DNA of 40,548 bases from an uncultured Gammaproteobacteria bacterium (GTDB lineage: Bacteria; Pseudomonadota; Gammaproteobacteria; Enterobacterales; Psychrobiaceae). Shown in pieces: positions 1 through 40,548 of the stretch. The notes under the pieces are model-generated. The model was not told the DNA's origin. It was given only the letters and a program-made list of their open reading frames with translations, and searched no databases. The stretch covers positions 1-40,548 of the forward strand of contig CAJXRU010000024.1 in NCBI GenBank assembly GCA_913060565.1. Reading direction: 5' to 3'. The translations under genes and the position numbers were made by a program. Numbering within the stretch: the stretch's first letter is position 1; every line of letters begins with the position of its first letter.

Positions 1-2023
1 CGCCAGCATTAGAAAAAATCTCAACCGATTTTTTAGCGCGAGTAATACCGGTATAAAGTAATTCTTTTGTCAAAATCGGCGACCATGAATCGGGTATCGC
101 AATGACAACATTGTCAAACTCTGAGCCCTGAGATTTATGAATTGTCATGGCGTACACGGTATCGTGACTTGGTAATCGTGATGGCAAAAAGGACTTAAGA
201 CTGCCATCTGCCATTTTAAAATACACTCTGTTTTGCGCCAACTGACATTCATCACCTAAAGGCGGCAATACAATACCAATATCGCCATTAAATAGTTGCA
301 ATGAATGATCGTTACTGGTGATCATAATAGGACGTCCGACGTACCATTGGCCTTGATTGAGCGCAATTAATTGATGTTTAGCAAGCTGCTGTTCAATTTT
401 TTCATTGAGTGTCTCAATGCCAAGTGGTCCATTACGGGTTGGAGACAGCAACTGAAACTGACCAAATGCCACTAATAATCCAGCAACATCTGATTCATTG
501 TCTATTGCACTGGCTTGATTTAAAAAATCTTGATAACCCAAAGCCGCCAAAGTCACCACCGCTTTTTGTGATTTGTCTTGTGTGTGCAATGAAATATCAT
601 CAAACCCCTGTGACCACACTGATTGTAGCGCGTTGATATCACTGTTATTCACGGCTTTTGCTAATACGCCGATGCCGGATTTTTCATTAAATCGATAACT
701 TTTTTGCAGCAAACACAGACAATCGTCTATCAAAGTATGTTGCGTTTGCTCTTGGCACACCTCATTAATGGCAAACCCAGTTTGTTGTGATAACCAATTT
801 TTGGTGCCTTCACTATAATTAGGTCCGTTGGCAACACCCTGACAAATATCGGCAAATACAGAACCCGCCTCCACCGATGATAATTGATCTTTGTCACCCA
901 ATAGCACTAGCTTGGTATGAGGTGCAACAGCATCGAGTAACTTACTCATTAAACTAATATCAATCATTGAAGCTTCGTCAACAATGAGCACATCAACATG
1001 TAATGGATTAGCACTGTTGTGTTTAAAATCTTGACGGTGAGCAATCACTCCTAATAATCGATGGATAGTACTCGCTTGTGTCGGAATTAATGACTTTAAT
1101 TCATCATCAATAGTTAGTCGGTGCATCGCGCCGCTTATCGATTCAGTTAGTCGCGCAGCCGCTTTTCCCGTTGGGGCGACAAGCTCAATGGTCAACCGTT
1201 GCTGATTAGCGCTCGCCTGTTGCACCAACAGCGCCAATAACTTGATAACCGTTGTCGTTTTACCCGTGCCAGGACCACCTGAAATAACACTAAACTGTGC
1301 TGCACTAGCTTGTGCTACGGCTACTTTCTGCCAGTCAATGCGTTGTTGGGGTAAAAACTGTTGATATAACTCATTTAACTCTGCTGGAGAATCTACATTT
1401 GCAAGGTATTGCGCCAATAATTGATTGTCGACACCGATATCTTCTCGCAGATGAAAATAGTCGCTACAAAAGTTAGTGAGTTGCAGCCCTTGTTCTTTTA
1501 ATTGCTGAAGCTGACGCCAGCAAAATGCCATGTCGACATCAAATAACGATGACAACGCAGGCTCGATATCAAACGTTGTTAGTTGAGTTGCACGCGCTTT
1601 TAGGAAGTGGCTAATTTGTTGCTCAAAGTGCCAATAACGTTGCAAATAAAGACGGTGTTCGTTAACCATTAACGGCGCATTTTCACCAACACTACTACTC
1701 ACTGATAATGCTGTTGCCATGTCAGTATGCCATTGACTAGCACTGGTATTTGCCGCTTCTAATATTGGTGATAATAAAGCGTGGCGCTCGTACTCAGCAA
1801 TATCAAATAAGATATTGAGCCTATTGTTATCGAGCAGTACACATACATGCCCCTGCCCCGATTGGTAACTGGCAATTGCAGCGGCTAGCACGACAAGTGG
1901 CTGCGGTTCAAAGCGCGCGATAAATTGCGCAAATTGATAGTCGAGGATCCTAATCTTTTTATGTCGCGCTAGCGCTTCTAATGCCGTAAGTAAAGGTTGC
2001 GAGTTTTCTAGATTGTGACTCAT
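1..2023 (-). CDS. recD: RecBCD exonuclease V alpha subunit RecD (3' end off the window)
   Basis: RecD is the fast 5'-3' helicase of the RecBCD complex, which processes double-strand ends. The open frame begins MSHNLENSQPLLTALEALAR and stays open to the left edge, giving 674 codons; E. coli RecD has about 608 residues. A Walker A motif GGPGTGKTT has its lysine near residue 255. A Walker B-like VDEASMID and a following GDKDQLSSVE (plus-strand 880-1000) fit a superfamily 1B helicase. The last visible residues include GITRAKKSVEIF, the conserved helicase motif VI near the end of RecD, so probably only a few residues are missing. The ATG overlaps the recB stop in an ATGA arrangement, which suggests translational coupling. 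Identification is firm; the exact C-terminus is not visible. Confidence 0.95.
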   Translation of the reverse strand, partial: MSHNLENSQPLLTALEALARHKKIRILDYQFAQFIARFEPQPLVVLAAAIASYQSGQGHVCVLLDNNRLNILFDIAEYERHALLSPILEAANTSASQWHTDMATALSVSSSVGENAPLMVNEHRLYLQRYWHFEQQISHFLKARATQLTTFDIEPALSSLFDVDMAFCWRQLQQLKEQGLQLTNFCSDYFHLREDIGVDNQLLAQYLANVDSPAELNELYQQFLPQQRIDWQKVAVAQASAAQFSVISGGPGTGKTTTVIKLLALLVQQASANQQRLTIELVAPTGKAAARLTESISGAMHRLTIDDELKSLIPTQASTIHRLLGVIAHRQDFKHNSANPLHVDVLIVDEASMIDISLMSKLLDAVAPHTKLVLLGDKDQLSSVEAGSVFADICQGVANGPNYSEGTKNWLSQQTGFAINEVCQEQTQHTLIDDCLCLLQKSYRFNEKSGIGVLAKAVNNSDINALQSVWSQGFDDISLHTQDKSQKAVVTLAALGYQDFLNQASAIDNESDVAGLLVAFGQFQLLSPTRNGPLGIETLNEKIEQQLAKHQLIALNQGQWYVGRPIMITSNDHSLQLFNGDIGIVLPPLGDECQLAQNRVYFKMADGSLKSFLPSRLPSHDTVYAMTIHKSQGSEFDNVVIAIPDSWSPILTKELLYTGITRAKKSVEIFSNAG

Positions 2024-5000
2024 GACAACACCTCATCATTAAATAAGGCATCTAACTCTTCAATAAGCGCTTTTGATGGTCGGTTATAGAAAATGCCCTC
2101 ATCTAATTGACTGTTTTTATCCATGCCTCGTAAGAACAGATAAAATACGCCGCCAAAGTGTTGGTCAAAGTCATAATCAGCCATGCGAGACGCCAACAAA
2201 CGGTGTAACGCTAAACTGTAAAGTTGGTATTGAAAGTCGTAGCGATGATCAATCATGGTTTGTGTCATCGCAGCCATTGAGTAATCGTTAATGCTGTCGC
2301 CAAGGTGGTTAGACTTATAATCGAGTACGTAATATTTGCCATCTGCAACAAAGAGTAAATCAATAAAACCTTTGAGCATGCCCTTCACATCATTAAAGTT
2401 TAGTCCGTGAGCTTGCTTTGATAAAGGATCGTGCTTGCCAAGACACTCATTAAGCGCTTGACAATTTAGTGAGGTGATTGGCATAAAAAATTCCATTTCT
2501 ACCTGCTTATCTGCCATCGACAATTGGGATAATTTAAATTGTGGCCCTAAGCTGCCATAATTTAATGGTGTATTTAAAACATTATCAATAAGGCGTTCTA
2601 ACACCCCTTGCCAATGTTCATCAAACTCACTTTCTTCTAATAATTGGATGACTTTATCGCTAAAGACTTGCGAGTTTGATTCACTAAAATCAATTTCTTC
2701 AAATAACGTATGCAAAAACGTACCAGCGTGGGCACCACGGGGAAAACTAAATATCGTTAGTTCTGTTTCTTCATCAAGCAGTGGCTCTTGTACGTTAGCG
2801 AGTGCTTCTTCCCAATCTATCGCCAGCGTTTCAAGACTCGCGTCAACGTCACTAGGCTCATGACTATGGCTTGACTTTGACAATGCAGAATAACTGGTAA
2901 TCCAATAATTATTTTCGATGTCACTATCAAAATGGCGCGCGTTCAACGTTGGCGAATCATCTTGCTGTGTACTTTGAAAAACAGGCATTTGGCTGAGGTT
3001 TGGCGCACTCGTTGTAATGGCTTGATGTGTTGACGCCATTTCATTTAATCGTGCACTTAACTCTTGAGCATTAGTGACGGCGCCGTTTAAATACAGATAA
3101 CCAATAGCGCTATGGTGTAAGTCACTCGTTTTTGCTTTGTTGGCTTGACCGCTTTTAACCGGAGCAAAGCCGAGCCATACATGATGTACAGCACGAGTAA
3201 TCGCAACATAAAACAATCGTAAATCTTCTGCAAGGCGCTCTTTATCAGCGGCCTCAAGTGCTTGTTCACCAAATTTTAAATCAACTAACGTTTGATCGTT
3301 TTGATGATAAATGGGTTCTTTAGTCACTCTAGCACTACAAATAAAGGGTAAAAAGACCAGGTTATACTCAAGGCCCTTTGATTTATGAATAGTGACGATT
3401 TGTACTAAATTTTTGTCTGATTCTAAACGTAATTGCTGCTCTTGGTTTTCTTGTTCAGCGTTGGTCATTTGGTCGCTAAGCCAATGCAGCAATGCGTGCT
3501 CACCAACAATCTCTAAACTTTGCTGCTGTAAAATTTCACCCAAATGCATTAAATCTGTCAATTGACGTTCACCGTCAGCCAATGACAATAACTGGCTAGG
3601 CAATTGATGTTGGTGCATAAATTCACGTAACATTGCTAATACACCAACATGCTGCCAGCGGCCTTGATAATAGTGACACTCATCGACTAATTGTTGCCAA
3701 CGTCGCTCATCGTTGTTCAAGCGTTCTAATTGCTCAAGAGATTGCGCCATTAAGCCTGTCGCCATTGCACTGCGAATTGCACGTCCATCATTTGGATTGG
3801 CAATGGCGTGCAGCACACGCCAACAATCTTTAACGATAACACTGCCAAAAATACTTTGGCGGTTGGACAAATACACACTAGCAATCCCTTGTTGGGCCAG
3901 TTGCGTTTTAACTAATTGCGCTTCACGTCCGGTTCGAACCAAGACAGCAATATCACTAGCTTGTACTGCCACCAGCGATTCATTATTTCTAAAGCCAGCC
4001 TTGCCTTGTTGTCCTTGACTCAGGAGCGTATTAATTTGGTTTGCACAGGCGAGCGCCATTTGGGTCTGATAGTCACTATTAGACACGGTGCCATCACAAG
4101 GCAATAACCACTGCGTAATCGCAGGTTGCTCTTGGTCATCAAGAATAAACGTCGACTTATTGGGCACTGAGTTAACAGGGGTAAAACCGATATCGTCGCG
4201 ATAAATAAAGGGGGCACTTGATTGTTCAAATAAGCTATTAACCCCATCAACCATCATCGGTGTTGAGCGATAATTAGTGCCTAGCGTGTAATGATTTTTT
4301 ACCATTTTACGTGCTTTGATATAGGTGAATATATCAGCGCCGCGAAAACTGTAGATAGCTTGTTTAGGGTCGCCAATCATTAATAAACCCGCGTCACTTT
4401 GCTGGCCATAAATAGTGTTAAAGATCTGATACTGCATCAAGTCCGTGTCTTGAAACTCATCAATCATTGCCAGCGGATATTGTCCGCGTATTTTTTTCGC
4501 TAAGCTATCGGCCTGCACACTGATCTCACCATCAAGTGCGTGGTGTAAATTAGTGAGTAAATCGTCAAAAGATAATAGTGATTGTTGTTTTTTATGATCG
4601 GATACATGAGCGCGAGTATACGCAATAGCTTGCGCTAAAATAGCGGGCTTTAAGTTAATGTCTTGCGCTAAAAACGCATTAACTTGGCTAAAGATATCCA
4701 GTGATGGCGCAGTGCCCTTCTTGGTTTTTTCATGTAATAGCGCGACATCAAACCGTGCTAACGACTCAGGCACAGTGATTGATTGAGTGGATTGTTGCGC
4801 CCATTCGGTAATCAGGCCAATCCATTTAGGCACATTTCGACTGCTATAACTGCGCTTATCGACACCTGACTCTTTGATATGACTTTCAATGTCTTGGTAT
4901 GCCGCTAGCCACTGCTGTTTAAATCGATCTACCGACTGCACAATATCGTTGAGTGATTGTGTTAGTGGCTTATCAGCTAATGGCGCTTGTATTGATAAGT

Positions 5001-5655
5001 AGGGATCAGATAAGTAACGACTAATGTCTTTAAGTAATAATTGAGGTGACGCCCACAAACTGTCCACCAGCTTGGCAAGCAATAAATCATGTGGCTGGTC
5101 AGTATTGTAAAAATGCTGACGCCAAAAATCTTCAATCGCTTGCGTGCGTATCGTCGCTTGTTCAGTAACAAACTGTGTTTCAAAATAACTACCCGATTCA
5201 AAGGCATGTTCTTTAAGCATCCGCTGGCAAAAACCATGAATCGTAAATATTGCCGCTTCGTCCATTTGTCGAACGGCATTTAGCAGCAAGTGTTCAGCTT
5301 GATGGTGATCCTGATATTGCTTAAGTAATTCGTTAATTAATGGATCGTCACTAAATCCAGCAATAAATGCTTGGCGGGTTTGTACAATGCGCGCGCGGAT
5401 CCGGTCTCTAAGTTCACTTGTGGCCGCTTCAGTGAAGGTTACCACTAATATTTCATCGACACTCAATGGCCGTGGATGTGCGTTTTCAGCGCCGTGACCC
5501 AGCAATAAACGTAAATATAAGCCAGCAATGGTATAGGTTTTTCCTGTTCCCGCTGATGCTTCAATTAATCGTTCTTCAAACAAAGGTAATGTCATGACAT
5601 TGAGCTGTTGCGCTGTTGTTGTCATCGTACTTTCCAATTCACTACTCTCCATCAT
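2020..5655 (-). CDS. recB: RecBCD exonuclease V beta subunit RecB
   Basis: RecB is the 3'-5' helicase and the only nuclease subunit of RecBCD. The N-terminus carries RLIEASAGTGKT (Walker A), as in E. coli RecB. IDEFQDTDLMQYQIF is the Walker B/motif II region, VTIHKSKGLEYNLVFLPF is motif V, and LFYVAITRAVHHVW is motif VI. The C-terminal nuclease domain contains GFIDLLFVADGKYYVLDYKS, with the Asp and the DYKS lysine of the RecB nuclease family. I chose the ATG at 5655 because GGAGG lies 6 nt upstream. That start overlaps the end of recC by 14 nt and gives about 1211 residues, against 1180 in E. coli. An alternative ATG at 5625 (MTTTAQQ), with GGAAAG upstream, would match the E. coli N-terminus more closely. 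The frame is also open further upstream without a supported start. Identity is firm; the start is moderately sure. Confidence 0.95.
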   Translation of the reverse strand: MMESSELESTMTTTAQQLNVMTLPLFEERLIEASAGTGKTYTIAGLYLRLLLGHGAENAHPRPLSVDEILVVTFTEAATSELRDRIRARIVQTRQAFIAGFSDDPLINELLKQYQDHHQAEHLLLNAVRQMDEAAIFTIHGFCQRMLKEHAFESGSYFETQFVTEQATIRTQAIEDFWRQHFYNTDQPHDLLLAKLVDSLWASPQLLLKDISRYLSDPYLSIQAPLADKPLTQSLNDIVQSVDRFKQQWLAAYQDIESHIKESGVDKRSYSSRNVPKWIGLITEWAQQSTQSITVPESLARFDVALLHEKTKKGTAPSLDIFSQVNAFLAQDINLKPAILAQAIAYTRAHVSDHKKQQSLLSFDDLLTNLHHALDGEISVQADSLAKKIRGQYPLAMIDEFQDTDLMQYQIFNTIYGQQSDAGLLMIGDPKQAIYSFRGADIFTYIKARKMVKNHYTLGTNYRSTPMMVDGVNSLFEQSSAPFIYRDDIGFTPVNSVPNKSTFILDDQEQPAITQWLLPCDGTVSNSDYQTQMALACANQINTLLSQGQQGKAGFRNNESLVAVQASDIAVLVRTGREAQLVKTQLAQQGIASVYLSNRQSIFGSVIVKDCWRVLHAIANPNDGRAIRSAMATGLMAQSLEQLERLNNDERRWQQLVDECHYYQGRWQHVGVLAMLREFMHQHQLPSQLLSLADGERQLTDLMHLGEILQQQSLEIVGEHALLHWLSDQMTNAEQENQEQQLRLESDKNLVQIVTIHKSKGLEYNLVFLPFICSARVTKEPIYHQNDQTLVDLKFGEQALEAADKERLAEDLRLFYVAITRAVHHVWLGFAPVKSGQANKAKTSDLHHSAIGYLYLNGAVTNAQELSARLNEMASTHQAITTSAPNLSQMPVFQSTQQDDSPTLNARHFDSDIENNYWITSYSALSKSSHSHEPSDVDASLETLAIDWEEALANVQEPLLDEETELTIFSFPRGAHAGTFLHTLFEEIDFSESNSQVFSDKVIQLLEESEFDEHWQGVLERLIDNVLNTPLNYGSLGPQFKLSQLSMADKQVEMEFFMPITSLNCQALNECLGKHDPLSKQAHGLNFNDVKGMLKGFIDLLFVADGKYYVLDYKSNHLGDSINDYSMAAMTQTMIDHRYDFQYQLYSLALHRLLASRMADYDFDQHFGGVFYLFLRGMDKNSQLDEGIFYNRPSKALIEELDALFNDEVLS

Positions 5656-8600
5656 CGATAGCCTCCAACAGTCGTCGTACAGGCAATAATATCGCCAGTG
5701 CAATATCAATCATCTGTTGTTGTGATTGTTGCGATAAACCATCAAACGACCCACTTGTCATACATCGTTGAAGATATGGGTCTTCCCCTTCACCAGCCAT
5801 GCGTACATTGCTGTTATAGCGATCTTTAAAAGCACGGTGCGCTTTGTCGAGTGATTTTTCATCATCAGCTAGATCGCCCGTTTCTTCTTGATATCGAGCT
5901 TGAATGTATTTCCAGCCACTTTGCAGCGCTAACGGCAAAGGACTCGCTAATCCATCACCATAACAAGTCACTAACTGTGTTAATCGCGCCAATGCATCTT
6001 GGGGAGAAATAGCGTTAAACAGCCATTGACCATCTTGTGCAAATATTTTCATTTGCACTTTTGGCTCAGTTGTAGCAACGCAAAAACACAAAAACTGAAC
6101 ATAACAATCAACGAAGAACTTTGCATTCGCCTTACCGGGTTTATAGCGTATCAATGTATGTCCATCATAATGCCCTTTCAACCACCCCTGAATATGAAAG
6201 CATTGTTGATGCGCTTCAATGACAATATCAACCTCAATGTCGGGACTAGGGCGGGCTATATAAGGTTTGATTTGCTGCGCGAGTGGCGACATCGCTTGTT
6301 GTTGTTCATCCAAGAATATGTCTGCAAAGTGAGCATGAGGTAAAACGCCCATGCCTTTAATATGTGACTGCATGTTATGTTGCGCGCTATGGATATAACC
6401 TGCCAACAGCCGTTGCTTAACGTCATAACTCACTAAGCCATCCGGTGAAAAAGGCTCGCTATCATTGAGTTCGCCATCGTCATCTGAAAAGTAAATCCCT
6501 AAGCGTTGATTAAAGAAAAATTGAGCAGGATGTTTTACAAATCGCGCTAATTGCTCAATGGAAATCACCGTATTATCAAAAACCTTTGCCAATGATTGCT
6601 GCGACAAGTTTTCATTAACTTGATGGTTCGTTAACGCCCCTAACCAATCACGTTGATACGAGAAGTAACTACTACCTTCTTGATAGTAACTTGGACTAAA
6701 TGGGGTTAGTGGGTGCTGACAAATCAGTTTATCAATAATGCGCTTGCTACATTCTTGAGGGCTTTGTTTCTCATCACCCACGAGCTTGTATGATAAGGCA
6801 ATATAATCGGTTAATTCATTAATAAGAACACTCGGACATCGTTCGCTATTGTCCTTAATGCTGCGGCCACAATAACTGATGTAAAGTTTCTTCTGGGCAC
6901 TTAACATGGCTTCTAAAAATAAATACCGATCATCATCGCGTCGACTTCTGTCGCCCTTTTGATGATTGCTTGCCATTAAATCAAAGCCAATTGGCGCAAT
7001 GCTTCGCGGATAAACGCCATCGTTCATGCCCAAAATACACACCACTTTAAACGGCACAGAACGCATTGGCATTAACGTACAAAAATTAAGTTTACCTGCT
7101 AAAAATCGCTGGCTGGCAGAACCTGCATCGAGCTTTCCAGACAGATGTGCAAACAATACCTCATGGCTAATTTCTAGCTCAAAATCAGCCAGCAATAATT
7201 CTTGCGTCAATGATTCTAAAGCCTGATGAATAATACTTAACTCATTGTCATTTTCTATCGATGATTGATAGAACTCAGTGAGCATAGACTCAATTAACTC
7301 ACGCCACTGGGCGATCGTTTTATCACCATCTAACGCTTGGCTAAAGCGGATGATAAGCTCGACAAAATAACTTAACTGACCTAAATTTTCAGCCGCTAAT
7401 CCGACGGTTTCTGGATAGGCTAGAATGCCCTGCCACAAATTAACGTTATCGGTATTTAATGGATCAGACTCTTGCTGAGAGTAGCCTTTGAACATCCGAT
7501 TTAAACCAAACAACCAACTGTTGGTATAAACGCCTTCGTCGCCGAGCCCTTGGCGGATGCCAGATTCATCAATCCAACGTTTCAATGATTCAATATGTCT
7601 GGTATCTAATTCGAACTGCGCCATGATGGCAGGTACTTCAAGCAAACTAAATAATTCACTGGCCCCTTTGCGCAAATGCGTTAAAGACATCAAGCTCAGA
7701 AAACTCAGGAGAATAGGAAATTCTTGTGCTGCACTGCGATCTGAAATAGAAAAATCAATATAGTGATGGCGATGTGAAAATACCGCTTGAATATACGGAC
7801 TATAAGCGTTGACATCCGGCATCATCACAACGATATCTTTTGGTGTTAATTCAGGATCGTTTGCCAACATCGCTAAAATTTGATCCCGCAGCACTTCAAC
7901 TTCCCGCATCGGGCTGTGACAACTGTGAATAGAAATTGAGTCGTCATCATGCGCGATTACGCGGCGTGGGTTTTCTGTTGTTAGATGTTCTTTGGTGCGC
8001 GCAATGAACGTACTGTCTTGCAACTCTAAAATATCGTCATTAATAAAGTCTAATAACGATGTTTGTTCACTCGGTACGTAGGCATCTATTTCTTGGGCTT
8101 CTAGTTCTAACAACAAGGCCAAATTATCACGCCCTAATTTCCCCATCGATGCGAGTATTGGATTTCCTACCGCTAGCTCACCAAGCGCATTAAATTGCGA
8201 CTCTTCTAGAAGCTGTGGCACGTGATTAACAGTCGATTGTTCACTAAAATCTTTTACATTTAATTGTTGAAACTGTCTTTTACTGAGCTTAGCCAACCAA
8301 CGCTCATCAACGATGTCTCCCCAATAATGCTGACACGGATTATTCAGAAAAAAGTGAACGTCGATATGCGATGACATCATTTTTAATGCTTGGAGATATT
8401 TCGGCGGTAATGCGGAAATACCAAACACAAAAATCCGTGTTGGCAAGTGCGCCTTAGCCGTTAAGCTTGCAAGTGCTTCAATCAAGTGTTCGTACAAGTT
8501 CGCGCGATGATAATGACTTTGGCCGCTGTCTGTGATGACTTCAAATAGCCGCTTCCACAAAATGCCTTGCCAAGGTTTATCGCGACACGTTGAAAAATCT

Positions 8601-9052
8601 CCCTCTTGCCATGCTTCAATCCATTGCGGGCGATAAACTAAGTATTGGTCGAATATATCCGCAATTTTATAAGCAAGTTGATAGAGTTTTAGCGGTTCAT
8701 CATCATGGAGGTAATGTGAGAGTTCGCTAAACGCTTCGTCCTCAAGATAACTTGGCAACAACTTAATAATCTGCCATGCCATTGCATCCTTGTTAAAGGC
8801 ACTGCGTTCGGGCACATCAGGGAGTAAGTCAACAAAGGTCTGCCAGATAAAACTCGCCGGCAGTGGAAACGTCACATTCGCACAGATCCCAAAATCTTTA
8901 GCGAGCTCTAATTTTAGCCACTGCGCCATGCCGGGACTTTGTACCAATACTTTTTCAGACTCAAAGGGATTAGACAAAGGTTGCTGCCTAATAATATGCG
9001 CTAAGATGCCCTTTAAAACATCCAGTTTATTTGAGTGATAAAGTCTAAACAC
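5642..9052 (-). CDS. recC: RecBCD exonuclease V gamma subunit RecC
   Basis: RecC holds the complex together, splits the strands and reads the Chi site through an inactivated helicase-like domain. The N-terminus MFRLYHSNKLDVL, followed by VQSPGMAQWLKLELA and FPLPASFIWQTF, is closely similar to E. coli RecC. Length is 1136 residues against 1122. The start codon is GTG: it aligns exactly with the E. coli start, and an ATG two bases upstream is in another frame. An AGAGG lies very close to the GTG, so spacing is short. It is the first gene of recC-recB-recD; 3' overlaps link all three. ptrA, which lies between recC and recB in E. coli, is absent here, as in many other gammaproteobacteria. Chi specificity cannot be predicted from this sequence by eye. 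Confidence 0.95.
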   Translation of the reverse strand: MFRLYHSNKLDVLKGILAHIIRQQPLSNPFESEKVLVQSPGMAQWLKLELAKDFGICANVTFPLPASFIWQTFVDLLPDVPERSAFNKDAMAWQIIKLLPSYLEDEAFSELSHYLHDDEPLKLYQLAYKIADIFDQYLVYRPQWIEAWQEGDFSTCRDKPWQGILWKRLFEVITDSGQSHYHRANLYEHLIEALASLTAKAHLPTRIFVFGISALPPKYLQALKMMSSHIDVHFFLNNPCQHYWGDIVDERWLAKLSKRQFQQLNVKDFSEQSTVNHVPQLLEESQFNALGELAVGNPILASMGKLGRDNLALLLELEAQEIDAYVPSEQTSLLDFINDDILELQDSTFIARTKEHLTTENPRRVIAHDDDSISIHSCHSPMREVEVLRDQILAMLANDPELTPKDIVVMMPDVNAYSPYIQAVFSHRHHYIDFSISDRSAAQEFPILLSFLSLMSLTHLRKGASELFSLLEVPAIMAQFELDTRHIESLKRWIDESGIRQGLGDEGVYTNSWLFGLNRMFKGYSQQESDPLNTDNVNLWQGILAYPETVGLAAENLGQLSYFVELIIRFSQALDGDKTIAQWRELIESMLTEFYQSSIENDNELSIIHQALESLTQELLLADFELEISHEVLFAHLSGKLDAGSASQRFLAGKLNFCTLMPMRSVPFKVVCILGMNDGVYPRSIAPIGFDLMASNHQKGDRSRRDDDRYLFLEAMLSAQKKLYISYCGRSIKDNSERCPSVLINELTDYIALSYKLVGDEKQSPQECSKRIIDKLICQHPLTPFSPSYYQEGSSYFSYQRDWLGALTNHQVNENLSQQSLAKVFDNTVISIEQLARFVKHPAQFFFNQRLGIYFSDDDGELNDSEPFSPDGLVSYDVKQRLLAGYIHSAQHNMQSHIKGMGVLPHAHFADIFLDEQQQAMSPLAQQIKPYIARPSPDIEVDIVIEAHQQCFHIQGWLKGHYDGHTLIRYKPGKANAKFFVDCYVQFLCFCVATTEPKVQMKIFAQDGQWLFNAISPQDALARLTQLVTCYGDGLASPLPLALQSGWKYIQARYQEETGDLADDEKSLDKAHRAFKDRYNSNVRMAGEGEDPYLQRCMTSGSFDGLSQQSQQQMIDIALAILLPVRRLLEAIDDGE

Positions 9053-9184
9053 ACATCCTCTGTTAAGTCACTGATTGGAAAGCTTAGATTATCTATGAAA
9101 GCAAGCTAAAAAGACAATGTTACTAGCCAATAAAAATCTACTGCTCAATAGTTACACTCATCTTTTTTTATGATATGTTGGATT

Positions 9185-9214
9185 TTGGTCATATATTACT
9201 CTCATAGATATAGT
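9185..9214 (+). promoter_or_regulatory. Candidate promoter of the kinase operon
   Basis: A TTGGTC box at 9185-9190 and TATAGT at 9209-9214 are 18 bp apart. Transcription would start near 9221, just ahead of the ribosome binding site of the small ORF at 9235. The rest of 9053-9234 is an AT-rich divergent spacer towards recC in which I see no other clear signal. The match is moderate and AT-rich DNA gives chance hits. Confidence 0.3.
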
Positions 9215-9234
9215 TAGCGTTAAAAGGAATTAAG

Positions 9235-9318
9235 ATGTTTAAGAAGTTGTTAGCTAAAGGGTTGCCGCTAAATAATACCAATAACCTGATTGCTAAATCA
9301 CTACAGAAAAAATCTTGA
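9235..9318 (+). CDS. Small 27-residue cationic ORF ahead of the hybrid kinase
   Basis: An ATG at 9235 is preceded by AAGGA with 6 nt spacing, better than many start sites in this window. It opens a 27-residue frame starting MFKKLLAKGLPLNN and ending in SLQKKS. The peptide has seven lysines and no acidic residues, and its first ten residues could form a short amphipathic helix. Its TGA lies 17 nt before the kinase ATG at 9336, and the kinase Shine-Dalgarno sequence (AGGGA, 9322-9326) sits in that gap. Ribosomes finishing this ORF could therefore feed the kinase start. It could be a real small membrane-associated protein, a leader peptide, or chance. I recognise no family. Confidence 0.45.
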   Translation: MFKKLLAKGLPLNNTNNLIAKSLQKKS

Positions 9319-9335
9319 ATCAGGGACTTATTCAG

Positions 9336-12300
9336 ATGAAAAGAATTCAAGATAAACTGTTAATTCTATTAATTTTGGTTGCATTACTGCCAACTATCGT
9401 TACAGAATCTCTCAAGTTTCAGTCAACACGAAGTGAACAAATAAAACAGACTTTTGACGAGTTAGACGCCACACTTTCACATCGGTTAATGTTGATTGAG
9501 CAGCTATTTGACCGTGAAATTGGCCAAGCGAATACACTTGCTAAGTCACCGCAAATTATCGACCAAGCCATTATTTTTAATGATCCGCTTAAAGTTGATG
9601 ACGTCATAGCAGACGACATTGAACAATACCTCATTAGCATTAAAGATAAAGAACACCTTAAAAACATCTACTTAGTTAATACCACTGGCGATATTAGATT
9701 TGCGACAGCGACCACCGACGATGTAGGCACTAATATCTATACGGGCCATTATAATGGTTCAACCATGGCAACATTAACCCAAGATGTTATTCGCACTAAA
9801 ACGGCTCAACATTCTATATTTGAAGCTTATGAAGCGGATGGCAATAGTTTTTCTGCATTCATTGCTCACCCGATAATAAAAAATGACATCATGCTTGGTG
9901 CAGTGGTATTTCAAATTTCACCGCAAGTCTTAACCTCTATTTCAGCGGTTGATGCCACCTTAGGCGAAACAGGTGAAGTGATTTTAGCCTACCTAAAGGG
10001 CAACGAGGTTCAGTTTTTATCAGATCGACGCTTTGCTCAAAAAAATGCTAAGCCATTAACCATAGAGCTAAATGCTGACATGAGTCATGCGATTCAACGC
10101 GCTGTCCAAGGAAACTCAGGACAGGGTGAAACCTTTGATTATCGACTAGAAAAAGTCGCTAGCGTGTGGCGTTACTCACCTAAATACAATATTGGTATTG
10201 TAGTGAAAAAAGACATGGTGGAAACCATGGCCAGCATCACGGCGATGCAAGTATCGATTTACGTCATTATATTTGCGATCGCAATTCCATTAGTCATTTT
10301 CTCCTACATGGTCGCTCGACATTACACCCGCCCTATCATCAGTATGGTGAGCTCCACCAATGCCATTGCCAGTGGCGACATAGAGCAAGAGTTAGAAGTC
10401 ACTTCACAAGATGAAATTGGGCAACTTGCCAGCTCCATCAATGAAATGTCCAATCATATTAATCAAGCATTTCAGAATGAAGAAGCAGAGCGCTGGTTAC
10501 AAGAAGGCATGGTAAAACTGTCTGAAACCATGCGTGGTAACCAAATAAGCACTGATTTAGCAGACAACATCGTTTCATTTGTTTGTAGTTACCTTAATGC
10601 TAAAGTTGGCTCGCTCTATATTGTAAAAGATCAAGAGCTTGAATTGGCCGGCGGCTACGCATTTGTCCCTCACTTTGCTAATCAAACCATAGAATTCGGT
10701 GATGGTTTAATTGGTCAAGCGGCTATCTCAAAGACAGTCATGACCATTGACGATTTACCAGAAGATTATGTCTCAATAAGTTCAAGTATGGGTGAGATAT
10801 CACCACAAACATTGATCATATTCCCATTAGTCAAAGATGACGTAGTCATCGGCATCATGGAGCTGGGCTGGTTAGAAAAATCACATCCTGAAGCCTATCG
10901 CTATGTTGAAGCAATAACAGAATCGATTGCTACCGCGTTAAGTGTGTCAGAATCCCATCAAAAATTACAAGAGTTGCTCGACCAATCTCAACAGCACATG
11001 GAAGAATTGCAAGTGCGTGAGGAGGAGCTACGCGCCATCAATGAAGAAGTTGAGCAACGCTCTACGCAACTCGCCAACTCACAGAAAAAACTAGAACAAC
11101 AGTCACAAGAACTTCAAGCGACGAATGAAGCGCTGGAGCACAAAAATACTGCCATTGAAACAAAGAACGCAGAAATTGAGAAATCACGTCAAGAAATCAC
11201 AGAAAAAGCAGATCAACTAGAAGCATCTAGTCGATACAAGTCTGAATTCTTAGCGAATATGTCCCATGAACTGCGTACACCACTTAACTCGATGTTGATT
11301 TTGTCGCGAATTCTCGCAGACAACGAAGAAGGTAATTTAGATGATGACCAAGTAGAATCGTCAAACGTCATTCATCGTAGTGGCCAAGAGTTATTGTCAC
11401 TTATTAACGACATTTTAGACTTATCAAAAATTGAAGCTGGCAAAATGGAAGTCTTGTATGAGGCATGTAACGTACGAGATATTACCTATGAACTCAACGG
11501 ACAATTTAAAGCAATTACCAACGAGAAAGGCCTGAAATTCGACGTTGAAGTGAACAGTGAAGTTCCGGCAGAAATGGCAATTGATGTTCAAAAAGTACAA
11601 CAGATTTTGAAAAATTTATTGTCAAATGCAATCAAGTTTACGGAAGTTGGCGGCGTAAAATTAGTGGCTAATTACGCACCAGCAGGTCGTAAGTATTCGC
11701 AAGATGTACTCAATGAAAACCCAGTGCTAGCCATTTCGATTGTTGATACAGGAATCGGCATTTCTGAAGAGAAACAAAAAGCTATCTTTGAAGCCTTCCA
11801 ACAGGCTGACGGGTCAACAAGTCGTAAATATGGTGGTACAGGTCTTGGATTAACAATTTCACGTCATTTAACTAGCTTAATAGGCGGTGAATTAGGTGTT
11901 GAAAGTATACCTGAACAAGGCAGTACATTTACGCTTTATATTCCAGTGAAAGATGCGGTAGAAAATACAGGGGAAGAAGATGAGCCGCAAATGATTTCAT
12001 CGGATCCGAGTGCGTTATTGAGTGCATCGATGCCTCATTCGATTGCACCATCGCCTACGCCACAACCGGTCGTGGCGGATACGTCTCCAGTGCCTTCGAT
12101 AGCTGAAATTAAACACACAATCCAGCCTTCAAACAAGGACAACAAGGTTGTCGTCATCATTGAGGATGACGTTAATTTCTCTAAAGTATTAGCGACACTC
12201 GCTAAAAAATCGGGCTTTGATTGCGTATTAGCCAGTACCGGAGCGCAAGGAATTAGTCTTGTTAAAGAACACAAACCCTGTGGCGTAATTCTTGATCTAG

Positions 12301-13373
12301 GGCTACCTGACTTGCCTGGCGCTGACATTCTCGATATTTTAAAAGAACAACCTGTGACTCGTGACATTCCAGTACATGTTATCTCAGGACATAACAAAAC
12401 AAACGAACTTACAGACAAGGGCGCTGTTGCCTTCCATCAAAAACCAATTGCAACACAGGAGATTCGAACCTTGCTATTTAGCCTTGTTAAAGAGTCACCA
12501 AACCAAAGTGAACAGCAATTAATCGTATTTGACCAAGGCAATTCAAATACTGAAATTGATTTAAAATTTTTAGATAATACCGCAATGAACGTCACCACGG
12601 TTAACTCACTTGATGAACTGTCTCATAATTTGGGGAACGCGGGTGATATTGTCAGTGGCATCATTATTAAAACGAGTCAACTCTCTCAATTCCAACTCAC
12701 TTGGTTAAGCGACAACTATCAATTTAATAGTGAGTCTAAAATTTCCGTCATTGTGTTTGTCGATGCAGATCCAACGCAAGAACAGATCACTACCCTCGCC
12801 CAACTCGATTGCCATGTAATTATCGACGGCGCTCACTCAAACGAGCGCTTACACGACGAGGTGCTACTGTTTTTATCAAACGTTGACACAAACGAACCAG
12901 CGGCACCATCAACACAGAATACGCAGCCCATGGCACCGGCGCCAACACCGCCACCAAAACCAGCGAATACGAATAACACCGAAGCTAGTTTTGAAGGCTG
13001 TGAAGTACTCTTAGTCGATGATGATTTACGAAATACATTTGCCCTGTCCAAAGTACTAAAGAAACAAGGGATGAAAGTTACCTTAGCAGACAATGGACAA
13101 ATGGCTTTAGATCGCCTTGAAGCTAATAGTGCCATTGATATTGTTTTGATGGATATCATGATGCCAGTAATGGATGGTCATGAGGCAATGCGCCAAATAA
13201 GATTACAAGAAAAATACGCTAACTTACCGATTATTGCCCTAACAGCAAAAGCAATGCAGGAAGACAGACGTAAATGCGTCGAAGCTGGGGCAAGTGATTA
13301 CCTGACCAAACCTGTAGACATAGACAAACTTATTGCCATGATGCGAGTTTGGCTATATCAAGAAGTGACGTAA
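9336..13373 (+). CDS. Large hybrid sensor histidine kinase (Cache-HAMP-GAF-HisKA-HATPase-REC-pseudoREC-REC)
   Basis: A membrane hybrid kinase of about 1345 residues. Membrane segments lie at about residues 8-25 and 307-328 and flank a periplasmic Cache-like sensor of about 280 residues. A HAMP follows (about 330-380), then a GAF-like domain (about 385-540) and a long Gln/Glu-rich coiled coil (about 540-632). The HisKA box SEFLANMSHELRTPLN places the phospho-His at 644. The HATPase has NLLSNAIKF, DTGIGIS and GGTGLGLTIS. The first receiver has IIEDD, acceptor Asp987 and a QKP lysine. The region of about 1062-1180 resembles a receiver that lacks the acid pocket and acceptor. The last receiver is intact (LVDDD, Asp1273, LTKP). 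A Pro-rich linker precedes it. I chose the ATG at 9336, with AGGGA 9 nt upstream, over a TTG at 9315. It heads an operon with cheR and a c-di-GMP protein. The ligand is unknown. Confidence 0.9.
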   Translation: MKRIQDKLLILLILVALLPTIVTESLKFQSTRSEQIKQTFDELDATLSHRLMLIEQLFDREIGQANTLAKSPQIIDQAIIFNDPLKVDDVIADDIEQYLISIKDKEHLKNIYLVNTTGDIRFATATTDDVGTNIYTGHYNGSTMATLTQDVIRTKTAQHSIFEAYEADGNSFSAFIAHPIIKNDIMLGAVVFQISPQVLTSISAVDATLGETGEVILAYLKGNEVQFLSDRRFAQKNAKPLTIELNADMSHAIQRAVQGNSGQGETFDYRLEKVASVWRYSPKYNIGIVVKKDMVETMASITAMQVSIYVIIFAIAIPLVIFSYMVARHYTRPIISMVSSTNAIASGDIEQELEVTSQDEIGQLASSINEMSNHINQAFQNEEAERWLQEGMVKLSETMRGNQISTDLADNIVSFVCSYLNAKVGSLYIVKDQELELAGGYAFVPHFANQTIEFGDGLIGQAAISKTVMTIDDLPEDYVSISSSMGEISPQTLIIFPLVKDDVVIGIMELGWLEKSHPEAYRYVEAITESIATALSVSESHQKLQELLDQSQQHMEELQVREEELRAINEEVEQRSTQLANSQKKLEQQSQELQATNEALEHKNTAIETKNAEIEKSRQEITEKADQLEASSRYKSEFLANMSHELRTPLNSMLILSRILADNEEGNLDDDQVESSNVIHRSGQELLSLINDILDLSKIEAGKMEVLYEACNVRDITYELNGQFKAITNEKGLKFDVEVNSEVPAEMAIDVQKVQQILKNLLSNAIKFTEVGGVKLVANYAPAGRKYSQDVLNENPVLAISIVDTGIGISEEKQKAIFEAFQQADGSTSRKYGGTGLGLTISRHLTSLIGGELGVESIPEQGSTFTLYIPVKDAVENTGEEDEPQMISSDPSALLSASMPHSIAPSPTPQPVVADTSPVPSIAEIKHTIQPSNKDNKVVVIIEDDVNFSKVLATLAKKSGFDCVLASTGAQGISLVKEHKPCGVILDLGLPDLPGADILDILKEQPVTRDIPVHVISGHNKTNELTDKGAVAFHQKPIATQEIRTLLFSLVKESPNQSEQQLIVFDQGNSNTEIDLKFLDNTAMNVTTVNSLDELSHNLGNAGDIVSGIIIKTSQLSQFQLTWLSDNYQFNSESKISVIVFVDADPTQEQITTLAQLDCHVIIDGAHSNERLHDEVLLFLSNVDTNEPAAPSTQNTQPMAPAPTPPPKPANTNNTEASFEGCEVLLVDDDLRNTFALSKVLKKQGMKVTLADNGQMALDRLEANSAIDIVLMDIMMPVMDGHEAMRQIRLQEKYANLPIIALTAKAMQEDRRKCVEAGASDYLTKPVDIDKLIAMMRVWLYQEVT

Positions 13374-13376
13374 CCT

Positions 13377-14222
13377 GTGTCAGAAAAAGTGAGTGAAAGT
13401 AAACTGTCGACCAGTGATGAGATTGAATATCAGTTAGTGTTGCACGCTATAAAATTAACATACGGTCATAATTTTGATGATTATGCCCAAAAATCATTAA
13501 AACGCCGATTAGAATATCATGTTGAAAAATATGAATTCGAAAGTCTAACAGACATGATTAAGCCGATAGTGCATGATGAAGCGTTTTTTGAAAATTTATT
13601 AAATACCGTGTCAGTTCCCGTCACAGAAATGTTTCGTGATCCGCTATTTTTTAGGACATTACGAGAAAAAATACTACCGCTATTGAAAACCTATCCTAGC
13701 GTCAACATTTGGCATGCAGGATGTGCGACAGGTGAAGAGGTTTATTCAATGGCAATTATGTTGGAAGAGGAAGGACTCTACGACAATTGCAATATATACG
13801 CGACTGATTTCAATGCTAATTCATTGAAAATAGCGCAAAGCGGCATTATTAATTATGGCCGCATGCAAAAATACACTGAAAACTACTACCTCGCTGGCGG
13901 TAAAAAAAGTTTTTCAGATTATTACGACAGCCATGAAGATGGCATCGTGATGGATAAAGAATTAACACGCAATGTGACGTTTGCAAAGCACAACTTGGCC
14001 AGTGACAGCGTATTTGGTCAATTTCATCTGATACTTTGTCGAAATGTGATGATTTATTTCGGTAAATCGCTGCAAGAAAGCGTCTTTTCACTATTTAGTG
14101 AAAGTATATTGCCGTTAGGATACCTGTGTTTAGGTAGCCATGAGTCACTTGATTACTCACGGGCCCTGACACGCTATGAAACCGTTTTTGATAAACATAA
14201 GATTTATCGTAAAAAGCAGTAG
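13377..14222 (+). CDS. CheR-type protein-glutamate methyltransferase
   Basis: A 281-residue CheR-family SAM-dependent methyltransferase. The N-terminal helical part (about 15-75) contains YGHNFDDYAQKSLKRRLEYH, typical of CheR. FRDPLFFRTLREKILP leads into the SAM-binding fold with HAGCATGEEVYSMAIMLEE (about 111-129), an acidic YATDF strand end, and LILCRNVMIYF. The start is a GTG 3 nt after the kinase stop; the ribosome site is weak, so it is probably read by coupling. No chemoreceptor, CheW or CheB lies nearby. In related hybrid-kinase clusters CheR and CheB domains modulate the kinase; here only the methyltransferase half is seen. What it methylates, perhaps the kinase coiled coil, is inference. 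Confidence 0.88.
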   Translation: MSEKVSESKLSTSDEIEYQLVLHAIKLTYGHNFDDYAQKSLKRRLEYHVEKYEFESLTDMIKPIVHDEAFFENLLNTVSVPVTEMFRDPLFFRTLREKILPLLKTYPSVNIWHAGCATGEEVYSMAIMLEEEGLYDNCNIYATDFNANSLKIAQSGIINYGRMQKYTENYYLAGGKKSFSDYYDSHEDGIVMDKELTRNVTFAKHNLASDSVFGQFHLILCRNVMIYFGKSLQESVFSLFSESILPLGYLCLGSHESLDYSRALTRYETVFDKHKIYRKKQ

Positions 14223-14289
14223 TTATAGCCTTTTATAGCTAAAAGGACTTAGTCAAATAACGGATATTTGTTAAATGAAGGAATTAGCC

Positions 14290-16422
14290 ATGGAACACCA
14301 GCGACCGAAAATATTACTGGTCGATGACAGACCAGAGAACTTGTTTGCATTGGAGCAAACATTGAAGCCGCTCAATGCTTCTCTCACCCGCGCCATGTCG
14401 GGAGAAGAGGCGTTGTCTCAAGTTCTCCGACAACAATTTGCATTGATCTTAATGGATGTGCAGATGCCAGGCATGGACGGCTTTGAAGCGGTGAGTCTAA
14501 TGCGAGACTATGACGACACCAAAAATGTGCCAGTCATTTTCGTCACCGCAATTTCCAAGGAGCGTCAGTTTGTTGAGCAAGGTTATGAATCAGGCGCGGT
14601 AGATTACTTATTTAAACCCATTGCTCCTGGTGTGCTATTAAGTAAAGTTAAAGTATTTTTGGAGCTTGAAAAACAACGTATTGAACTAGAAGAAGCCGTT
14701 CAACAAAATAGACAAATGGCGGCGCATAACGAAACAGTCCTTGACTGTATCATCGAAGGAATTATTTCATTTAACAGCCGAGGTATTATTGATTGGGCAA
14801 ATCCAACAGCGCTGCGGTTGCTTGGTATGACTCTGCCACAGGTAGCCAAATCAAAGTTATTTGATTTATTTCATCTCGATCAAAACCAACCACCGATTCA
14901 ATGGGACGATTTTACTCAAACTAACGAATCAGGCTCACACGCCCAAATTAGAAACTGTGATTATTTATTAAAACGTCCAGACTGCACCACTTTTCCGGTT
15001 GAATTTTCAATGTCCGGATTCACTGAATACATTCAAGACGGCGGTGTATTTTCATTCCAAGATATTACTGAACGTAAGTGGGCTGAAGATGAGCTTATTC
15101 GTTTGGCACAAGAAGACTCGTTAACCCAATTGCCCAACCGTGCACTCTTCCATGAGTTTTTACGTGTTAGTCTTCAGGAACGAGTGCGTGACAATGGTAA
15201 CTTAGCTTTGCTCATGCTCGACATGGATGACTTTAAACGTGTCAATGACACCTTAGGGCATGATGTTGGTGATAAATTACTACAATCGGTGTCAGCTCGT
15301 TTAGAAGAATGTTTACGCCAAGGTGATTTAGTTGCCCGTCTGGGTGGTGATGAATTTGGCATTATTCTACCTGTAATTAGAAAATCTGATGATGCAGGAC
15401 GCGTTGCTAACAAAGTATTGGAGTCCTTCAAAAAACCTCATCAACTCGGTAGTTACACCCTAACAGTTGGCGCAAGCATTGGCATTACAACCTTCCCTGA
15501 AGGCGGTAAGGACATTAAAGAGTTAGTTAAATCGGCAGATACCGCGATGTATCATGCGAAAGGTACCGGTCGAAACAATTTCCAATTCTTCTCCCGAGAA
15601 ATGCAAGAACGAGTACTTGCAAAAGATACCCTTGAAAAAGAGTTAATTATTGCACTTGAAGAACGTCAATTTGAAAGCCATTACCAACCAAAAATCGCTT
15701 CAAATGGTGACTTAACTGGGTATGAAGCGCTAGTTCGCTGGCAGCACCCTACACGAGGAATGGTATTTCCTGGTGATTTTATCGAGCTTGTCGAAGAAAC
15801 GGGGCTGGTGGTTGAATTGGGCAAACAAATGCTTGAAATGGCCTGCGCCCAAAATAAAAAGTGGATTGATGAAGGCATTGTCGCTGAAAATACGACAGTC
15901 GCGGTCAATGTATCAGTTAGACAACTCAGTGAAAAATCACTGGTAAAAACCATTCAAGACGTATTGGCTCAAACCAATCTACCGCCTGAGTGTTTAGAAG
16001 TGGAAATCACTGAATACACCATGATGAATGATGTCGAGCATGCGATTGTCGTGCTAACACAATTACGTGACTTAGGCGTAAAAATCGCGATTGATGATTT
16101 TGGTACGGGTTATAGCTCACTCACTTATTTATCAAAACTACCACTCAATACATTAAAAGTTGACCAATATTTTGTAAACGGTATTGGCGAAGATCCCGGT
16201 GATGAATCGATTGTAAAAGCCACAATCAATTTGGCCCACAGTTTAAATCTACAAGTGACCGCAGAAGGCGTTGAAACGGATGAACAACGTAAATTCCTCA
16301 TTGCCAACAAAGTCAATTACTTACAAGGGTACTTTTTTTCGAGACCGCAGAGTTCAAGTAATTTAGAGCAATGGATAGTGGAACAAAACTTTTCTAATAT
16401 TCCACAAACGCCGGTTATTTGA
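14290..16422 (+). CDS. Response regulator with PAS, GGDEF and EAL domains (c-di-GMP turnover)
   Basis: A cytoplasmic response regulator of 710 residues that can both make and break c-di-GMP. The receiver (1-120) has VDDR, acceptor Asp56 in LILMDVQMPGMDG, and LFKP. A PAS domain (about 145-260) starts after a short coiled coil. The GGDEF motif at 352-356 is intact and has the inhibitory I-site RQGD at 343-346. The EAL domain (about 455-700) keeps EAL at 479-481, the Asn of NVSVRQL, EITE, DDFGTGYSS, LKVDQYF, AEGVE and QGYFFSRP, so it should be catalytic. The ATG at 14290 has AAGGA 7 nt upstream; an upstream ATG at 14275 overlaps that site and is less likely. It is probably the output of the kinase at 9336, given the shared operon. 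The net enzyme direction cannot be told from sequence. Confidence 0.92.
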   Translation: MEHQRPKILLVDDRPENLFALEQTLKPLNASLTRAMSGEEALSQVLRQQFALILMDVQMPGMDGFEAVSLMRDYDDTKNVPVIFVTAISKERQFVEQGYESGAVDYLFKPIAPGVLLSKVKVFLELEKQRIELEEAVQQNRQMAAHNETVLDCIIEGIISFNSRGIIDWANPTALRLLGMTLPQVAKSKLFDLFHLDQNQPPIQWDDFTQTNESGSHAQIRNCDYLLKRPDCTTFPVEFSMSGFTEYIQDGGVFSFQDITERKWAEDELIRLAQEDSLTQLPNRALFHEFLRVSLQERVRDNGNLALLMLDMDDFKRVNDTLGHDVGDKLLQSVSARLEECLRQGDLVARLGGDEFGIILPVIRKSDDAGRVANKVLESFKKPHQLGSYTLTVGASIGITTFPEGGKDIKELVKSADTAMYHAKGTGRNNFQFFSREMQERVLAKDTLEKELIIALEERQFESHYQPKIASNGDLTGYEALVRWQHPTRGMVFPGDFIELVEETGLVVELGKQMLEMACAQNKKWIDEGIVAENTTVAVNVSVRQLSEKSLVKTIQDVLAQTNLPPECLEVEITEYTMMNDVEHAIVVLTQLRDLGVKIAIDDFGTGYSSLTYLSKLPLNTLKVDQYFVNGIGEDPGDESIVKATINLAHSLNLQVTAEGVETDEQRKFLIANKVNYLQGYFFSRPQSSSNLEQWIVEQNFSNIPQTPVI

Positions 16423-16428
16423 TAGCAA

Positions 16429-16460
16429 CAAAAAAAGGCGCTTAATACATTAAGCGCCTT
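16429..16460 (-). terminator. Terminator for the DsbA-like gene (convergent spacer)
   Basis: A perfect 12-bp inverted repeat AAGGCGCTTAAT / ATTAAGCGCCTT (16435-16460) sits between converging genes. On the minus strand it is followed by a T7 run, making a good intrinsic terminator. The plus side has no T run, so it would stop the c-di-GMP operon only weakly. Confidence 0.8.
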
Positions 16461-16481
16461 ATGAAAAACAATCAAACAGCG

Positions 16482-17165
16482 TTACGGATTCGTCAATAAA
16501 AACGCCACAAGTTCATCTAATTGCTTTTCAGTCGTCATACCGTTTTCTTTTGCAGCTTTTGGCACATTAGACAACAACACACGGTACTTATCATTAACAA
16601 TTAAATCTGGCGTAAAACGTACTTTATCATCAGAGGCTTTATTCACCATGGCGCGCACTACATCAACAGTTGCTTCGTTATTCATTGTATCTTTAAACGT
16701 TTGAGCATCAACGCCTAAGGTACCAAACACATCACGTAATTGAGCATAATCACCAAGAAATTTTTCTTGCACAAAATGACTATCAAAAACCGTTGCCACA
16801 AACGCCTCTTCCACTCCTAACTTCTGCGCTGCCACAACCCCAAAGGTCATTGCTTTACCCCAGTCAGGTCGCTGTTGTGGCAAGAAAATCACATGTGAAC
16901 GTTTAAACGCTACATCTTTAGCCAACGAGCCTTTTAGCGACTTAATTAATGGTTCAGTACGATAACAATGGCCACAATATAAAGAAAAGTGCTCGATGAT
17001 TTGTGGACTCTTTGATGGTGTTTTACGCACCACTTCATAGTCTTTGCCCAATTGAAAACTAACAGCAGTCTCTTTAACCGTTTCTTCAGCAGACGGTGAA
17101 CACGCAATGGTGCCAGCGAGCAACACCATTAAAGAGCTAGCTTTAACAACTTTTAATAACGACAT
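16482..17165 (-). CDS. DsbA-like thiol:disulfide oxidoreductase, probable lipoprotein
   Basis: A 227-residue periplasmic DsbA-family protein. The N-terminus MSLLKVVKASSLMVLLAG leads to TIAC at Cys22, a usable but imperfect lipobox, so it may be lipid-anchored. The thioredoxin active site is CGHC at 64-67, where E. coli DsbA has CPHC. The cis-proline loop appears as RFTPDLIVND, and the helical insert between them has the usual size. I chose the ATG at 17165; an upstream TTG at 17195 would place charged residues ahead of the signal peptide. The gene stands alone, divergent from fabV, with its own terminator. It likely oxidises exported proteins; a reductase or isomerase role is not excluded, because the CGHC dipeptide is shared with disulfide isomerases. 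Confidence 0.85.
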   Translation of the reverse strand: MSLLKVVKASSLMVLLAGTIACSPSAEETVKETAVSFQLGKDYEVVRKTPSKSPQIIEHFSLYCGHCYRTEPLIKSLKGSLAKDVAFKRSHVIFLPQQRPDWGKAMTFGVVAAQKLGVEEAFVATVFDSHFVQEKFLGDYAQLRDVFGTLGVDAQTFKDTMNNEATVDVVRAMVNKASDDKVRFTPDLIVNDKYRVLLSNVPKAAKENGMTTEKQLDELVAFLLTNP

Positions 17166-17360
17166 AAATTTCTCGATTTTAATAAATTCCGTCAAATTCT
17201 AACCCACCAGCTACTATATAACCAGCGTAATAACAGCGCTAAGCGCGTTGATTTGGAAAGAAATTAACTAATCAGAGCAGCCACTTCAAAAAAATGCTGT
17301 ATAGTAGCCAACAATTTCCAAAACCCACATTAATCTAACCAAAAGATAAGAGTTAAATCG

Positions 17361-18560
17361 ATGATTATTAAGCCTAAAATTCGTGGTTTCATTTGTACGA
17401 CCACTCACCCAAAGGGTTGTGAAGCTAACATTCTAAAGCAAATTGAATTCACTAAAGCGCAGCCAAAATTACAAGATGCCCCAAAAAACGTATTAGTCAT
17501 TGGTTCATCAAGTGGTTACGGAATGCCTTCTCGCATCAGCGCTGCATTTGGCGGCGGTGCCAACACCATTGGTGTATTCTTTGAAAAAGAACCAACAGAG
17601 CGCAAGCCAGGCAGTGCCGGTTACTACAACGCAGCAACATTTGATAAAGCAGCGACAGAAGCAGGCTTATATGCCAAAAGCTTTAACGGCGATGCGTTTT
17701 CTCACGAAGCGAAAGCAAAAGTTATCGACGCCATTAAAGAAGATTTGGGCCAAATTGACCTGATCATCTACTCACTTGCCGCACCTGTACGTAAAATGCC
17801 AGAAACTGGCGATATCGTGCGTTCATGCCTAAAACCAATTGGTGATACTTACACGTCTACGGCGATTGATACCAACAAAGACACCATCATCGAAGCGTCA
17901 GTTGAACCAGCAACAGAGCAAGAAATCAAAGACACTATTACCGTTATGGGTGGTCAAGATTGGGAACTTTGGGTTAATACACTTCACGAGGCAGGTGTAT
18001 TAAGTGATACGTGTAAAACTGTTGCCTACAGCTACATTGGTACTGAGTTAACATGGCCTATCTATTGGGACGGTGCACTTGGTAAGGCAAAAGAAGATTT
18101 AGATCGCGCAGCGACAGAACTTAACAACAAACTATCAGCAACGGGCGGCCAAGCAAACGTTGCTGTGCTAAAGAGTGTTGTAACACAAGCAAGTTCAGCC
18201 ATTCCTGTAATGCCACTGTACATTGCAATGGCGTTTAAAATCATGAAAGAAAAAGGCATTCATGAAAGCTGTATGGATCAAGTATTCCGCTTATTTAGCA
18301 CGCAATTATATAATGGCGGCAGCGAAGTAAACGTTGATGACAAAAACCGTTTCCGTCTTGATGACTGGGAATTACGTGACGACGTACAACAAGCTTGTCG
18401 TGACATTTGGCCACAAGTAACAACAGAAAACCTGTTTGATTTAACGGATTACGCTGGTTACAAAAAAGAGTTTTTACAACTCTTCGGCTTTGAAGTTGAC
18501 GGCGTTGATTACGATGCTGATGTTGACACCCTTGTCGATTTTGACGTTAAAGCAATCTAA
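17361..18560 (+). CDS. fabV: Enoyl-ACP reductase FabV (trans-2-enoyl reductase)
   Basis: FabV performs the last, NADH-dependent reduction of each fatty acid elongation round and is naturally insensitive to triclosan. Length is 399 residues, the usual size. The start [21 protein letters not shown] is typical. The nucleotide site [15 protein letters not shown] follows at about residues 45-59. The catalytic YX8K motif is intact, with Tyr235 and Lys244 in [11 protein letters not shown]. It is monocistronic, with a terminator right behind. The 195-bp spacer to the divergent DsbA-like gene must hold both promoters; a TATAGT at 17300-17305 is a possible -10 without a good -35. It lies 9 kb from the fab cluster of this window and probably supplies the enoyl reduction that cluster lacks. 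Confidence 0.95.
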
Positions 18561-18581
18561 ACCTGCTTAATCGTTCTTTAA

Positions 18582-18614
18582 AACCTCAATCGGTATGACT
18601 GGTTGAGGTTTTTT
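18582..18614 (+). terminator. Terminator of fabV
   Basis: AACCTCAA (18582-18589) pairs with TTGAGGTT (18603-18610), followed by a T run to 18614. A standard intrinsic terminator 20 bp after the fabV stop. Confidence 0.85.
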
Positions 18615-18769
18615 ATTGTCATTTTTTCTTTACACACTACTTCACAACACGCCAACAAAATATTTCAACAATTGACTCCATAAATAGTGTTCACCACCGT
18701 AAAACTACGTTAGATTAGCTGCATCGAATTTATTACGGCGTAACGCCTATCTCAATTAGGAAAATCATT

Positions 18770-19960
18770 ATGTTAGAGCAATTATCCCCTTTGCCTGCTG
18801 ATCCAATTTTAGGGCTGCTAAAGGCCTATGGTGAAGACACCAACCCACAAAAAGTTGATTTGGGTGTCGGCGTTTTTAAAGACGACAATGGACACACTCC
18901 TATCTTAGATTGCGTAAAGACTGCCGAACGTCAACGCACCGACACTGAAACGTCTAAAATCTATATTGGGCCGACCGGTGAAGCGGCATTTAACGAATAC
19001 ATGACCCAATTAATTTTTGGCCAACACCAAGCCATTCTAGATAATCGAACGCGTACCATATCAACACCTGGTGGTACGGGTTCACTACGCGTTGCTGGTG
19101 AGTTTATTAAAGCCTGTAAACCTAATGCGAAAATTTGGTTATCAAACCCAACATGGGCAAATCACAATGGCCTTTTTAGTGCTGCTGGGTTAACCATCGA
19201 GTCTTATCCTTACTATAATTACGAATCAAAATCCCTCGATTTTGATGCCATGCTAACAACCCTCGCGGCAGTGCCAGCGGGTGATGTTGTATTACTCCAC
19301 GCATGTTGCCACAACCCAAGCGGTATGGATCTATCAAAAGAGCAATGGCAACAAGTCACCCAACTTGCCAAACAAAACGGTTTTACACCGCTCATTGATA
19401 TGGCCTATCAAGGTTTTGGTTTAGGATTAGACGAAGACGCCTACGGCCCTCGTCTTATGGCTCAAGAACTTGACGAATTATTACTATGTAGCTCTTGCTC
19501 AAAAAACTTTGGGCTCTACCGCGAGCGCATTGGTGGTTTTACACTGATTGCCAAGGATCCTGCAACCGCAGATGTAGCTCACTCAGTCGTACTTTCAGTT
19601 GTTCGTAGCATTTACTCAATGCCACCGGCACATGGTGCCGCGCTTGTAAGCACTATATTGTCTAATAGCGATTTAACGGCGCAATGGCACGATGAGCTTG
19701 CCATCATGCGTGAGCGCATTAGCAACAATCGTCATCTGTTAGTCGACGCACTAAAGGCAGCTGGCGTAGAGAGAGACTTTAGCTTTATTACCAAACAATC
19801 AGGCATGTTTTCGTTTTTAGGTATAACCCCTGAACAAGTTAGCACCTTAATCAATGATTACAGCATTTACATGGTTGATTCGAGCCGAATATCTATTGCC
19901 GGTATTAGTAAAGACAACGTCAAGTATCTTGCGCAATCTATCGCCAAGGTCATTGCGTAA
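18770..19960 (+). CDS. Aspartate / aromatic amino acid aminotransferase (AspC/TyrB type)
   Basis: A PLP-dependent class I aminotransferase of 396 residues that moves amino groups between aspartate or aromatic amino acids and 2-oxoglutarate. The start LSPLPADPILGLLKAYGED, then KVDLGVGVFKDDNG, is the AspC/TyrB signature. The PLP lysine is Lys245 in SSCSKNFGLYRERIG. HNPSGMDL, DMAYQGFG and the late Arg region SSRISIAGI are also present. An AGGA sits 9 nt before the ATG. In many marine gammaproteobacteria this type is annotated as aromatic aminotransferase; substrate preference between Asp and Tyr/Phe cannot be settled by eye. It is alone on its transcript between two terminators. In the 209-bp upstream region I found no convincing TyrR box. 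Confidence 0.9.
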   Translation: MLEQLSPLPADPILGLLKAYGEDTNPQKVDLGVGVFKDDNGHTPILDCVKTAERQRTDTETSKIYIGPTGEAAFNEYMTQLIFGQHQAILDNRTRTISTPGGTGSLRVAGEFIKACKPNAKIWLSNPTWANHNGLFSAAGLTIESYPYYNYESKSLDFDAMLTTLAAVPAGDVVLLHACCHNPSGMDLSKEQWQQVTQLAKQNGFTPLIDMAYQGFGLGLDEDAYGPRLMAQELDELLLCSSCSKNFGLYRERIGGFTLIAKDPATADVAHSVVLSVVRSIYSMPPAHGAALVSTILSNSDLTAQWHDELAIMRERISNNRHLLVDALKAAGVERDFSFITKQSGMFSFLGITPEQVSTLINDYSIYMVDSSRISIAGISKDNVKYLAQSIAKVIA

Positions 19961-19989
19961 CACTGACAAAAGTTGATCTTTATCACACA

Positions 19990-20019
19990 AAAGACACTAA
20001 GTGAATTTAGTGTCTTTTT
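19990..20019 (+). terminator. Terminator of the aminotransferase gene
   Basis: AAAGACACTAA (19990-20000) pairs with TTAGTGTCTTT (20007-20017), with a 6-nt loop and a closing T run. It is a strong intrinsic terminator. Confidence 0.88.
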
Positions 20020-20382
20020 ATACAGCCACCCCCAACAAGACATTTAACTTAAAACAAACAAAAACTTAACAAACGGAACTATCCGGAATTAAACTCTTGT
20101 TTAAATGTTCATTGCATTTTTCTTTCATATTTTTCCAGCAAAATCGAAATCCCCTACTACAGTTAGTGCTAACAAAATGCAATAACGTTACTGCTATCAC
20201 AACGGTTACCTATCCGCGTAATACAGTCACAAATTTCAGAGAATTTAGACGTACTGATGAAATCTATTGATCCAATACATTCCCCTTAAAATCAAAACTG
20301 ATCTGATGACAGTGTGCTTTGCGCTGTGATTAGGCTTTTTTACTTTAAATAAATGTATTCATTTTGTTAAAAATAGCGGCGC
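20020..20382. other. Gene-free AT-rich spacer
   Basis: I see no credible gene, RNA gene or array here. There is a weak imperfect hairpin around 20308-20330 (ACAGTGTGC...GCGCTGTG), followed by a run of six T at 20336-20341, which might stop read-through. Nothing else stands out. Confidence 0.4.
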
Positions 20383-20592
20383 TATATCCATAGTCGTTGG
20401 AAATGCTTGAATTTATGGCGAGAATAAAATGTGAGCTACAAGGCGCGCGATTGATTTCCACATGGATGTGGACATTAGAGCAACGCAGGACGCACGTTGC
20501 CGAGTAATAGCTAGCTATTAGGATTGATCGCAACGCAGTAGATGGCATTTTAGGCCACTATAAAACAAGCATCTTCATTGATTATGGGTATA
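20383..20592. repeat. Short inverted-repeat (MITE-like) element, copy 1
   Basis: A 210-bp non-coding element bounded by imperfect terminal inverted repeats. The left end TATATCCATAGTCGTTGG matches the reverse complement of the right end, TATACCCATAATCAATGA, and the similarity goes on to ATGCTTG. Inside it has a hairpin TCCACAT/ATGTGGA (20457-20472) and a perfect 16-bp palindrome TAATAGCTAGCTATTA (20505-20520). The right end shares about 26 of 30 bases with that of the element at 34609-34877. No transposase is present. A 67-codon frame inside it has no supporting features. Confidence 0.7.
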
Positions 20593-20676
20593 TATGCGTT
20601 TCGTACTAAAAATAATAATAGACACCAGTAATCTAGAGAGATGATTATTCGCGTGTCTCACAAGGAAATTAATAAT

Positions 20677-22503
20677 ATGTCTAGCAAATTATTAAAAACC
20701 TCGTTAGCAATTCTCCCGCTAACGATTTCACTAAACATTGCCGCCAAAGGTAATGATCCACTAACCCAACAACAATGGCATTTAAAAAATAAAGGGCAAG
20801 CAGCATTCTCTGCGGCCGGTGGTGTCAAAGGCAGTGATCTAAATGTTCGAACAGCCCATAAAAAGGGCATTAAAGGCCAAGGCGTCAAAGTCACCGTAAT
20901 CGATACAGGCGTAGAAATTGCCCATAAAGATTTAGCGGCTAATATCACGAGTGGCTCAAGAAACCTTGTTGATGGGACTAATGATCCCGTTGACGATAAT
21001 GGACACGGCACAGCAGTAGCCGGAATAATTGCAGCGGTTGGTTATAACAACGAAGGTGTTCGTGGTATCGCCCCTAGCGCAAAAATTAATGGCTTCAACT
21101 TTTTAAGTGAACAAAGCTTAACCTCATACCTTGCCTCACATGGCGAGAGTGAAGGAACTAAAGATTCAAACGTGTTTAATCAAAGCTACGGTGGTGGAGA
21201 TATATTCCCAAGAGCTTACGATCTCGAAAACGACTTAGAGTTAGCCATTATAGAATCGAGCATGAAACGCGTTAGCATGAATAATGACAGTGGCCGCGGT
21301 GCGGCATTCGTCAAATCTGCTGGTAATGGTTACAACTGGTTCCGTTATGGTGATTTTGCAATCTTGCCAGGTAACTATTTTAGCGCAAGTGATGATGGCG
21401 AGATCCGCAACGACGGCATGCCAATGGAAAATAGCAATGCCGAAATCTCAGATTCAAATTTCTGGAACATCGTTGTCAGTGCGTTTAACGCATCAGACAA
21501 ACTCTCTAGTTACTCATCGGTTGGCTCTAACGTCTTTATGACGGCAACAGGCGGTGAATTTGGTGAAGATACTCCTGCCATGGTGACCATTGATTTAATG
21601 GGCTGTGATGCAGGATTTAATACCACCAATGAAGAAGCAACCAACAATCTTCATGGCGGAACCGATATTGATCCAACCTGTGACTACACAAGCGTCATGA
21701 ATGGCACATCATCAGCAGCGCCAAGCATGTCAGGCGCAATTGCCATGGTGATGTCTGCCAACAAAAAGATTACAGCCCGTGACGCCAAACATATCTTGGC
21801 TAAAACAGCCTCTAAGGTTGATAAGAAAAACGCAGGTGTTGAATTACCATTCACCGATGCCGACGGCAATGAAGCAACTTATCAAGCAATCGACGGTTGG
21901 AAGAAAAACGGCGCAGGGTATAACTACCACATGTTCTACGGTTTAGGAAAACCTGATGTATCTAAAGCCGTTAGCATGGCCAAGCGTAAAGGTAAAAAGC
22001 AATACAAAAAGTTACCTAAGTTAAAAACAACGCCTTGGATGAACCGCAATACTCACCTTGAAATTCCTGATGCCAACACCACAGGTGCCACTTCGATGTA
22101 CAACGCGAATGTCCATAATAAATTCGTCATTGAAGGTGTACAAGTCAAAGTCGATATTGACCATGCCCGCATGAGTGACTTATCAATTGAGTTAATTTCA
22201 CCAGCAGGCACACGCAGCGTATTAATGACGCCAAAATCAGGGGCATTCCTTGGTCAAAACGCCATTGCGGTACCCATTACCAGCATGCGTGATCAGCTCA
22301 TGTTATCGACTAACTTTTACGGCGAGAAAGCACGTGGTAACTGGCGCTTAAAAGTTGTTGATGTTGGCGGTGAAGGTGACGGAGAGTGGTTGCTATTTGA
22401 TTTAGCCACTGGCGAGCAAACACCTATGTCACCAGATAATAACTCAGAGCCTGGCGCTTTAACCAATTGGTCAATTCGCTTCTTCGGTCATCAAGGAAAA
22501 TAA
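20677..22503 (+). CDS. Secreted kexin-like S8 serine protease with P domain, no propeptide (ASP type)
   Basis: A 608-residue secreted subtilase. A signal peptide (MSSKLLKTSLAILPLTIS..., cleavage after IAA near 23) is followed almost at once by NDPLTQQQWHLKNKGQ and the S8 catalytic domain. The triad is Asp76 (VIDTGVEI), His110 (DDNGHGTAVAGI) and Ser345 (NGTSSAAPSMSG); AGNG marks the oxyanion region. The C-terminal part (about 455-608) is a P/Homo-B domain, as in kexin and furin. Only about 50 residues separate the signal peptide from Asp76, so there is no room for the usual I9 propeptide. The architecture and length match ASP of Aeromonas sobria (about 624 residues), a propeptide-deficient protease that needs the product of the next gene to mature. 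The ATG at 20677 has AAGGA 10 nt upstream; an in-frame ATG at 20641 would spoil the signal peptide. Confidence 0.93.
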   Translation: MSSKLLKTSLAILPLTISLNIAAKGNDPLTQQQWHLKNKGQAAFSAAGGVKGSDLNVRTAHKKGIKGQGVKVTVIDTGVEIAHKDLAANITSGSRNLVDGTNDPVDDNGHGTAVAGIIAAVGYNNEGVRGIAPSAKINGFNFLSEQSLTSYLASHGESEGTKDSNVFNQSYGGGDIFPRAYDLENDLELAIIESSMKRVSMNNDSGRGAAFVKSAGNGYNWFRYGDFAILPGNYFSASDDGEIRNDGMPMENSNAEISDSNFWNIVVSAFNASDKLSSYSSVGSNVFMTATGGEFGEDTPAMVTIDLMGCDAGFNTTNEEATNNLHGGTDIDPTCDYTSVMNGTSSAAPSMSGAIAMVMSANKKITARDAKHILAKTASKVDKKNAGVELPFTDADGNEATYQAIDGWKKNGAGYNYHMFYGLGKPDVSKAVSMAKRKGKKQYKKLPKLKTTPWMNRNTHLEIPDANTTGATSMYNANVHNKFVIEGVQVKVDIDHARMSDLSIELISPAGTRSVLMTPKSGAFLGQNAIAVPITSMRDQLMLSTNFYGEKARGNWRLKVVDVGGEGDGEWLLFDLATGEQTPMSPDNNSEPGALTNWSIRFFGHQGK

Positions 22504-22505
22504 TT

Positions 22506-22997
22506 ATGAAAAAAATTACATTATTAGCAGCTAGCGCACTTATGAGTGCCACCGTCATGGCCAGCGACCTACCGCAACTTAGCAACAGTGAATTGGCCAC
22601 CACAAACGTGACGGTTGGCTCAGTAGAAATCAATGGTGTTAAGTTTAATAAAGTGGTGTCAAACAGTGCTTTAGTAAACAACACTATGATGTCTCAACGC
22701 TCTTTTCAACCGGGGCTTTATCAAGGTGATTTGTTACAGCGAAACAAAATAAGTGCCGTAGAACGAGTGAGCGGAAATTTATTGATTTCCACGTCAAATA
22801 TGTCGAAGTTGCAAGCATTGGCTAAAGCTCACAACCTTGAGGTTCACTCTACGTATGGCAACATCGCTATATTAAAAGCGCCCTTGGGTAGTGAATTGTT
22901 ATCAACAATGAGCGCATTACGTGCGGCTGATGCTCAAACAGGCACCGTTAAGCGAATTAACTTAGAACGCATTTCAAATACATTACGTCCTGAGTAA
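22506..22997 (+). CDS. Small secreted protein, probable external chaperone of the protease (ORF2 type)
   Basis: A 163-residue protein with a clear Sec signal peptide, MKKITLLAASALMSATVMA, cleaved before Ser20. The mature part has an N-terminal stretch of about 60 residues and a compact segment (about 88-145) with VSGNLLISTSNMSKLQALAKAHN and AILKAPLGSELLSTMSALR. That segment's strand-helix-strand pattern is like subtilase propeptides. It ends in a short basic tail, TVKRINLERISNTLRPE. The start is 2 bp after the protease stop and its AAGGA lies inside the protease gene, so the two are coupled. The place, size and secretion match ORF2 of A. sobria, which folds ASP in the periplasm. The assignment rests mainly on context; I do not see strong motif identity. 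Confidence 0.72.
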   Translation: MKKITLLAASALMSATVMASDLPQLSNSELATTNVTVGSVEINGVKFNKVVSNSALVNNTMMSQRSFQPGLYQGDLLQRNKISAVERVSGNLLISTSNMSKLQALAKAHNLEVHSTYGNIAILKAPLGSELLSTMSALRAADAQTGTVKRINLERISNTLRPE

Positions 22998-23015
22998 TCA
23001 TTACCTTCCACAGCA

Positions 23016-23041
23016 AAACGCATCATTTGATGCGTTTTTTT
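23016..23041 (+). terminator. Terminator of the protease-chaperone operon
   Basis: AAACGCATCA (23016-23025) pairs with TGATGCGTTT (23028-23037) and runs into seven T. A strong intrinsic terminator 18 bp after the stop. Confidence 0.88.
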
Positions 23042-23138
23042 ATGCAGTAAACATCAACTTCAATGCTATTCACATCACAAAATGGTAAACCGCTTATAAG
23101 AAAAAAGAGTGATTTATCACCAATTGAACCATCATTAA

Positions 23139-23167
23139 TTGGCACATTTACAATAGAAAGGTATTAT
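23139..23167 (+). promoter_or_regulatory. Near-consensus promoter of the EAL gene
   Basis: TTGGCA (23139-23144) and TATTAT (23162-23167) are separated by exactly 17 bp. Transcription would begin near 23174, giving a leader of about 50 nt for the gene at 23226. It is among the best sigma-70 matches in the window. Confidence 0.6.
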
Positions 23168-23225
23168 AAATAGATAAGCAGCTATCTCAAAGTAGTATCG
23201 TGAAGCCTGCAACCATCTAAATCTG

Positions 23226-24896
23226 ATGCTAGCGACCCCAATAATGAATAACGTTGAACAAATGTTACTACCGTCTATCACGGTAAAAAATGGGGTATTA
23301 AAAGGATGTAATACCGTATTTAGTGAGCGTTTCGGCTATCAAGCCCAAATGCTTAGTGGTTATCAACTGAAAGATCTACTGACCTTTGATAGTGTAAACG
23401 CTCAAAGTTATTCAACGATTGAATGGCTAATGCAACATATTAATGAACCACAACACGGTTTATTAAAAAATCGCCACTACTACGAACTCCCTGTTGAAGT
23501 TGTATGCCAACGTTCAACGGTTGACGAATCGTGTTATGACGTATTTTTTAGAGTGCTCGAAGACAAATCCATTGATAGCGTGACAGGCCTACCTAATGGT
23601 TGGGCAATGAGCTGTCGCGCGAACCATTTACTCACGTTACCCCCCAAGAAAGCACCGCAACTAGCAGTGATTATTTTTAGAGTCGATAACTTTTCAACGC
23701 TAAACTTTCGCCAAGGTTATAACGTTGGTGATGAATACCTAGAAACCCTTGGTAAAAAACTCGTTGCCTTGTTTGGTGATGACTACCTCGTCGTGCGATT
23801 TTCCAATGCAAAGTTCGGCATCTTAGTAGAAGATCATCAACACGTATCAAAAGTTGATTTTGAAACGCTAGTAACCAATAAATGCCAAGCAATTTGTGAC
23901 ATGACCAAACACCCCATGCAACTTTCTGACAACGTGAACGTGCATAAAAGTTTCAGTGTTGGTGTCAGTGAACTTACCGCCAAATATTCTAGCTATTTTG
24001 CAATGGAAATTGCCACTGAAACAGCAATGCATCAAGCAGCAAAATTTAGTAATTCCAAGTTTATATTCGCCACCAGCGAATTAACCAACAAATTATTGAT
24101 GCGTAAACTAATTATCGATGACTTTCCGCAAGCCATCGCCAAACAGCAGATAACACAACATTATCAGCCGCAATATTGCTTAGCCTCCAAAAAATTAATG
24201 GGACTCGAAGCGCTTTCACGCTGGCATCACAAAGAGCTGAGTCATATATCCCCTGCTTTTTTTGCGTCTATCGCAGAAGATATCGGACTCAATTTTGAAT
24301 TTGACCTCTACGTATTACGACAAGTATGCCAACAGGTAAAAACATGGCTTGATGACGGATTTAATGTGCCACGTGTATCAGTCAATGTTTCATTCAAGTC
24401 TTTAGAAATGCCTGAATTTGTAAAGCGTGTAACACAAATTATCGACACCAGCGCCTGCCCTGCAAATTTAATTGAAATTGAAGTGACTGAAACCACTAGT
24501 ATCAACAACATTAACAACCTTATTAACCATGTACGCCAAGTTAAAGCGCTAGGTATTCACATTGCTATAGATGACTTCGGTGTTGGCTACTCATCACTGA
24601 GTCTCATACGTCGGTTACACAATGTTATCGACAAACTTAAGTTAGACAAAAGCCTTATCGACAACCTTTGTCACGCACAAATTGACCAAGAGTTTATTCG
24701 ACACATTATCGAACTCGGTAATGTTCTTGGGCTTGATGTACTCGCCGAGGGTATTGAACATCACGACCAACAGTCCTTATTGCAGCAATTAGGCTGTAAA
24801 TTCGGTCAAGGTTATTTCTTTGAAAAACCACAGCCACCAGCACAGATTGTAAGCTACTTAGAGAATTACCAGCAACAAGTTGTGTTAAAACAATAG
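23226..24896 (+). CDS. c-di-GMP phosphodiesterase with PAS-like, degenerate GGDEF and active-type EAL domains
   Basis: A cytoplasmic protein of 556 residues. A short PAS-like N-terminus (about 10-110, ...SERFGYQAQMLSGYQLKDLL) is followed by a GGDEF fold starting DSVTGLPNGWAM. Its signature is SNAKF at 193-197 instead of GGDEF, so it should not make c-di-GMP; it may be an allosteric domain. The EAL domain is complete: EAL at 328-330, the Asn of SVNVSFKSL, EVTET, DDFGVGYSS, LKLDKSLI, AEGIE and GQGYFFEKP. It should hydrolyse c-di-GMP. No membrane segment is seen. The ATG at 23226 has no clear Shine-Dalgarno; ATGs at 23244 and 23262 are also possible starts. It is a single-gene unit behind a good promoter. 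Confidence 0.9.
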   Translation: MLATPIMNNVEQMLLPSITVKNGVLKGCNTVFSERFGYQAQMLSGYQLKDLLTFDSVNAQSYSTIEWLMQHINEPQHGLLKNRHYYELPVEVVCQRSTVDESCYDVFFRVLEDKSIDSVTGLPNGWAMSCRANHLLTLPPKKAPQLAVIIFRVDNFSTLNFRQGYNVGDEYLETLGKKLVALFGDDYLVVRFSNAKFGILVEDHQHVSKVDFETLVTNKCQAICDMTKHPMQLSDNVNVHKSFSVGVSELTAKYSSYFAMEIATETAMHQAAKFSNSKFIFATSELTNKLLMRKLIIDDFPQAIAKQQITQHYQPQYCLASKKLMGLEALSRWHHKELSHISPAFFASIAEDIGLNFEFDLYVLRQVCQQVKTWLDDGFNVPRVSVNVSFKSLEMPEFVKRVTQIIDTSACPANLIEIEVTETTSINNINNLINHVRQVKALGIHIAIDDFGVGYSSLSLIRRLHNVIDKLKLDKSLIDNLCHAQIDQEFIRHIIELGNVLGLDVLAEGIEHHDQQSLLQQLGCKFGQGYFFEKPQPPAQIVSYLENYQQQVVLKQ

Positions 24897-24969
24897 CAAA
24901 TATCACCTTGGGCTCTTTCACCAGTACGAGCCCACGAACTTCCCTTTTAATCTGTTAGACAAGTATTAC

Positions 24970-24998
24970 TTGTATCTCTATTTATTCTAGCGTTTAAT
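24970..24998 (+). promoter_or_regulatory. Candidate promoter of the aldehyde dehydrogenase operon
   Basis: TTGTAT (24970-24975) and TTTAAT (24993-24998) are 17 bp apart, with the start expected near 25005, inside the inverted repeat at 25004-25015. The match to consensus is fair. Confidence 0.4.
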
Positions 24999-25003
24999 AG
25001 ACC

Positions 25004-25015
25004 GACTAATCAGTC
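25004..25015. promoter_or_regulatory. Candidate TetR-family operator
   Basis: GACT-AATC-AGTC is a short inverted repeat (25004-25015) just downstream of a possible -10 box and 16 bp before the dehydrogenase ATG. Its place fits autoregulation by the TetR protein encoded in the same operon. The palindrome is short, so this is a hypothesis. Confidence 0.35.
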
Positions 25016-25030
25016 AATTTAGGTTGAGTT

Positions 25031-26467
25031 ATGACCACCACTTCGCAAAATGTTACTCCAATCGATAGCTCAATAGCGCTTTCACAATTACTAACAATCC
25101 AAAAACAAGCTTTTGTCAGTGCGCCGATGCCAAGTGCGCAGCAGCGCATTGAATTACTGAAACAGCTAAAATCTGCATTACTTGAGCACCAACAGGCCTT
25201 AATTGATGCGATGGCACAAGATTACGGTAAGCGTCCGACAAACGATTCATTGATTGGCGATATTCTGCCGTGTGTGATGAATATTAATTACACCATTAAG
25301 CGTTTAAAAAAGTGGATGAAACCTAGCCGACGTCACGCGGGCTTATTGTTATCGCCAGCGACTGTGCGTGTTGAATATCAGCCATTGGGCGTTGTCGGAA
25401 TCATGGTGCCGTGGAACTTTCCTGTCATGTTATCTATTGGTCCACTTATTACCGCACTTGCCGCGGGAAATCGTGCAATGCTAAAGCTGTCTGAATTCAC
25501 ACCTCATACTAATCAAGCCATTATTGCGATGCTTGCTAGCGTATTTAGCAACGATCATGTCGCTGTTGTCGAGGGCGAAGCGGATGTAGCAGCCCAATTT
25601 TCGGCACTGGCGTTTGACCATTTAATTTTTACAGGCTCCACCACTGTTGGACGTCACGTGATGCGCGCCGCCGCAGAAAACCTAACGCCAGTAACCCTTG
25701 AACTTGGCGGGAAATCACCAGCAATTGTCGCGCCTGACATTCCTATAGCAACGGCTGTTGAACGGCTCATTTTTGGAAAATGCTTAAACGCAGGGCAAAT
25801 TTGTATCGCCCCTGATTACGTTTTCTGCCCGCGAGGAAAAATTGATGAGTTTGTCACTGAATATAAGAAACAGTTTGTCGCCATGTATGGTAACAAGGAA
25901 CACCGAGAAGATTACGGCAATATCATTAATGATGCCCAACACCAACGTTTGTTGTCATGGCTTGATGACGCACAACTAAAGGGCGCGACTATTACACCCG
26001 CGAACGACTTGGTTGTAGATAAATCGTCCCGCAATATGGCAACACAATTAGTCACTGACACCAATGACGATATGTTGTTAATGCAACAAGAGATTTTTGG
26101 TCCGATTTTACCGATATTACCCTATGACGAACTCGCCGACGTTGTTAATTATATTGCCAAGCGCCCTCACCCACTGGCGCTTTACATCATGAGTTTTGAT
26201 AAATCAACCCAGCGTTATTTACTCGACAACACTCATTCTGGCGGTGTCTGTATCAATGATACCATTATGCATGTTGCCGCCGACGATGCGCCCTTTGGCG
26301 GCGTTGGAGAGTCAGGCATGGGACACTATCATGGCCGCGAAGGCTTCTTAACCTTTTCAAAAGCTAAAACGGTATTGTCACGGGGTAAACTCAACACAGG
26401 TAAACTTGTTTTTCCGCCGTATGGCACTTGGATTCAAAAACTGATGATCAAGATGTTTGTTCGCTAA
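25031..26467 (+). CDS. Aldehyde dehydrogenase, coniferyl-aldehyde dehydrogenase (CalB) type
   Basis: A 478-residue NAD(P)-dependent aldehyde dehydrogenase of the class 3/CalB branch, oxidising aldehydes to acids. GVVGIMVPWNFPVMLSIGPL and FTGSTTVGRHVMRAAAENL form the nucleotide-binding region. The general base is Glu224 in LELGGKSP and the nucleophile is Cys258 in LNAGQICIAPDYV, 34 residues apart as usual. EIFGPILPILPYD and PFGGVGESGMGHYHGREGF close the fold. The C-terminal tail (LVFPPYGTWIQKLMIKMFV) is hydrophobic and may touch the membrane, as in fatty aldehyde dehydrogenases. The substrate could be an aromatic or a long-chain aldehyde; sequence alone does not decide. Its stop overlaps the TetR start by one base. 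Confidence 0.88.
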   Translation: MTTTSQNVTPIDSSIALSQLLTIQKQAFVSAPMPSAQQRIELLKQLKSALLEHQQALIDAMAQDYGKRPTNDSLIGDILPCVMNINYTIKRLKKWMKPSRRHAGLLLSPATVRVEYQPLGVVGIMVPWNFPVMLSIGPLITALAAGNRAMLKLSEFTPHTNQAIIAMLASVFSNDHVAVVEGEADVAAQFSALAFDHLIFTGSTTVGRHVMRAAAENLTPVTLELGGKSPAIVAPDIPIATAVERLIFGKCLNAGQICIAPDYVFCPRGKIDEFVTEYKKQFVAMYGNKEHREDYGNIINDAQHQRLLSWLDDAQLKGATITPANDLVVDKSSRNMATQLVTDTNDDMLLMQQEIFGPILPILPYDELADVVNYIAKRPHPLALYIMSFDKSTQRYLLDNTHSGGVCINDTIMHVAADDAPFGGVGESGMGHYHGREGFLTFSKAKTVLSRGKLNTGKLVFPPYGTWIQKLMIKMFVR

Positions 26468-27048
26468 TGAGTAAAGTAACCAAACGTGATCTATTGCTGA
26501 GCAGCGCGTTAACGCTGTTTAGTGAACAAGGTATTCACAGCACCTCTACCGCGTCTATTGCCAAACATGCAGGCGTTGCTAATGGCACTTTATTTCATCA
26601 TTTTGACAATAAACAATCTCTGGTATCTTCATTGTATATTACCAGTAAACAGCAACTAGCCAGCGCGTTAGTATTAAGTGATGATTTGTTGTCACAACCA
26701 CTAAGACAACAAGTCGAGTCTTTGTGGCACTTTGCACTAGATTGGGCAATTTCACACCCCTGCCAACTAATTTTCTTTCAGCAAGTAGCGACAGAAAGTG
26801 CCCTGCCACAAACACAACGAATTGAAGCCATGAAAACGGAATTATCTATTTTGGAGTTGATGATTACGCTTGGCCAATCACAAGAGATTATTGTGAAATA
26901 CCCGCTCGATTTATTGTTAGATCATTGCCAATCTCAGATGATCGCTAGCGGATTATTTTTTATTAATAATCAGTCATTAATAGCCAACAGTGATTATCGT
27001 GATAATGCCTTTAACTTGTTTTGGCGAGCCATTGCCATTGATGCGTAA
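26467..27048 (+). CDS. TetR/AcrR-family transcriptional regulator
   Basis: A 193-residue TetR repressor. The N-terminal helix-turn-helix reads TASIAKHAGVANGTLFHHF followed by DNKQSL, a textbook TetR motif (about 27-55). The C-terminal ligand-binding part is divergent, as expected. The ATG at 26467 shares its A with the TAA of the dehydrogenase gene (TAATG), so translation is coupled. Because it is co-transcribed with an aldehyde dehydrogenase, it most likely senses the aldehyde or a related compound and represses its own operon through the inverted repeat at 25004-25015. That role is inferred from position. Confidence 0.9.
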   Translation: MSKVTKRDLLLSSALTLFSEQGIHSTSTASIAKHAGVANGTLFHHFDNKQSLVSSLYITSKQQLASALVLSDDLLSQPLRQQVESLWHFALDWAISHPCQLIFFQQVATESALPQTQRIEAMKTELSILELMITLGQSQEIIVKYPLDLLLDHCQSQMIASGLFFINNQSLIANSDYRDNAFNLFWRAIAIDA

Positions 27049-27463
27049 ATCAGTATTTAAGATCGGCGCTGTGATATGCATTGGCTTTGTCATTTCAGTC
27101 ACCTTGGTTGCAATGACGCTCCCTAAAATTCAGCAAACATTATTGGTTAGTTACTTCACCGCGCTGAACCTAATCACAATGTTATTTACGTGGCAAGATA
27201 AATCAGCAGCCATAAAAGACATGCCGCGGATCAGTGAGTTACGATTCTATGTATTGGCGTTTTGTGGGGGCTGGCCGGGTGGTTATTTCATTCAACAAAC
27301 CAGGCGTCACAAAACGCAAAAGCAGCCATTTAGAACAATTTATTGGGCATGTAGTTGGCTAAATATTATTGTTTGCCTCGTTTTACTAACGCTATACAAC
27401 CCTGAATGGTGTGTGATTAATGAAAATTGGCTCATAGTGCTGCAAGCCAAATTTTGGCCATAA
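27041..27463 (+). CDS. DUF1294 family small membrane protein
   Basis: A 140-residue integral membrane protein with hydrophobic segments at about 8-28, 34-50 and 100-120. The family signature is visible as WQDKSAA, RISELRFYVLAFCGGWPGGYF, then RRHKTQKQPFR. Some family members carry a cold-shock domain ahead of this part; this one does not. The ATG at 27041 overlaps the end of the TetR gene by 8 bp. The function of the family is not known; co-location with the dehydrogenase may be chance operon growth. Confidence 0.8.
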   Translation: MRKSVFKIGAVICIGFVISVTLVAMTLPKIQQTLLVSYFTALNLITMLFTWQDKSAAIKDMPRISELRFYVLAFCGGWPGGYFIQQTRRHKTQKQPFRTIYWACSWLNIIVCLVLLTLYNPEWCVINENWLIVLQAKFWP

Positions 27464-27465
27464 AA

Positions 27466-27491
27466 AAACCCGCCGTTTAACGAGCGGGTTT
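27466..27491. terminator. Terminator between DUF1294 gene and fabF
   Basis: AAACCCGC (27466-27473) pairs with GCGGGTTT (27484-27491). The minus strand has a seven-T run after the stem, so it ends the fab operon well. The plus strand has only TTT, but the hairpin may also serve the DUF1294 gene. Confidence 0.8.
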
Positions 27492-27511
27492 ATCAGTAAA
27501 TTTAATAACGC

Positions 27512-28753
27512 TTATTTAACTTTACTGAATAACAATGAACCGTTTGTGCCACCAAAACCAAATGAGTTACAAAGCACATGATTTAATTCTTTCTTACGTG
27601 CACCTTCAGTGACGTAATCTAAATCACAGCCTTCATCAGGATTATCTAAATTGATGGTTGGTGGCATAATTTGATCGCTTACCGCTAGCGCTGAGAAAAT
27701 CGCTTCAACTGAACCCGCAGCACCTAATAGGTGACCAGTCATCGACTTAGTTGAGCTAACCGCTAGCTTGTATGCGTGATCACCAAATACTGATTTAACA
27801 GCCGCAGTTTCAGCTTTGTCACCTGCATGCGTCGACGTGCCGTGAGCATTAATGTAACCAATGTCTTCTGGTGCAACACCAGCATCGCTTAATGCATTAA
27901 CCATTGCAGCAGCTGCGCCAGCGCCATCACTTGGTGGTGATGTCATGTGATGTGCGTCACCGCTCATACCAAAACCAGTTAACTCAGCATAAATTTTTGC
28001 ACCACGTGCTTTAGCATGTTCGTATTCTTCTAATACCATCATGCCAGCGCCTTCACCCATCACAAAGCCATCGCGATCTTTATCCCAAGGGCGAGAAGCT
28101 TGTTGTGGGTTATCGTTATTCGTTGATAATGCTTTAGCTGCACCAAAACCGCCTAAGCCAAGTTCTGTCGTCGCTGCTTCTGCACCGCCAGCAACCATGA
28201 CATCAGCGTCACCGTATGCAATCATACGAGCCGCATGGCCAACATTATGTACACCAGTCGTACATGCTGTTGTAATTGCAATGTTTGGACCTTGGAAGCC
28301 ATAGCGAATTGATAAGTTACCGGCAATCATGTTGATGATAGTACCCGGCACGAAAAACGGAGAAATCTTACGCACGCCTGTTTTAGCCATTTGAGCATGG
28401 GTCGATTCGATTAATCCTAAACCGCCCATACCAGAGCCAATCGCAACACCGATGCGCGGTGCATTATCACTAGTAACTTCAATGCCACTATCTTCGATAG
28501 CTTGTACACCAGCAACCATGCCAAATTGGATGAATTTATCCATTCGACGCGCTTCTTTTTTAGGTAAGTAAGGTTCCATATCCAAATCTTTTACTTCACC
28601 CGCAAAGTGTGTGCTGTAGATACTTGTATCGAATGCTTTAATAATATCGATACCGCTTTTGCCTTGTAATACACTGTCCCAGCTTTCTGCAACAGTATTA
28701 CCAACAGGAGAAACCATGCCCATACCTGTTACTACAATACGACGTTTTGTCAT
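27512..28753 (-). CDS. fabF: Beta-ketoacyl-ACP synthase II FabF
   Basis: FabF condenses malonyl-ACP with a growing acyl-ACP and, in E. coli, adapts membrane fluidity to temperature. Length 413 residues matches the family. The active-site triad is Cys164 in ITTACTTG, His in HGTSTHAGD and His in [32 protein letters not shown] is the standard N-terminus. GGAAGGG lies 5 nt before the ATG. It is the last gene of the cluster, separated from acpP by 157 bp that include a hairpin, so it may be made at a lower level than ACP. The E. coli followers pabC-mltG-tmk are not here; a terminator and a convergent gene come next. Confidence 0.97.
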
Positions 28754-28871
28754 CTCAACCCTTCCAAATTTATTGAATTCTTGCTGCTATTTGCTTCAAA
28801 CTATCTTTAAATGTATTAATTTGTAGCAAATAACACCGATCGTGTTTATTTCATTTAGCGCTAGATACAAC

Positions 28872-28893
28872 AAAGGCGGCAAAAGCCGCCTTT
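28872..28893 (-). terminator. Hairpin between acpP and fabF (possible attenuator)
   Basis: AAAGGCGGC (28872-28880) pairs with GCCGCCTTT (28885-28893) around an AAAA loop. In the minus-strand transcript it is followed only by TTTG, so it would be a leaky terminator or an RNA-stability hairpin placed just after acpP. Confidence 0.6.
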
Positions 28894-28910
28894 TCAATGC
28901 AAAGGTTAAA

Positions 28911-29144
28911 TTAACCTTGAGCGCTGTTTACGTAATCAATAGCAGCTTGAACTGTAGTGATTTTTTCAGCTTCTTCGTCTGGAATCTCAGTGTCGAATTC
29001 TTCTTCTAGAGCCATTACTAGCTCAACTGTGTCTAGTGAATCAGCACCTAGGTCATCAACAAATGATGCGCCGCTAACTACTTCTTCTTCTTTAACACCT
29101 AGTTGTTCAACAACAATTTTCTTTACGCGTTCTTCAATGCTCAT
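28911..29144 (-). CDS. acpP: Acyl carrier protein AcpP
   Basis: A 77-residue acidic ACP, nearly identical to E. coli AcpP along its length. The phosphopantetheine site is Ser36 (counting Met) in [20 protein letters not shown]. It carries the acyl chain for FabD, FabH, FabG, FabF, FabV and PlsX. The next gene upstream, fabG, ends 176 bp away, and that gap has its own promoter (29187-29214), which fits the very high expression ACP needs. AGGAAAAATTGCC lies just ahead of the ATG. Confidence 0.98.
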
Positions 29145-29186
29145 GGCAATTTTTCCTGTTTTTACAGAGTCATAAAATATGGGGCT

Positions 29187-29214
29187 AGTTTAGAGGATTA
29201 ACCAAACAAATCAA
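29187..29214 (-). promoter_or_regulatory. Internal promoter of acpP
   Basis: Read on the minus strand, TTGATT (29209-29214) and TAAACT (29187-29192) are 16 bp apart. Transcription would begin near 29180, about 36 nt before the acpP ATG. The 176-bp spacing between fabG and acpP is the largest in the cluster and supports a separate start. Confidence 0.5.
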
Positions 29215-29320
29215 TATCTGAAATGCTGGTCAAACCAGAATTTAACGGCATTATCGCCGAAATTTACCCCAATTTGTAAACAAATACTCAAAATTTATTA
29301 TTCTAATGCGCTAAATCAAT

Positions 29321-30061
29321 TTAGCCCATGTACATACCACCGTTTACATGCAACGTTTCACCGTTGATGTAAGCAGCCATGTCAGATGCTAAGAAAGCAA
29401 CTGCGCCGGCAATTTCTTGTGGTTTCCCTAAACGATTTGCAGGTACTTTAGACAAGATAGTGTCTTTTTGCTCATCGTTTAATTCCTCAGTCATATCCGT
29501 TTGGATGAAACCAGGAGCAACAGTATTTACTGTAATGCCACGAGATGCAACTTCTTGTGCTAAAGATTTTGTAAAACCAAGTAAACCGGCTTTAGATGCA
29601 CAGTAGTTTGCTTGGCCAGGGTTACCTGAAGAGCCAACGACAGAGCCGATATTAATGATACGGCCTTCGCGTTTTTTCATCATGTGACGTAAAACAGCTT
29701 TAGAAATCTTAAACACTGAATTTAGGTTAGTAGTGATGATGTCATCCCACTCTTCATCTTTCATACGCATCATTAGGTTGTCGCGCGTGATCCCAGCATT
29801 ATTAACTAGAATATCAACGCCACCAAAATCAGACTTAATCGAGTCAAATAAGGCTGCAATAGAATCGCTATCAGTAACGTTTAATACTAACCCTTTACCG
29901 TGTTCACCTAAGTACTCGCTAATTTTACTTGCGCCATTTTCACTGGTTGCAGTGCCAATAACTGTTGCTCCGCCAGCAGCGAATACTTTAGCGATTTCTT
30001 TACCAATACCACGACTTGCGCCAGTTACTAAAACAACTTTTTCTGAAAAATTAAAGCTCAT
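29321..30061 (-). CDS. fabG: 3-oxoacyl-ACP reductase FabG
   Basis: FabG makes the NADPH-dependent reduction of 3-oxoacyl-ACP. A 246-residue short-chain dehydrogenase with VLVTGASRGIGKEIA (nucleotide site), NNAGITRDN, the catalytic Ser in INIGSVVGSSG and the YCASKAG Tyr-Lys pair. The C-terminus INGETLHVNGGMYMG is typical of FabG. GGAG sits 6 nt before the ATG. fabD ends 15 bp upstream, so they share a transcript. Confidence 0.97.
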   Translation of the reverse strand: MSFNFSEKVVLVTGASRGIGKEIAKVFAAGGATVIGTATSENGASKISEYLGEHGKGLVLNVTDSDSIAALFDSIKSDFGGVDILVNNAGITRDNLMMRMKDEEWDDIITTNLNSVFKISKAVLRHMMKKREGRIINIGSVVGSSGNPGQANYCASKAGLLGFTKSLAQEVASRGITVNTVAPGFIQTDMTEELNDEQKDTILSKVPANRLGKPQEIAGAVAFLASDMAAYINGETLHVNGGMYMG

Positions 30062-30076
30062 TGTTAACTCCGTTAT

Positions 30077-31006
30077 TTATTTTTCTAAAGCACTAGTTAA
30101 GCTCGCAACATCTGTTGTTGCAACGCCGCTAACACTTTTATCAATACGTTTTGCAAGACCAGATAATACTTTGCCCGGACCCACTTCAATTTGTAATGAC
30201 ACATCATTTGCTGCAAAAAACTGTACTGTTTCAGACCAGCGAACAGGGCTAAACAGTTGACGTTTTAATGCTTCTTTTATCGCTACTGGGTCACTTTCAA
30301 TGGCAACATCAACATTGTTGATCACTTTAAGCGTTGGCGATTTAACGTCAATAGTCTCTAATTGAGCGGCTAGTTTTTCTGCCGCTGGTGACATTAATGA
30401 ACAATGTGATGGCACTGAAACTGCTAATGGTAATGCACGTTTTGCACCTGCTTCTTTACATAACGCAGAAGCTCGTTCAACCGCTTCTTTATGACCAGCA
30501 ATAACAACTTGTCCTGGTGAATTAAAGTTCACAGGCGATACCACTTGTTCTTGCGCCGCATCTTCACAGGCTTTAGCAATGGCATCATCGTCTAATCCGA
30601 TAATCGCTGCCATTGAACCAGTACCTTCAGGCACCGCTTCAAGCATGTATTGACCACGTAGTTCAACTAACTTAATTGCATCTTCAAATGCAATCGCGCC
30701 TGCACAGACCAATGCAGAATATTCACCAAGGCTGTGACCAGCTAAAAACTCAGGCTGTTTGCCATTTTGTTCATTCCACACACGCCAAATTGCAACACTT
30801 GCCGCTAATAATGCAGGCTGTGTGCGGTCTGTACGATTTAAATCTTCACTAGGACCATCTTGAACCAATGCCCATAAATCGTAACCTAATACGTTAGATG
30901 CTTGCGCAAATGTTTCTTGAACAATGGCGTGTTCGCTAGCGATATCGCTTAGCATGCCCAAAGTTTGTGAACCTTGACCGGGGAATACTATCGCCGTTTT
31001 TGACAT
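30077..31006 (-). CDS. fabD: Malonyl-CoA:ACP transacylase FabD
   Basis: FabD loads malonyl from CoA onto ACP. It is 309 residues long, with the nucleophile Ser92 in GHSLGEYSAL, QGSQTLGM near the N-terminus and the catalytic His in SVPSHCSLM. AAGGA lies 8 nt before the ATG. It follows fabH after an 84-bp gap that contains a hairpin. Confidence 0.97.
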   Translation of the reverse strand: MSKTAIVFPGQGSQTLGMLSDIASEHAIVQETFAQASNVLGYDLWALVQDGPSEDLNRTDRTQPALLAASVAIWRVWNEQNGKQPEFLAGHSLGEYSALVCAGAIAFEDAIKLVELRGQYMLEAVPEGTGSMAAIIGLDDDAIAKACEDAAQEQVVSPVNFNSPGQVVIAGHKEAVERASALCKEAGAKRALPLAVSVPSHCSLMSPAAEKLAAQLETIDVKSPTLKVINNVDVAIESDPVAIKEALKRQLFSPVRWSETVQFFAANDVSLQIEVGPGKVLSGLAKRIDKSVSGVATTDVASLTSALEK

Positions 31007-31044
31007 GATAATTATCCTTTATTAAATTTTTATGAAAAATCAAT

Positions 31045-31064
31045 AAACGCGCCTCAGCGCGTTT
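31045..31064 (-). terminator. Hairpin between fabH and fabD (possible attenuator)
   Basis: AAACGCGC (31045-31052) pairs with GCGCGTTT (31057-31064). In the minus-strand transcript the stem is followed by ATTGATTTTT, a poor but present T-rich tract. It could lower read-through into fabD or protect the upstream mRNA from decay. Confidence 0.5.
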
Positions 31065-31090
31065 AGTATTAAATAGATTGACCGTAACTG

Positions 31091-32056
31091 TTAGAAGCGT
31101 ACGAGCGCTGAGCCCCAAGAGAAACCAGCACCGAATGCTTCAAGTAGTAACATTTGTCCACGTTGGATTCGACCGTCACGCACCGCTTCATCGAGTGCAA
31201 TTGGCACTGATGCAGCTGAGGTATTGCCGTGTTTAGCGAGTGTTAAAACAACTTGCTCCATTGGCATTGATAGTTTTTTAGCAGTGGCACTTATAATGCG
31301 GTAGTTTGCTTGATGCGGCACTAACCAATCAATATCTGATTTCTCAAGATTGTTAGCGGCTAGCGTTTCGCTCACGACATTACTAAGCTGAGTTACCGCG
31401 AACTTAAAGACTTCATTGCCTTTCATTTCAATGAAGCCTTCGATAGGATCTTCAGGATTTTTATGGCGAGGAACTGCTCGTGATTTTAATAAATCACCGT
31501 GTTTACCAGCGCTTCGAATATGCGTTGATAAAATACCCGGCTCTTCGCTTGCCGTTAATACAGCAGCACCTGCGCCATCGCCAAATAAGATAATGGTTGA
31601 GCGATCTTCCGGATGACATAAACGTGATAATACGTCAGCACCAATCACAAGAATGTTCTTAGCATTACCTGATTTAATATATTGGTCTGCCACACTCATT
31701 GAGAAAATAAAGCCAGAACATGCCGCAGCAACATCAAATGCAGGGATGGGTGCTTCAATACCTAGAAATTCTTGTAGCTGACAAGCAGCAGCAGGAAATG
31801 CATTTTCACCGCTAGTCGTGCCAAACACGATCATATCGATATCATTTGCTGTAATGCCAGCCATTTCGAGGGCTTTTTTCGAGGCTTCGTGAGCCATAGT
31901 GACCACTGATTCAGTCGTATCAGAAATACGGCGCTCGCTAATACCCGTGCGCGCAGTGATCCATTCGTCAGTTGTATCGACCATTTTTTCAAGATCGGCA
32001 TTACTACGTACTTGTGTCGGCAGATAGCTACCGGTACCTAAAATTTTTGAATACAT
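31091..32056 (-). CDS. fabH: Beta-ketoacyl-ACP synthase III FabH
   Basis: FabH starts fatty acid synthesis by condensing acetyl-CoA (or branched starters) with malonyl-ACP. It has 321 residues. The triad is Cys113 in DVAAACSGF, His in [10 protein letters not shown] and Asn in [25 protein letters not shown] is the family CoA-binding region. It lies 30 bp after plsX. Sequence does not tell straight from branched starter preference, though the organism type suggests acetyl-CoA. Confidence 0.97.
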
Positions 32057-32086
32057 GATGAAAGCTCTTTTGAAGACAGTTGGAAG

Positions 32087-33112
32087 CTAGCAGATTTTTT
32101 CTAATAATATAGATTCTAAGCTGTCTTGAATTCTGTCAGGAACTTGCTGTTCAACTTCGGTAATTGCTTGTTTAATCGCATTTAAAAAGGCTTGTTGATC
32201 AGCGTTGCCGTGACTCTTGATTACTATACCGCGCAATCCTAGCAGACTTGCACCGTTGTACTGGTCGGGTTTCACCTTACAAAGTACATTTTTAAGAAAA
32301 GGTGTGGAGATAAACGACAAAAAGCGCATCAGTGGGCTAGATTTGGCTGCTTGCTTGAGATGTTCAAACAATAAGTTAGCAACACCTTCTGTTGTTTTTA
32401 AACTGATATTTCCAACGAAACCATCGCATACAATAACGTCGGTATTCCCTTCAAAGATTTGATGCCCTTCAATATAACCCACATAGTTTAATTGACAGGT
32501 TTCTTTCAACAACTCAGCGGTTTGTTTAACAACATCATTGCCTTTAATGGCTTCTTCACCAACATTGAGTAGCGAGATACGCGGCTTGTGAATATCATTT
32601 ACTTTCTGTGCAACCACAGATCCCATGACTGCAAATTGCAACAAGGTATCTGAATCACAACTAACGTTCGCGCCTAAGTCCAACATATAAACAGGTTTGT
32701 TTTGTAATGTTGGTAAGGTTGAAATCAGTGCGGGTCTATCAATGCCCGGTAACGTCTTAAGCACCAATTTCGCCATTGCCATTAATACACCGGTGTTACC
32801 AGCGCTCACACAAGCTCCCGCTTTACCCTGTTGAACCATATCAATAGCTTTACGCATCGACGATTCACGACGATTTCGAATAGCAGTCAAAGGACGGTCA
32901 TTCATGGTCACAATTTGCGAGCAATGTTCGATGTGTAAACGATTTAAATGAGGAAATTGCGCAGGAATATACTGCTTGATAGCGTTTTCGTCGCCGAAAA
33001 TTGAAATAGATAGGAAAGGAAAACGTTCCAGTGCCTGCAGAGATGCAGGCACTGTCACTTGGGGACCGAAATCGCCCCCCATGGCATCTAACGCGAGGGT
33101 TAGATTACTCAA
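32087..33112 (-). CDS. plsX: Phosphate acyltransferase PlsX
   Basis: PlsX converts acyl-ACP to acyl-phosphate, the donor PlsY uses to start phospholipid synthesis. It has 341 residues beginning SNLTLALDAMGGDFGPQVTVPAS, as in E. coli. SAGNTGVLMAMAK and VCDGFVGNISLKTTEG are family motifs. The start is a TTG at 33112: no ATG is available before the conserved GGDFGP, and the TTG aligns with the family start. An AGG 8 nt upstream is a weak ribosome site. It follows rpmF after 12 bp. Confidence 0.95.
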   Translation of the reverse strand: MSNLTLALDAMGGDFGPQVTVPASLQALERFPFLSISIFGDENAIKQYIPAQFPHLNRLHIEHCSQIVTMNDRPLTAIRNRRESSMRKAIDMVQQGKAGACVSAGNTGVLMAMAKLVLKTLPGIDRPALISTLPTLQNKPVYMLDLGANVSCDSDTLLQFAVMGSVVAQKVNDIHKPRISLLNVGEEAIKGNDVVKQTAELLKETCQLNYVGYIEGHQIFEGNTDVIVCDGFVGNISLKTTEGVANLLFEHLKQAAKSSPLMRFLSFISTPFLKNVLCKVKPDQYNGASLLGLRGIVIKSHGNADQQAFLNAIKQAITEVEQQVPDRIQDSLESILLEKIC

Positions 33113-33124
33113 AATAATCGCCTA

Positions 33125-33295
33125 TTATAGCTCGATTACTTTTTTGCCACGGTAGTAACCGTCAGCAGTGATGTGATGACGACGGTGAGTTTCACCAGTT
33201 GTCTCATCAACACTTAATTGAACGCCAGTTAATGCATCATGTGAACGACGCATGCCACGTCTTGAACGTGATTTCTTACTTTTTTGAACAGCCAT
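33125..33295 (-). CDS. rpmF: 50S ribosomal protein L32
   Basis: A 56-residue basic protein, [20 protein letters not shown]..., ending [17 protein letters not shown]. It is a clear match to bacterial L32 of the cysteine-free type found in E. coli. AGGAG lies 6 nt before the ATG, a strong ribosome site suited to a ribosomal protein. It sits between yceD and plsX, the normal place in gammaproteobacteria, linking ribosome and lipid synthesis in one transcript. Confidence 0.97.
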
Positions 33296-33315
33296 GTTGG
33301 TCTCCTAAAAAAACC

Positions 33316-33834
33316 TTATTTCTTTAAATTTTGTAACACCGCGAACGGGTTGGGACGTTCTGCTTCACTTTCGTCAATATTGCCTAATGTAAAATCTTGT
33401 TCTTTCGAACAGTCTTCCACATCATGCATTGGAAAAAATGGAATTGAAACGATAAATTCATCTTCGATGAGTTCAACGATTGCAATATATCCATTTTCAT
33501 CCATGTCGACAGCTTCATAGGCGTCGGGTATGTCATCCTCAGTTGACTTTGCAGTCAAAGGTGAATAACAGAATTCAACAGAGATTTTCTGTTTAAATTC
33601 ATTCATACAACGCTGACAATTCAAGGAAACTTCGCCTTGCGCATGACCATTAATGATCACAGTGCCCAGTTCGTCAGTATCACAAGAAAACTGTACCTGT
33701 ATATCGCTACAGAATCCGGCGGACGCATCCAACAATCTTGGCAAATCTGAACTCTCTATTCCACCGGAATAGGTTGATTTCATCTTAGCCGATCTGATTG
33801 GATCGAGCGTCATAGGTATCTTTACTAGTTGCAT
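33316..33834 (-). CDS. yceD: YceD family (DUF177) protein, 23S rRNA accumulation protein
   Basis: A 172-residue protein starting MQLVKIPMTLDPIRSAK, matching E. coli YceD (MQKVKLPLTLDPVR). The CQRC pair and the C-terminal PNPFAVLQNLKK are conserved. In E. coli, YceD is linked to 23S rRNA levels, and plants have a homologue acting on 23S. The start at 33834 is set by this match; longer frames upstream would begin inside the promoter. There is no Shine-Dalgarno, and the promoter lies only about 8 bp upstream, so the mRNA may be almost leaderless. It is the first gene of the rpmF-plsX-fab operon. Confidence 0.92.
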   Translation of the reverse strand: MQLVKIPMTLDPIRSAKMKSTYSGGIESSDLPRLLDASAGFCSDIQVQFSCDTDELGTVIINGHAQGEVSLNCQRCMNEFKQKISVEFCYSPLTAKSTEDDIPDAYEAVDMDENGYIAIVELIEDEFIVSIPFFPMHDVEDCSKEQDFTLGNIDESEAERPNPFAVLQNLKK

Positions 33835-33842
33835 GGTCGCGC

Positions 33843-33871
33843 ATCTTATAGATCCAACAGCCACTAGTCAA
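33843..33871 (-). promoter_or_regulatory. Promoter of the yceD-rpmF-plsX-fab operon
   Basis: On the minus strand, TTGACT (33866-33871) and TAAGAT (33843-33848) are exactly 17 bp apart. The expected start lies about 33836, only 1 to 3 nt before the yceD ATG at 33834. TATAAG with 15-bp spacing is an alternative -10. Confidence 0.6.
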
Positions 33872-33977
33872 AGGAAAATCCCCAAAACTACTGGTTTTTT
33901 TTCATGGCATGATAGACTTAACGCATATTAAGCCTAAAACCATTAAAAACGGTTATAAAATCAACGACTATACTCTT

Positions 33978-34586
33978 ATGAACAAGACCTTGAACCGACC
34001 GCTGATTCTAGCATCAACTTCACCATTTCGTCAGCAAATACTCCAAAAATTAATGCTATCTTTTGACTGCGCCAAACCGAATGTCGATGAATCACCATTA
34101 CCAAATGAGACAGCACCCGCGCTAGTACAGCGTTTGGCGCTTGCCAAGGCCAAAGCTTGCGAGGATCAATTTAATGATCATTTGATCGTCGGTGGTGATC
34201 AAGTCGCTGTTATAAATGATGAAATAGTAGGCAAACCACATAATTTCGACAATGCATTTGCTCAACTGCGCCGAGCTAGCGGTCAAGTTATCACGTTTTA
34301 TACTGGGCTGTGCTTATATAATAGTGGCACTAAGCAGCACCAAGTGGTGGTGGAGCCTTTTCATGTGCATTTTAGAGAACTGTCTGATGCCATGATCACG
34401 GGTTATATAAATACTGAAGAACCTTACAATTGTGCAGGCAGTTTCAAAAGTGAAGGATTAGGTATTGCACTATTTGAACGTCTTGAAGGCAAGGATCCAA
34501 ATACCCTCATTGGTCTGCCATTGATTACTTTGTTAGATATGCTCAATAACGAAGGCATTAATGCGCTAGAACAACTCAATCAATAG
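33978..34586 (+). CDS. yceF: Maf-family nucleotide pyrophosphatase YceF (m7GTP-type)
   Basis: A 202-residue Maf protein that hydrolyses non-canonical nucleotides; the E. coli YceF branch prefers 7-methyl-GTP. The start MNKTLNRPLILASTSPFRQQIL, then DHLIVGGDQVAVI, EIVGKP, VEPFHVHF and CAGSFKSEGLGIALFERLEGKDPNTLIGLPL, follow E. coli YceF step by step. The ATG at 33978 matches the family start; an in-frame ATG at 33909 would add 23 unneeded residues. It is divergent from yceD, whereas in E. coli the two genes are also neighbours. The 143-bp spacer carries both promoters. Confidence 0.93.
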   Translation: MNKTLNRPLILASTSPFRQQILQKLMLSFDCAKPNVDESPLPNETAPALVQRLALAKAKACEDQFNDHLIVGGDQVAVINDEIVGKPHNFDNAFAQLRRASGQVITFYTGLCLYNSGTKQHQVVVEPFHVHFRELSDAMITGYINTEEPYNCAGSFKSEGLGIALFERLEGKDPNTLIGLPLITLLDMLNNEGINALEQLNQ

Positions 34587-34608
34587 ATTTTGCTCTACAC
34601 TTTAGCTT

Positions 34609-34877
34609 TATACCCGTTACCAATGAAAGTGCATGATTTCAGCAAGATGAGAAGCGTGCCAAATACTAGGCATAAGATGTGTTGTTAAGTCATTCTTAAC
34701 CAATATCTTGTAACGACGTAGTTGGTCGCTTATCGCCTTGTCCGTAGGAAGCTCGGGTAGAAAACGACTACTGCGTTATGATTCATAATCAGGGAATGAC
34801 CATTAATTACAAATCATGCCTTGTATTCGAATTCTACCCGGGCTCTGAAACAAGCATCTTCAATGGTAACGGGTATA
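34609..34877. repeat. Short inverted-repeat (MITE-like) element, copy 2
   Basis: A 269-bp non-coding element. The left end TATACCCGTTACCAATGAA and the reverse complement of the right end, TATACCCGTTACCATTGAA, are nearly perfect inverted repeats, with similarity continuing through TGC-TTG to about 30 bp. Inside, AGCTCGGGTAGAA (34750-34762) pairs with TTCTACCCGGGCT (34832-34844), and TTATGA-T-TCATAA (34776-34788) is a small palindrome. The element may be flanked by TA, a mariner/IS630-type target, but the ends themselves are TA-rich, so this is uncertain. No transposase is present; short frames inside lack support. Confidence 0.75.
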
Positions 34878-34887
34878 CAATAAATGG

Positions 34888-35583
34888 ATGTTACTCATGC
34901 TACAAATCTCCACGACTCACTATAAACACCCTGAATCTAAATTATTTGAAAATAATCATCAATTTAAAGCATTCCCTGCACAAGCTGATAGCACAATAGA
35001 TTTTAACTCTGCACAATTCTTTGCGCTGGGTTTACTAAACGTAGAAACATTAATCGACAATTGTACAGACGAAATTCTCCTCGCCTACCCACCATCGGAA
35101 TGGCTTGCAGAATCAGAATACGTTGCATATAAAAACATAAACGGTAAATGGCAACTCGACGAAGCGAATAATGAAGATTGGACCTTTGAGTTTGAAGAAG
35201 AGCAAGCGCGCTTTGATGCTCTAAAATCTTTTCACGTACAACACGGTTTCCTGCAATATCATCCAGATAAAGCACCGGGAGATTCATCAAAATCATCATT
35301 AGTGATGGTTGGCGGCCAACCAATGCTTGGTTGCAACTGGGATGCTTATATCTGGGAAGATGAAAAACAATTAGACACGCTGATGGACGCGATGGACGAA
35401 GATGTCGACAACGAACAAGCGCAAGAACTATTAAAACGTAGCATTGTCATGAATATCGATGGCGATATTTATCATTACGTTGCGCAGATTAGTTGCATGA
35501 ATTACGTCGAAAGCAGTGCTGACTTATTTTATTTCTACAATCCACAAAAGAAACGGATTGTGATGGGTGTAGATTTTTCATAA
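34888..35583 (+). CDS. Unknown acidic cytoplasmic protein
   Basis: A 231-residue frame I do not recognise. It has no signal peptide or membrane segment. It is acidic, with clusters such as DWTFEFEEEQARFDAL and MDAMDEDVDNEQAQEL. Trp and Tyr are common (GCNWDAYIWEDE). The C-terminal half (SIVMNIDGDIYHYVAQISCMNY and DLFYFYNPQKKRIVMGVDFS) looks like a beta-rich fold. The start could be the ATG at 34888 or at 34897; neither has a good ribosome site. The inverted-repeat element ends just 10 bp before 34888, so the native upstream region may be displaced. A strong terminator follows, and codon use looks ordinary, both in favour of a real gene. Confidence 0.7.
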   Translation: MLLMLQISTTHYKHPESKLFENNHQFKAFPAQADSTIDFNSAQFFALGLLNVETLIDNCTDEILLAYPPSEWLAESEYVAYKNINGKWQLDEANNEDWTFEFEEEQARFDALKSFHVQHGFLQYHPDKAPGDSSKSSLVMVGGQPMLGCNWDAYIWEDEKQLDTLMDAMDEDVDNEQAQELLKRSIVMNIDGDIYHYVAQISCMNYVESSADLFYFYNPQKKRIVMGVDFS

Positions 35584-35591
35584 AAATCACC

Positions 35592-35625
35592 AATAAAAAG
35601 GCGACATCACTGTCGCCTTTTTATT
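35592..35625. terminator. Bidirectional terminator between convergent genes
   Basis: AATAAAAAGGCGACA (35592-35606) pairs perfectly with TGTCGCCTTTTTATT (35611-35625) around a TCAC loop. T-rich tails on both strands serve the unknown gene and the HAD phosphatase. Confidence 0.9.
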
Positions 35626-35646
35626 GTAATGATTCATTGGCTAGCT

Positions 35647-36300
35647 TTATATATAGCTCAGTAACTCATTCGCTTCGTCAACAACAGCCAAAGGCTTAGC
35701 TGTCAACAAGCGCGCTTTATCATGCGCACCATAACTCACACCAACAGATCGAACACCTGCATTATTAGCCATGGTTAAATCTAGTACTGAATCTCCAACC
35801 ATTACGATTTGAGACTTATCAACACCTTGTCGGTTAACAATTTCATCAATCATTTGTGGATGTGGCTTAGATTCAGCTTCATCTGCGGTCATGGTGTCAC
35901 AAAAGAAATGCCCTAATCCTGTTTGCTCAATTAAACGATCTAATCCAACACGAGATTTACCTGTCGCCACGGCAATCTTGATATTGCGTTCTCTTAACGA
36001 TTCAAACACATCAACGATACCGTTAAATAAGGGGCTTGGATTTTTATCGAGCGCTAAATAGGCTTCTTTATAAAATTGCGCCATGTCATCAACTTGCCGT
36101 TGAGTCAATTCGCCAAAAAGTTGTTTTAACGCCGGTGCCAAACTCAAACCAATGATATCTTTAACCGCTTGTTCAGACGGCACATTTAGCCCTTCTCGCT
36201 CGGCAGCACATTGCATAGAATCAACAATCTTCATTACTGAATCCATCACGGTGCCGTCCCAGTCAAAAATAACCAGCTTCAATTCTTTATTAATTGCCAT
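35647..36300 (-). CDS. HAD-IA superfamily phosphatase (phosphoglycolate phosphatase-like)
   Basis: A 217-residue HAD phosphatase with a C1 cap. Motif I is DWDGTVMDS (Asp13 nucleophile, Asp15), motif II is VATGKS, motif III the Lys of SKPHPQM, and motif IV GDSVLDLTMANNAG. It resembles Gph-type enzymes, but the substrate is not fixed by these motifs. The ATG at 36300 follows the rluC stop by 3 bp, so it is the second gene of an rluC operon. E. coli lacks this gene at that place; the pairing with rluC may be for shared expression only. Confidence 0.88.
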   Translation of the reverse strand: MAINKELKLVIFDWDGTVMDSVMKIVDSMQCAAEREGLNVPSEQAVKDIIGLSLAPALKQLFGELTQRQVDDMAQFYKEAYLALDKNPSPLFNGIVDVFESLRERNIKIAVATGKSRVGLDRLIEQTGLGHFFCDTMTADEAESKPHPQMIDEIVNRQGVDKSQIVMVGDSVLDLTMANNAGVRSVGVSYGAHDKARLLTAKPLAVVDEANELLSYI

Positions 36301-36303
36301 CAA

Positions 36304-37263
36304 TTATGTCTTTCTTAACGCAGTGACAGTATTCTTAAGGGCATCATCAAATGGTGCTTCAAAAAACATCGTTTTTTCTTCATTAGGATGGAAAAAACGT
36401 ACACTTGCCGAATGCAAGAATAAACGATTTAAGCCATGAGCTTTCATTGTCTTATCAAACGCCTTATCACCGTATTTGTCATCACCTGCAATTGGGTGGC
36501 CCGCATGTAGCGTATGAACGCGAATTTGATGCGTACGTCCAGTCACCGGGCTTGCTTGAACCAATGTACAATCTTCAAAACGTTGAACAATTTTGAACTT
36601 GGTATAGCTGTCTTTACCTTCTGGGTTTACACGAACAATACGCTCACCAGATGCAACCGTATTCTTAAGAAGCGGCGCATTAACCGCTTTATCTTCCTTA
36701 CTCCACTGCCCTTTGACTAAGGCAAGGTAGTTTTTCTCGACGGTCTTCTCACGCAATTGCTCATGTAAAGCACGCAATGTACTACGACGCTTAGCAATTA
36801 AAATACAACCTGAGGTATCGCGATCAAGACGATGAACAAGCTCTAATGATTTTGCATCTGGGCGCAATGCTCGTAAGCCTTCAATCAAACCAAATTTTAA
36901 GCCACTACCACCATGAACAGCGATGCCAGATGGCTTGTTCATCACGATAAGGTATTTGTCTTCAAAGATAATATGGTTTTCAAGCGAGGCTACTTTATCA
37001 AGTTTCGCATTGGGTAGCTCTTTCTCTTCATCCATACGAATAGGAGGAATACGCACAATATCACCGTCATTTAGACGATAAACAGGTTTAATACGTTTCT
37101 TATTTACACGCACTTCGCCTTTACGCAAAATGCGATAAACGCGGCTTTTAGGTACACCTTTTAAAAAGGTAACTAAGAAATTGTCGATGCGCTGGCCAGC
37201 ATGATTGTCATCAATAGTGACAAACTGCACTTTTGCCGCGACTTGTTGTGGTTTTTCATTCAT
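36304..37263 (-). CDS. rluC: 23S rRNA pseudouridine synthase RluC
   Basis: RluC makes pseudouridines 955, 2504 and 2580 of 23S rRNA in E. coli. The N-terminal S4 domain (about 20-85) has AGQRIDNFLVTFLKGVPKSR and RILRKGEVRVNKKRIKP, nearly as in E. coli RluC. The catalytic Asp lies in LVHRLDRDTSGCILIAK. TGRTHQIRVH and HPIAGDDKYGD complete the family motifs. The start is at 37263 or an in-frame ATG at 37272; neither has a clear ribosome site. It is divergent from rne, as in E. coli. Confidence 0.95.
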   Translation of the reverse strand: MNEKPQQVAAKVQFVTIDDNHAGQRIDNFLVTFLKGVPKSRVYRILRKGEVRVNKKRIKPVYRLNDGDIVRIPPIRMDEEKELPNAKLDKVASLENHIIFEDKYLIVMNKPSGIAVHGGSGLKFGLIEGLRALRPDAKSLELVHRLDRDTSGCILIAKRRSTLRALHEQLREKTVEKNYLALVKGQWSKEDKAVNAPLLKNTVASGERIVRVNPEGKDSYTKFKIVQRFEDCTLVQASPVTGRTHQIRVHTLHAGHPIAGDDKYGDKAFDKTMKAHGLNRLFLHSASVRFFHPNEEKTMFFEAPFDDALKNTVTALRKT

Positions 37264-37272
37264 GGCGCGCAT

Positions 37273-38045
37273 TGTACATCAATCAATGAATAGACACCGC
37301 AACAAAATAGACTTTTAACGGCCTTTATCACCGAATTCGTGATGGCCTTAAAATCCATCGCCACTGAACCTGTTACTTTATTCGAAAGTATTGGTAGCGA
37401 TTGAACCCAATAAGTGTGATAATCGGGTGTTCTTGTAGGTTTATTTTGATATTTTCTTAATTAATGCATACGAACGCTGAACATATACGCTAATAATAGC
37501 GTTAAGAAACAACAAGCTAAAATATTGTTTGCACAAATAACAATCTTGAAAGCACTGTGGCGTGAATACCGACAAGAATACACAAAATAGTTTTTGCGAT
37601 GACATCAATGACAAATGATGACTCGCCTTTAATAGTAAAACCGTTGCTAAAATAGTCAGCCCGTAGGTTTTTACCGGCAAATAATGAATCGTCGAGATGA
37701 CGTGTCCATTATCAAATAGACAGAATTTGAGCCAAATGCTCAACATCGTAAATGGCCAATTGCCGTTTACAATGGATAAATAAAAAACGACGCTTAGCCG
37801 CTTGCCTGCACTAATGGCAAGCAGGAATTATTTAGCTCATCTAGTAACTACTAGATTTTGAAGATAATAAACTGTAGACAATGTTACTAAAAACGGTAAC
37901 CACAGTTATTTTATTAGCTAAATCAAGCACGTAAAAATTAGTCTTACGTTTAAAATGCGCCTTAGCCCAATCGCGAGATTGTACATAAAGGCTCCGGACA
38001 GCCACAACTTGATTGTTTGGTAACTCACAATGGATGAGCTTCCAA
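37273..38045 (+). promoter_or_regulatory. Long rluC-rne spacer and rne 5' leader with hairpins
   Basis: This 773-bp gene-free stretch separates rluC from rne. Hairpins suggest a structured rne leader: GCTTGCC/GGCAAGC (37800-37822), CTAGTA/TACTAG (37841-37854), and a two-part stem AACTGT/ACAGTT enclosing GTTAC/GTAAC (37870-37907) followed by a T-rich tail. In E. coli, rne has a leader of about 360 nt whose hairpins let RNase E regulate its own mRNA. By position the same may hold here, but no sequence identity was established. A 101-codon minus-strand frame (37441-37746) lacks a ribosome site. No clear promoter was identified. Confidence 0.45.
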
Positions 38046-40524
38046 ATGAGAAGAATGTTAATTAATGCAACTCAGTCAGAAGAGTTGCGCGTCGCCTTAG
38101 TCGACGGACAAAATCTGTATGATCTAGATATCGAAAGTCCAGGTCACGAACAAACCAAAGCCAATATCTACAAGGGTAAAATTACTCGCGTAGAACCTAG
38201 TCTAGAAGCAGCATTTGTAGATTATGGTGTTGATCGTCATGGTTTCCTACCACTGAAAGAAATCTCTCGCGATTACTTCCCTGAAGGTTATTCTTTTAAA
38301 GGGCGTCCAAGCATTAAAGACGTTATCAAAGAAGGCCAAGAAGTTATTGTACAAATTGATAAAGAAGAGCGTGGCAACAAAGGTGCTGCACTAACGACTT
38401 TCATCAGTTTAGCCGGTGGTTATTTGGTATTAATGCCAAACAACCCACGTGCAGGCGGTATTTCTCGTCGCATCGAAGGCGAAGAACGTACACAACTTAA
38501 AACAGCATTATCTGCGCTGACTATGCCAAAAGGCATGGGTGTTATCGTACGTACTGCGGGTGTTGGTAAAGCATCAGAAGAATTACAATACGATTTAGAT
38601 ATCCTAGAAAATCACTGGCGTTCAATTAAAGGTGCTGCTGACTCTCGTCCTGCTCCGTTTTTAATTCACCAAGAAAGTAACGTTATTGTTCGTGCAATGC
38701 GTGATTACTTGCGTCGTGATATCGGTGAAATCTTAATCGACCACCCTCGCGTCTACGAAAGTGCACGTGAGCATATCAGCGTTGTACGCCCTGATTACTT
38801 AAACCGTATCAAACATTACACGGGTGAAGTGCCGTTATTTACTCACTACCAAATTGAAACGCAAATTGAATCTGCGTTCCAACGTGAAGTGCGTTTACCA
38901 TCTGGCGGTTCAATCGTCATTGACCCAACAGAAGCATTAACGTCAATCGATATTAACTCAGCACGTGCTACCAAAGGCGGCGATATCGAAGAAACAGCCT
39001 TTAATACTAATCTAGAAGCATCTGTAGAAATTGCTCGTCAATTACGTTTACGTGACTTAGGTGGTTTAGTCGTTATCGATTACATCGATATGAACTCAAC
39101 AAAACATCAACGTGATGTTGAAAACAAATTACGTGACGCACTAAAAGTTGATCGCGCCAAAATCCAAGTGGGCCGTATTTCTCGCTTTGGTTTAATGGAA
39201 ATGTCTCGCCAACGTATTCGCCCAAGTCTAGGCGAATCAAGTGCACACGTCTGTCCTCGTTGTACAGGCCAAGGCACTATTCGTGGCACCGAGTCTCTAG
39301 CACTTTCAATCTTGCGTTTAATGGAAGAAGAAGCCATTAAAGACTCAACGTCACAAATTGAAGCGCAAGTACCTGTAAACGTTGCTGCTTACCTGCTTAA
39401 TGAAAAACGTAAAGCAATTCGCGTCATCGAAACTCGTCACAATGTTGATGTCGTTATCGTACCAAACGTTAATCTTGAAACGCCGCATTACGAAGTGATT
39501 CGTCATCGCAATGACGACACAGTAACCGCTGCAACTTACGATCTAGTGAAGGATGGTGATAACGAAGAGCAATACGAGTCTCGTTTATTAAAATCAAGCA
39601 TTAGCAAGAATGAACCTGTACTTAAAGGTATCTCAGCGCCTGCGAACGTAACTGCTCCAGAGCCAAAAGCACCTGAAGTAAAAGAAACGCCAGCACCGCA
39701 AAAGCCAAGCCCGAAAGCAAGTGTTAAAAAAGAAGAAGAAAAACCGTCTTTATTCTCGCGTATTCTTAAGACGATTAAAGGGTTATTCATTGCTGAAGAA
39801 GAAGTTCAGAAAGTTGAAGAAAAACCACAGCGTCCACGCAATCGCAACCGTAATCGCAACCGTAACCGCAACCGTAATTCGAATCAAAACAAGCACAGTA
39901 ATGATGAGAATGACAACCGCAATAAGCGCGATGACAATCGTAATAAACGCGATGAGAACCGTAGCGAAAATGGCGACAATAAAGAGCGTAACGACAACCG
40001 TCGTAACAAACAGCGTAAACCACGTAACAACAACGCTAAGACGCAAGAGAACAACACAAATACTGATGCACCAGCTGCTGAAGAAAAAGTTGCTCAACGT
40101 CGTCAACGTCGTAACAACATGCGCAAGAAAGTTCGTACTGGTGCCGCTGTAGAGCAGCAAGAAGAAACAGTAACAAACGAAACGACTCCTGAAACACAAG
40201 CGCCTAAGACTCGAGCTCCAAAAGCTGAAAAGCCAGTGAAGGAAGAGTCACAACAAGCGCCAGTCGTTGAAGAAGCACAATCTGTTGCACCAGCACAAGA
40301 GACTAAGGCTCAAGAAGAAGAGACAGGCGAACGTCGTCGTAACCGTCGTTCACCACGTCACCTTCGTTCTTCTGGTCAACGTCGCAACCGTCAAGAACGT
40401 ACGTCAGACGATGCCGTTGAAGCTCGCTACCCAATCAAAACTAACGAAGAGCTAGCTCAAGAGTTAGAACAAGAGAAGGCACAGTCAGAGCAACCAGCCA
40501 TCGTTGTAGAAGCAAGTGTTGAGA
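38046..40524 (+). CDS. rne: Ribonuclease E (C-terminal scaffold cut by contig end)
   Basis: The essential endoribonuclease and degradosome scaffold. It starts [21 protein letters not shown]. An S1 domain spans about 38-125. The catalytic DNase I-like domain has [13 protein letters not shown] and [10 protein letters not shown], which carry the two metal-binding Asp residues. The Zn-link CPRCTGQGT joins the subunits. After about residue 515 the protein becomes low complexity. [16 protein letters not shown] (about 567-582) is probably the amphipathic membrane anchor, like segment A of E. coli. An Arg/Asn repeat follows ([13 protein letters not shown] from about 39840), with further Arg-rich RNA-binding tracts. 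Genuine sequence ends at about 40524 (826 codons); the following seven codons are adapter. The start has only a weak ribosome site (GGATGAG at -11 or so). Confidence 0.96.
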
Positions 40525-40548
40525 CTGTCTCTTATACACATCTGACGC
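40525..40548. other. Illumina Nextera adapter remnant (assembly artefact)
   Basis: CTGTCTCTTATACACATCT (40525-40543) is the 19-bp Tn5 mosaic end used in Nextera libraries, and the next five bases GACGC are the start of the read adapter that follows it. All 24 bases match and run to the last base of the window. Its conceptual translation, VSYTHLT, is a typical adapter peptide. These bases do not belong to the genome and mark the end of the contig. Confidence 0.96.

Follow-up and report, generated by a model that had tools for sequence, protein, structure and literature searches.

The closest known relative of the locus studied here is the asp-orf2 system of Aeromonas sobria, in which a propeptide-less S8 serine protease with a P domain (ASP) is encoded directly upstream of a secreted protein, ORF2 (PDB entries 3hjr, 3wqb and 2mk4; Pfam PF18492). 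PMC5638518 reports that ORF2 is needed to obtain mature ASP and that it also inhibits ASP with an IC50 of 84.3 nM; the terminal Lys of ORF2 is placed at the catalytic Ser of the protease, and its third-last residue, Gln, near Arg566. The introduction of the same paper, citing a 2015 structure paper, mentions asp-orf2 operons of this layout in Vibrio, Shewanella, Chromobacterium and Pseudoalteromonas, located by PSI-BLAST with ORF2. A 2022 survey of subtilases refers to ASP in one passage as the exception to the rule of an N-terminal propeptide and in another as one of two propeptide-less subtilases (PMC9549277).

Results

A two-gene unit with an ASP-like protease and an ORF2-type protein

The window, i.e., the whole stretch of 40,548 nucleotides analyzed from an uncultured Gammaproteobacteria bacterium, contains the intact frames of a protease and of a small protein at the positions listed in Table 1. 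The protease frame ends with the TAA at 22501–22503 and the ATG of the small protein starts at 22506, with two bases between them. The ATG at 20677 was preferred over the one at 20641 as the protease start because of the ribosome site placed shortly before the former. Downstream of the pair there is a likely intrinsic terminator, a hairpin followed by a T run, which was absent from the list produced by the terminator scan; the promoter-like sites of that scan were no more than those that shuffled sequences yield. The intact frames, the two-base gap, the ribosome site internal to the first gene, the invariant catalytic residues and the hairpin, taken together, mean that the two genes are a two-gene unit and not a chance neighborhood. 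GGDEF-EAL proteins are encoded on both sides of the pair at some distance (14275–16422 and 23226–24896), and the other neighbors in the window are an enoyl-CoA reductase, an aminotransferase, an aldehyde dehydrogenase, a TetR-type regulator, a DUF1294 protein and a ketoacyl synthase.

Table 1. Positions of the features of the protease–ORF2 locus in the window.
Feature	Position	Strand	Basis
AAGGA ribosome site of the protease gene	20662..20666	+	Read in the sequence
ASP-like serine protease, 608 aa; S8 domain, P domain, signal peptide by eye, no propeptide	20677..22503	+	Pfam and PDB matches
Catalytic Asp76 codon (role by homology)	20902..20904	+	Invariant in 157/157
Catalytic His110 codon (role by homology)	21004..21006	+	Invariant in 157/157
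Oxyanion-hole Asn217 codon (role by homology)	21325..21327	+	Invariant in 157/157
Catalytic Ser345 codon (role by homology)	21709..21711	+	Invariant in 157/157
P domain, residues 485–570	22129..22386	+	Pfam PF01483 P_proprotein, 9.1e-18, above cut-off
AAGGA ribosome site of the putative chaperone gene, inside the last protease codons	22493..22497	+	Read in the sequence
Putative ORF2-type external chaperone, 163 aa, signal peptide by eye	22506..22997	+	PF18492, PDB 3wqb_B, AlphaFold2 model
Last five residues of the putative chaperone, ending Arg-Pro-Glu; expected in the protease active site	22980..22994	+	Homology with ASP-ORF2
Likely intrinsic terminator, hairpin and T run	23016..23041	+	z −4.95 versus shuffles for 23000–23050

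Concerning the protease, the Pfam scan gave, besides the P domain, a Peptidase_S8 domain at residues 67–383 (E 5.6e-38, above cut-off), no I9 propeptide, and a 16-residue match to Peptidase_S8_N that was far below cut-off (14 versus 30.5 bits). The closest solved relatives were the A. sobria ASP chains 3hjr_A and 3wqb_A, aligned with E about 1e-145 over residues 24–606 of the 608, and they were followed by furin and kexin, with values from 1e-26 to 1e-24. On the ASP side, this alignment begins at chain residue 26, which leaves the protease of the window without space for a propeptide; about 50 residues separate the signal peptide, with its boundary set by eye, from Asp76. The catalytic triad is intact, and its three residues and that of the oxyanion hole, with roles assigned by homology, are invariant in 157 distinct aligned relatives, the set left from 187 pairs after discarding fragments shorter than 500 aa and identical rows. 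The protease thus has the S8 domain, the P domain and the lack of a propeptide after the signal peptide that characterize ASP-ORF2-type enzymes, as had been read from the DNA in the original prediction.

The product of 22506–22997 is, by its sequence, an ORF2 homologue. It matched PF18492 (ORF_2_N) with 67.8 bits versus a cut-off of 29.2 (E 1.3e-18), the ORF2 chains 3wqb_B and 2mk4_A with about 1e-5 in the sequence comparison with PDB, and not I9 in Pfam. So, the predicted secreted protein of 163 residues, encoded 2 bp downstream of the protease with its ribosome site inside the protease gene, was found as described beforehand, and the likeness of the layout to ASP-ORF2 has become one of homology in both proteins. 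An AlphaFold2 model computed with 39 aligned sequences (mean pLDDT 83.7, pTM 0.71) predicts in the C-terminal half, at residues 86–157, a strand, a helix, two strands, a helix and a strand in succession; the tail that comes after them has low confidence, and its last block was poorly modeled (pLDDT 58). This predicted beta-alpha-beta-beta-alpha-beta order is that of I9 propeptides. Subtilisin and kexin share the protease fold with the enzyme of the window, but in them the I9 propeptide is present in cis, whereas here the putative chaperone is the product of a separate gene.

There are also differences from the A. sobria system. The protease of the window is 44% identical to the homologue of A. 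sobria CECT 4245 (L247) and lacks the N-terminal extension with two cysteines of the Aeromonas homologues. In the alignment, Arg566 of ASP corresponds to Leu576, and the Gln-Pro-Lys end of A. sobria ORF2, as given in the text of PMC5638518, is replaced by Arg-Pro-Glu. The basic ORF2 end and the Arg566 contact of the A. sobria type are thus absent from the pair of the window; this trait varies across the family and does not define it.

Co-occurrence of the protease and ORF2 genes

The association of both genes was studied from either side. Starting from the protease, with the count made on the best 80 of 546 relatives, so that remoter proteases lie outside it, an ORF2 gene was found directly downstream in 78 of the 80 loci; in the other two, either the protease frame is broken, with ORF2 behind it (L272), or the contig ends just past a shortened frame (L278). 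Starting from ORF2, 117 regions matched by PF18492 were collected from the window genome and from the family, order, related-family and Shewanella samples. The profile used to find ORF2-like genes in them was iterated on these very loci; it gave 115 such genes in 114 of the regions, while the three without an ORF2-like frame (L062, L185 and L187) came from matches below the Pfam cut-off. An ASP-like S8 protease precedes 109 of the 115 genes, at a median gap of 10 nt (from −50 to +40 nt in 103 of the 109). The protease and ORF2 genes hardly ever part, as these counts show, and the co-occurrence that the original prediction proposed as a check is now documented in both directions.

In the 157 distinct pairs, the identity matrices of protease and ORF2 were correlated with r 0.85, a value not equaled in any of 999 permutations, and ORF2 diverged much faster than the protease (median identity 0.19 versus 0.44). 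No I9 domain was seen by eye in 34 protease N-termini inspected, nor by Pfam in three of these.

Distribution and a second pair in the same genome

A second complete pair occurs on another contig of the window genome (G000:C125, L044); its protease shares 73% identity with that of the window, and it has an ORF2 of its own. The tail of this second putative chaperone ends in Gln-Pro-Glu, and its protease has Arg at the position of Arg566. Matches to PF18492 were found in three of nine genomes of the window's family, all of one genus, in 40 of 394 sampled from the order and in one of 369 sampled from the class, which was the window's own; in focused samples, they were found in 42 of 246 genomes of one related family and in 36 of 117 Shewanella genomes (name inferred). 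The best 80 of 546 protease relatives include Vibrio, Photobacterium, Chromobacterium, Pseudoalteromonas, Salinivibrio, Moritella, Marinibactrum and a Saccharospirillaceae MAG. The window is an added genus for asp-orf2 pairs. The idea that this solution extends beyond the aeromonads was right, but it is not new, because asp-orf2 operons of four further genera were already published, as the introduction of PMC5638518 records. The protease was matched at E ≤1e-60 in two of 72,556 plasmid records, both predicted to be non-mobilizable.

Many asp-orf2 relatives, among them the Shewanella and related proteases, show a signal of the lipoprotein type and an additional stretch ahead of the protease domain, neither of which is present in the window form. 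The stretch is cadherin/Ig-like in L061 and, weakly, in L032 (Pfam), and 66 of 108 proteases have a loose lipobox pattern no farther than residue 60, a count as approximate as the pattern itself. Each frame was opened at the first start codon that follows a stop, so the lengths of N-termini and any small overlaps are approximate.

The ORF2 tail and the S1 pocket

The last residue of ORF2 is of 12 types among the 157 distinct pairs, distributed by clade (Gln, Glu, Lys, Asn, Arg, Met, His, Tyr and others), with Lys or Arg in 35. Co-variation was analyzed by corrected mutual information (440 × 116 columns, weighted number of sequences 74), and the top protease–ORF2 couplings lay away from the tail and the pocket. 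With all residue types, the last ORF2 residue ranked 5th of 116 columns for protease region 244–260 and 10th for 169–178, and the sixth-last ranked 1st for 564–588; with grouped types, these ranks dropped to 90th, 89th and 13th, respectively. In raw counts, an acidic residue at position 256 accompanies 32 of 35 Lys/Arg tails versus 44 of 122 other tails. When disjoint pairs of unlike tail class were compared, the class at 256 stayed the same in all five of the closest (0.68–0.88 identity; two of the five are one lineage); of the 25 listed among 35 such pairs, 14 show a change of class at 256, and these 14 come from two lineages (Aeromonas and the L271/L273/L274 group). Positions 175 and 256, which we take to be the S1 residues of furin, are both acidic in the window genus, where the tail ends in Glu, so a simple P1-mimic reading does not explain this genus. 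The signal being mixed, with a weak hint confounded by descent, a read-out of protease specificity from the tail is not claimed.

ORF2-like lipoproteins encoded next to M36 metallopeptidases

The six ORF2-like genes of the 115 without an ASP-like neighbor lie outside the window. They encode lipoproteins, as judged by eye, match PF18492 below cut-off (E 9e-6 to 4e-4) and all adjoin the gene of an M36 metallopeptidase with a PA domain, including L158 and also L186, where it appears on the other side in the wider stretch L361. Finding the small protein without the protease would have told against the original prediction; distant ORF2-like proteins without an ASP neighbor do exist, but those examined belong to this separate lipoprotein branch. 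The profile of the six (A2) aligned with ASP-linked ORF2 with 97% probability over 86 columns, and a 12-member profile (A5), whose alignment takes in most of the folded part, did so with 97.6% over 95 columns.

Searching 394 genomes with A2 gave 20 matches. Eight were strong (E <1e-11), two of them members of the query, and seven of the eight have an M36 gene close by, the one in G442 having none. Nine of the 12 weaker matches were ASP-linked ORF2 genes found earlier with PF18492, so that the A2 and PF18492 profiles find each other; the other three were in G400, G463 and G581. The same branch was sought with A5 in 74 Pseudoalteromonas genomes (name inferred), with 33 matches, of which 16 were strong (E <1e-13; two query members). 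All 16 are divergent from a gene whose product is 44–100% identical to the M36 proteins of the set, as compared over the N-terminal part contained in the 1.5-kb flank. Loci were available for 14 of the 17 weaker matches: seven were ASP-linked ORF2 genes and seven had neither neighbor, most of these being matches close to the lipoprotein signal. Altogether, 26 of 27 distinct loci are beside M36, mostly in divergent orientation, or 20 of 21 outside the first six; the exception is L334. The loci of the branch are L329–L333, L339, L348, L357–L361 and L362–L377, with L362 and L363 repeating L357 and L358.

Two of these loci deserve separate description. In the Shewanella genome G720, transposase-like ORFs, identified by eye, are placed between the M36 and the ORF2-like lipoprotein genes (L333, 2881–4046), and L334 holds a lone ORF2-like lipoprotein gene without M36 neighbor (3848–4360) in genome G442, for which no M36 match was listed.

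In the opposite direction, most M36 genes in the sample are without a detectable partner: a lipoprotein was detectable in eight of 29 strong M36 loci, in one of them weakly (L339, E 0.0017), and three of the 21 partnerless loci touch a contig end (in L336, L350 and L356). The branch occurs in three of nine genomes of the window's genus (G371, G372 and G375), and the window genome gave neither an M36 nor an A2 match in the profile search. The M36 catalytic domain starts around residue 330–350 both when the partner is present (L329, L332 and L333) and when it was not found (L335, L337 and L340), from which it follows that the lipoprotein is not a mere stand-in for a propeptide; our guess is that it acts as an inhibitor or guard.

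In NCBIfam, the M36 protein of L329, the one tested, is of the rhombosortase-dependent type, and none of four M36-linked lipoproteins tested had a match over cut-off. Nothing on an M36-linked ORF2-type lipoprotein appeared among the open-licence papers listed, as judged by titles and abstract openings. A family of 198-residue lipoproteins, represented in L379, L388 and L391 (1078–1674), is weakly matched in its N-terminal part by the M36-linked profile.

Discussion

The pair of the window can be assigned with high confidence to the asp-orf2 operons, in which a separate chaperone would take the place of the propeptide, as in ASP-ORF2. According to this mechanism, the protease would be exported without a propeptide, and ORF2, translated from the same message, would be exported too; ORF2 would bind the nascent protease in the periplasm, offering it in trans a propeptide-like folding surface and laying its C-terminal tail in the active site, and the protease would fold and stay silent until ORF2 is removed or digested. 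The identities of the genes, the absence of a propeptide domain and the co-occurrence were observed here, and the secondary structure order of ORF2 was predicted, while the need for the chaperone, the formation of a complex and the inhibition by the tail would be extended to this pair from the A. sobria work. The low identity of ORF2, the differing ASP-ORF2 contact residues and the absent cysteine-bearing N-terminal extension were counted against an ASP-like mechanism. Even so, the replacement of the propeptide in trans, proposed in the original prediction, is supported as the likely mechanism by homology and by a nearly exceptionless co-occurrence.

It could be thought that ORF2 is chiefly an inhibitor that guards the periplasm, with a secondary role in folding, the protease being able to mature slowly alone. 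The nanomolar inhibition of mature ASP by A. sobria ORF2 mentioned above would agree with this, and so would the constant start of the M36 catalytic domain, which fits inhibition better than propeptide replacement. However, the window protease has no propeptide domain in Pfam, ORF2 is almost never missing beside the protease, and in A. sobria it is required for the mature form, as reported in the text of PMC5638518, so we consider a mainly inhibitory role unlikely. Far less probable still is that the protease matures by itself, using the 50 or so residues ahead of Asp76 as a mini-propeptide, and that the two genes are paired for no more than common regulation: in the crystal entries, the N-terminal residues of the ASP chain align with this stretch, which thus belongs to the mature enzyme, and the regular presence of ORF2 behind the best protease relatives also speaks against it. 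The chaperone reading is therefore retained: the pair is a known arrangement that very likely works as ASP-ORF2 does.

Concerning the family as a whole, it seems rather probable that ORF2-type proteins, as protease partners acting in trans, make up a superfamily of two branches, one of soluble chaperones of propeptide-less ASP and another of lipoproteins beside M36 fungalysin-type zinc proteases. The pair of the window is one more case of a way of folding proteases that is published but little studied, namely a separate chaperone gene in place of a propeptide, and the M36 branch is the part worth following beyond the pair itself. If the two-branch reading is true, one propeptide-like module would serve two unrelated catalytic classes, as a foldase and as a membrane-tethered inhibitor or guard. 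If the lipoproteins do act on M36, this would be a case of one propeptide-like module taken up by different catalytic classes, and a testable role would fall to the unnamed lipoproteins near marine M36 genes.
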